From NCBI RefSeq assembly GCF_042453785.1, contig NC_091675.1, positions 880,501-944,500 on the forward strand: 64,000 nucleotides of DNA, read 5' to 3'. Source of the stretch: Malus domestica (Eukaryota > Streptophyta > Magnoliopsida > Rosales > Rosaceae). Position 1 is the stretch's first letter; each line of letters begins with the position of its first letter. The position numbers and the translations under genes are program-made. Below the pieces are notes generated by a model. The model ran no database searches and had not been told where the DNA came from. It saw only the letters and a program-made list of their open reading frames with translations. Positions 1 to 64,000 of this stretch are shown here, piece by piece.

Positions 1-291
1 TGGCATGGAATATGCAATTTAATTAAGAACACCTTCTCTACCAAAAATTAAAAGAAGAGGCATCGTCTATTCGATTTATGAATAGCATGCTCTATATTAT
101 AATATATATATATAAAATAAATATCCAGGTAGGAATTAAGTAAACAGCTCATGTGATTCTTCTGGACGCAAGTTTCTCTTAATTCATCATATTAATTATA
201 TAGTTTTATATTAAGAAATGAAACATGAAAACGGAATACAGGGGAACTATGTCAACATCTAAAACTCGAGTCCACATTATAACTGAACGTG

Positions 292-295
<4 letters not shown>

Positions 296-339
<44 letters not shown>
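296..339. repeat. (AT)n microsatellite
   Basis: An uninterrupted run of about 22 TA units lies in AT-rich intergenic DNA. It is a simple sequence repeat with no coding context, and its length is likely to vary between individuals. Confidence 0.95.
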
Positions 340-340
<1 letters not shown>

Positions 341-342
<2 letters not shown>

Positions 343-3300
343 AAAAAGAAAAAAACGTTTCAAACAATTTGAATACGTGAATATTTATTTATATATGTTG
401 ATGTGGATTCTGGAGGGGGTGAAGGAAGGGTACGCTGAATGTACAACTGTAAATTGCTCATCTTGACTCCTTAATTTATGGTTGTCGCTTTCTTCTCTTC
501 CAGTCTGAGTCATTTGGAGTTTCAACATATTTATAGGGAGAGAAATTTGGTAATCCATAATTTGCTTAAACTAAATCTCTCTTTTGGCCTTGGATGTTGT
601 TGGTTTGAGCCTCCTCTCCTTGCGCCTATTATGCTTTGTTAGATGATACGTACTTATGAGACTTCGAGAACCGTTTAGCCTCGTTATTTCACACACACAC
701 AAAAATAAAAAAAATAATGATAATAAAAAGTAAAAAATTTGCAACCCAAAAAAGGTGGTAGTAGATGGTGCGGATACAACCGTCAACAAATGCAAGCTAA
801 ATTGTTCAGTTAAGATAGTGTGTTTGCTGCCTTGCACTCAAATTTAAAATTTTCGGTAAATTGGAATAGATTAAAATATCATTTTATATAAATAGATAAA
901 AAAGAAAAAAAAGTGGGGATACGAGTGGAAACTTTTGGATGCGGTGAGTATGGTGAGGGCAGAAGATGGGATGAGTCATTAGGGGGTTCCGTGCAACCGA
1001 ATGGGGAAGACAGTACAGATAGAAGTGCACTCAGGAGAGAAAGAGAATAATTGCTGCTTAATTAGCCAGCTAGAGCACGTACGTACGTGCAAAAATATGG
1101 AACACTCCATATTTTTGTATCCAACACACAAACCCACCATTAGCCACTCTTACAAACCCACCACTAGCCACTCTTACGTAACAAAAAGCATTAGCTAGTG
1201 TAATTAAATTATATATGCAAACGCACGCTCTAAAGTCAAAAACCAAAAGCACTTCTCTTCTTGTTTCAGCTTTTCTGAACCACACCATGCCATCATCTGG
1301 ACGGTGAACACAAACAAAGTTTCAAGAATCTAATTATAACCTCTAAATATCGATCAATAATCTGCACTATTTTCCATTGTTACAAGTCCATAATTAATAT
1401 AGTTAGATTCTTTCCCTTCTGATGTATAGATATATACCTGAAACAGAAGAGCAATGAATCGAGAGAGATTACGAGCAATCTATAAAGTCCAATGCCACAT
1501 GGGGGTTGATTTATCATCTAAATATATGTGGGGTAATACCAATCAGTCCATAGGCAGATGGCCAGCTATGTACGTATGTGATGATATATCATCATATAGT
1601 TGCTTATCTGCAAGACTGTAACCAACAAAACCACTACTTATCCTAATTATTATCATCATTGCTCATTCCCAAGTAAATCAACAGAAAGAGATAAGCCATG
1701 ATACCCATATGCCTCGGACCCCCATGCCTATTGCCTTCAATCATCGATTCTTTCCGTTTTTTGTTACTTAGATCAAACCAGGAAAACTAAAATTCTTATA
1801 TGCTGTAGTGGATGATATGCAACGGAGCAATGCAGGGTATGTGCGCTTAAGAATTCAACGCGCAATGATATAACGATAAAAAATTTGGTGTATACTGTAT
1901 TTCGGTGCACAATAAAAAGAACCCTAAATTCATAATTGAGCTTTCGTGGAGATATCTTTTATGTGATTGTGCTATATCGATGATATTATATCTTGAGTTA
2001 CACTCAAGTTTCTGGCCACGACAAGAGTACTGACCTTGGGACACATATTTGTAAGAATAATACATGCATTCCCTCCTTGAAGGAAGAGTTCATAATCCCA
2101 CATATAACCAAAAGAGGTCGTGTTCGCCCCGAGAGAAGGTAATCGTGCGGCACACTCTGTGGTGTCTTTCGTTTTTAAGAATGGTGGCAAATACTCTTAG
2201 GATTGTATTGGCTCAGAATTTTTGTTCAATATTCTTGCTGAGAAGGTAAATGTATCCATTCGTATCTAATAAAATCTCTTTGGGAGAAAAAAAAAAAACT
2301 AAAAGAGGTCGAAAGTCTAAAGTATGATCTTCCACTAAACTAAAAGCTTACATTAAAAATACAAAATTCCTAGCTGTCTTAATTTGGACCTCGACTCTTC
2401 CAACTGCCTTAGCATATATTCTCCCTTTCTAGAGAATAGGGTCTCATAGACTCATAAATTAATTGGAATTAAGTAAACTTGTACTTCTAGACTTCTAGTA
2501 AGAGATTAGATACCTCATTCCGTATTAGGGTGTAGCTAATGTGTATAGTGATGGACAAATTATAGTGGTTGAGAGGTTGGCACAATTAGTACTCAAAGCT
2601 CTAATCATTCCTCAGCAGTTTACTAATTATCTATTTTTTAAAATTAGGACAAATCGTTAAAAATGATTGGGATGTTTTAACAATAAGATTTGGTGGTTAA
2701 TGGTTAGTTATTACCTATAAAACATGATCAACTCAACCTATCTGATGATCACTTTAAATATGTAAGATTTATTTTGTGTTCGTAATCTTCTAGCTAGGTA
2801 TGTGCAGGCTGGTACAGATAAAAAGACATTTCATTTACAAATTAGAATAGAATATAATTTAAGTAATAATAATCGTTTATCCGCTTCTAATACGGAAGAA
2901 AGATAAAAAGAGGTACGAAAATGCCAGCTGCGGGTCAGAAAATGAAACACAAAGATTCTAATTAAATCCAGCAGTAATGTAATCGTGTAAGTGCTTTTGT
3001 TTTCACATGGTGCAAGTATACACTGTAAAGGAGAAGGGAGGGTCTATAGCTAGCAAGCAGCCAAAGGTCAATGGGGGAAGAAGAAGAAGAAGGGAAGCAT
3101 GTTAGGAACTTAGGATGCCGGATTACATCGGAAAAGACTTTGTCACGACCCGTCGTGTATTTTTCTCTCATTTTACAGACACACAGCGGCGCACATGCAA
3201 CTCGGAATCATTTCCACCTACCTGAAAACCGCATCTTCTCCCACCCCTCTTGTCTTTCTCTCTTCCATTTAATTACATTACTTGCCTATTCTAATTAAAT

Positions 3301-4514
3301 ATTTTATGGAATATAAACAATTATATGTTTTTAATTTTTCATCGATGAATATAATACTAGAAAAGAGAGGATGAAACTACTATGGGCTGTTATTGATAGA
3401 AGCCCCATACCCTCCACACGATTTGATTATGATTCCACCTAAATAAATATATAGGATGGTGCTATCTACACACTCATTTTTATCTTTCATACATATCTCT
3501 TAATTTTTGACCGTCTTATCAAATAAATTGAAGATGATCGATGAACAAAAAATTAACAAAGATGTGTTGCATTATTCTAAATATATTTATACTATATAGT
3601 AGAACAGTTCATCCTTCTGCTCTAGTATAATAAAAACATAATAGGTTATCACTCATATATCACAGGTATATCACTTCATTTTACTCATTAGTCATGGGCC
3701 AAAAATCTTAAGTATAACTAGTTAACAGTATTTCTTCTTATTTGTAAATGATAAGTTCGATGTCAATTTGTTATAGTTAACTAATTATGTGTTTTAGCAA
3801 AATCTTTTTAATGTAAATATATTCTTCTATTTTTTAGTGTAAAAATAACTTAAACTTTAGACAGGTGATATACGACCAATATATAAAGGATATAAGTGAT
3901 AATAATCTATCTCGTTTTTTGTACAGTTGTAGGGTACCCTTAAGAGAGGGTCCTTTGAATTAATATTATATGAGGTGCCTGCCCATACGTGAAGCTGCAA
4001 ATAAATGGCAATCATAAGTACATAGTGCAAATGGAATGTCCTTTAAAACCCCCGCATCCCAATGAAAATAATTGACAAACGTAACCATAGTTGTCGATCC
4101 TTTTTAATATACCAAGTCCAAATGACTAGGTATAATGCAATCTGTTTAATTAGCTGTACCATACAATCAATTCATTGAATTGGGACACGACCTCAATACA
4201 ACTCCACAAACAATCCTAACATATGATGTGCTCTTCATACCGGCAATCACGCGAGAGAGACTTGCACGAACCCACAACAGACTGTATAATGTGCATTTAT
4301 ACATGTAACTATCTCAAACTAAGTTGTACTAGTAATTGAACACTTAGATTAAAAAAATTAATTTAACATGTAACTGTTAACCGTCACAAGTAAACATGAA
4401 AGCAGCGCCAATTATTACAACGAAGTAAGTGTTTTTACAATTTATTTTAAATATTTAATTATATTACATTTAATTTAAGTTGTAGTTTTTAAATTTAAAT
4501 AATAAATTATGTTT
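341..4514. other. AT-rich intergenic DNA, no gene recognised
   Basis: No reading frame in this stretch resembles a known protein or has a convincing intron and exon structure; those present are short and overlap in several frames. A decayed SINE-like stretch may lie near 3711-3850, because it shares a tRNA-like head with the SINE copies further right. I saw no tRNA or other RNA gene. Confidence 0.6.
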
Positions 4515-4608
4515 GGTCCTATGACTCTTTGACCCTCGGTTGGAGATGGTTTTTTGTGACAGGGCTAAAATGAGCCCTATGGCCCTTTGGCCTTCGGTTA
4601 GAGATGGT
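4515..4608 (+). repeat. Diverged 36-bp direct repeat
   Basis: Two related 36-bp copies at 4515-4550 and 4573-4608 share the form CTTTG-CC-TCGGTT-GAGATGGT. They look like the end of a small non-autonomous transposon with internal duplication. No protein is encoded. Confidence 0.5.
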
Positions 4609-5597
4609 AAGAATTATAGTCATGCACTGTTCATTGAAATTAATGCAAAAAACAAAAACAAGCTGCAGAACTGATGAAGGAACTTTGTATACCAATAAGA
4701 AGGCACATGTTATGCTGCAAGTGAATAATATCAGAAGTTTTTCGTTAAAGTTCTCTATATATTTACTGATTCTTCAGATACATAATTTGGGATACCGTCT
4801 CTCATCCAAAGTTCCAAACTACATGGGCCTGTTTGGTCTACTGCTCCCGTTCCATAGAGATCTGACGACTAATACGAAAAAAATAAGAACTACCCTAAAA
4901 ATTCGTCGTATTCTTCAAAACTTCGTAAATGTCATACAATAATGACCATGTAAGTGACAATCACGATCGAAAATGGTTTCCATCAGCTGTGCCGGGCTCC
5001 TGCACAACTGCTTCCGCCTCACTTTCGCACCGCTTTGTTGTACTCCTACAAATTCCTTTAACAATTCATGCAGAAAACAAATTTTCTTTTCTTTTCTTTT
5101 CTTTAACAGGTTCTACATATTTAGATACAAACTTTTCAAATTCTATATGTCCAAGGCGAGTGAAACCTGTCTGCAAGTGAAACATCTTCCGTTCTTCATT
5201 AAACTAAAGAAACTAATAGGAATTGCAGGCCACCTTTTGACCAAAAGCCTTATCATGGTTCCAAATTTTATCACATTACGCTTATGAGCTCTGCAGATAA
5301 ACACCCCACTCGCTATGTTTCTACGAGAATGCCGCCGTATCACAATGAGAACGTGAACTACTAGGGGCAATGTTAAAATATGACACCGAAACACAATGGT
5401 TAACAAAAGGCCGTATACGCAAATTCATCGCGAATTTCATTGTCTGCTAGAACAGCAGATGAAAAGCCAAAGACAACAAGACGAATTCAACCTTCTCCAA
5501 CTTTCACTACCTTACCTTCTAAAGCAACAGCACATTACAAAATAAATAACAAGACAGTGCGGCTAACTTGAAAACTTAAAGAAGAGCCAAGGGAGAA
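4609..5597. other. Intergenic DNA, no gene recognised
   Basis: Three short overlapping frames occupy 4604-5406 on both strands, but none has a recognisable domain or supporting gene structure. Confidence 0.5.
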
Positions 5598-5705
5598 TTA
5601 CTTATAACGCAAGGAAGAACTGAGCCTTCGTTGGATGGGGATTGTGACTAATCGAGGGATGTAATACGTTACGATGTTAGTATCTGGAACCTCCAAAGCC
5701 TCCAT
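5598..5705 (-). CDS. Possible 35-residue small ORF behind a telo-box-like leader
   Basis: On the minus strand an ATG at 5705 opens a 35-codon frame beginning MEALEVPDTN and ending SSLRYK before a TAA. About 30 bases upstream on the same strand lies AAACCCTAG, a telo-box typical of plant housekeeping promoters and leaders. The last codons also overlap a plausible splice donor (AA|GTAATT), so this could be the first exon of a decayed or larger gene. I do not recognise the protein, and a chance ORF in an old promoter remnant is equally possible. Confidence 0.2.
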   Translation of the reverse strand: MEALEVPDTNIVTYYIPRLVTIPIQRRLSSSLRYK

Positions 5706-6058
5706 TTCCCCGCCCAAATCAACCGGAGCTAGGGTTTTACGGCGGCGGAGCCGACTTAAATGTTAGAACACTCTGCCATATGCATTTTGCTCAAGAAAAA
5801 AAAAAAAAAAAAAACTGCTATACGCATATTTCGGTCCGATTAATGTTGCGCGGGATTTTTATCCGTCATGGGCTAAAGTCTCGCCCGGCCCAGATTTGCT
5901 TTTTGGTCTGACCAGCCCAAATTCCATGTCTGATAAAAATAAAATGATTTTATTTTTCATAACTGCTTGAAATGATTTCTATAAATAATGTCCGTAGAAA
6001 AAGAATAACAGAGTGGTCCTTTAGATTCTTTTACGTCACAGAGAAAGGTAATTTTATA

Positions 6059-6554
6059 GAGTAAACTGCCGATTTGCCCCCTGAACTATCACCCAACTTT
6101 CAATTTGCCCCTTGAACTTTTTAATTAGAAAATTAAGGGCTTAAACTAATTTTTTTGGCCAATTTCCCCCTACCGTTAGTTTTTCATAAATTTCATCCAA
6201 ATTAACGTTAACTCTTATCATGTGCAAACCACGTAACTCTCATTTGTGGACAAAAGCGTCATTTCACTAGACCTTCAGACAGAAAAGCTATAGAATCACA
6301 CATATTTGCATATGTTTATATTTTAGAAATCTAAGGTTTTCAATTATTTTAAAGAATAAAGTGACCGAACTACCCACACATGTTGTGCATATGCTTCAAT
6401 TTAACAGAAATTTGGATGGAATGAATGAAAAATTAACAGTAGGGGGCAAATTGGCCAAAAAAATTAGTTTAAGTCCTTAATTTTCCAATTAAAAAGTTCA
6501 GGGGGCAAATCAAAAGTTGGGTGATAGTTTAGGGGGCAAATCGGCAGTTTACTC
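6059..6554. mobile_element. 496-bp MITE, Mutator-type, with long terminal inverted repeats
   Basis: The ends start GAGTAAACTGCCGATTTGCC and end with its inverse. The inverted arms run about 145 bp each and differ at only a handful of positions. The element is flanked by a perfect 10-bp direct repeat, TAATTTTATA (6049-6058 and 6555-6564). The 9-10 bp target duplication and long arms point to a non-autonomous Mutator-like element. There is no coding capacity. Confidence 0.88.
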
Positions 6555-6664
6555 TAATTTTATATGGGGGCCCATATTCAAAAATCTTTTTCACCTTAAT
6601 CGATATTTTACGGAAAGTCCAACTACTTTAATGGACTGATAATATTAGTTTCGAGCAATATTCT

Positions 6665-6832
6665 GATTTAATTTGAGAATTTTAACGAAAATTTTTTGTT
6701 ACTGTTTATTTTAACAAAAAATTATATTTTTATACTAAAAAAAATCAATCATTGTACTATTTACTTTACTCTTTATTTTGTCTTTATAGTTAAAATTCAA
6801 AATTTTCAAACCATTTTCATTAGTTTTTCTTT
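6665..6832 (+). repeat. Dispersed ~160-bp apple-type repeat, copy A
   Basis: The pattern is TTTAACGAAAA, then a TACTGTT-ATTTTAAC block, then TATTTTGTCTTTATAGTTAAAA, and finally CATTAGTTTTTCTTT. Copies of the same order occur at 8728-8887, 59477-59632 and, inverted, 46303-46452. I recall this sequence as very common in apple and pear. The copies are AT-rich and non-coding. Confidence 0.75.
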
Positions 6833-7698
6833 TGAATAATCGATTTTGAATTTTCCAAAATTATATGTAAAACAAGGAAAAGAGAGCAATCAGTAAAGTG
6901 TGGTACCGCTTGCAATATAAAGGCCCTTTTCTATCATCTTCCATTGAAAAAAGCCCTTAAAAGGCAAAAGCTGCCTGGATCATCGGCCCACCTACCCAAA
7001 AGTACCCAAGAGAGGACAATATGACTGGATCACCAATATTGACAAAATAGCAATATTAGCATATAAAAATCGAGAATGATTTCCATAAAACATGTTCATC
7101 ATCACTATAGCGTTTCAGTTTAACGTACAATAACTTCCGTATTTTTCTTTACATTATATTGCATTATCGAACATAAAATTATATTAATAACGAACACGTT
7201 TCTTATAAGTTGTTATTTCGAAAAGAAAAAAAAAATTGTGTGACAAGACGAAAAATGGAGCTCCCTCCGTCTGAGTGCGGTCATAATATTTCAGAGCAAC
7301 TGTCCCCTTGCATCCATACACCCTACTCTTCTTGCATGTTCCCCTCATACCACGCCTCATTCTTTTTCACGATTCCTCAAGTGTGGACCCCAACCTCGTC
7401 AGTCCCACCACATCATATATATACATTTGGTCGTATTCTCTTTATTAATTTTTATGGCTAATTATGGTTTTCATTCTTAAGCATGCTTGGTACGGTTTTA
7501 TTTATGGTGTTAATGGAAAGCTTAATTATGTAACGATCTCAATCATTTGTTTGTTCTCTAAAGTTCCCACACTCACCCGACCCATCTTGTAATTTTAGTA
7601 TTTTCGTTGGATGACACTAATATCAATTTCTTTGATTTATGCATATAATGTATATTAAGTTGTTGAAATTAATCATGATTATCATTTATAATCCTTTG
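6833..7698. other. Intergenic DNA, nothing recognised
   Basis: AT-rich DNA with an 83-codon frame at 7210-7461 that resembles nothing I know. No RNA gene or repeat stands out. Confidence 0.5.
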
Positions 7699-7878
7699 CT
7701 CTTCGTTTTTTTCGTTAGGGCGGAGTGCTAAAGATAATCATCCATGAGAAGCACATTCGTCTTCAAGTAGGTATGAAGATGACAAAAACTCTTCGTTTTT
7801 TTCGTTAGGGCGGAGTGCTAAAGATAATCATCCATGAGAAGCACATTCGTCTTCAAGTAGGTATGAAGATGACAAAAA
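7699..7878 (+). repeat. Exact 90-bp tandem duplication
   Basis: The 90-bp unit at 7699-7788 is repeated without any difference I can see at 7789-7878. It begins CTCTTCGTTTTTTTCGTTAG. Perfect identity means it is very recent or an assembly artefact. Confidence 0.95.
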
Positions 7879-8727
7879 CTTATGTAGACGATTTAAGACT
7901 ATGACAAAAACATGACATCTCATGTATTTTAGTTCTATCTGATGTAACGAAACTAAAATTTTCTATTATAATTTGATTAAATGATTGTTTAGAGCGGTGG
8001 GTTCCACATTAGAATGTCAATGACATCTACATCTCCACCAGCCCCATTGGATATATGTTGTGCAGTGTTGTAGATAGGGCCACATTTGCAAGATTAATCA
8101 CTTGAGAATGAAGTGGGTGACACCATTAAAAAGCAGATATGGTATCAAGTGGATTTAGGCAGTATAATTAACGATGAAACACTAATCCTTATATAATTAG
8201 TGAGAGATTATCTTTATATTTCTCTATGATGCACAAGCAAAAAGGACCACATCAGAATCACAGAATGCCATCAAGGTTATCTGAGCTGCATGTCCGACAC
8301 GTGTCGTCTATCGAGCGGTCGTTGGAATATACAATCGTTGAGCGTAGCTAAGTTAAACTAGGAATTAAGTGCTGGATTAATCTCAGAATTCGGCTAGTTT
8401 CAGTTCCAAGGTTGTTGAGCAGAGTCAAGAGGGCCCCGCCCTTTTACTGTAGCTCGATCTCAGCGTCAAATATGAACCGTACGATCATGGTTGTCTTCAT
8501 GATGGACAGAATATTAAAATTAAAAAAAATCACCGAATGGTCAAAATTCCGCAAAGCAATCTTACGGAAACGATGTCGTATTCGCCTTAGCCGTAATCCA
8601 CCAACCCACCAAACTAGGTGCTTCTATTGTTTTAGTAAGTGAGGTGGGGCCATGCCTCCATGGATAATGTTGATCGGGTCGGGTTTCATGGGGGTAAAAA
8701 GTACTTATCCTAAAAAACAATTATAAC
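7879..8727. other. Intergenic DNA, nothing recognised
   Basis: There is no recognisable coding potential. A G-box-like ACACGTGTC lies near 8297. The 76-codon frame at 8412-8642 looks like chance. Confidence 0.5.
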
Positions 8728-8887
8728 AATGAAACTTTAACGAAAATTTTTCGATATTGTTAATTTTAACGAAAAATTACATTTTTACATTAAAAAATCA
8801 ATAATAGTACTATTTACTTTACCCATTATTTTATCTTTATCGTTAAAACTTAAAATTTTGAAGTCATTTTTATTAATTTTTCTTTCT
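8728..8887 (+). repeat. Dispersed ~160-bp apple-type repeat, copy B
   Basis: Same order of blocks as copy A, starting GAAACTTTAACGAAAATTTT and ending in ATTAATTTTTCTTT. The two copies differ at many positions, so they are independent insertions rather than a local duplication. Confidence 0.75.
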
Positions 8888-9721
8888 AACAAAGCATTTA
8901 TGTTAGGATCAGTATTGTTATAAACTATGTTGAAATTTCAACCAAACATTCCAAGTGTTTTCCTTTTTAAAATAGTTTTAAGAAAATACATCATTACAAA
9001 AAAATGTATTTAAAATTATAAAAACGTTTTCAACCCATGAATCAATCTCAAATATATTCATTTTTTAGTGGGCTATCGGATCGTATTTGTCGTATGCCAC
9101 CATGCAAGTGCAAGGATAGGCCGGGAAACGTGGTTAATATGTAATCATGTGTGTGGCATGAGGAATATAATGTGGGAAAGCGTGACAACACCATTGACCT
9201 TTTGTTAGTGGAGCCTCCAATGTGCTTTAAAACCACCCCAAAAATGGTTGCCCAATTTCCATTTTAGAGTCCCACGTACAAAAAGATAAGTCATAAATGA
9301 TGCAGACCGACCTCTATTGCCAACAACTATTGCCAACAACTAGTTAGTGTGACAAAAAAAAAAAGCTGAATAAAAAACACTAGTAGAGTATTGTGTATCT
9401 TTTCGATTCTCGATAAAAACACTACTAAATCTCATTGAAATTACTAAAAAACAATATAAATAACCAAATTCAATAATTATTAAAGGTCCATGCAAATATA
9501 CCTGTAACTCATATTACATTGTGTTGAACTCATCTTCTTTCTTGGTTTAGATGAATTTCTATTGGTACGAGCTTTATTCGTTTTCTTTTTGACAAACTGG
9601 TCAATTTATTTAGTTGTTGGAAATATAATCTCGTATTTGGGCCCACTCTCTACTATCCTCACAAAATCCCACAAGTTTTTATTAATTTGGCCTTGTTTAT
9701 ATTAACGTGAAAACGTCTTAT

Positions 9722-9943
9722 GACTTGTTTGAATGTGTTTTTAAAATAATTGAAAGTTCTTTTAGATAAAATATTTTTTTGTTCCAAAAGCACTTGAAGT
9801 GTTTTATTCAACTTTTTACAAGAAGCACTTTAAGTGCTTTTCCATGATTTACTTGCATTTTTACTAAGGATTGTTAAAAAAACATTTTCATCCAAAGTGA
9901 TTTTAATCATTTTAAAAGCATATTTAAACGAGCTCTTAATTTG
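9722..9943. mobile_element. Small MITE, hAT-like
   Basis: The left end (CTTGTTTGAATGTGTTTTTA) and right end (TAAAAGCATATTTAAACGAG) are imperfect inverted copies. Between them, AAGCACTTGAAGTG and AAGCACTTTAAGTG form internal palindromes. This matches a MITE type I recall from Rosaceae. I could not fix the target duplication. Confidence 0.6.
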
Positions 9944-9959
9944 TCTATATTTGAATATT

Positions 9960-10850
9960 GGGTAAATTACATAGAAACCCCTCAGGTTTGAGGGTTTATT
10001 ACAATCTCATACAACATCTTTAAAACATTTCACTTTCATACCTCACGTATTATTTTATTTCAAAATAACACCTCCATTAGATTTTCCATCCAATGGTCTG
10101 TTAAATGCTGATGTGGCTGCCACGTGGCAAAAAAAATAATTTTTTCATACATTAACAATATTATAATATTAACTATATTTAAAAAAAAAAAAAAAAACAC
10201 CAGAAAAACCTGAACCCAGTCCCCTTCCTTCCCCCTCACCTATCTGTAAAAATCCCTTCCCCCAGAATAAGAAGAAACCAAACCCGTCCCCCGCCGCGAC
10301 CCACCAGCTCTTCCCCCCCTCCGACGACGCACCTGCGACGAAGCATCTGCTCCCCCTCCCCCCCCCCCCCCCGCGACGACGTAGTTGCGCACCTACTGTC
10401 CCCCCTTCCCCCCGGTGACGACCCACCTTTGACGATGAGCTCGCGACCCCCACGGGCGACTGTTGCAGGTATTTGGGTTGTGGGTTGTGGTTTTCAGGCA
10501 ATGGGTTGCAGGGGTTTCTAAGAAAATTAGTGAAAAAAAAGTAGATAAATGATTAAAGGTGGGGGCTTTGAGGTGGGAGAGGTGGAGGGGGATATGGGTT
10601 TTGGGGGAAGGAGACGCGTGGAGGCAGAGGGTGACGGGGAAAGAGGCGGGAGAGAGGTGGAATTCGAAGTTCAAACCCTAGAGAGGGAGAGGGAATGAGG
10701 GAATTGAAGAAAGGGTGACAGGGAGTGTGTTGGGGTTGGTGCGGAGGAAGAAGAAGAGTGGGAGAGATGGGTAAGGGGGTGGGGACGGACGGACGGGAAT
10801 GAAGAGACGGGTAAGGGGGTGGGGGTGAGATGTGGGGAAGGGGATCTGGG

Positions 10851-10882
<32 letters not shown>

Positions 10883-11138
10883 GGTTAAATAGGCTTAATA
10901 TTATAATATTGTTAATGTATAAAAAATTATTATTTTTGCCATGTGACAGCCACATCAGCACAAATATGGCAGATACGTCAGCATTTAATAAACCATTGGA
11001 TGGAAAATCTAACGGAGGTGTTGTTTTGAAATAAAATAGTACGTGAAGTATGAAAGTGAAATGTTTTAAAGACGTTGTATGAGATTGTAATAGACCTGAA
11101 ACCTGAGGGGTTTTTAATGTAATTTACTCAAAAGACTC
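9960..11138. mobile_element. Pack-MULE-like element with a GC-rich cargo
   Basis: Inverted arms of about 220 bp open GGGTAAATTACA on the left and close with its inverse at 11129. They share long matching blocks such as CCATCCAATGGT. A 9-bp repeat TTGAATATT lies at 9951-9959 and again at 11139-11147, nine bases beyond the right arm, so the right boundary is uncertain. The interior, about 10200-10850, is very GC-rich, unlike the surrounding AT-rich DNA. It is C-rich on the left half and G-rich on the right half, with poly-A and poly-T tracts inside each arm. Frames in it (such as 10169-10501 minus) are low-complexity Gly/Ser/Pro and unlikely to be genes. Captured host DNA is the simplest explanation (inference). 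Confidence 0.7.
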
Positions 11139-11147
11139 TTGAATATT

Positions 11148-11567
11148 TTCTTCACAATGCACTTTGCGCTTTCTAGAATAATAATGAATAAATCTTCCTC
11201 ACAAAAAAAAAAATTCAAACAAGAAGGATGTATATACATTTTAATTCATAGAGAATGTGTGTGAGAATTAAAGAATCATGTTTGAGTTTGAGCGTGTATT
11301 TAAAAATGGGGGGAGGATCCGGATCCGGATCCGGGCGGAATAAAAAAAGCCGCGAAGTGCAAACGAGATGTGTGAAACGCAGAAGCGGCGCCGCGACGGA
11401 CCAGACAGGTTTCTGACACGTGTCACTGGCATGAACGTGCGGCAGCCCCATTTGATTTTGTCGTGAACGGCACGCGTGGAGGATGAGTCAAAACCCCAGA
11501 CGCAAGAGCGAAAGCTTTCCAGTCTTAAAAGCAACTTTACTTACTTTCTCTCGTTTTTTTTCAAATG

Positions 11568-11602
<35 letters not shown>

Positions 11603-12416
11603 TAAAAGAAAAATAATAAAAATAAATAAATAAATAGAGACGTAAATACAAGAAGAGAGGGAGAGAGGTTGAAAAGCTTCGAAAGTGGGAGTGGCTTATA
11701 TGCGAAAAAGCACAAAAGCTGACGGGAAGAGAAGGGGACCCTGCAAATCCTTGTAATCCACGTGCTAAATTACGCTATATTTTGACATTCTTGGCTTTGC
11801 ATTGAACTCTTTCAAATTGTATATACGGTGACATAATAAAATATTCGTCTAGATAAGAACGTACTCGTTCTCTAAAAGTGGTGATCGACAAAAAAAACTT
11901 ATTAGTTATTGCTCATTGCATAACGTGACATTCTGAACTAATAATACAATATTATCTTCTAATCCTTACTTTTTTCGAAAACAAAAACTAACACACCCTC
12001 CCTGCGTACAAGAAGAGATTACTGTACTCAACCAGTAGTATACTGTTTTCGTGTTCACCTAGCCTTACTCTGCTTTTCCCCCATTTCTTTATTGCTCACA
12101 TTTCAACGAAAATGCCATAAAAATCATAAAAACAATACTACGATATTATTATTTTTGCAGCACAGTTTAAAGCTGCAACGGAATCACCCCTATACAGAAA
12201 AGTGTGTGCGTAGGATTGGAGCATGCATACACTCTTTCCAGTTTCAAAGCAAACGAAAGGAAAAACAAGAGAGAGGAGAGAGGGTGTAGAACTAGTGGGT
12301 TCATCGAAAGGTCGGTTTCTTTTGGAGGGTAAAAACAAGCACTCGATTAGGAGTGAGAGAAGGAGGAGAGAGATAGTAGGTGCTCTCAAAACTCAAGCTT
12401 TGGTCCGCGTGCTTGG
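11148..12416. other. Upstream region of the ARF5 gene
   Basis: This region holds a (TA)n tract at 11571-11596, GGATCCGGATCCGGATCC at about 11317-11334, a palindromic ACACGTGT at about 11417, a CACGTG near 11759 and a purine-rich stretch at 12260-12375. It is presumably promoter and leader of the gene starting at 12771. I could not locate the transcription start. Confidence 0.45.
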
Positions 12417-12726
12417 ATGAAAGGAACTGATGGGTCTTGGTTTGTGCCAATGGCCCACTAGTTGATAAAAAAGATCCTTGGCAGTGCCTTTGTGCAGTTT
12501 TTGTTCCTTGATTTTGGTTTCTACTCCGGACTGTCCTGTGGGGGTACTCCTCTTCTGCTTTTGTTCCCCTTCCATCATTGGACTGGACTGGATTGGATTG
12601 GATTGGATTGTTTGTTTGTTTTCTCATGGGATTCTCACAAATGGGTTACTCAATTCCTTGGATTTTCAGATAAAAAAGTGAGAGATTTCTTGATTTGGGG
12701 TTCTGGGTTTTGCATTAAACATGTAA
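12417..12726 (+). promoter_or_regulatory. Cluster of upstream ORFs in the ARF5 leader
   Basis: Four short ATG frames precede the main start: 12417-12461 (14 residues), an overlapping one at 12430-12465 (11 residues), 12626-12673 (15 residues), and a minimal ATG-TAA at 12721-12726. All end before the main ATG at 12771. Leaders with uORFs that limit translation are known for ARF3/ETTIN and ARF5/MONOPTEROS in Arabidopsis, where ribosomal protein L24 helps reinitiation. Whether all four lie in the transcript depends on the unmapped start site. Confidence 0.55.
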
Positions 12727-12770
12727 AAGTTCAAATATTTGGGGTAAAATACTGAGAAATCGGCAGAGAA

Positions 12771-15700
12771 ATGATGGGTTCGGTGGAGGAGAAGCTCAAA
12801 ACTGGATGCTTGCTTGATGAGATGAAGCTGCTGAAAGAGCTGCAGGACCACTCTGGTTGGTTTGTTCTTCCTTTTTGATTTTAAAAAGTTTGAATCTTTC
12901 AACGGATCTTTTTTCAAGTTACCTCAATTAAACCGCATTTTCATTAATTGTTGTCGGAAGTTTGTTATAGGTTGTGTCTTTGGTTTGTTTCAGGGACCCG
13001 GAAGGCTATAAATTCGGAGCTATGGCACGCTTGCGCCGGCCCGCTTGTTTGCTTGCCGCAGGTTGGGAGTCTCTCGTACTACTTCCCCCAAGGACATAGC
13101 GAACAGGTTTCAAATTGTTGTCCGAATATCTGCAATTTTGATGTCTTTCTGTTTGTTCCATGGTATTTGAGGAAACTGATGAGGGTTTTGCTGCTGAAAT
13201 GTAGGTGGCGGTTTCGACGAAAAGAACGGCAACCTCACAAATTCCGAACTATCCCAATCTCCCTTCTCAGTTGCTATGCCAAGTTCAAAATGTTACACTG
13301 CATGTATGTATTTTAGCAGATTGTCACTTGCTTTCTATACACACGAGCATACTGTCAACGAAGTAGGAAAAAACAATGATTTTAAACCGTGATTTATGTT
13401 TCCAATAGGCAGACAAAGAAACCGACGAAATCTATGCACAAATGAGCCTTAAACCAGTGAGCTCTGTAAGTTTGATTACTATTGTAATTCTTAAATTTGT
13501 CACATTTTTATCTGTTGTTAACAATTTAAGTTCGAAAATATGATGTGACGAATAATTTGTCGTTCGGTCAGGAAAGGGATGTCTTCCCGGTACCGGACTT
13601 TGGAATGAGGCCTAGTAAACATCCATCTGAGTTTTTCTGCAAAACTTTGACCGCAAGTGACACAAGCACACATGGAGGGTTCTCCGTGCCGCGTAGGGCA
13701 GCGGAAAAGCTCTTTCCTCCGCTGGTGAGGGGTTTTTTTTTCTTTATTTTGTCTACCCATTATTGTAATTGGGAAATTTTAATCAGAGGAGGATGTGGAT
13801 TTACATTTTGCTTGTAATTTATGCCAGGATTTCACAATGCAGCCACCAACCCAAGAACTTGTTGTCCGAGACTTGCACGATAATACCTGGACATTTCGCC
13901 ACATTTATCGCGGTGAGAATGCTTAAGTATTCGTTTCTATTTCATGCTGTAATATGTAGTTGAATTCAACTTATTGGTTCTGGAAGATAGTGTTCGAGTT
14001 TTTAACTATATATAGTGTTGTCTCTCTGTCGAAGTATTTCCAGTTTAATATTACATGCATCTGCCAGCGGTTCGTTGGATTTCTATTTTTTGAGTATATC
14101 CTGTTTTTGTCCATCCATGTAGGGCAGCCGAAACGACACCTTCTCACAACTGGATGGAGTTTGTTTGTTGGTGCAAAGAGGCTTAGAGCAGGGGATTCCG
14201 TTCTATTTATCAGGTACATCGGAGTTACATCTTAAGCTTTGGTGATGTGTTCGCCAAACCCTCGCAGATAGTTTACGTTGCGAAGCTACCACTGTTGTCT
14301 GATTGAACATTTTTTTTCTCACCATCACAAGGGATGAGAAGTCGCAGCTATTGATCGGTGTGAGACGAGCAAATCGTCAGCAAACAACATTGCCGTCATC
14401 AGTTCTATCTGCTGATAGCATGCACATTGGTGTCCTTGCTGCTGCGGCTCATGCTGCAGCTAATCGGAGTCCATTCACTATATTCTACAATCCAAGGTCC
14501 GCACGATGTGTGTTCGTTTCCCTATTCATATTTCATGTCTTTTTCAGAATTTTTTCTTGACTACTATTTCTACTCAACCGTAGGGCATGCCCTTCAGAAT
14601 TTGTCATACCTTTGGCCACCTTCCAAAAGGCTGTATTTGGGACACAGCTCTCGATTGGCATAAGGTTTGGAATGGTGTTCGAGACAGAGGAGTCGGGCAA
14701 GCGCAGGTAATGGATAACATCGTCGGTAACTTGTTACAGAATCCAAGTTTTTTTTTTTTTTAAATATTTTCAATGGTGAAAAGAAGGCAGCAGGTTTCAA
14801 TATGCTCTGCGTACTATCACTTTAATGGGTGGACGGAGGTTAACATTTTCCATGATCTCTGCAGATATATGGGCACGATAGTTGGTATTAGTGATTTAGA
14901 TCCGCTGAGATGGCCTGGTTCAAAATGGCGAAATCTTCAGGTAGAGTGGGATGAGCCAGGGTGTTGTGATAAACAGAACAGGGTTAGTTCATGGGAAATC
15001 GAAACTCCGGAAAGTCTTTTCATATTTCCTTCTCTGACTTCGAGTCTTAAAAGACTGATGCACTCTGGATTCTTGGGTAAGTTTTACTTTCTTCTGTTTT
15101 CCAGCAGGCAACTCAGTAACATGGTTTTCTTACTACTGTTTTCGCGCTAACAGGAGCAGAAACCGAATGGGGAAATATGACCAAAAGATCATTCATCCGG
15201 GTTCCTGAGATTGGAAACGGGAACTCTTTTCCATACCCGATTTCAAATCTATGTTCGGAACAGCTAGTCAATATGCTAATGAAACCTCAGCTTGTTAATC
15301 ATGCTGGAACATTAGCTACTCTACAACAGGAATCGGCTGCTAATGTAGATTCAGTAGATATGAAGGCCATGCAGGCCAAAATCAACCAGAAGAATCCAGC
15401 TGATGGCGTAAACGCGAATGCACCATCTCATGGAATTCCACCGGGAAATCTGAACACCGTAGCCAAGTTTGGAAGCCAAGCACCAGTTGGAAGTAGCACT
15501 GAGAAGATGAAATCAGAACCTGAACTTTCTGCAGATCAGTTAAGTCAGTTGAGTTCGGCAGGGCAAGGCATCGAGGATAAATTAGCTGCAGGGTTTGCGA
15601 GTCCCTATAACCATATGAATCAGCTGACATTTGCCAACCAAAACCCCAGTTCAGCGCAACTACAAACTAGTCCGCGGCCTATGCAGCCTTTGGATTCACT

Positions 15701-16863
15701 ACTCTACCACTCTCAACAAACTGAATTACCTCATTCGGATTTCAATGGCATGAACAGTTCACTTCCATTCCTAGACAATGATGAATGCATGTTTTACTCT
15801 TCTTGCCTACCTTTTTCTGGGGCACTCAGATCACCGGGTCCTTTGTCTGCTTTCGGTTTACCAGATTCTTCAACTGTTTTAACTGACGCAAATACTTCCT
15901 CCCTAACTTCAATCGGTCAGGACATGTGGGATAATAGCCTCATTAATTCAAGCAGCCTGAGAGATTTGTCGGATGAGAGCAACAATCAAAGTGGGATCTA
16001 CGGCTGTCCGAACATTGATGTTGGTAGCTGCTTAAGTACTGTCGTCGACCCTTCTGTCTCAAGCACTATACTCGATGACTTCTCTACGCTGAAGAATGCC
16101 AACTTCCAGAATTCTTCGGATTGTTTGGTTAAAAACTTGAGCTCAAGCCAGGATCTTCAGTCGCAGATTACCTCGGTGAGCCTTGGAGACTCTCAGGCTT
16201 TCTCTAGGCAAGACCTGGCAGACGCCTCAGGCGGTACATCCTCGAGCAATGTAGAACTTGATGAGAGCAGTCTACTGCAGAACAGTTCGTGGCATCCGGT
16301 GGTTGCACCTGTGCGAACCTACACAAAGGTAAGCAATTTTATCGAATTGAATCTTCTATTGTAACGATTTTGACCAAGTTCGTGTATCTCTCATGCCGAG
16401 CCTAGAGTGATGAGTTTGGTTTTGGTTGGCAGGTTCAAAAGACGGGATCTGTTGGGCGGTCAATTGATGTTACTAACTTCAAAAACTACGAAGAACTATG
16501 CTCTGCAATCGAATGCATGTTCGGACTGGAAGGGCTGCTAAATGATCCAAGAGGTTCAGGGTGGAAATTGGTTTATGTAGATTATGAGAACGACGTTCTA
16601 CTTGTCGGGGATGATCCTTGGGAGTAAGCAAACCAAAACTTCTGCTATAAATTTGTGTTGAAAGATTGTACCGGTACTTCAACTCAACTTTGATTGCCGT
16701 CATTTGTTAATATTTTTGCAGGGAATTTGTTGGTTGTGTCCGCTGCATCAGAATCCTTTCGCCTACTGAAGTTCAGCAGATGAGCGAAGAAGGCATGAAG
16801 CTTCTGAACAGTGCTGCGATGCAAGGGATGAATAGCACCATGTCCGAAGGTGGCCGTCCCTAA
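12771..16863 (+). CDS. ARF5: Auxin response factor 5 (MONOPTEROS) orthologue, 896 aa
   Basis: Thirteen coding exons: 12771-12855, 12994-13106, 13205-13303, 13409-13465, 13572-13724, 13828-13912, 14123-14213, 14332-14496, 14584-14706, 14865-15076, 15154-16328, 16433-16623, 16722-16863. All phases join and give 896 residues; Arabidopsis ARF5 has about 900. The B3 DNA-binding domain starts near residue 139 ([20 protein letters not shown]), followed by the ARF domain. A long Ser/Gln-rich middle region typical of activating ARFs is nearly all in one exon. The C-terminal PB1 domain (about 787-880) keeps both the lysine face ([10 protein letters not shown]) and the acidic face ([14 protein letters not shown]), so it should bind Aux/IAA repressors and other ARFs. 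The start was chosen because MMGSVEEK precedes the conserved [14 protein letters not shown] block. It is a nuclear activator of auxin-regulated genes in embryo, vascular and flower patterning. I see no disabling change. Confidence 0.96.
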
Positions 16864-17532
16864 AATGGCCGCCACTGCAGCTACAATCGCGCACAATGGT
16901 CCAGACAGGTTGCACGTTAGGGTTTGCAACTAGGATGCAGTGCTGGGCAAGTTGATGTGGGTGCCAATGTACTTTAGCTTTTGTGTTCTAGGCGAAGTTT
17001 GATGTACTAATAACTGACATTAATTAGCAGGAAGTGAAACTTGCAAGGTGCTTTAATAGTGTAATGGAAAACTTTTGTGCTTCTTAAAACTTCTATATCT
17101 TCCGCTAAACACGAACGAGTTTATCATGCAGAAGCAATTGATGCAGATAAACATCGAAAGCGTTCCTCTGCTAAACTGGGATAGATGGCTAAATTATTCA
17201 GAAGAGTATGCGTCTTTGAATGGTAAAATGAATCAAATATCGATGCCGTTGTACATTTAAGAATGAATACACTCTGATTTTTTCACTTCCTAACAATTCA
17301 TTGTCTAAAGAACAGAACAACTAATACTCCCTGAAGTACAAAATAACAGATACGATAGCTTACAAACTACAGAACCGATTCCATTTTCTACCACCAGCTC
17401 TTATTGCAATGTCAAAGGCATATCACGAGGATGTTAAAAAGCAATGAACCTGCACAAATTTCGTGCGAGGAAGCATATAGAACATCAAATTTTTGCTACC
17501 TAATGCAGTTTCTTGCGAGAAGTACCTGGTCA
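16864..17532. other. Convergent intergenic space
   Basis: Separates the 3' ends of the ARF5 gene (plus) and the methyltransferase-like gene (minus). It presumably holds both 3' untranslated regions. No other feature was seen. Confidence 0.6.
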
Positions 17533-18798
17533 TCATACTCTAACTGGTTTCTGCAAAACGGCAGACAAATAGATCTCTGATTTGCCTGACCCTGCTGCCT
17601 CCGCCTTCTCCCCGACAACCCATTTCAGCTTTTTATATCCAAACCGCTCGATCAATCTGGTTAAATCCCTCTTCTTTTCATCATCGGAGCCATAAAAGTT
17701 GTCCAACCAAAACAGACCTCCAGGCCTCAAAATGCGGTCGATGTCAAACATCAAGAACTCAAACTTTTCCGGTTTTGCCGCAACATCCAATCCACTAGCG
17801 GCATGAACCATATCGAACACATTATCATAGAAAGGAAACCTATGATCCAAGCTCAAAAACAGAGGGAAAAGCCCTCTTGCTGCTATGAATTCGCTAAACG
17901 GGGCTCCGATATTCAATGTGTTGGTGATCACAGTCATGTTCCTCTCTGCCATTCTAGCAGCAAAGGTACCAGACCCACCTCCAATATCAAATCCTATTCT
18001 GATTCCTCCACTCCCCAAAGCTAAAACATCATCAATGAGGAAATCATTCTTGCTCCTAGCCTTAACATATCTCTGGGTTTCGGACCCGTTAACCAAATCG
18101 AAACAACCAACGCAATCCCTACTCAATTTCTTAACATTCAAGCATTCAAATTTCTTGCATTCAAGGCCACTCCAACTCACAATCTTATCACTAACAGGTT
18201 TCCAAAGCGAAATCGGTAAAGGGTGTAAACCCACCTTAGTAACTGTCTTGGCAAAGCACCTCCGTCGCGGCAGAGGCTCGCATCCCCGCAGAATCAGCTT
18301 CTGGGCAAGGCTCCAATCGTCGGGGCAGGGCCCGGAGACCCTGTAGTTCATGTACTGTGAAAGCAAGTCGGCGGATTTCTCGCAGGAATGGCCGACGGAA
18401 GCCACCATTTCCGTGATCCCGGTTTTCGAATCTTTTCCGAGAGGGAGCTGGTGGTGCTGGAGGAAGACTTTGAGCTCGTTCGCGACATTGCGTTTCGAAA
18501 GATCGATGCTTTTGTATCCAAGGAGCTCCTTTTCCATCTGGGCAAGCTTCTTTTGCGACGAATCGATCTCGCGGAGGATCAGACCGACCTGCTCGGAGAT
18601 GAGGGAGATGTTCTTCTGGGTGTGGTGGAGGAGGTGGTACGTTTGGTGGTCTTTCGGGGCGGATGTGAAGGCGTAGAGGGCGAAGAGGTTGGTAGTGATG
18701 ACAGAGAAGAGCATGAGGAGGTTGACGGCGGAGGAACAGAGCGACGCTCTTCGGAATCTGGCGGTTCCGTCGCCGATCTTGAGAGAAACAGAGCCCAT
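17533..18798 (-). CDS. Membrane-anchored SAM-dependent methyltransferase-like protein, 421 aa
   Basis: A single uninterrupted frame. The frame opens at 18846, but I chose the ATG at 18798 because MGSVSLKIGDGTARF matches how I remember the N-terminus of the Arabidopsis At1g29790-type family. Residues about 19-44 form one hydrophobic anchor (SAVNLLMLFSVITTNLFALY), followed by a helical, charged stretch of about 80 residues. A Cys-rich block (CPDDW, CEPLPRRRCF, CKKFECLN) follows. The C-terminal third has a Rossmann-type SAM site (FDIGGGSGTFAARM) and a later FDIDRILRPGGLFWLDNF strand and loop typical of this fold. It is probably a type II Golgi or endomembrane protein. The substrate is unknown, though related plant proteins include pectin and polysaccharide methyltransferase candidates. 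It converges on the ARF5 gene. Confidence 0.85.
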   Translation of the reverse strand: MGSVSLKIGDGTARFRRASLCSSAVNLLMLFSVITTNLFALYAFTSAPKDHQTYHLLHHTQKNISLISEQVGLILREIDSSQKKLAQMEKELLGYKSIDLSKRNVANELKVFLQHHQLPLGKDSKTGITEMVASVGHSCEKSADLLSQYMNYRVSGPCPDDWSLAQKLILRGCEPLPRRRCFAKTVTKVGLHPLPISLWKPVSDKIVSWSGLECKKFECLNVKKLSRDCVGCFDLVNGSETQRYVKARSKNDFLIDDVLALGSGGIRIGFDIGGGSGTFAARMAERNMTVITNTLNIGAPFSEFIAARGLFPLFLSLDHRFPFYDNVFDMVHAASGLDVAAKPEKFEFLMFDIDRILRPGGLFWLDNFYGSDDEKKRDLTRLIERFGYKKLKWVVGEKAEAAGSGKSEIYLSAVLQKPVRV

Positions 18799-19424
18799 CT
18801 TGGCGGTGTGAGTGAGTGAGATTTGGGGAGTGATTTGACTGAACAAACACTCACTCAGTGGGGGGTGGTTGAGAGAAGGATTAAAGAAATGTCAAGTGGG
18901 ATTAGAGAGTGATTTGTGAAGTTAAGACAGGGTTAACTTATCAAGACATTGTCGGCTGCGATTGTAACGTTTGAAGAGCGTAAAATGGGGTATACTAAAT
19001 GATGACGTGGTTCAAGAAAAACTAGATAAATTTGTTCGACTTAATTAAGCTTTCCAAAAATCAGAACTTTGTTTAATTAGCACAAACTCTAATTTTCTCT
19101 CTTACAGCAAGAATTTTCCTTCTTTGGAGGTGTTGGGTGCAAGTTGGATTGGAAATTACGATTCTTGCTTTGATATACATCCGCATCAAACACAAATATT
19201 GTATAGTTTTCGAAATTTCAATATATTCTGCAGAAAATTTTGCCAAAACTGATATCAGTACGGAGTTACGTTGAGCACCTGTATATCATATGGAGAAAGA
19301 AGGGTAGGTATAACAATATAAATTAAACAAATTTTGACAAAATCTAGCTCAAAAGGCAATTTTGAGCCACACTAGGAGGCTCCGCATTTAAAAGATGTAC
19401 ACACAGGAAGTAGTAGTAGCGAGA
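18799..19424. other. Promoter-side intergenic region
   Basis: Lies between the start of the methyltransferase-like gene and the 3' end of the CCCH gene, both minus. It should contain the promoter of the former and the 3' untranslated region of the latter. No distinct motif stood out. Confidence 0.5.
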
Positions 19425-22400
19425 CTAACTGCTGATCTCCCTATCCATTTTCATTCTCTTTGTCTTGTGCACCTCCGGCACGCTACTACCTCGTGGCTGG
19501 AACGATGCATCATGCTGGAATGTGCAATTTGCTCCTTTGTTGCATCCCCTTGCACTGTTGAAGTATATGCAAGGCTTCATATTCTTGGGCTTTGAATCTC
19601 TTGGTTTGTAGTTATTATTGGATTCTTGGTTTACAGATGAATGATCGCTATGTCGGTTTCCAAATGGTGGAAAGTTGTCCTGCCTGTCTCCTCCATGTTG
19701 TTGAATCAAGTTTTTATAGTAGTTGATGTCCTTTGCTAGTGGAGGTGGTCCAACAGAAGGCGAAGAATGAACTGAAATTGATGCAGGAGGAGGTAGTCGT
19801 GCATCAGGAAAATGTCCCGTTCCAGCAACATGTGGTGGGGGATAGAAATGTCCACTTGATGAAGGTGTGTTGATTTCTGTCCTGATCATGTGAGATGAAT
19901 CTGATACGCCCATTTGGGGTGGCCTTGTTATTGGTTGTTGATCTGTAACCAATTTCTCAATCATTTTCGGGTTGTTGAGAATCTTAATGAGCAATTCATG
20001 ATCAATCATATTTCCGTGCTCATTGTTATTCACAATTGCACCAAGGGCAGCAGCTACAACATCAGGTTCTGCTGCAATAGGCATTCCAAGTGTTGCAGGT
20101 ATGTGGTTTCCATTGTCAGGAATACTGTTTTGAGATGGAGCCGAAATTCCCTGAACGGATAGAAAGGACTGCGAGCTTGTGGAATTGTTAAACGGTTCCA
20201 CGGATTCGGATGAGGCTTCACCTCCTGCATCTTCGTCTTCAATAGGAGTAATAGGTATGATAAGAGGTTGCCCACCAGTATGACTAGAGTCCTCAACATC
20301 TGCCAAAACAGAGGGGCTGTGCACAGAAAAAGAAATACTGTTAGAATTCATGGGTGGGTGGAACTTAAATCCAAAATTGTAGAAAGCAAAGTGACGAACT
20401 TTAAAGGAATGGCAGATGGCCGTGGATAAACAGCTTCCAGTACTCTTATCTCTCTCTGATTTTGAATCTCCATCTCTTTGCTTTCGTCCCCAGAAACCAC
20501 TTGCCAAGTGAAGTTTAGCACAACCTGTTCAAATTTAGTATAATTCGAAAAAAAAAATGTATTAACTAATATTCAATATTTTTCAAGGCATACATGCTAT
20601 TGAAACAAGGTATATTGGTCAAGATTAAAATCCCAAGCCAAAGGTTTACTTTACCTTAGGAGGGCATCTCCATTTGATCAAAGGAATTTGAGACAAGTCA
20701 ATCTGCGGCTGATTTGCCGGATGAGCTCCCTCAAATCCAGGGGGTAGAGTGTCATCTGAGCCTGTTCCAGATGAATGTGACGGCCAAGATGCCTTCACTT
20801 GGAGGTGATCTTGAGCGCTCAGCCCAACTTGCGAAGGAGATTCCTCCAAGAGAAACAGCTTTACCTGTTTAACAGAGAAGCATCAGTACGATAACCATTT
20901 AAACTACCATTAATATATCAACATCGTTGATCATCATTTTCCACAAACTTCTTCAGAATGCTGAGCGTAGATGCACAGGGAAACTTCAGAAATCTTTGGC
21001 ATAACTTCTCCTTTAAATAATAACACGACTAAAATCTTAAAGCAAATTATGAAAATAGAAGTGAAAAAGAAAAAATGCACAGATGGAAGAAATAAAGATC
21101 ATAGAAAATCAATTAAACTATACTAGAGATTAACGTGAATACACATCACTGCATTTAATCCTCCCATGTCCATCTCCACCCAGTCACTTGTAATCAGTTT
21201 GTTCGAGATTGTACTGGACACATCAATTCGTACATAGCTCAACAAAAATCAGATTTAGCATGGAGGATTTTGCTAACCATATAGGGCAATGAACTAGACA
21301 ACCCACTTCTTAAAACAAACTTATTTCGGCCAACACTAATACGAGCAAGTTCATCCAATAATGAAACAGCGCCTAGAGTAAAGAAGTGGCAGACATCACA
21401 GTAAACTCTAGATGGCTTTAACAGAATTATTGATGTTGTATCAGAGAGATAGGAATCATCTGAACATAGTTTGAGAGTGACTTTTGACTAAATATTTAAG
21501 ACAAGGTTGAACAAAAAACCAGCACTTGCCATAAAAATAAAAATAAAAATAAAAAATAAATAATAAAAAAAAAAAGACGACAAAAGATGCATCACGTATC
21601 ACACTCTGAGAGGTGATATTAATGCTATCCGGATGCACACCCAAGACCCCAACAAGCCTTTAGCTTTGATAGCTTTGCATGCCCCAGCAGATAATGTGGA
21701 AGTTATCCTTATGATATGGCCCTCCCATGTTGGAAGTGGCTCAAGTCTTGGACTTATTCTCCTCTTCAAACAAAGAGAAAAGGAACAACTTTAGAAAGAA
21801 AATAACAAAGATGACACTTCTGAGTAACTTAACTTCATGTTTATGCAATGACACAATAAACTCTATTAACAATACAGCCAAGAAATTTGAAATAGAAGTT
21901 CCCTAATGAAATGATTCAACCTTTCTCAAACACAAGAACCTTTCACATAATTTGTCATGACAAATTATCACAACAACAACAACAACAAACCATTCACGAA
22001 CACAACTATGGCAGACTACCAAATGCAATCAATTCAAAAAGAGAAATGCAGAAGTGGCCACTGTATTCAAATGCACGCCGTCAAAAAACCTTGACAAAAC
22101 AAAAAACTCAAGTTTTTGGCCCTTTTCTGATGGTTTTAGAAAAGTCAGTCACCAATCCAAATAAAGCTATTCAACAAAGTGCTACACAAAATGACCAGGT
22201 TTATGATAATGCTTATTCCATTCATTTTATCTAACACTAGGAAACTACAATCACCCCACTATTCTATTGTTCTCGTAGAACCTTTTTAGCAGGAAATGAG
22301 AACACTTCTCTGGTGAGAAGTCACGGTTGCAAAAGACCAATAACCTTATAATTCCTCAAAAAATATCTAACTTGCATATATTTCTTATTATCCCCTTTTA

Positions 22401-23643
22401 TTCCCAGCATGGCCAGTTATCAATCAACATTCTCAAAGTTGCTCCAAATTCAGTGAAAACTAGTTTAACAATTAGCTTGTGATTTTCGCATTCATTTACG
22501 TGTAATTCATTTTAAACCTCATTGCATATTATCTTCTTTTGAAATTATATTGGAGAAAGGGCGACCAACTTACGAATTCTTCATAAAAAGTTTCAATGTT
22601 GGTATTTGTACACAAGAATGCATTTGTATCTAATCTCACTTTCTTCTTCATAAGTTGCTAATCTTTCAAAGCTTTAAGCCACTTTTTCTCAAAGAATGAT
22701 GGATTGCTGCAACGATGCAGATATTGCCTTGGTGTTCAATGGTCATTCTCGCCCTAAAGATCGTTAAGTGATCCAATGGTTGTGCTTAACACTGTTCCAA
22801 TTGATTAATTCATCAAACAGAACCAAGACAACAACTTCAAACTTTACCTTTTCAAAATTTACAGCTTTACGAAAAGGTGGAAAGTAGATTAAGCTAAAAA
22901 GGTTAACCTTGTTTCATCACTTCATATTCTGCTTTTCATGAATACACAATACCAATTTCATAAGGAAACATGGGGCTGTACGAGCTGCAGATGCAACACA
23001 TTCCAACATTTAAGTCTTAATGAAAAATCTACGATGGTTTTATATTGATTGGGTTCTGATTTCCAAACACAAAATTGTTTAAGAAGCCTATAGTAATTCC
23101 TTAATGATACATTCGACTGATTGAGCTGCAGAGGATACAAATTTCAACGTTAAGCCTCAACAGAAAATAAAAGATGGTCCATATTGAGTGGCTTCTGATT
23201 TCTGAACACAAAACTTCGCATACAAATTCAGAAAAAGGCTTTCTTTCTCCATCAATCTTTGTCAATTGTCATATGACACTGAGACCAACTTATCATACAC
23301 ATGCAATGCAATGCGACACAGAATCACTTCAAACGAACGAAACGATTACCAAAAGTGGAGAACTTTAACATACATTTTCTAACAATTCATCAACTCCAAC
23401 GATGCAGCATATAACTACACATCATAGCAAACCAATACATATGAATACATATCAAACAAAATAACACAATCCACAGAAGTTCAGATAGCTGATTCTTTTC
23501 CAGCTCATTTCGCATTCAACGAACAGAAACTACTGAATCGACTATTATCATCAGATTTGGTCATTGAAAAATGCATTCTTTACCTGACAAAGATTAACAT
23601 CTGAAGCCCAAGAAATCCTTTTCGTTTTGTGCAATCCCCGCAT
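19425..23643 (-). CDS. CCCH zinc-finger protein of the AtC3H6 type, 428 aa
   Basis: Four coding exons: 23584-23643, 20655-20864, 20400-20524, 19425-20316, giving 428 residues (AtC3H6 is about 410). The first exon, MRGLHKTKRISWASDVNLCQ, is followed by a 2.7-kb intron. The N-terminal block with SPSQVGLSAQDHLQ and GSDDTLPPGFEG is the family signature, then IDLSQIPLIKWRCPP. The C-terminal zinc finger spans residues 381-400 with spacing C-X8-C-X5-C-X3-H (CIYFNSARGC, CNKGANC, CTFQH). Such fingers usually bind RNA; the middle is Pro/Ser-rich and disordered. The exon 3 to exon 4 junction uses GTTCGT...CACAG and restores the family sequence PLNPSVLADVEDS. Reading on past that donor instead meets a stop, so intron retention would truncate the protein before the finger. 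KRISW resembles a PP1-docking motif (inference). Nuclear location is expected. Confidence 0.9.
20865..23583 (-). other. Long first intron of the CCCH gene
   Basis: A 2,719-bp intron bounded on the minus strand by CAG|GTAAAG and AACAG|GTAAAG. It is AT-rich, with a (CAA)n tract near 21972-21986. Inside, the sequences around 22975-23060 and 23115-23200 look like diverged tandem copies (GAGCTGCAGA and TGATTTC-GAACACAAAA blocks). No coding exon was seen in it. Confidence 0.7.
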
Positions 23644-23770
23644 GTTAAACAAAATCCCCAAGAACCCTTCTTTTCCTGCTTCGATTCCAACTTTTAGTCA
23701 CAGTTTCAAATTCAGGTCAACAATTTCGGGTCCCAATCGAAATCTAAAACCCCTGCAGCTCTCTCAGATT

Positions 23771-23840
23771 CGAAACCCTAGTTCCTACTGCGTCGTCGGC
23801 GTCAAAAATCCCCTTTCTATAACTTAACCCTAACCCTAAC
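23771..23840 (-). promoter_or_regulatory. Telo-box and telomere-like motifs near the CCCH gene start
   Basis: AAACCCTAG at 23771 and two CCTAACCCTAAC units at about 23825-23840 lie 130-200 bp upstream of the ATG on the minus-strand gene. Telo-box motifs are common in promoters and leaders of broadly expressed plant genes. Their orientation is opposite to the gene, so their role is inferred. Confidence 0.4.
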
Positions 23841-23959
23841 TGTACAGATTTAACGCGATCCAATTGCAGAGAGGCTCTCTGTGCGTCGCGAAACGGCGAT
23901 CGCAACCATGGCGGTTCGTCGAACGGAACGGAACGAAACGCTATAAAATAAAATTCCTC

Positions 23960-25390
23960 TGGTTTTGGCCTTCGGCGTTTTTCCTCCTCCACATTTTGTT
24001 ATCCTTTTTTTTTTTTTTTATTTAAAATTTCATTTTGTCATTTAAATGAGCGCGTGGCGTGTCGGATAGTTTTGCCTGTTGCGAAGATGGCAAGCACGCG
24101 CTGGTATTGCGAACCGGGGTTTTTTCGGTTAGTTGGTTTCGGGTGGGCTAAGGTTTTTGAGTGACCACGGCCTGTAGTTTGTACGGTAAATGATGATTTT
24201 AAAGTGTTGTACTTGTTTGGAATAAAAAAGAGAGGAAAGTTCTCACACACTTATTTTTATTTTTACACACTTTTGTTATTTTTTATTTTTTTATTTTTTT
24301 TAATTTGATAATTGAAAATTGAGAGGATTGCGTGAAAAAAAAAAAGAAAGTGTTTAGATAGCACTACAAAAAAAATCATGCTTTTTACAAAAATAATGAA
24401 TGTTTCGATGTATATATTTCAAATTTATACATCGAGAACGAATGAAGAGTTTAGATGTACCAACAATCCAACAACCATGCAAGATATCGACATATACATC
24501 AATTCATACTAGAAAATTTATAACATAATCAGGCTCAATGTTATAAATTTTCTAATATGATTTGAGCCTGATATTCTAATTTTGGATAAACAATATGGAC
24601 CCCAAAAGATATAAAAAAAACCCACAACTTGAAAAGATTGGAGTACGGTTAGGTGCTGTAATTCGTGAATGTGTTATAATATAAGTGAATACATATTGTT
24701 AATATTGGAAAGATTAACCATGTCGCCCACAAGAGAAATTTGCATAAAAAGTGACGCAATATGATAATTTGTTGTTATGGTAAGAGAAATAAAAAAAATT
24801 AACAAAAATAAATAAATAAATTGAAAAGGGAGGATCAGTATGTAGTTAGCGACTTGAATGGGGAGTTGTCACTAGAGTTCTAGGGACTTTATTCAAATCG
24901 AATCGGTATCATAGTACCGATCGTATCATCTTCTCTATTTTATTTTATTTTTTTCATTGAAATTTTTTCTTCCTTATTGATTTTTAAAGTTGAAAAATTT
25001 TTAAAAAATAATATAACTCGTCATGATTTTCCATTGACAAAAATAATGTGGTGATGTTTCAAACTTATTGCTCGTGGCTACATATTTTAACCATTTGCGT
25101 ATGTCGCATGATTGTTTTATGACAACCGACACTCGATTGGAAGACCAAGAGCTAACTATCGAGGCTTTGGGTTATCTACACATACTTGATATAGATGAAC
25201 AATACTCCCCCTCCCTAGAAATGTATAAGAAAGTACGTAACTCAACAAGAAATTTCCTTATTTGTCCAATCTTTACACATTATTTGATGACACCGGCACT
25301 TTACACATATGTTATAATACATAGATTAATTATACAACGTGAGCATAGGAATGGGTCCCAATTGAATTGGGAGAGACATATATTGTTATA
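23960..25390. other. AT-rich intergenic region
   Basis: Poly-T and poly-A tracts dominate. A perfect 17-bp inverted repeat lies at 24510-24554. The 120-codon frame at 25068-25430 runs into the retrotransposon end and has no recognisable domain. Confidence 0.55.
24510..24554. repeat. Perfect 17-bp hairpin
   Basis: TAGAAAATTTATAACAT (24510-24526) is followed by an 11-base loop (AATCAGGCTCA) and then its exact inverse (24538-24554). A second GAGCCTGAT follows at about 24564. It is probably the core of a decayed MITE. Confidence 0.8.
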
Positions 25391-25395
25391 CTCTT

Positions 25396-25563
25396 TATTA
25401 GGAAAAATATTTTTTCCATTGATAAAATGAATAACATTACACTTTGGGCATTTATACAAAAGCTATCACAGCTAACAAAAAAGATAACCTCCAAAACAAA
25501 CTAACATTCCTTAAACTCTAAGCATTATCTCTTGTAGGTGCAATTACATTTTTATCCTTAATA
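25396..25563 (-). repeat. 3' LTR of the Copia fossil
   Basis: About 168 bp, aligning end to end with 28957-29122 apart from scattered substitutions and short indels. It is short, as in many Copia families. Confidence 0.85.
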
Positions 25564-28500
25564 TCATCCCTCAAACGAAACTGTGGAACTCACAGTTGAA
25601 GTTTGTCTCTCAGAAGCAAGAACCTGGCCTTGGAGAGAGACTTGGTACAAATATCAGCTATTTGATCCTGTGTACAAACAAAATGCACAGATACTTGGTT
25701 TGCCATAACCTTTTCACGAATGTAATGATAATCGATTTCAACATGCTTGGTTCGAGCATGAAAAATAAGATTCTTTCCTAAGGATATTGTAGAGACATTA
25801 TCACACCATAACTGTGGAGAATGAGGTAGAGGATAAGCAATATCAGTAAGCAGTTTGCAAAGCCAAGTGATTTCATCCGTTGTATTTGCAAGAGACTGAT
25901 ATTCAGCTTCTGTTGATAATCTAGCAACATTTGGTTGCTTCTTGGAACTCCAACTAATAAGTGAGTTGCCAAAAAAGATGTAGTAACCATCAATGGATCT
26001 TATGTCCAAATAACACCCTGCCCAATTAGCGTATGAAAATGCTTGAATAGATGGAGCTTTAGAACACTTGGAGAACCATAAACCAAGATCAAGGGAACCC
26101 TTGAGATATCTGAAAATGCGTTTAACTGCTTGCATATGTGAGACTCTTGGATTGTGCATGAACTGACACACCAAATTGACTGCAAAACTAAGATCAGGTA
26201 TTGTCCAGGTTAAATATTGAAGAGCTTCAACTAAAGACCGGTATTCATAAGCATTTTCAAGGATAGGGGATGAGTGATCAAGTTTGGTTGTACTTAGAGG
26301 AGTGTTGCAAGGTTTAGCTCCCTCCATTTTTGTTTATGTCAAGAGATCTAAGATTCTTAATGGGGAAAAGAGCATTGAGTTGTGTTATAACTTCTTGACA
26401 GGTTGCAGAAGATGAACCAATCATTAATATGTCATCTACGTAGACTAGGATGAAGACCAAAGAGGGAGATCTCTTCACAAACATAGAATGATCACTTTGA
26501 GAACTTGTGAAACCAAGAGAATGCAAAACATTATGAAGTTTGTCATACCAACCTTGAGGAGCCTGTTTTAAACAATAGAGTAATCTGTGAAGTTGACAAA
26601 CATGAGTTCGTTTGGCTGGATCTTCAAAGCTAGGTGGCTGTTGCATAAACGCTGATTCAGTAAGTGTGCCATGAGTCTAATAGTCACAGGTTTGTCCATT
26701 GGACTAAAAGTTTCAGTATAGTCCAGGCTTTTTTATTGGTGAAACCTTTAGCAACCAAACGGGCTTTATACTTGTCAATATAGCCGTCTGGTTTCCTTTT
26801 AATCCGAAAGACCCACTTACATCCCACAAAATTGTGAGAAGATGAATAAGGTACAAGAGACCAAGTACCAGTTTTGAGAAGGGCATTAAACTTCTCTTGC
26901 ATTGTTGTGCACCAATGAGGGTGCTTAAAAGCTTGTAAGTAGGTTGAAGGTACATAATCAACTGCAAGATGAGGAGGAATAGGGTGTTTAGTTGCAGTTA
27001 GGGCTTTTGGTTTGAAAATTCCAGACTTGGATCATGTCTGCATTGGGTGAATGTTGATATGAGAGGTAGAATGTGAAGAAGTATGATGTAAGGGAATTGC
27101 AGAGGCTGATAAGTTTGCAGGATTTGAAGGATTTGATGTGGTTACAGAATTGGATGTGGATGTTTAGATGATTTCCTTAGTGCACAATATTAGCAAAAAG
27201 TCTTATTTGAACCATCAAAAACAGAAATACATGACTGAGATGCCAATTTATTGATGATCTTAACATAAAGGTGGCCCAATCTTTGATGGCAGAGATTCCT
27301 TAGAGCTTTGATAGATGCAATGAATGCTTGATAAGAAGTAGCAGGGGATGATGATGAGTGAAAATGATAGAAGCCATGTTGAACTGGACCTTTAAAAAGC
27401 ATCATCCTTGAAGAAAGATTCTTCATAATGAAGTGAAAATGATAAAGATGCATGGAACACCAATTGTCAAGGAGAAATTGATTTGCAGAAAGAAGATTAT
27501 GCTTCAGATCAGGGATATGTAAAACATGTTTAAGCACAAATGAATTATTTGGAGTATGTAAAGATGATGAACCAGAGTAAAGAATAGGCAAACATTTGTT
27601 GCCTCTAATATACACTTGCTCGGGGCCATTGTATGCTTCTGGAGTATGAAGATTTGCATAAGAATTCGTCATATGCGATCTTGCATCAGAGTCTACAATC
27701 CAGATAGGTGTAGAATTGGAAGTACTAGCAACCATAGCAGAATGAAAAGATATGCCACTGTAATTTTGATCCATGCAATGAGGTCAGTCAGGCTTCATGA
27801 TTTGATTGACGACAAATTTGACAAATGATCTTTCTGTTGGAAGAGTAGTTGTTGTGAGCTCCGCGATTGAATCTTTGAGTGGTGTTGCGAGAATAACTAT
27901 TCATGCCATCGTTGAATCTGTAGTTTCCACGATTCTGATAATTGCCACGATTTGTATTCTGATAATTGCATTCCACATTGCGACCTTGATTGTTGAAATT
28001 AGAAACATGATGAGCAACAAAAGCTTGAGGATTAGGGTTTGCAAGCAAGGGAAAAATACCAGCATAAGAGTTTTATGCTTGAAACGGTGCAGCTGAAATG
28101 GTTTTCTTCCGATTATTAAGTTGAATCTATTTGCTGAGAAGTAAGCTGTGCAATTCATCAATAGTCGTAGATCCAATACAAAACTGAATGACATCCACAA
28201 AAGAGTCAAATTCGAAAGGTAATCCATGAAGAGTAACTAAGATGAGTTTTGAATCTTCAACTGGAGCACCAACACTTGCAAGTGCATCTGCGGTTTCTTC
28301 AATTTGCTAGAGATATTGAGCAGCAGTTGATTCACATTTAACAACATTGCGAAGACGAGATCGAAGCTTGTGAATGTGAGATTGAGATGCAGTTGCGAGT
28401 CGCGATTCCAATTTCGCCTAAAGTTCTCGAGCAGAAGTCACACCAACCGTGTAAGGAATTAAAGATTCATAAAGAGTTGAATTAATCCATATAAGAATGT

Positions 28501-28956
28501 TTTGATCATTCTTAAACCAAGTGACATAGGCTGGATTGAGAGTTGCAGTTCGATTCCCTAACAACTCAATAAGAAATTTAGAGGTCGCCATAGTTTCGTC
28601 AATGAAACCAGTAAGATTGTAACGACGGAAGATCGGGGCAAACAAAACACTCCATGTCAAGTAATTTGTAGTAGTAAGCTTGATTGGAACCATGGATCCA
28701 ATATTTTGGATCGTAATGGAAGAAGAAATCGCAAAATTAGGGTTGGGAATTGCATCAGGAAATGGATGAACAGGAGAATCCGATTCCTAAGAAGGAGATG
28801 CAGAGGTCACTGTAGCTGTAGGTTGAAGAAAAAATCCCGATCAATATCAAGAAATCGATCGATTGATCAGAGAAGATGAAGAAGATTAGGCGATGCAGAG
28901 AGAAGCGGCAAAATTGGATCGAAGAGGTGTCGTGAGACAATAGGCGATTGATACCA

Positions 28957-29122
28957 TATTAGGAAAAGTATTTTTCCATTGATAAAATGAATAACATTAC
29001 ACTTTGGGTATTTATACAAAAGTTATCACATCTAACAGAAAAGAAAACCTCCAAAACAAACTAAGATCCCTTCACCTATAAGCATTATCTCTTGTAGTGT
29101 AATTACATTTTTATCCTTGATA
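28957..29122 (-). repeat. 5' LTR of the Copia fossil
   Basis: About 166 bp. On the minus strand it is followed immediately by the primer-binding site, which fixes this copy as the 5' LTR. Its outer edge lies about 220 bp upstream of the pectinesterase start. Confidence 0.85.
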
Positions 29123-29341
29123 CTCTCCTGAATTGATTTTTCGAACTGAGTTGAAAAGGCGGAAACTTAATCCTGCCTACCTACACAGGGAAATCCTAAA
29201 TACTTATCGAATATGGTAAACTATCCTATATATTCCTCACCTACAGATGACTACATAAATATATGTATACACACACATCCGTGTTATATCTTGAACTATC
29301 ATCAATTGGTTGTGTCTGTTCTTCACCTGTGCGATATTATC

Positions 29342-30757
29342 ATGGCTTGTGGTGCTGCTAATTTCACGTGTTTATTCGTCATGGCAATACTAATGCAAGC
29401 TTTCATGGTCGTGCTCTCTCAACCAGTCGAAGCAGAAGCAATCTCGAGGTCCTCGAAAAGATTCATCACCGTCGACAAATCCGGCAACGGCGATTACACC
29501 AAAATACAGTACGCAATCGACGCCGTGCCGTCAGGTAATGCTCAGCTTGTGTTTATTTGGGTCAAGCCTGGTGTGTACCATGAAAAAATAGTTGTACCTT
29601 CGGACAAACCCTATATAACAGTAAGTGGCACGGGTACTGCACATGAGACTGTAATAATATGGAACGAATGCGGAGAGATTTTTGATGTTGCCGTCTTTAC
29701 CGTGTTGGCTACCGATTTTATAGGCCGCTTTATCACCATTCAGGTACGATTATATACCTATGAAACAAGTTTCATATTTACTAAAGAACAGATTGTCGAT
29801 ATGTCATTGATAATGTGTCGTTACCATTGTAACCAGCAAAACGTACTAACATATTAACCCTAAACCAGTCACATTATCTATACATTATCGACAATTTCTT
29901 CACATGCATGCACATTAACGAATACTTTAATTTTCTCATTGCAGAATACATATGGAATTGGTGCGAAAGCAGTGGCGCTTAGAGTCTCGGCCGATAGAGC
30001 AGCATTCTACGCATGTAGAATTTTGTCTCGGCAAGATGCCTTGTTCGACCACGTCGGCAGGCACTACTACGGACACTGCTACATTGAAGGCGACACCGAT
30101 TTAATTTTCGGAAACGCTGCTTCTTTCTTCGAGAAGTGTCATTTGCATTCGCTTTCGGAGCACAAAGGAGCGATCACAGCACAACGAAGGTATGCGCCTT
30201 CCGATCAATCGGGGTTCACCTTCTTGGCATGCGTCGTCACCGGCGTCAAAACGGCACTACTAGGACGGCCGTGGGGTCCCTATTCGACAGTCGTCTTTGC
30301 GTATACTTACATGTCAAACGTGATTCTTCCAGAAGGGTGGGACGGATGGAGACTAGCACCCAACAACTTAAGTCATGTTTACTATGGGCAATACAAATGC
30401 TATGGACCGGGAGCCGAGACATCACAAAGAGTTAAATGGTCACAAAGCCTTACAAGCGAACAAGTTACACCCTTCCTTGATCAAGCGATTGCCCTTCAAT
30501 CCGAAAGCTGGCAAGATCGTTGGTCTCTCCTTCATCCTTACGGAGCAGAGCAAGGAAGCGTGGACGGTAAGAACAATATGGACCAAATAGGAGAGGATCC
30601 CAGCCCCATCGGAGAGGACGTGGGGGTTGGTTGGGACCCTGTGGAATGGAGTGGGGCGGAGGGGATGTCGATCAGCCCAGCGGAGGATATGTCGAGCTGC
30701 GAGAGTCCTAGGTCTCCCGGGATTTTTCTTTTTCTTCTTTTTGGTTTATTTGTTTGA
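29342..30757 (+). CDS. Pectinesterase-like protein, 404 aa, with an unusual active site and tail
   Basis: Two exons, 29342-29743 and 29945-30757, joined in phase at CAG|GTACGA...TTGCAG|AAT. The ATG at 29342 gives a clear signal peptide (hydrophobic residues 8-27), so the protein is secreted to the wall; an in-frame upstream start would spoil it. There is no PMEI pro-domain (group 2 type). Family blocks are GVYHEK (77-82), KAVALR (142-147), QDALFD (164-169), DTDLIFG (184-190) and LGRPWGPYS (240-248). The catalytic Asp165, Asp186, Arg242 and Trp244 are kept, as is Gln164. The usual Gln of QAVAL is Lys142, which should weaken the oxyanion site. After the normal end near residue 315 comes an extra tail of about 90 residues ending in a hydrophobic stretch (GIFLFLLFGLFV), reminiscent of a GPI-anchor signal or read-through into former untranslated DNA. 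It may de-esterify pectin weakly or be in decline. Confidence 0.82.
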
Positions 30758-31348
30758 TGTTATGAGGAGTAAAGCAATAACAATGTACAACACCGCAGAG
30801 ACTTGTCGATGTATGAATGGCACAAAAAGAATTTTCGATACTAAAAATCAATTAGACCATGACAAGTGATTACCTCGATGAGTTTTCAAACATCTGTTTA
30901 GAGACCGATCGAAAAAATGTAACAATTAACATTATGAAATAATGCAAACAAAGAAATAAGAGAAAATTGAGTTTATTACAATAAAACCTGGCAAAAAGCT
31001 TTCCAAGGCTCTTCACCTTATAGTTTGCCCCAAACTTTGGATAACCAAGCCAAAGCATCTGTACTATACCCAAATCATATCACACAGCAGATTATACCAT
31101 TTGGAACAAGTTACGGAATACCAATTGTAAAAAAGGAAAAAATGTACATGAAAACGTCTCTCGGCGTCTTATATTTATAGAAGGAAAACCCTGTAACTAG
31201 CGTCGTTAAATCAGGCGCTATCCAAGTTGAAAAAAGCTAGTTACAATCTGAAGTGCTACCGGTCATGTAATCACCAGACTCCGAATTTCCTGTTAAGGAC
31301 TGGTCATCTGCCACTGTTATCTTCAAGATGTCCGATTACTTCAATTCT
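30758..31348. other. Convergent intergenic space
   Basis: Separates the 3' ends of the pectinesterase-like gene (plus) and the IQD gene (minus). It presumably holds both 3' untranslated regions. Nothing else was recognised. Confidence 0.6.
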
Positions 31349-34300
31349 TCACCTGTTCCATTTTCTCTCTGAAAGAAGCAGCACTCGAGCAGTAAGAAAT
31401 CGGTTTATATTGCAGAGATTATACCCTATACGAAATTATTAATCATGCTTTTTGGCAATGTAATCAAGTAGATGATTCATGAGAAAGTATGCATACCATT
31501 TGTCTTTGCACCTGGCTGTGCTTGAGACATTGACCGCTGGATGCGTGGAGACCCCTGCCTTCCATTTGTACCAGGTAAGGAATGTCTCTTCTTTACGTAA
31601 ATGTCTCTGTCTTGCATATCTGGACTGGATCTTGGAGAGAGATTTGCTTGAAGTTTTGCTCTTGCAGATTCTGTGGCTTGCATGAAATGGGGGATGGAAC
31701 TGTTGCTACTGCTGTCTCTTGGTTCTTGATCAATGTTATCGGCGGCGGGTTTTGCTGAACCAAATGAATTGCGTCTCTTGCCGTTTTTCTGATCTTTACT
31801 GGATCCAGAATCATGATTTGGATTAGAGGGAGATTTCTTTCCTGCTGAAGCAGACTTACGTTTTTGGTTGGATCCACTCTTGTCAGCTTTGCTCCTTTTA
31901 GCTTTCACAGATACCAGACTGGACGGTGTTCCTTGGGATTCTGGGACAGTCAAATGGCTTCTTGGAGAACCTTCTGGGGATGATGCATATGCTTCATTAC
32001 CTGCCTCGGTGTCCTGTTCTCTCTGCAGATCAGACGTAGTTCTCTCCGGCTGAGACTCTGTTTGAGGGGAGTCCACAGCAACCACAGAATTTTCGATCTC
32101 ACCATTAACAACCTTTTCTGGTTGATCAAAGACTGGGTCAGATAGGTTGGAGACTGGGATTGTAGGTAAATCTTTGGCTTGGACATCCGCATTTTCAGTG
32201 CTGTTAGCTTTGGCTCCATGCTCATGTTCCGTAGCTCCAACATCAGATATATCAGGCGAATCAAGGGTGGAAGAAATGGAGATTTCGGTGCCACACTCAG
32301 AGCCACCAACTTGAACACTTGATACATGGGTGACTGGGTTTTCAGCCCCGTTGAGCTCCTTTCTGATTTCAGTATCCACCGCAGATGAGAATGCATTCCT
32401 TTGTAATTCACTTACAGCATCATCTTGATAGGATGGACTAATTGATCTACCTGAATTGGTAGTTGAACTCAGCACTTCAAATTTTGACTGTGCAGCAATA
32501 AATGCAGGATTACTCACTTTCCTCGATCCGAATACAGATTTCTTTCCGTCGGTTTCTAGATCTTCTGAGGCTAATCTTTTCATAGAACGTTTAGGTTGTT
32601 CAGTTTCCGTGACAGGCTTCCCAGAAATGGACTTGAGCTCCACTTGAGAATCTGCATTTGATTGCACACTTTGATTTGGAAGATAATTTATCTCTTCCGT
32701 GATCTCTTTCACATCAGATATACTGATATTCTGAAACTGAGGCTGTTCAATATAGGGATGGCTTGCCTGAAAGTTCAAGTTGTCAGCGTCATAAGTAATC
32801 AGATTCTCTTCACTTTCAGATGGCACTATTGATTCTGTGATGCTGGACTTTGAGTCTGATATCTCTTCATCTTGAATTTTAGATTCCCCAGGGGACTCAG
32901 AAATTTCTTCCTTTCTTACCTGTTTCTCCATCGCTGGCACTGCTTTTTCTGACTCTGCAATATCCACCATTGACGGCGATGATAGTGACGTCCATCTCTC
33001 CATCCATTGCCAAGTAGAACCGGGCTTAGAGGAATCACACTTGACATGAAGAGGTTTGGTCTTCGGTGATGATTCCAACAACTTAAATTCAGAAAGTATG
33101 AGTTTAGGTAGTATATATGAATGAAAGATAAATTAGCCAGGAGTGCAGTTGCAAAAGCAAAACACAACAGATAAAGATTTCTAAGCATACCTGGCGGGCG
33201 AAACTATTCCTCAGTAGCTTCTCAATTGAAGTGTGTGTTATATTCGATTTGGCTACTGATTTTTCCTTTTCCTGAAACAGAAAAAATAAATCCAGAAAAT
33301 TCATCAGGAACAAGTAAAAACACTATTAAGTTGTCTCAAAGAACATTTCCACAGGGATTATGGGCTGATAATAGCAATAACAAATAACTTAACAAAAATT
33401 GCAATTGTGAAATAACCACTTATGCCTTTATTTCAGAAGGTGAATACAACACGTGATATGGAATAAGGCAAACAATATGACGTACAATACATAAGCATCT
33501 CAATGCGATAAACTAACCTCCCCAAGCTGAAGATCTTATAACACTGGATCTCAATGCGATTAGCTAACCTCACAATGATGGAGATCTTTATGACATTGAA
33601 TTGCGACAAATTTCAGTTATTAGTTGATCTTTTCATATTGAAAGTCACACAATCTATTCATTACCTTTCTCTAAGAATTTGAATACAACAAGCGATTTAA
33701 GCGGAAGGCTATCTCTATCAAACAACGCCTAGCATTTGGATTTCATACGTTTAATCATTTTTATACAAGTACAGTTAATATTCTGCGTTACCATTATTCT
33801 GACTTGTTCCTATTGGCTTGACCAAGGACAGTTGGCATAGGTTAATAGACACCATACAAACTACCATCAAACAATTAATGAAGCTATGAACAAGATCACT
33901 TAAGGCAAGAAATATTTGAATAATGGCCTATAGAGAGCAGATTATTCTAATTTGAACCGAGTGGCATACCGAGAGCTTAGAGTTATGGTCAATCTCTTGA
34001 CGAGCATGGCGAGCACGAATAAGAGCTTGCATTTTCACAAGAGCTTGAACACATCGTAGAGTTCCCACAGCATGCCTACGGACCAAATGCCCACGAACGG
34101 CAGCTTGCAACTTAACAACATTCTCAAGCTCCACCAATGATTTCTGAGCCTGGTTAATAATTCAATGAATATCTTATTGGGAATGCTACTAATTATATAC
34201 TTCAGAATTCATGTATATCAACAAGAAAAATTACCAATAATCCTCCGGAAGCTGTCTGCACAAAAATAACATCTGACTCATCCGGTTTGCATTCGACTGC

Positions 34301-35298
34301 ACTTTCATCTTCTGCAACATTTTCAGTATTGGAAACTTTTGGTTCAGTTTCGGGTACTTTCTGTTCAGTCTCCGGTATTTTTGGTTCAGTCTGGGATACC
34401 TTCTGTTCAGCCTGGGATACTTTTGGGTTCTCAGGAGTTACCAACTGGGGTTTCTCGTCAGTGCAATGTATAACCGATATCTTTTCTGGAACAGTAGTGC
34501 TCGCTGGCGGTTGGAAATTAAGAGCAGCTGATTCTGGGATCTCCTTATGTCCAGAAGTGGGGGTCTCTCTGATAACAGTGTTGCTCAACACTCGATGCCG
34601 TGCAGATCTCTTCCCAAAACTCCATCCGCGCTTGTCACTCGAACTCTTACTCTAAAAAAAACCGAAACAACATTGATCAATACACCACACGCACATATAA
34701 CAAAGTCCTCAATGAAGCAACTAACTGCAATAAGCAATTTAAACGATTTTCGGACAATATTATTAAATTGTAAATGGCGGTTATGATGAACCAGATATGC
34801 TTGAGAATCACCCGATTTTCGGACAATTAACAGGATTGCATTTATCCTACTTATACTAAATCAGCAAAAGTTACACACAAACTACTCAGATATAAAGATT
34901 CTCTAACGTTTTTCGCAATCGAAAACCGTGGTTTACAAGTGTCAATTCTTAATCAAATAACAGCTCCTAATGCTCCGTTTGGTAACACGAAACAAACAGA
35001 TTTTAAGCATGTTAAATGCAAGATCAGATTCTTCAGATCTTCGCATAGAAAAGTCATTAATCTCTCAAAATCCAAACAGGGAAGTAGCTGCTACAATCCT
35101 ATATATTAACGAAATGCAAATGAAAACAGACCAATTGAATCATAGGCAGCAACGAAACCAAAAACGGAAAGTCATAGGAAACACCGAAATGCAGAAACCG
35201 TGAGCTAACGAGAATACCTCAGGAGCTTCGAGGTCATCGTTGTCCGCTGAATCCTTACCGCAGGTGATAATATTGAAGCAAGAGGTAGATTTCCCCAT
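31349..35298 (-). CDS. IQD32: IQ67-domain protein of the IQD32 type, 787 aa
   Basis: Six exons: 35218-35298, 34235-34651, 33970-34149, 33191-33271, 31497-33081, 31349-31368. Phases join to give 787 residues (Arabidopsis IQD32 is about 790). The start MGKSTSCFNIITCGKDS is the family N-terminus. Exon 2 holds a Glu/Thr/Pro repeat (SQTEPK, PETEQK, PETEPK) at about residues 110-140. The IQ67 region in exon 3 has IQ-like calmodulin-binding helices (VVKLQAAVRGHLVRR, LVKMQALIRARHAR). A trailing RNSFARQ and W-W (TWQWMERW) motif follows. The long exon 5 is acidic and disordered, ending in the basic DUF4005-type region (FMQATESARAKL, KKRHSLPG). Exon 5 would read into HTFS-stop, but splicing at AATG|GTATGC to the 20-base last exon gives the C-terminus ERKWNR, close to the ERKWQR I recall for IQDs. 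It is probably a microtubule or plasma-membrane scaffold for calmodulin signalling. Confidence 0.93.
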
Positions 35299-35759
35299 TT
35301 TTTTCTTCTTTCACTTCTCTCTCTCTCGCTCGCTGTTTCTCTCTCTAAAAAGTTCAATACACAGACAGAAGACACAACACTCTCTCTCTCTCTTGATTTT
35401 CGAGAGACAAAACCGCCTACGTTGGTGCGGTGTTGCGAAATGCGACAAATGTAGTAGCTTGAGAACACGGACCTCAACACACTCCTTAAATCTGGCTAAA
35501 AGTCTTTTCTGGAGTCCGCCATTTATCAGCTCCGTTGCGCTTCTACGCCCTGTCCGTGGAAAGGGAAGTAAAACTTTATTTTATTTTTGAAACATCATTA
35601 TTATAAATTGACCCCCAATATGAAGTGGTTGTTTCACTTTGGTATCTAAGTAATGTGTCTCAGGTTGGTCCAGAGCTCCTTAAGAATGTATTAAAAATGG
35701 AAAACATGGCATTATTTACCAAGTCTGGAGGTGTAATCATATTCAGGAGGTTCTAAAGT
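35299..35759. promoter_or_regulatory. Leader and promoter side of the IQD gene
   Basis: On the minus strand the sequence just upstream of the ATG is rich in GAGAGA (35310-35345 and 35380-35405, read as CT repeats on the plus strand), as is common in plant leaders and core promoters. Confidence 0.4.
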
Positions 35760-36290
35760 TAGAACGACTAGTGAATTCGACAATGTCGAGTTGATTCCTG
35801 AAGTTTTAAAAATGTGTTGGTTATAAAAATATCAAAACTGATCGTGTGTAATTATATTTTTTTATTTAGAATGACTCGTAAATTTGATAATGTCAAATTT
35901 ATTCATGAACTTTTAAGAATGTAAAATATGGACAACAATGATGTCAATTACAAAATCTGCCAAATATAATGGCAGTTCAATTAGTTTGATAGATTTTTTT
36001 TTTGTCGTAACGACTCATGAATTCGGCAATGTCAAGTTGGTCCGTGGATTTTAAACATACCTAGTGGCGGGTTCAACAATGTTTGACAAGTTTTATGATT
36101 TTGAACGACTCATGAATTCAACAATGTTCAATTTGTCATTGAACTTTAAGAATGTGTTGAGTACATAAAACAGTAGCTTCAGTTGCAAAACTTGCCAGAA
36201 CTAATGACGTGTGCAATTATGTTCGACAATTTTTTTTGTTTAAAACAATCTTCAATTTTGACAATGTCATCAAGGAACTTTTTTGGACTG
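35760..36290 (+). repeat. Degenerate tandem array, unit about 100-130 bp
   Basis: Five decayed copies share GACTCATGAATTCGACAATGTC, then TTGTTCATGAAC, then TTTAAGAATGTGTTG. They begin near 35765, 35870, 36007, 36103 and 36243. Between units, GCAAAACTTGCCA-like blocks also recur. It is an old minisatellite or the remains of a repetitive element, with no frame conserved across units. Confidence 0.65.
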
Positions 36291-36671
36291 ACACTTAGCT
36301 GTCAATGCTTTTGTAGACTATCAAGATAGATTTTAGACACATATAGGGTTGTATATTGAAGGAGATGGATGAAGATGGACAATAAATCTATGTTGCTAAG
36401 GTGCTTAACGAACAAATGTAACACCAAAATGACCACTTACATTGAGACACATTTACATCATTTGTTTGTTTAAGTCGTTTACCACTTCTTAATGTCAAAG
36501 CTAGTTTTTCAGTTTTGGTAAATGTTAGGCCTAATCAATTTGTTTGGTTTGCCCATTTATTAGCAAAATATGCCTTGCCATAGGTAGAAGTGGTCATATG
36601 GGAATAGACGATGACAATTTTGTTCAAAGTAAATGTGTCACTTAAAATCATTTAAAAAGCACGTGTTATTA

Positions 36672-37410
36672 GACCATCTCCAATGGTGACTTATAACCTA
36701 AATTTTCCTTTTTTTTTTCCCCCCTAAATCCACTCCAACCCAAAACCTAAACCAAACCTAAAACCTAAAACTTAAAATGAAGGCAAATATAGGTCACAAA
36801 TTTAGCCCACAAAATGTGTTGGGACCCACGGATGAGAGTGAAAAGTGGGTCTTGTCCTGTAGCCAACGACTACTTTTTTTCATCGGGTGGTGGTGGTAAT
36901 TGGACCATTGGTTAATCCAACGGTCCACATTCAATTTTTTTGTTTGTTTTATATTTATATATTTATTGAATCCAACAGCTTAAATCGAATATAATCAAAT
37001 CTAACGGTAAAAAAAAAAATCTAACGGTCCAAATGTAAATCCAATGGCTAGAATAATTATAAAATTTATCGGAATTTAAATATTTTTTTCCAACGGCTAG
37101 AATAATTTTTTTTTAAGTTTATGTGGTTTATCATGATTTTCATGTATTGATTTAGTGATTTTTCAAAATTTATCGGAATTTAAATATTTTTAGGTTAAAA
37201 TGTTCATAAAATTAATTTAGGATAGTCTACATAATTTTTTTTTTTTAAAAAAAGTTAATTTAAAAAAAATTAGCCTTAATTCATTTTTTAATAATCTGGG
37301 GCTAAAATTTTAGGCCAAAAGGGTTGGAGTAGAAAAGTTGTTTCTGGGCTAAAACCTAAATTTTCTGGGCTAAATATTTTTAGGTTTTAGGTCAGGATTG
37401 GAGATAATCT
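36672..37410. mobile_element. MITE-like element with imperfect inverted ends
   Basis: The left end (ACCATCTCCAATGGTGAC...CACTCCAACCC) is mirrored on the right by GGGTTGGAGT...GGATTGGAGATAATC. The interior is AT-rich and carries repeated blocks: CCAACGGCTAGAATAATT twice and AAAATTTATCGGAATTTAAA twice. I could not define a target duplication. It is non-coding. Confidence 0.55.
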
Positions 37411-37947
37411 TATGTCAATAAAAATATGTTTTGTAAATATGTTTTCGACTTGCCAAAGAATTTTTTTTTTTTTGCATTGTAAAAGCAATGTCTCAAATTT
37501 GACTTACTTGGACGTTGAGTTCAATTCCTTATTATTATTGAAGTATGAAACAAAAAACATAAGTTACGGGACCAAATTGAAAAGATCCTCAAGATTTATG
37601 AGGCAAATATGAAATTAACCCTTAAAAAAAAACTGTAAATTGAGAATGTCTTATCCAGTCCACCAGCCTTTGGTCATGGCTCACGAGCGTCTCGAGAAAT
37701 TGCGTTTACCGGGGGAAATTAGATTAGCAGTAAGTTACCGTTAGATTAGATTAATAGCATTTGTTTTTGTGCTAATGACGGGTTACTCATGTTTTTTGAG
37801 ATGACACTCCAAACTCCGAAGTGGAGTTTCTTGGCCCACCCCCCTAATTATTGCTTTTTTTCAATTACAATCCATATCTAAGTTCCAACTATGATTATGA
37901 TGGGCGATTAAGTATATAAAACAAAACTAAAAATATTTGTAATTCAT

Positions 37948-38600
37948 TGACACACCCCGTCCCGAAGGAGGGCATGCTGGCCGTCACGTGAGAGTGACGT
38001 AACCATTTGCACAGTACGGAAGCTTTAATTATACAATTTATAAGTTGATACACCCGAAGGTGAGTCCTAATTTTGTCCAATCTGTCAGAACACCGTCGAA
38101 TTCCTCGTAGTCACCACATCTTTGTGATTCCTGAACCTGGAGGGGCGCAAAACCAAAATTGAGTGGGTCAGTAAAACAATTCTTTTCCAAATCCAAACAT
38201 TTTTCAAAACGTTGTAACCCCTCTCCGTAAAACCTGTATATTTTCCCAGAAATGTAAAATATAAATATACATATAAATTCTCAAAACTTCATTTTTACTA
38301 TCTCAACATTATCTCTTTATCAATCATGCCATGCCATGTCATCTCAACATTTCTCATATTAATTATGCCATGCCACATCATCTCAACAGTAATAAGGTAT
38401 GAATGCATCAACATAATCATATCAGGTGCAAGAAAGTAATCAACCGTATGCCCTCTAATAGCCCTATACGGTTGAACCTAGAGCTCAAAATCTATCATTA
38501 TCACTCTACCGGAGTCACCTCTGTGACCCGTCCGGCCTTCTGCACACAAGTTACGCTCTAGTGCTTCTCATAAATCATCTGTGCACATAATCTAAGGTCA
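37948..38600 (+). repeat. Left arm of the palindromic element
   Basis: Inverse of 39513-40165. Similarity ends abruptly at CTAAGGTCA, after which the spacer begins. Confidence 0.93.
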
Positions 38601-38792
38601 CCCACCAGTCGGAATCTCACTAACACTCTCGCGACTGGTCTGTCGTACCCACTCCGCGTGGACTGTACGACTAGCATCTACTTGGATCCAAGGCGAGCGT
38701 GCGATGCGGTGAATACTATAAGCACTAAACCATGGTGCAGGATTTGAGCTCAATATATATCATCATCATCATAACAGTAATTAAATACTCAT

Positions 38793-38896
38793 CTGTGCGT
38801 CCACCGCACCATTTCATACATATGCATCATAAATCAATTCTTACCTGTGCGTCCACCGCACCAATTCATACATATGCATCATATATTAATTCATGC
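38793..38896 (+). repeat. 52-bp tandem repeat in the spacer
   Basis: Two copies (38793-38844 and 38845-38896) begin CTGTGCGTCCACCGCACCA and share CATACATATGCATCAT. They diverge slightly toward their ends. Confidence 0.85.
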
Positions 38897-39512
38897 ATGG
38901 CATTTCAACTCACATTTCTATATACTTTTCATATCTATTCTATGCATGGTATTTTACTTCCCGTTTTTCCACATAACTCATATGCATTTCATTTTAAACA
39001 TAATTTCATGCATTTTCAATTTCTGGGAAAACGTTAAGTATATATATATATACGGAAAACAAAACTGCCCACTCACCTGGAGTTCGTCCAACAACTCCCT
39101 AGCACCACACATCAAGGCGTCATGACGATCGCCGCCTAGAATAGTAATCAAATCCAGGCTCAGAATTCATATCGATAAAATATATAACTTATATAAAATA
39201 CGTCACTACGTTGATCGATCCGGAAGATCTGCCACTCAGATTTTAAATCCATAACTTCCAAAGGTCCACAATATACCTCTAGGACGTCGGAAAACCCTAA
39301 AAAAAAAAAAATAGGATTCCCGATTTGGGTACTGTTCATCATCTTTTAAATGGGAGATTTTCTTTGAATTTCAGGATCATAGGGAGCTTTAGAATGTTCT
39401 CACGATGCTCGGAGTGCATCGTTGGTAAGAAAAGGATCACGGGAAGCTCAGTTACGAAGTTTTACAGAGGTCGCCGGAGTTTCAAAGTTCCCCGACGTAA
39501 TTTCATGCAATT

Positions 39513-40165
39513 TGACCTTAGATTATGTGCACAGATGATTTATGAGAAGCACTAGAGCGTAACTTGTGTGCAGAAGGCCGGACGGGTCACAGAGGTGACT
39601 CCGGTAGAGTGATAATGATAGATTTTGAGCTCTAGGTTCAACCGTATAGGGCTATTAGAGGGCATACGGTTGATTACTTTCTTGCACCTGATATGATTAT
39701 GTTGATGCATTCATACCTTATTACTGTTGAGATGATGTGGCATGGCATAATTAATATGAGAAATGTTGAGATGACATGGCATGGCATGATTGATAAAGAG
39801 ATAATGTTGAGATAGTAAAAATGAAGTTTTGAGAATTTATATGTATATTTATATTTTACATTTCTGGGAAAATATACAGGTTTTACGGAGAGGGGTTACA
39901 ACGTTTTGAAAAATGTTTGGATTTGGAAAAGAATTGTTTTACTGACCCACTCAATTTTGGTTTTGCGCCCCTCCAGGTTCAGGAATCACAAAGGTGTGGT
40001 GACTACGAGGAATTCGACGGTGTTCTGACAGATTGGACAAAATTAGGACTCACCTTCGGGTGTATCAACTTATAAATTGTATAATTAAAGCTTCCGTACT
40101 GTGCAAATGGTTACGTCACTCTCACGTGACGGCCAGCATGCCCTCCTTCGGGACGGGGTGTGTCA
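39513..40165 (-). repeat. Right arm of the palindromic element
   Basis: Inverse of 37948-38600, including the outer end GGGACGGGGTGTGTCA next to the TTCAT duplication. Confidence 0.93.
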
Positions 40166-40170
40166 TTCAT

Positions 40171-41366
40171 TGTGTTTCAAACTTCAAACATTATTGTAGT
40201 GTAATATTTAGTGTAAGAATATCGCGTGAAATCAAAATTATAAGATATTTTTACATAATTTTATAATTAGGAATTGAGTCTGTCATATTCCTAAATTTAT
40301 GAAATGAATCACGAGTTAGTGTTTAGAAAAATTTGTCAGAGGGCAAAGTCATGCTACGCCTTAGAATGTTTATGTTTATGATACAATTGAAACGTTTGCT
40401 TAGATTCATAAAACTGAATCGCATCACATCATTTTTCACAAAATTTAATTGTCATCCTTTATTTATTTACTAGGGGCACACACAAAGTGGGTGAATTTTT
40501 TTTTATATTTTTGTTTTTGAAATAGAAGGAGAGAGGAAGAGAGTGATGGAGAATGTGAGAGTGAAAAGTTTTTTTTTTTTTAATTAGAGATATGTTATGA
40601 TTACATATAGATGGAGCTTAAAACAAAAAAAATTGGTTGTGTGAAATTACATTTATGCCCCATATTTCTTAAGTTTTGTTTTAATTAAAGGGTTAAACTG
40701 GTAATTTCATAAAATTTTGGTTGATAATGAGTGTTTTATTAATTAGTACAGATTCCAATTGCACTAAATTTGATCGATGTAAGTTTGTTGAACCCACCCA
40801 CCTTCTTTGGGCAATTGCTTCCATTTGTAGGCTTATCATTGGTGTTTTCAACTTGATTAATCATAAACCAAAACATTGGTACGTCAAAGCAGGTGATATA
40901 GTGATATGATTAGCCAACGGATTATAGATAAGATTGATTAGGCAAATTGGTCATTAGACAATTCAAACCTAACAGCAAAACATATGGCTCTCCCCCGACA
41001 AAAATCAGCTTATCACGAGAATAAGGACAAGTGTGTGCTGTGAGGAGAGTGGGGCCCAACCGTGGCTTCCATGTGAGAGGATTTACAACAACTAGATGAT
41101 GGAGGAGAATAATATTTATGTAAATGACAACGGTGGTATCCTAATAAGAGGCAGATTTCAAACAGTAGTGAGCGTATGTAATCTGTATCACGTGACGAGA
41201 AATATATAAATATATTTTGTTATTAAAAGTATTTTTAAGAGAATAGTCAAATATTTAGGCAAATCCAATTTAATGAACCACGTCAACACAAAAATGTAAA
41301 TTTTATGGTACAAATTGTACGGATAACGTAGTCGGTGTATCATTTTTCGAAGTTTTTCTTGTATAT
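40171..41366. other. Intergenic DNA, nothing recognised
   Basis: AT-rich DNA with a purine-rich stretch near 40525-40560. No gene, RNA gene or clear transposon was seen. Confidence 0.5.
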
Positions 41367-41720
41367 AAGGGGAAGATGCTCTAAGGTGAGGGGGTGACGG
41401 AGGTTGCCAAGGAACATTGCTTGCTTTGACACATAATGTTGACCTATTGTTCTCCAGTACTTAGTACTATGATTTAGTGGTATTCTTCTTCATTTGTAAA
41501 TAAGAAGTCTTAGATTCAAATTTTGTAAATAATGAATTCGATACTAAATTAGATTGTCCGTTATGTGGCTTAATCAAACTCCTCTTTTTTTTAGTATAAA
41601 ATATAGCTTTACCCTCAAAAATAAGGTAAAGATGCTCTAAGGTGAGGGGGAGACGGAGGTTGCCATGTAACATTGCTTCCTTTGACAGATAATGTTGACC
41701 CATTGTTTTCCAGTAGCCAG
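41367..41720 (+). repeat. Diverged ~93-bp direct duplication split by a SINE
   Basis: The block GATGCTCTAAGGTGAGGGGG...GACGGAGGTTGCCA...AATGTTGACC-ATTGTT at about 41370-41460 recurs at about 41630-41720 with about ten differences. The intervening 41461-41605 is a SINE-like insertion. A local duplication came first and the SINE entered at the junction, or the SINE insertion was accompanied by an unusually long duplication. Confidence 0.75.
41461..41605 (+). mobile_element. tRNA-derived SINE, copy 1
   Basis: It starts TTAGTACTATGATTTAGTGG, identical to the head of the inverted copy at about 62640-62810. TGATTTAGTGG fits a pol III A-box, and about 35 bases on AGATTCAAATT is a decayed B-box. It ends in a T-rich tract. 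Short and non-coding, as expected for a plant SINE. Confidence 0.6.
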
Positions 41721-44136
41721 TGATCAACGAACTACTGACATCTCTTTTGTCCTAACGTGCCACGTGGTTGACTGGGTGCACGACACGTACGATCACATGG
41801 GTATCTAAGATCGTCCACTGTTGATAATTTGATATAGCTTGCTGAAGGCATGTGCCGCCATGAATGGGCTGAGCTGCAAATGGGTTGCCATGAATCTGTC
41901 ACATGCGGCCCCCACCACCAATTACTTTGCTACACAGAAAGGTCTTTGCCCTCTGATTTTCATGGTGGCGGTTGCACCTGCTCTGCTCCATCCCAAAACG
42001 ACTCCCCGCCGTGCATTTGAAATTTGGCCTCCAATGTTACTGTGCAACATACTTGCAATCAAAACGTTATTTTTATTGGTATTTCAAGTTCATTACGTGT
42101 TGTTAAGTTAACCGTAAGATTGATGGTGGCATAAGTTTTTTACTATATTGAAATTAGAAAGGAATATGATCCTGCATTGTAACTAAAAAGTCTTCTATTA
42201 GTCAGTTTGAATAATGCCGACTAATTAGTTTTGAACTCGACGCTCATATTTGAACATAATACTAGAAAAAAAAAAAATTACTCACATGTTTTGGCATGTA
42301 CATCATTTTTCCTATAGGAGAAGGTAACGGCCATCCTCCCCACTGAGAAAAAGTAGGCCCTTTGCACGCGCCTGTTGCAGAAAAAGTAATCCCGCTTAAT
42401 CTTACTCTAGCCTAAGTGGCCATGATTGAATAATTATTGTGGATGAAATTTTACAAATAGTTGTGTGGTCTCCATCCCATTTCTCGATTTTAACCATGGA
42501 GATGGACATAAAATGGCACCAACCCCATTAAGAATGAATAGTGATGATTGCACCTAAGATTAAGATTAAAAGTAGGTCTTGGACTTAAATCTTTAGGTGG
42601 GGAATTATTTCAGCAATCAGCTTTCTTTGTAACCATTTCATTTTGATTTAGGTGCAACGGCATGTACGACCGTCTACCACGCTGGTCCTCCAATTTGGAA
42701 AAAAAAGAGCCAGGTGGAGCCCACTTGTCACATGGCCGACGAGGACGTGAGTGATAAAAATACTTTCTCCGAGGCCATTATTGCAATTATAGTATTACTA
42801 TCGGAGGTCCTAGTGGTCCGACTGTCAATGCCATGAGCGTGATCTCTTTTCTTCGGCATACTTATTCTTTGGCCAGGCTGCCTCTATTTGGGCAGGTAGG
42901 GGGCACCTGCCTAAATTATTTGGGACGCGATTGTATAATTCTAAACCAATAACACAACGCTATGAATATAATCTCTTTTATTCATATACCTTTCTTTTCA
43001 TCTAAGGACAAATTTGTATTGTACTTACTACATAATCTTAATGGTAGCAAATCCCCATAGTGCCCCTAATATCCGTCTGTTAAGGACCGTATAGTGCCTG
43101 TCTCAATATTGAATTATTCTAATATCCGTCTGTTAAGGACCGTATTGTGCATGTTTCAGTATTGAATTATTCTTCAATTTTAAAACAAGTGACAAACACT
43201 CATTGGATGGTGGCGCTACTGAGATTTTGTCTCGGTTACAAAACTTCTTTTATTTGGGATAAATTTTCCTTTGTGTGTTGTGTGATTCACATGCACCGAA
43301 ACTTGAGTAGGCAACACCCAACACTTCATGAATGATTGAGAGTCGCGCATGGGTGACTGCGTAATGGAACACATGAAACCATTGAAGGAAATACGACATC
43401 TCATAGGAGTTTGGGGTCTCAATATTTATCAGATGTTTGCTGATTTATGGACATAAAGTATCAACGATTAGGAAAGATGGGGCCTGTTAGCCTCGTCCAG
43501 CTTTAATCCCATACCCACAAGCTTTGTATTTAGCATTCAGCAACACGTTTGAAAGCAATTGATGCTTGCTCGCAGCTTTCCCGTTCCTCGACTTTACAAG
43601 CAAAAATGAGTGCCTTATTGGTCCCCTCCTCCCACGGATAATCCTTAAGCCAGACCCCGCAATCCAAAAATTCAACCATGCTATGATGTACAGTAAAGAA
43701 TCCAACGCCCTAAAATTTCAGTGTACGGTGGTATATATACTATACACCGACGCATACTAAAAGTCTCCAAAGCCTTGATTTCAATACGGACAGATACATT
43801 CAATCGGGCCCCACTGCAATAATATTAATAATAACAAATAAATACATAAAAAGGAATAGAGAATGTCTACCCAAAATTATAAAACTTTGGTACAGTTTAT
43901 CACTCGCATTCTTTCATTTCAGCCGGATGTTAAAAAAGTGTTCAATCCAGTGTTTGTTTTCATCAGATAAGCACATCATATTTGTAGTGCGGGAAAACGA
44001 TGAAGATGAAAATAAAAATAGTACAATGAAACAACTCGAAATGAGGCGCAGCGCCGCGGAGTAATTAAGTACACTTCTCTACATTGAGAGAGCAAAATTT
44101 CGGATAGGGCCCTGGTCCATAGGGAAAGCGCATAAC
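41721..44136. other. Gene-free region with a 53-bp tandem duplication
   Basis: Apart from the duplication at 43066-43171 I see only chance frames. The 72-codon frame at 43487-43705 minus and the 90-codon frame at 41839-42111 plus match nothing I know. Confidence 0.5.
43066..43171 (+). repeat. 53-bp tandem duplication
   Basis: CTAATATCCGTCTGTTAAGG opens both copies (43066-43118 and 43119-43171), which differ at about four positions. Confidence 0.9.
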
Positions 44137-47100
44137 TTACGACCTGCGAGGTCTTCCTCTCTTACCAGTTGCAGTTTTTGCTGGTGCAGGACTTGGGCTT
44201 TTATTTGCGGGAGGGCGACCCCGTCCACGCTTTACCTCAGCTGGTGCCGCCTTTTTAGCTCCATTGCCTCTACCACTACCAGAAGTCTTCCCACCTCGTC
44301 GACTTTTAGGTTCTTGCTCACCATTGTCCTCATCATTGCTTCCATCACTGTCGTCATCAGGCTCATCGCTGTCTTCTTCATCTTCCGAATCAGAAGGTTC
44401 TTTTGACTTCTTCCTCTTGGAATTTTCAGATGCTTTTGAAGCACCCCTTTTAGGAGTTTGCTTAGAAGCTGGAGCGGCACTCACAGGTTCCTCACTCCCT
44501 GCAACAAAAGTGGAAAGAACCGACAAACCAGGTTTAACTTTAGAGCTTCACTTAGTTTGGACCAACTTTCCTCAGGCCAACTGGCTAAGGATGAACGAAC
44601 GATTTCCCATTTGCAACCATTAAAATCAGCATACCTTCAACAGAAGCTTTGCCATCATACACCTCAAGCTGCAAAAACGAAGTATTTTTCAAGTTAGAGC
44701 AGCCATGCGTTAAACAAAGGAATTTAAAACAACCAGATTTTTGCAGAGATATGGAATTACCTGATCAAGTCGGTCACCAACAGTTGTTCTATCAACAATA
44801 ACCATGGAATGGCCAAGTCCACATGCAACACTACAGAGTACAATCCTCCATCGTTAAGGCCAGAATGTACAATTGAATCTTATGGTACGCAAGGAATGTA
44901 GACAAGCTAATACCAAAACAAATATTCACCTCATAACATGCATACCCTCAAGGATATCCACCTTTTTGGGAACTGCAGAAGACCTAAAGAGCCAAAACAT
45001 AAAGCCAAAAATCAAGGAGGAGGAAAAAGACGTCAAAAGAAACAAAGGTATAATATCACGAGATATCACGTACTTCTGTCCATTAGGGCCATATCCCAGC
45101 TCTCCATTTTGAGCATGACCCCAGCTTATGCAGGAGGAATCAGCACCAACGAAATGGTGCATATTGCCTGAATCCATGCAACGCAAATTCCAGCCACTAT
45201 CAATGAAGATGAGAAAATTTTCTAAGAATTTATGCCACATCCTTGGCTAAAAACAGAACCGAAAATCCTAAGCTATTTTGATGAGTCCTCATAAAACACA
45301 TTATCACAAGATAAGAAACAACTTCTAATCTAATTCAAAATAGTTCCCCTGCTCATTTCTGCAAAACAATGACAAGCAAAAGACAAAAATATATGTAGTG
45401 ATAAATGGCAAGCTCTAGCCCTAGAAGAGTCAAAACTTCTAAAGTGAACAGGGCAAATTCAAGATAATCAAGGATGAGAGCTGAACCTTAAGTCCATAAG
45501 TGGTTTAGGATACATCCAGTCGTCACCTGTATTCTTAATTTTACCCCACATATACAATTGCCCTCCACCTGGAAAACCAAAAGAAAAGAGAAAAATATGA
45601 TCACGATGAACATCTCAGACTGTAAAAGTGAGGGATTATTTTGAAATATAATGTTAACGTGACTCCAGTTACAAAGATCAATCATCAATCATCAATTTTT
45701 GCAGTGACCTTCCAAAATATAACTATGCAAATTATAAATGCTATGCTTAATGCTTTTAAGCTTTCCACTTCTTATAGACAGAATATCTGTTAAGAGGGAG
45801 CTAACGAACTTTAGAAACTATGAATAACATAAAAAGCACACTTATAATAGCAAACATGTGACCAAAAATGATCCGAAGAACAGATTAGTGAAATATAAGA
45901 TTTTTTTTTAAGAGAGAAAAAAGGTCATCCATTAATTATGATGTGATATAGCACCAAGAAAGTCCCTATACAGAAAGAAGAAAAATAAATAAAGACACTA
46001 CACAAGCCCTCGTCTGAAAGCAAACAAGAACAAGTGAGGAAAGGGGCCTGGAAACGTATTAATTGGGTACCTGCAGTACATGCAGAGTTTACAGAACCAG
46101 CTGAAATAATTGCATCAGGAGGCAGAATATTATTCCTTTGGAAGATATCAACACGACGAGGAGACCATTCATCCTTCTGCTCCCTATGTCCAAGCCTATA
46201 TAAACAGCACTCCAGGAGTTATATGCAAAGCAAAAATGACAACAAAGAAGCTGATGAAAACAGGAAATATCCATAAGCAAAGTCATCCACTTTAAAAGAG
46301 AAAAACTAATGAAAAGGGCTTGAAAACTTTGAGTTTTAATGATAAGGACAAAATAAAGGGTGGAGTGAATAGTACCATGATTGACTTTTTAGTGTAAAAA
46401 TGTGGTTTTTCATTAAAGTAAACAGTACCGGGAGCATTTCGTTAAAGTTCCTTAAAAGTTAAAAATCCAAATGCTAATGGAATAGTGAGTACCAACCTTC
46501 CATAACCACCATAGCCCCACCTGTAACCATATATGATTGCAAGTTAGACAAACATGCCAATCAAAAAGTTAGGAAGGAAGCAAGACAAGGGTAATGCCAT
46601 ATAAAAGAACTTACGTATAAACATAGCCATTTGCATCCACTGCCACTGCATTCTCAAAACAAATAAACTAATTAAGGAAATGATAATGACATATATTGCA
46701 GCGGAATTATACACTTATTCAATCACAGAGGGAGAGAGAGCAGGCATGGCAATAACCTGTATGATTTGTTCCACATGCAACTTTCACAATAATTTCCCCA
46801 GCTAGAGAGGCTATTGCTTTAGGGCGTGGTTGGGCTTCATAAGCAAGCTTCACTGAGCTGTCTTTAGTATTATACTGCAAGCACATCCCAGCATTTATCT
46901 CATCATCCAAAGATTAAGGTGCATACAAATGTATAGAAAACACCTATACGATCTTCCCTAAAAAATACCTCATTATCTGTACCATGCCCAAGTTGCCCAT
47001 ACTGTGGAAGGCCGGCAGTTCTGGAAAAAAAGAAACATTTTGTAATTCAATCAGTAACCATAACAAATTGAGAACCAAGCCAAACAAGCAACTGGCTGAA

Positions 47101-48260
47101 AAGATAAAAAAAAAAAAAAAAACTCAAATGTATCTGCAGACCCTACAGTATAGAAGCTCCTTCAACACTAGATAACCACACAGTGAAGTCACCCCCACAA
47201 GCAACATTTTTAACCTCAGACACTTGACAGCGAACGGGGGAAGCCTCAACTTCTACAGAGGACAACGCAAGTGTGTAACCAGAAAGGCTGTTAGCAAGTA
47301 TGCAACCAAGACAACACGGAATAGAAACATTTGAAATGAGCCCTAGCTAGCAGAACACCACGAAAACTTAAGCATGATTCAATTAGGTCATCCATACAAT
47401 GACTTGTCATCAGATTCTCATAGCAAGCTCCTAAAATTTCATCAAACTAACTTGACAGAGTAGAACCTACCATTTTTTGCTGAACCTGAACCCAGCTGTC
47501 CATGCTTATTCCAGCCAAAGGCGAAAGAATGTCCATCCTCAGTAAGGACTACAGTGTGATTCTTCCCGGATGAAGCTCTAACAACTCTGTACCTAAAACA
47601 CAGAATTTTAAAAAATTGAAGAGTTCTCCAAATACGACCCACTAAGCAATTCAAAAGGGTCAGCAAGCATCAAAGATTCAAAGTTCCAATTCAATAAAAA
47701 TGACTAATATTTCAGGTGATTTTCATCAAGAAAACAAATGTGTCCAACATCAAACACGCAAACATACTTCGAAAGTTCCGACACTACAGTTGGCCTATCG
47801 CGCTGAATTGTATCACCATGGCCCAGCTGCCCCTTCTGCAAATCGTAAATTTATGCATAAAATATAATTAAGAGTCCCCATATGCATCAACAAAGAATCC
47901 GAAACTAAAATTTGAACACACCTCATTGCGTCCCCAGGTATAACACCGCCCTTCCACATCCAATGCCACACAATGACACGAAGCTAAACCCAACACCAAC
48001 ACAAACAATTAATTAAATTCAATTAATAAATACAAAAAGAAAAATTTGTGAAACAAACAGTAAGAGCGAAACTCACAGCAACCCGAGGCGACGAATCGGA
48101 TGTCGATGTCGACGAGAGGGCGGAGGCGCGTGGGGGAGATCAAATTACCTTCAATGGCGCCTTTGCGCCGACCAATGGCGTCCCAAGACGTACCTCCGCA
48201 GAACAAAAGCTCTCCCGATTTCTCCACCTCCACCTTCTTATCCGCCTGGACCGCAGACAT
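44137..48260 (-). CDS. RCC2-like seven-bladed propeller protein with basic AT-hook tail, 538 aa
   Basis: Sixteen exons: 48077-48260, 47922-47983, 47768-47835, 47471-47592, 47147-47252, 46969-47020, 46757-46874, 46615-46645, 46497-46520, 46071-46195, 45487-45568, 45074-45196, 44930-44983, 44761-44830, 44635-44668, 44137-44498. All phases close (538 residues). RCC1 repeats cover about 15-415: GELLFCGGTSWDAIGR, WGRNEKGQLGHGD, KNHTVVLTEDG, YGQLGHGTDNE, WGYGGYGRLGHREQKDEW, MYPKPLMDLSGW, ISWGHAQNGELGYG, CGLGHSMVI. Order and wording follow animal RCC2 (TD-60), and the Arabidopsis counterpart is an RCC1-family protein. The last exon adds a plant-style tail: an acidic run (SDSEDEEDSDEPDDDSD, about 450-470), then KRGRGRPP and GKRGRPRRS, both AT-hook-like. 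It is likely nuclear and chromatin-associated. One exon is only 24 bases. Confidence 0.93.
46303..46452 (-). repeat. Dispersed ~160-bp apple-type repeat, copy C (inverted, intronic)
   Basis: Inverse of copies A, B and D. It lies inside the intron between RCC2-like exons at 46195 and 46497. It reads AACTTTAACGAAATGCTCCC then GGTACTGTTTACTTTAATG on the minus strand. Confidence 0.75.
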
Positions 48261-49044
48261 TGCAGGACAAACTCCGGCAAAGCCGACCGCCTAGCTTTAA
48301 TCTGGAAAACAAACGGAGAGGCTATAGAGGAGGTGGATTAACGGCTAGTTTTCAAAGGGGATAAACGAACGGCTGTGATGGAGGTGAGATGGCGGGAAAT
48401 GGATGTAACGGCTAGTTTGAAGAGATCGGAAGCGGCACAGGGTTTTGGGGGTCCGGACCAACGGAGGAGGAAGAAAATGGATGAGAACTGAAACCCTAAT
48501 TCAAATGGGAAAGGAGGGTATTAAAAGGAGGGATTTGGTTAGGTTTACGAGAACAGGGACTTAATTAATTTAAAAGGGAAAAGGTGAAAAAAGGGAAAAT
48601 TAATAAAATTTAAAGGAAAAACCCGCCGTGTACATAATAACAATAGCATTTTGTTTTGCTGCTGCTTCTTGCTTCTTAAAATCTTCAACTTGAAAACTTA
48701 TCTGCAACAGAAACGTCATTTTATGCATTGATGCTGATGTGAAGGTATTTTTAATTTATTACGTGTTGTTATGTGTCTTATTTTTATATAATTGAAATGC
48801 AACTAAAATGTTATTTTGACATCAACACGAAAACATATCAAACATATCTCGTGATTAATTTATGATATCAACCGTTTTTGCAACTTTTTCTTACGGTCTG
48901 TTTCTCGTGGGGGTATTAATTTCTTGGAGCACAGATGGTGTTTTTGGACGTAATATTAAAGTACAGTGGGTGGTTGTGGAATTTACGAACAAAAAATATA
49001 GTAAACAAATCTCAAAGCAGTACTCTTTCACTAGGAAAATTTTC
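48261..49044. other. Promoter side of the RCC2-like gene
   Basis: Upstream DNA of the minus-strand gene, GC-richer near 48300-48500 as usual for a leader. No other feature was recognised. Confidence 0.5.
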
Positions 49045-52000
49045 AATTTAAATTAGACAGTTACATAAAGGATTTAATATATGACATCATATTTCAAAAC
49101 AAATTTTGGCACCAAAGGGACCAACACAAGCCAACGTTTGTGTTGGCCAACCTATTGGCTCAACTCCGGCTTAGCGGCAGCGTTGCCGTTCTGGTGATGC
49201 GGAGGTCGATTTTGCTGAGGCTGCTGCATGAACTGCTGCGGTTGCGTGTTCTGTTGAGCTTGGTGCTGTGGCTGCTGTTGCATTTGATAGAGGTTGAGAT
49301 GCTGCAGTTGAAGCATTTGCTGGTTCATAGATAATTGCTGCGCCATGCGGTTCGAAAGGTGGCCTTCTCCTCCACCGAGCTCTCCAGCGGCAAGCTTTAG
49401 TCGCTGCACTTCTCCAGTCAAGGCTTCATTTAAAGCTGCAACATCAGAGACACAAATTAAAGGAAGACAAAATTAGTCCAGATCCCACCTTCATCAGCAG
49501 GAATTGGTCGTAAACTAATATAAAGGGAGTCCATTTCCCATGTGTGCTAGGACATTCATCAGCTGATATTTGTATAAATATCGACACAGATGGACCGAGT
49601 GTCAATCAGCCTACACAGTTTGGCAATTGAACCACGGTAAAAATCATGGACGGAAAACCGATCGAGCTAAAATCTAGTTTTTGAGACGGGGGAGGAGAGG
49701 GGACAAGTGTCGATCAAGCTCAATCCCTTCAACCACCTCAGCCAGGGTCCAGCGCTGAGTTCAATTTCTCTGCAATCTCTCTCTTCCAATCAAAAGATCG
49801 ACTTTAGGCCTACATGGCTGTGTAAATACATAAAATCATTGAAGGTGGATACGAATGATTTATAATTACAAACGTTGGAGGCCTAAAATCATACCTTGCT
49901 TCCATTCATCCAAAAATCACATGTATGTTGGACGTAGTGATTTTTGGATGAATCACAAACAGACAGATACAACAGCACTTTTTCTATTTCCCATCGAGAT
50001 ACCACAGCACAGTTAGGATTGTTGAAACTAACTGAAAAGTTACCGGTTCCAAGGTTTTGAGGAATTGGTAGAAGTGAAATGAAAATCCAAAGTCAAGGAG
50101 GTGGATTACCAAAGACATGAGCAAAGAAACCTTATAGCTAGATAAGGTTACACCACCAAACTTACATGTAATAACACAACAACAACAAGAGTTGTTAATC
50201 AAATCCACATATTCTTAGGTATAACGATTATATTAGTTTTCAAATATCAATCATTTAACCTTGGAGGAAATAGAGGAAACTGTCTTTAGCCAAATCTAAC
50301 TTTATGTGAAAGCAAATTAGAAATGCATTTATGTATAAATCCTGAACTTTAAACATTTGTTTTGGTTGACGAGTTTTCACTAAAAATCATATAGTTTATA
50401 TGGCACATATGATAACTGCAATATTCAATATACATATAAAGAGCTGAAGAAAAAGTACAATACCATCTTTCAGTTGGGCCTGTTGTTCCAGAGCTTGAAG
50501 CCGAAATTTCAACTCATTGTTCTCACTTGTAAGACCCACAGAGTCTCTCTGGACACAAGCAGATAACATACAGTCAGTGATCATTTGATGAAGGTTAAGT
50601 AACTACGGAATCAGAAAACCTCAAATAGAATTGCATACCTGCAATTTTGTAAACTGGGCAGACAAAGTGGTTGCCTCCGTCTGCAGGGTTTGCACCTTGT
50701 GTTCCAATTCTTGAATGTATCGCATCTTCCTCTCCTTGGAACGAGCAGCTGACTGACGGTTAGCCAAAATCCTGGATGAATTTAAAAAAAAAAACATGAG
50801 CAAATTCACTAAACAAGACATCCAGTACAAACAAACAGATACAAGAAAGAATTTAAATGCATAATACCTCTTTGCACGTTTGGGGTCTGATAGTGCTATC
50901 TCAGCAAGTTTCTCATTTTCCATTATCTTTTTCAACTCAATTGCATTGAACTCACCACTTCCAAACTCCATGCTGAACTTGGCTGAGTTCCCATCAAGCG
51001 AAGTGCTGGGTGATTGTTGGCCTAGCGGCAGGGGTTTCAATGGTTCATCATCGAAATTCAGACTTTCCATATAACTATCCATTGAAATGCTCCTACAGTG
51101 TCGGACATTAGATACAACATCACCGCCAGCAGTCCTCTTGAGCCCTTCCCTCCTCTCATTCGGAAAACCAGAACCTGGCCTCTGCCTGCCGTTACCATTC
51201 CCCTTTAGACCACTTTCCACTTCATTATCACTACTCTCACACCCGTTTGTCTTCGAGCCACTGGCTCTGCTATCCAAATCCTTATCCTCATTACCGGACG
51301 AGTTCATTTTGTCAATGTTCTCCAAATTCATGTATGCATTAAACAAATCATCCGCAATCTCTCCCCCCGATTTCCTCTCATCCATTCCCTCTGCATTCCC
51401 ATTTGATCCCTGTTTCATCAGCTGATTTGGCTTTCCAATCCCTGAATTGTCTCTCCCAGAAGCCGATCCATCCAAACTTGTTTGCCGCCCAATGGGAATC
51501 AACTGAGGCGAAGATTGAATGATAGCTGAGAATCCTAACGGAACATCACTGTTAGAGCGCCGGTGCCTTCTGCGAGGGGGAAGGCCGTCTCCAGCCCAAA
51601 ATGCACTGCTATCAGCAACTGGGGAACGAAGTGAAGGTCCCTGAGAATTAACAGTCTCCTCCATGGAAACCTCAACTGAATTCGGGTCAGACGGAGAAGG
51701 ACCCGAGGGGTCGCGGTAAGTCAAAGGGCTCAATGGGGGCAGGGAATCAAGCGAGAAAACCGGAGGCTGAGACAAAGACCTAGTGTGGGATGACCCTGGG
51801 CTCAAATTCTGTGTTCCCAACTGCCAAGAACGCGATTGAGGCCTCATGACATTCGAAAAAGGCATCGAATTGTGGTTATTCGGGTGCGAAGGAGGAATCC
51901 CGGGCCTCTTACTGTTCTCAGGACTCAAACTAGGGGAAGATTGACGCATGGGGAGACCCATCTGAGAAGAAGGGTTGAAATTCGGAATATCTAAATTGCT

Positions 52001-52600
52001 GTTTGGCTTAGGAATCGAGAAAGACGACGACCCAAAAGTTGGATTAGGCCGCTGCTGCTTGGCACTACCACTACCACTACCACTACCAGTGTCATCACTG
52101 CCCTCCATTTAAGCTCAGCTAAAAAGCTCTAAAATCCTCGATTCATCCGAAAAAACCACCCAAGTTTCCTACTTTTTATCAAAAATCTATAAACCCGAAA
52201 AAACCCAAATCGAAGAAACGGAATCGAACCCTAAAGAGAGAATAAAAAAATGGGATTAGTCAAAGATTATGGGTGCAGAGTACCTCATTATATATAATCC
52301 CTTGGAGCTGACCGGCCTGCTTTGGTGCTCGGTAGAACTGCAGAATGGCAAGACAAGAGATAATCAAAAATGTCAAAAGGCGGTGATTTCACGGCGTTTT
52401 GATCATATAAAATTGTATTTGTTGACTACAAATACAATGTTGCCACGATGAACTTCAGACAATTTTCTCACAAGGACGCGTTTTTCTTTATGTATATATA
52501 TTTTTGATATTTTTTCCCTGCCTTTATCACCGGCTTCTTCTTCTCCTTGTATCGAGGGGACAAGTGTGTCTGTATTTTATATTAATTACGGATATTAACA
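49045..52600. repeat. Segmental tandem duplication, copy 1
   Basis: This block, including the bZIP gene and its 3' and 5' flanks, is related to 53735-56970 in the same orientation. The left edge is marked by GATTTAATATATGACATCAT (near 49070 and 53760) and the right edge by TTTATCACCGGCTTCTTCT (near 52522 and 56920). Exons are far more alike than introns. Confidence 0.85.
49152..52108 (-). CDS. Group I bZIP transcription factor (bZIP29/30/69 clade), 580 aa, copy 1
   Basis: Four coding exons: 50868-52108, 50639-50771, 50464-50548, 49152-49435, giving 580 residues. The N-terminal 390 residues are Ser/Pro-rich. Two HxRxxS motifs (HRRSNS at 182-187 and HCRSIS at 337-342) match the 14-3-3/CDPK sites that hold VIP1-type group I bZIPs in the cytoplasm until osmotic or mechanical stimuli. 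The basic region near 408-433 ([20 protein letters not shown]) has the N-X7-K spacing that marks group I, followed by a long leucine zipper across exons 2-4 ([23 protein letters not shown]...). The tail is Gln-rich ([11 protein letters not shown]). Start chosen at MEGSDDTG because the paralogue starts identically. A 5' leader intron with a donor near 52284 is suggested. It is likely a DNA-binding regulator of cell-wall, osmosensory or reproductive development genes. Confidence 0.93.
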
Positions 52601-53734
52601 AACATTTTTATATTTTATTAATCAAATCAATGAAGGCAAGAAAAGAATGAGATCCTCGGATCATTTTTGTGAGAATTTCGAGAATTTTTTAATCATATTC
52701 ATTTATTGTATATCGATAATAAATTATTACAAATTTTTTTATTTAAAATTAAATATAAACAATACATGATAAAAACTGATCGTAAAATATATAATAAACG
52801 GATATAATTAGAAGATTCTTGAAATCCTCATAAACATCTGGAAATGATCCTCGTTCGAAGAAAATATACATGACAGAATCACAAGCCATAAGCAAACAAA
52901 ACCATAGTGGACCCTTTTAACAATTTATAAAGCGACATATTAGAATTTAGTTAAATTAATTAGAGCGGTGTGATTTTTTTTTTCTACATTCAAATTCAAA
53001 TCCAAATCAACATTTTTATAATTTAAATACTTTTGACAAGTGATCTTTTGCCATGTGAAAATGTATTGAGCTTTTGCATATCGACGTGAATTTAAATCAT
53101 GTCAATGACTAATTTAATATCTAATCAAACGAAATTTATTGTCTAACCAAATAAATAATAATTTAAATACTTTTATAAAAATAAATAATAATATAAATAC
53201 TTTTATAAAGATAACCTTATCGTTTATTAAAAAAATATTATAATCGAGCATATATGGGGGAAAATTCGAGTAGATCAGGTTCAAATAAATTTGCATATAA
53301 AATAAAAAAAATCCGGAAATGAATCTATCATAAATTTTGTAACAATTCATGGAAATTATCATTAAAAGATAAGGTTACCGTAAGTCGATTGATTACCAAA
53401 AGAATAATAATTTAGAAAGATTAACGGAGATTAGGACATAATCTACTTGTTCTCAAGACAGTATTGCATCTTTCTCTCCCGGAGATGGTGGAGGTTGAGT
53501 CGCAAGAAGCACCTTCGTTCCTAAACTCGCAACGGAAGATACCATTTTGCACTTTTTGCACCTTAGCAGAAGCTAAATATTAAGGAGATGTTGTTCGAAT
53601 TCATGTCGTTCGACTCGTATGCTCGCTCATTTCGGGTAGAATATGGCCCGAGGAAAATTTTCAATACAGTAACCAGCATCCGATGATCCAAAAAAATGAT
53701 TTAAGTTGCATAAACTTCATAATAATATATGCGT
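52601..53734. other. Spacer between the two bZIP copies
   Basis: Very AT-rich. A short imperfect tandem (AAATAATAATTTAAATACTTTTATAAA type) lies at 53150-53215. No gene was recognised. Confidence 0.55.
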
Positions 53735-56970
<3,236 letters not shown>

Positions 56971-58440
56971 TTTTATTTATGAATTAGACTTCACGAGTCA
57001 TAACCAAACAAAACCACAGTGGACCCACAACGGACCCCACTAATTAATTTATTGATTACTTGTCGAAATTTCCCTAATTTTGTTAGGACAATTTTATTTA
57101 AATCCATTAATCCTCTTTTCACATCCAACTAAGAAATTTTGTCTTACAAACTTACCATTTTATCCTCAAATACAAAATTTACATACTTGAAAAAAATTAC
57201 ACAAACACGTAAACCCACCCAACCACCTACCCTGGCAACAACCAAACTTGATTCTGGTCATCATTCCATAAACTGTCACCACCAATCTGCTCTTTATCTC
57301 GTGTTTTTCAATTATTCATGCCCAATTCCATGAGACTGGATTTTGGTCTAACTATTATCTCTTTAACCCTTAATGAACTAATTATAAAAATCCAGAAAAT
57401 AATACAATTCACCATCACCAATTCAAAGTTATTTGTTATTGCATTCTCTTGATTTGTAAAGGTATGACTCCAATTACTTTGTCCTCCAAACTCCAATTAC
57501 TTTGTCCTCCAAACCCTTCTTAGCATCTGCATCAACAATTGCAGAACAAAAGTTAACCCAATTGCTAATCTTAGCATATGCAGCACCGATTCATCATCAC
57601 CTCGCATCTGACCTGAGGCTCTACGTACCACAAAATTAAAATTAAAATAAAGGAAACAACAAACCACCAACCTCCAATTTATCTATCTTGATAAATCTAA
57701 TCCATTCTAACCCCCCTCTCCAGCCACTCCCAACCTCCAACCACCAGCCACCCAAATTCCTTATCAAATTCAACCCTACTTCAAAATCCAACACCGTCAC
57801 AACCCCCGACGGCAGGTTGCTCACTTTACTCTTTCCAAATTACCCACCCAAGCCGCAAAACCCCTCCCCTCATCCCCGCACAAACCCAATTCCCCGCATC
57901 ATCTTATGATTAAAAGGGGTAGAGAAAAAATTTTTGTGACAAATTTAAGCGAAATTTCGGCAAATGGGTCTAAATTTATAATAGAGCATAAATTTGTATT
58001 TGGTCATGTTAGTTAAAGAAAAGTGAACCTTGAACTCGTGCACCATTGGTTGAACCAATGCTCAGATATGAATTATTGTATCATGCGATTTGTAAATGTC
58101 TACAACTAAGTTTGAACGTGCATTGATATTATCACCCACTTCACTTAAGCACCTAAGTCCAACATCCTGGGTGAGGTCAGGCTCAACGAACCCTCTTCAC
58201 GCGTGAACCACTTATATTTGAGCCAATGTGTGACTCTTTTTTTATGTCCTCTGGCTTGTATTGAGCCAATTTTACATACTATTTGACAATATATGTATCA
58301 ACAAGAGAACCCTCCTCTTCACATACATTGGAAATAAAACGCTGATAGAAGAAGTGGTTTGCTCACATGCAAATTTTTGCGAGAAGAAAAATGTGCGTGA
58401 GAGAATTATCACTCTCACGAAGTAAAAGTGAAGGTGTATT
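56971..58440. other. Intergenic DNA with a small tandem repeat
   Basis: Pyrimidine- and A-rich sequence with short chance frames. A 23-bp unit (CTCCAATTACTTTGTCCTCC) occurs twice at 57468-57513. No gene was recognised. Confidence 0.5.
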
Positions 58441-58460
58441 ATGTATAGCATTGCATTTTT

Positions 58461-58713
58461 TGGGCCTGATGTAGTATTCCAGGCCCACTTCTTGACTAAG
58501 TGATATTGCTATCTTGAGGCCTAATCATCATATGGAGGGTGGGTTCACTCAATCCCCTAGGCCTCAAAACATATAATTTCATCACAAAGCCCACTACTAA
58601 AAACACCTTAAATCTCAGCCGTCCGATCGAAGCCCCACAAACCCAAAACACCTCCCGAAATCTTTTATAAACCGGTCGACGCGCTATCTTTTCAATCGAA
58701 CTGTAAAACCCTA
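58461..58713 (+). promoter_or_regulatory. snoRNA-type promoter: site II, TATA and telo-box
   Basis: TGGGCC (58461-58466), GGCCCA (58482-58487) and AGCCCA (58588-58593) are site II elements. TTTATAAA follows at 58664-58671, and AAACCCTA, a telo-box, at 58706-58713. Site II plus telo-box just downstream of a TATA box is the known arrangement for plant snoRNA and ribosomal protein genes. Three box C/D snoRNA candidates follow within 600 bp on the same strand, and no protein frame does. Confidence 0.75.
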
Positions 58714-58858
58714 GCCGTCTTCTCTTCCTCAATCTCAAACTTTCCCTCTTTCGATTTCTTCTATGTTTTTCGGAGCTTACTCACTATCGGCGTTCGATGT
58801 TCCTTAAATATTTTCTCTCTTGTTTGTTTTCCAATTTGTGTTTGTTGGAGAAATCCGC

Positions 58859-58956
58859 GAGGCCAGTTGATGAAATCTTTTTCAATGGTTGAATGCTCGG
58901 ATTTCGATTCGGGCATGTTGATACATTCTTAATTGAATAGGAAGATCTGATGCCTC
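58859..58956 (+). ncRNA. Box C/D snoRNA candidate 1 (98 nt)
   Basis: Terminal stem GAGGC (58859-58863) pairs with GCCTC (58952-58956). Box C is TTGATGA (58867-58873), a C'-like GTTGATA lies at 58917-58923, and box D CTGA at 58947-58950. The first box C base departs from the RUGAUGA consensus, and I could not match its guide stretches to rRNA from memory. Its place in line with two stronger candidates supports it. Confidence 0.6.
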
Positions 58957-59061
58957 TTATCTCTTCTTCTTCCCTTTTCTTTATTTTTCTATTTTTCAAA
59001 GGTTTTTAAGAAATACGAAACATGTTTTTTTTTCAACGTCGTTTTGTTGATCGAATGTTTG

Positions 59062-59158
59062 GCCGGTGATGACTATGTTATATCGACTGAATCGCAAATT
59101 ATTATAATTTGCGTAATGTGTTGATAGAAAATATCATGAACTAGGACGGTCTGAAGGC
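59062..59158 (+). ncRNA. Box C/D snoRNA candidate 2, predicted 18S guide (97 nt)
   Basis: Exact box C GTGATGA (59066-59072), D' CTGA (59087-59090), C' GTTGATA (59120-59126) and D CTGA (59151-59154), closed by a short GCC/GGC stem. Between D' and C' is a perfect 9-bp hairpin (CGCAAATTA / TAATTTGCG). The eleven bases next to box D, ACTAGGACGGT, are complementary to ACCGUCCUAGU in plant 18S rRNA as I remember it. By the fifth-base rule the target is the U of ACCGU, which would receive a 2'-O-methyl group. Probably processed from one polycistronic transcript with its neighbours. Confidence 0.85.
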
Positions 59159-59224
59159 TCTGTATATATATATTTTTTTCTTTTTTAATTTTTTAATTTT
59201 TTTTTGGTTTTGTTTGATTGAATT

Positions 59225-59304
59225 GCTGTGGATGATGAGATCACAATATTAACAGTTATCCCTGTCTGACTTATGGATGCTGAAAACATGTTATCTGACA
59301 CAGC
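59225..59304 (+). ncRNA. Box C/D snoRNA candidate 3, predicted 25S guide (80 nt)
   Basis: A six-base terminal stem, GCTGTG (59225-59230) with CACAGC (59299-59304), closes box C ATGATGA (59232-59238) and box D CTGA (59295-59298). Internal D' CTGA (59266-59269) and C'-like ATGCTGA (59277-59283) are present. The thirteen guide bases CAGTTATCCCTGT next to D' match ACAGGGAUAACUG of the 25S rRNA peptidyl-transferase region. The fifth base points to the second G of GGG for 2'-O-methylation. Confidence 0.88.
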
Positions 59305-59317
59305 TTAGCCAAAAAAT

Positions 59318-59429
59318 TTATTTTTCTCCGGAGAAGAATAATGGACGGCTGGGATTGAAAGAACCCCAATGCTTTTTATTTCTCTCTGGAGAAGAATTAT
59401 GGACGGCTGCGATTGAAATAACCCCAATG
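59318..59429 (+). repeat. Imperfect ~54-bp direct duplication after the snoRNAs
   Basis: Copies at about 59318-59371 and 59377-59429 share GGAGAAGAAT, ATGGACGGCTG and ACCCCAATG. It could be part of the snoRNA precursor's 3' region. No known RNA motif is clear. Confidence 0.75.
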
Positions 59430-59476
59430 AATAATAGGAGTATAAGATCTTCGCCGTTGGATCCTTGATTGTTAAT

Positions 59477-59632
59477 GTTAAATTTTAACGAAAAACTTAC
59501 GATACTGTTTATTTTAACAAAAAATTACATTTTTACACTAAAAAGTCAAACTTGATACTATTCTCTTTTATCTTTATTTTGTTTGTTAAAAATCAAAGTT
59601 TCAAACTTTTTTCCTTAGTTTTCCTTCAATAT
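59477..59632 (+). repeat. Dispersed ~160-bp apple-type repeat, copy D
   Basis: Same block order as copies A, B and inverted C: AAATTTTAACGAAAAACTTA, then TTTTTACACTAAAAAGTCAA, ending CTTAGTTTTCCTTC. It lies just past the snoRNA cluster. Confidence 0.75.
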
Positions 59633-60351
59633 TTTTAATCCACGTATAATACTGGTTCATTTTTTCCGATGCATGCCATACACCTGAAATCCAATGTAAT
59701 ATCGAATTAACCATAGAATATAATTTCATAATTACGAAAAAACAATCTGTAAGAAATGAAGCTTGAACTGATTTGCGCTAAACCAATCGCAAACACATGG
59801 TATTAAACGATTGGTTTAGTTTTACAAAACTGAGAGTGCGAAAATCACTACAAGCTCATAAAAGTTGGAAGTGGAAATGATTGAACTGAGAAGGACATGC
59901 ACAGATTAAAGCTTGAAATGATTCAACAGAGATGTATCAACAAACGATGGCCAGCTACACGGATAAGATATGGCAATTAGGGTTTATTAATACACTAGAA
60001 ACCCTTTTATTACACGGGATGATCGGAGTCCTCGGTGCCAAGACTGGTTCGAAATGGCCCTCCTTCTTCCTCGCATGACCATACCGGCCTTCGCTTTCCA
60101 GAAATTCTTACTGCATTATCAACCCATCCAGCTAATGTTGATAAAATCTGGGAAGAAATAGCCGAGGCCTATTCTTTCTTCAAAGGCCACATTGCTGGAG
60201 AAGACGCCTACATTCCCAAATCTTACTACTTCAAACTGTCTATTATTGGATCATTATTTCCTCCCGCCATCGAGCTGAAAATAAAATTCATACATGATCA
60301 CTACGTTCCCTTCTCCTACCTGACTCTGACTGCGCTCTACCCAATTTTTAT
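59633..60351. other. 3' flank of the BPC6-type gene
   Basis: Likely the 3' untranslated region of the minus-strand gene near 60351 and unremarkable DNA further left. A plus-strand frame at 60035-60370 overlaps its end but starts at GTG and matches nothing I know. Confidence 0.5.
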
Positions 60352-61514
60352 CTACTTGATCGTGATGTAGCGATTTGTTCCATGCTTGGCCCAGTGGTCC
60401 TTGAGATCAACTGGGTTTGACAGATCATGGCCTTCAGCCGCAAGCCGGCTAAGTAGCTTGTTGAAGGCGCTCCCACTCATCTTCCTCCCACCTACACGGG
60501 CATGTCTTTTGTTGGGCACTGCCGGCAATGGGTACATCGACATTGTAGTTGTGCAACATGAGGATTGCCAACCCCCATTCCCCCACTTGTAGCATTGCCT
60601 GAGGAGACCAGTGCACGAGCACATGGGTGCCGGCATGGTCGACTCATCATAAGCAACCTGGTTCAACCCCAGGTCCTGACGTTTCCAATCAGACTTTGAC
60701 ACAACCACCTGTTTGTTAAGATCATCACCTCCACTGCCCATATCCTGGCCACCCTTCCAGTCATGTAATTTATCAAATGTCATCTTATTTAAGTCTTCGC
60801 TCTCCCTCTTCACTTTCCTTGGAGATTTTGAAGGTTTCTTATTTGGTTGCACCGTCTTGGGCTCCCTTGGTCGTTTGGGCTGCCGTGACTTTGTAGGCAC
60901 TGAAGCATCTGGTGGCATTGTGATGGAATCGCTCGTGTGCATATCCCTCGAACCATAAGAAGGTTCATTCATGTGCGGCATATGATGTACATGCTGCTGC
61001 TGCTGCTGCGTGTGGTGCACATGTTTGACCCCGCGGGAAATTTGGCAACCTGGTGGGCATGAAGATACATTGCCGCTGTTTAAGGAGTTATCCCGGTACT
61101 GAAGAGTTGCAATGGCGTTGTCTCGTTCCATTATCGCACTATTTCGTTCTGCAATTGCTGCGTCTCGTTGCAGGAATGCCATGTCTCGCTCTGCCAGGGC
61201 AGCCTTTTTCTCAGAAAAAGCCAAATTTCTTTCTTGAATAGCTGCATCTCTTTCGCCCATTATAGCCATTATCTGTTTCATTGATGGCTGATTGTGCATC
61301 AACCACTAGACAAAAAATGAGACAAAATATCATCAGATAAGCATTGAATATGCATATAACGCATACCTCATGTAAGAGTTTAGACGTGCCAATTCACATA
61401 ATATTCAATTTAAGTAGCTGTATCCAGAAAATTGCTTCCACATACCTGACCCTGAGCTGCTTTATACTGATCTGCTTTGTGCCTTCCATTTTCGCGATGG
61501 CCACCGTCATCCAT
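60352..61514 (-). CDS. BPC6: BASIC PENTACYSTEINE 6-type GAGA-binding protein, 340 aa
   Basis: Two coding exons, 61446-61514 and 60352-61305, give 340 residues (Arabidopsis BPC6 is 342). [18 protein letters not shown] is the group II BPC start. Residues about 30-95 form an alanine-zipper coiled coil built from repeats of the type ERDxAxxERxxA, used for dimerisation. Lys/Arg-rich nuclear-localisation stretches follow ([19 protein letters not shown]). The C-terminal DNA-binding domain carries five conserved cysteines at 252, 254, 261, 273 and 274 (CSC, RQCYKW, SSCC) and the family ending [13 protein letters not shown]. It binds GA-rich DNA and is known to recruit Polycomb-type repression. The ATG is the first base of its exon, after a leader intron. 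I see no defects. Confidence 0.95.
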
Positions 61515-62530
61515 CTGAGATTAGTAAATAGCAACAGCTACAGATGCTAGTTTTACACCTCCACTGCTAGTATAAACACTATGCTAGCAAACCATCAAAC
61601 TCCCATTGAGGCTACATATCCTGCAGTGGATGCCCTTTAAGATAAATGTTCACATTTCGTTTATAGATTGCAGAACCCTAAACGCGATTCCTTACAACGT
61701 AAGTCAGAACAATCTAAGAGAACCCTGAACGCGATTCCTTACATATAAATTCGGCAACTTCATCGGTAGTCATGAATCCACAATAAAAATAAGGACTAAA
61801 CCTAGTGTGGCAGACATGGAATTCAATTGATTTCATCTCTATTTTTGGAAACATTATGCAATTTACGGAGCATACCAATCAAAACGCACACAACTCCTTA
61901 CGATTTTTCACAGATTGTACTAAAACTAACCAAGACAGAACAGCTAAAATCAGACTTCTTCCCGATTCTTAAGCACCCAATCAATTTTTAAACCAGGCTA
62001 AGATCAAACATTCAAATTCATACGAACAGTAGCTTCAACGTTCAAAGAACCAGTTCCTAACTTCCTAAACCAGCACAAGCGAAGCAAAACCCTAGAAACC
62101 CCAAAATCTCCAATCCAATCACAAACAGCAAGCATCATTTGCAGAACCAAAACACAATCGCAATCGAAATTATCAAACACAAACCAACTAATTCCAAACT
62201 AATTCGAAGCTGCTCTGAAGAGCACCGCCTAAAACCAAGCTCCAAGTATAAACTGATAAAAAAGAGACCAAAGATATAATCTGCAGAAATGAAAAGAAAT
62301 CGCCATGGAAGAAGAGGTGGAAGGGAATCGGAGCTTACCGGAGAGAGAGTGGGGGAGTTCAGTAAAACCCTGAATATTGAGGAAGAAGATGAGGGGGGTA
62401 AGGGGAATAGTCCAGGAGGAAGAAGAAGGAGAATTTTTTACTTTTTATTTTGTTTGGGTGCTCTCTCATCAGACTCCGTGAGAGGAGAGAGACGAAGACA
62501 TGATAAAGTAAGACGTAGACTTCTGCACTG
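61515..62530 (-). promoter_or_regulatory. Leader intron and GA/CT-rich leader exon of the BPC6-type gene
   Basis: On the minus strand, CTCTCCG|GTAAGC gives a donor at 62338, and AATCTCAG|ATG gives the acceptor directly before the start codon, so the 5' untranslated region has an intron of about 824 bp. The leader exon (62339 to about 62530) is full of GA/CT runs (GAGAGAGAG at 62341-62349, GAGAGGAGAGAGA at 62480-62492), the kind of site BPC proteins bind. Autoregulation is possible (inference). Confidence 0.7.
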
Positions 62531-62639
62531 TACTGGAGTTTAGTGGTTTTCAACTGTCTATCTTACATTTTTTTTTTCTTCTACTGTTTTTTAGCCTCCT
62601 TTTTTTACTATCTTTCTGAATTTTATTTTTTTTTGAAAC

Positions 62640-62810
62640 AAAAATATATTCTATTCTACGAGAGGAGGAGTGAATTTAACCTCACAACAAATTAGAATAA
62701 TATAGTTCCAAATTCGTCGAATAATATGATTTAAATTCGTCTCTGGCAATAATCGAACTAAGACCTCTCACTTACAAATGTAGAGAAATACCACTAAATC
62801 ATAGTACTAA
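62640..62810 (-). mobile_element. tRNA-derived SINE, copy 2
   Basis: On the minus strand it starts with the same 20-odd bases as the copy at 41461, has an A-box (TGATTTAGTGG) and a better B-box (AGTTCGATTAT), and ends toward an A/T-rich tail near 62640. About 170 bp, non-coding. Confidence 0.65.
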
Positions 62811-63149
62811 GGGGCATTATTTAGCTATTAAAATAAATAAAAACCAAGTTCTAATAATAGAAACAGTAGAAATAATTCATTATTTTAAGTCATTAAGAGC
62901 GATTAATTTTGCTTTTAAATTTTATGTTTGAATTCTCTCCAATATTGCTTGTTAGAAACAAAAATCATTGACCGAGTAAAATACATTTTTACTTATTACT
63001 GACCAACAAAACTTTTGTTATCATTTTCTAAAATTATCGCACTACTACATGCAGATTAGAGTAGTTTACACAGTTGCTTTGGAGGCAATTGACAATCTCC
63101 GTTGTTTGCCATGGTGATAGGAGTGTGTGGCGGCCAACTCGAGACCCCC
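62811..63149. other. AT-rich intergenic DNA
   Basis: Nothing recognised between the SINE and the RNase H fragment. Confidence 0.5.
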
Positions 63150-63547
63150 TCACACCTCAACCCGTACCCCTGGTGATGGTTTATGGAGGGGTGGGTTTTC
63201 TTGTGAGAAATGTAGTTGGTGATTTTGTTGTAGCGGCCTATGGGAGCTCCATAGGTGATTTTGTTGTGGCGAGGGGTTTTCAACTACTTTTGCATTGAGA
63301 GTGATTTGCTTTATGTTATTGTTGCACTGAATGATTATTTGACCAATTCGTCTCCGATTGATAAAATGTGGAGGATACAAAAGACTTGCTTTCAATGATC
63401 ACTGAGGTTAGCTGTACTTATGTCCGCTGCCAAGCTAACAGCTTCGCCCACCGCCTTGCCCGTTATGGCCTCGCAGTCGAGCCTCCCTGTGCTTGGTTGG
63501 ATTCTGCTTTGAATTTCATAGTAGATTTACTGTTTGACCATTGTTAG
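63150..63547 (+). pseudogene. Decayed RNase H-like (RVT_3) fragment, LINE type
   Basis: Three pieces of a plant RVT_3 RNase H domain follow in order but in shifting frames: GGVGFLVRNVVGDFVVA (near 63184), ESDLLYVIVALNDYL (near 63297) and ANSFAHRLARYGLAVEPP ending LFDHC-stop (63430-63547). These are the strand, acidic and helix blocks of the domain found at the end of plant non-LTR elements and in domesticated RNase H genes. A stop and at least one frameshift separate the parts, so it is a non-functional remnant. The reverse transcriptase is absent, so whether a LINE or a free-standing RNase H gene left it is open. Confidence 0.7.
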
Positions 63548-63900
63548 TAATTCAACGTAAGTCTTCTTTTGTCGCTCTTTTATATTCTTTGTTGGTTGAA
63601 TGCAATACTCTCGTTTTCATCAAAAATTTGTGGCTTGACCTAGAAATTCGACCAAGTTTAGTTGTTAACTTGGGCTCGTGTTGTGGATGAAGAAATATGA
63701 AATGACCAACGAAAAAAAAAAGCTTTGAGTGTAACCGCATGTGTAATATTATATTATTAGCATATCTCTCATTGCGTGACCTATGACATCTACTAACATT
63801 TGGTAGAACTTGACCGAGTAGTTTTGGCCTTGTGAACATGATTCATGAAGAAGTCAGCCTCCTGTACACAAACACATGCTTTGAGGTTGTTTGCAATAGT
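63548..63900. other. Intergenic DNA, nothing recognised
   Basis: No gene or repeat identified. Confidence 0.5.
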
Positions 63901-64000
63901 TGGGCTTGAGCCCAAAAAGTAAAGTAGGTTATCGCAACGCAGCGGTTGGATGGGGATTTAACGCCCAAACCCTACTTATTATTAAGTCACAACTGCCATG
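63901..64000 (+). promoter_or_regulatory. Likely promoter of a gene beyond the right edge
   Basis: A perfect palindrome TGGGCTTGAGCCCA (63901-63914) contains two site II elements, and AAACCCTA (63967-63974) is a telo-box. The window's last three bases are ATG. This layout is typical for ribosomal, translation or snoRNA-type genes in plants. The gene itself is not in view. Confidence 0.5.

Follow-up and report, generated by a model that had tools for sequence, protein, structure and literature searches.

How can a chromosomal insertion come to carry the same retroelement terminus at both of its outer ends? The question is raised by a stretch of 64,000 nucleotides of Malus domestica (contig NC_091675.1, positions 880,501 to 944,500; hereafter the window), in which two inverted arms at 37948-38600 and 39513-40165 are identical at 652 of 653 positions, the sole mismatch being T at 38119 versus G at 39994. 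Such likeness far exceeds what chance would give for an inverted match of 653 bp. An earlier note, made from the letters alone, had described a near-perfect 653-bp palindrome; its inverted arms are real, but a 912-bp spacer separates them, making the structure an inverted repeat rather than a continuous palindrome. The same note had reported TTCAT duplicated exactly outside, and the motif indeed stands directly outside both termini, at 37943-37947 and 40166-40170.

Elsewhere in the window, a direct duplication (50329-52181 and 54754-56551, 84% identity) includes in its first copy an open frame at 50624-52108 on the minus strand with a bZIP domain (Pfam, 2.6e-07), and the matching frame of the second copy (55252-56481, minus) has no Pfam match at 0.001. 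An open frame of 317 aa at 60355-61305 (minus) matches GAGA_bind, the Pfam family of plant GAGA-binding proteins, at 4e-111; a Pectinesterase domain lies at 29864-30754 (plus, 8.6e-46); and a 92-bp stretch at 7699-7880 is perfectly repeated in tandem with a 90-bp step.

The identity of the arms became clear from the host assembly (651 Mb, 19 contigs; the matches listed fall on contigs C1-C17). Among the best 40 of 2497 candidates, the arm sequence is spread over many contigs and often occurs twice in direct orientation, at a distance of 5.2-6.9 kb; self-comparison of 13 such two-copy loci revealed ordinary LTR elements. The LTR measures 2415-2850 bp in the six copies with a placeable LTR start and begins with TGTCAYAGCCCGT; the start proposed in the earlier note, TGACACACCCCG, is instead the reverse complement of the 3′ (U5) end. 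In locus L025, LTRs of 2415 bp start with TGTCACAGCCC and end with CGGGGTGTGTCA, AGTAT is duplicated at the element ends, the polypurine tract GAGGGGAGAT stands directly before the 3′ LTR, and the 5′ LTR is followed by GT and then TGGTATCAGAGC, which we take to be an iMet-type primer-binding site. Because the LTR 3′ end is followed by GT and this site, the arm terminus is a U5 end. The family thus has the structure of an LTR retrotransposon, with long direct LTRs, TG...CA termini, a 5-bp duplication, and primer-binding and polypurine sites (L025).

The internal region of L025 (~3.6 kb) retains only decayed coding remnants, including a Pfam RT_RNaseH match (8.9e-15); a Chromo match in L019 (7.4e-4) falls below the curated cut-off, and the two internal regions examined, those of L025 and L019, hold no stop-free stretch longer than 149 aa. 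To judge from these sequence remnants, the source family is probably a decayed one of Ty3/gypsy type, chromovirus-derived and non-autonomous. The upstream part of its LTR carries a diverged tandem duplication of ~150 bp (75-78% identity) in L023, L025 and L026 (L025:889-1216; L026:2885-3207). Apparent solo LTRs of the family lie at C14:8859825-8862602 and C11:27126176-27128876, where a U3 start and a U5 end share one strand at a distance of ~2.7-2.8 kb and neither primer site nor polypurine tract adjoins the ends; further such pairs occur among the matches listed.

Aligned with this LTR, the window element resolves into the following parts.

37943-37947, no strand: left target-site duplication, TTCAT.
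37948-39285, minus: half 1, the final 1338 bp of the LTR in reverse complement, read inward from the U5 end and reaching about -1390 in the coordinates of copy L017; its outer terminus, TGACACACC, is the LTR 3′ end reverse-complemented.
37948-38600, minus: left inverted arm (U5 end), with one change private to it at 38119.
39280-39285, no strand: fold-back junction, the 6-nt overlap TAGGAC common to both parental sequences.
39280-39515, plus: inner part of half 2, an upstream LTR segment in forward orientation.
39513-39515, no strand: same-orientation jump inside half 2, with the overlap TGA.
39513-40165, plus: outer part of half 2, which is the right inverted arm and the last 653 bp of the LTR; its terminus at 40165 is CGGGGTGTGTCA, the U5 end.
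40166-40170, no strand: right target-site duplication, TTCAT.

The arms are thus LTR-derived and inverted, as had been suggested, but each represents only the last 653 bp of a 2415-2850-bp LTR, and the left half continues to match the LTR beyond its arm, to 39285. The copies closest to 39280-39515 are C16:12368817-12369046 and C16:12375276-12375505 (96.6% identity, among the best 40 of 164 candidates), which lie 6.5 kb apart and are presumably the LTRs of one element. Relative to copies L038 and L039, the TGA jump skips ~1392 nt of LTR in the downstream direction. Splicing was considered as the cause of this skip and set aside, since the two parts meet in an overlap of TGA instead of at GT...AG.

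An ordinary LTR element or solo LTR has one U3 and one U5 outer end. The window element shows U5 on both sides and no U3, in keeping with the earlier view that both outer termini are the same end. We read it as two incomplete LTR-retrotransposon cDNAs joined into an inverted dimer that ends in U5 on each side and was inserted by integrase as a unit, and put the probability of this reading at roughly 0.6. Its insertion as one unit by retroelement integrase is well supported: the earlier proposal that a palindromic cDNA was integrated whole gains from the identical U5 termini, from the target duplication and from eight further cases described below. A DNA transposon of the foldback type, with long terminal inverted repeats, was ruled out; the termini are LTR U5 ends, the window junction occurs only once among the best 40 of 164 candidates scored, and the interiors of six comparable insertions all differ.

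Is the window element a singular accident? The last 34 nt of the LTR occur exactly 592 times in the genome (277 forward, 315 reverse). We listed, by next base, 326 U5 ends that do not adjoin a primer site: 100 of 136 followed by A, 100 of 112 by T, 92 of 92 by C, and 34 of 34 by G and then A, C or G, this last class being searched with the last 32 nt of the LTR. A further 167 ends adjoin the primer site, and ~51 with GT but not the exact primer site, a number obtained by subtraction, lie outside the lists. Among the 326 listed ends there are eight outward-facing U5-U5 pairs within 12 kb, against ~0.5 expected by chance, together with one inward pair and three same-orientation pairs in the same range. 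The window element is a ninth case; its left end belongs to the unlisted part of the A class. The search for further inverted pairs flanked by 5-bp duplications, which the earlier note had advised, therefore yielded eight with the same terminus, although their arm lengths differ from that of 37948-38600.

All nine pairs have matching 5-bp duplications directly at the processed LTR ends, the fixed-length signature of integrase insertion. The duplicated sequences are nine different ones (TTCAT in the window, and ATTTC, CCACG, TCATG, TTTTA, AATTA, TATAA, CTATC and TATCC), and the chance of a single 5-bp flank match is ~0.0013. The insertions measure 501, 505, 1384, 2218, 2299, 2868, 7546, 8371 and 10,851 bp. 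An outward pair on C11 whose ends lie 18,967 bp apart exceeds the 12-kb limit and was excluded; on its right side the end is that of an ordinary full-length copy. Double-U5 insertions make up ~2.8% of the total (nine of ~318 insertions, that is, 326 listed ends minus eight second ends), a share that is only rough because each remaining end is counted as one insertion.

Overall, these data reveal a class of double-U5 insertions that recurs within a single plant retrotransposon family. As the same genome holds at least eight insertions besides that of the window, U5-U5 insertion looks like a recurrent by-product of the copying and insertion of this element. The class is known from this one LTR family. 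In 359 kb of fetched DNA plus the window there are 17 inverted pairs, none of which, outside this family, combines TG...CA termini with a 5-bp duplication. That scan was small and covered loci of at least 1.5 kb, which excludes L047 and L049, for example; it matched L048, L050 and the window element, the last also in two overlapping loci, and missed L055, whose duplication was read directly.

Errors of assembly and rearrangement are known to arise at long inverted repeats. The structure could in principle reflect an assembly artefact, an ordinary element that was inverted or duplicated later, or two independent insertions. We regard each of these as very improbable. Matching but mutually different duplications at both termini of nine pairs in nine, and the excess of eight outward pairs over ~0.5 expected, already speak against them, and the variants within the arms add to this. 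Compared with 39 family copies of the U5 end, the window arms share two variants found in none of them, and the one arm mismatch is private to the left arm, with the right-arm base present in 39 of 39 copies. On the duplications, the shared private variants and the arm-private mutations together, we reject artefact, later inversion and independent insertion. Gene conversion, which the earlier note had offered as one reason for the arm identity, is not needed, the single mismatch being private to one arm.

The other cases compared with the same 39 copies vary in what their arms reveal. L049 has two arm mismatches and one shared variant, and L047 has four and two. L048 has neither mismatches nor shared variants, its 91 identical bases being uninformative. 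L050 shows 12 mismatches and 51 shared variants, part of the latter at the alignment edge, and L055, over its first 850 bp only, two and 145. Because L050 and L055 belong to a more distant subfamily, their sharing points to a common subfamily rather than to one source copy. In 20 of the 21 arm mismatches across five cases, one arm carries a base absent from all 39 copies (the exception, a base in L050, occurs in one copy), so that most differences between arms appear to be mutations that followed insertion, and the insertions seem to be of different ages.

The internal order of the insertions bears directly on how two U5 ends came to be joined. Six cases were mapped against the family loci (the window, L047, L048, L049, L050 and L055); those on C7 and C14 and the 7.5-kb case on C4 were left out of this mapping. 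L048 begins with 91 nt of inverted U5 end, followed by 1294 nt of forward LTR. L049 consists of 150 nt of inverted LTR, 73 nt of inverted internal region and 40 nt of inverted LTR, then 257 nt forward, and L050 of 822 nt inverted, 134 nt of forward internal region and 1349 nt of forward LTR. L047, a divergent relative that maps at 76-95% identity and whose junctions have no exact placement, has 229 nt inverted, a poorly matched middle, and forward pieces ending in the last 78-79 nt. L055 (8.4 kb) opens with an inverted LTR, complete or nearly so, and ~3.1 kb of internal region, likewise inverted; a forward LTR follows, starting at about base 17 and running through to its end. The six fully read interiors are all different.

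Beyond these six, L060, a 1.1-kb stretch of the C14 case, has an inverted LTR running into inverted internal region. The 10.85-kb insertion on C7 has a primer-site-adjacent U5 ~0.33 kb inside its left end; because of this inner U5, a simple minus strand of one LTR does not account for its left half.

Several features recur among the mapped cases. The halves are very unequal in four of the six (the window, L048, L050 and L055), and in L049 and L047 they are alike in length and different in content. Overlaps of 1-8 nt mark nine junctions in five cases (three in L049, two each in the window and L050, and one each in L048 and L055). In the window, L049 and L050 the sequence also jumps, with orientation unchanged, to other LTR parts or into the internal region. 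The long halves end near -1339, -1390 and -1465 (L017 coordinates); these positions are close but not identical, and we do not claim a common strong-stop end at the transcription start.

Could a single molecule have produced such structures? A minus strand might fold near its 3′ end, prime its own extension and copy itself back to its own U5, the resulting hairpin being opened later. L048, L050 and L055 are formally compatible with this, as one half contains the sequence copied in the other, and the private variants shared by the window arms would be expected from it. In the window, L049 and L047 (the last with its mapping at 76-95% identity), however, each half holds sequence absent from the other, and on the present mapping folding of one strand fails for these three because neither half contains the other. 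Moreover, a hairpin has one open U5 end, so that two-ended integration needs extra steps, and the fold region of the window has no unusual local structure (z 0.13). Self-copying of one strand is thus improbable as the general explanation. The earlier note had named self-primed or template-switching cDNA as the possible source: simple self-priming of one cDNA cannot yield a window element neither of whose halves holds all of the other, and template switching between two cDNAs fits better.

In LTR retroelements, the U5 end is created as the minus strand is begun at the primer-binding site. Two such strands joined at their far ends would be the simplest origin of a linear DNA that ends in U5 on both sides. 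Under the inverted-dimer reading, one particle would produce two minus-strand cDNAs, probably copied from a pair of sister RNAs; as each would be started from its own tRNA at the primer-binding site, each would gain a proper U5 end. The 3′ end of one would then switch template onto the other at an overlap of a few nucleotides, and mutual extension would give a linear duplex of U5, inverted partial LTR, junction, partial LTR and U5, which integrase could insert by its two U5 ends. For the window, the first cDNA would have run 1338 nt; the second would have copied 653 nt, skipped ~1392 nt of template at TGA, continued for ~230 nt and joined the first at TAGGAC. Since the internal regions of L025 and L019 carry only decayed coding remnants, the proteins may have been supplied in trans by an autonomous relative. 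Unequal halves, such as 91 versus 1294 nt in L048, match what is expected of unfinished minus strands.

The main rival to this joining step is end joining by the host. Here two incomplete double-stranded cDNAs with U5 ends would have had their broken ends joined by microhomology repair, either before integration or after both U5 ends had been integrated at one site. The 1-8 nt overlaps fit such repair equally, the patchwork of L049 (LTR, 73 nt of internal region, LTR) resembles templated filler, and the inner primer-site-adjacent U5 of the C7 insertion also favors it. Yet filler segments in microhomology repair are expected to be shorter than the 73, 134 and ~230 nt inserted here. Joining of full-length cDNAs after integration, in turn, would require that most of both be lost, and insertions of 501 and 505 bp and a 91-nt half exist.

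The two accounts also differ in what they predict for the opposite end of the LTR. If host repair joined broken cDNAs, U3-ended pieces should be joined as well and U3-U3 insertions should occur, whereas joining of minus strands predicts their absence. No outward U3-U3 pair within 12 kb was found among the 219 distinct U3 starts listed, the closest lying 22.9 kb apart. At the U5 rate, ~5.4 pairs would be expected, or ~4 after a detection factor of 0.75 that is itself a guess, giving P ~0.02 under rough assumptions. The control is thin: the starts searched were those preceded by A, C or G only (lists of 37 of 37, 100 of 862 and 100 of 103, with 18 shared), with patterns not equivalent in strictness to the U5 pattern. 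The lack of U3-U3 pairs thus supports, but does not prove, the joining of minus strands.

On balance, we consider host end joining unlikely, though less so than the folding of one strand. Template switching between two cDNAs is favored as the joining step by the unequal halves, the short-homology jumps and the lack of U3-U3 pairs in the lists, and it is from these features that we infer it. With more reserve, at somewhat under even odds, we suggest that LTR retrotransposons use U5-U5 inverted insertion as a regular side route. In it, two minus-strand cDNAs begun in one particle would be fused into a linear DNA that integrase takes up without a U3 end; a few percent of insertions would arise in this way, leaving ready-made inverted repeats in plant chromosomes, and annotation software would probably overlook them.

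How does this class relate to known systems? It shares with an ordinary Ty3/gypsy insertion or solo LTR the LTR itself, TG...CA ends, a 5-bp duplication and integrase-type insertion, but ordinary copies have direct LTRs with one U3 and one U5 outer end, whereas in the window both ends are U5 and the halves are inverted. Retroviral and Ty1 autointegration products and inverted-segment circles are likewise aberrant retroelement DNA with an inverted part. Those products are circular, unintegrated dead ends of integrase attack within one cDNA; in contrast, the U5-U5 cases are linear chromosomal insertions with two U5 ends. Work by Shoemaker in 1980, going by its title, reportedly concerned cloned circular MLV DNA with an inverted segment, and J Virol studies of 1985 on defective retrovirus DNA and of 2006 on Ty1 circles and autointegration are said to be relevant.

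Self-priming and template switching of retroviral minus strands, known to give failed or recombinant cDNA, are the proposed source of the inverted joins and short-homology jumps seen here. LINE-1 twin priming, which gives 5′ inversions, resembles our cases in its part-inverted copies, microhomology joins and target duplications; it differs in being target-primed, with neither LTRs nor integrase. Foldback DNA transposons and MITEs also have long terminal inverted repeats and a short target duplication, a likeness by which annotation software could mistake U5-U5 insertions for them. Unlike these elements, the present insertions have LTR U5 ends as termini and six different interiors, with no second copy of the window junction among the best 40 of 164 candidates. 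No description of U5-U5 inverted LTR insertions was found among the top-ranked papers of the open-licence full-text literature, seen mostly as titles and the starts of abstracts and including PMC11302176, PMC9744471 and PMC12789967; an earlier account in subscription journals is possible.

If the inverted-dimer reading is true, retroelement integrase in living plants inserts DNA by two identical U5 ends, a single particle can start two cDNAs and join them, and reverse transcription that fails leaves in the chromosome a trace that can be recognised and dated. Tools that find LTR elements by their direct repeats would presumably pass over such insertions or label them foldback elements. A simple scan for U5 ends that are paired and flanked by target duplications would allow the question to be tested in any plant genome that has been assembled. 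For the family itself, the inverted LTR repeats could give rise to hairpin RNA, and hence to putative silencing of the parent elements.
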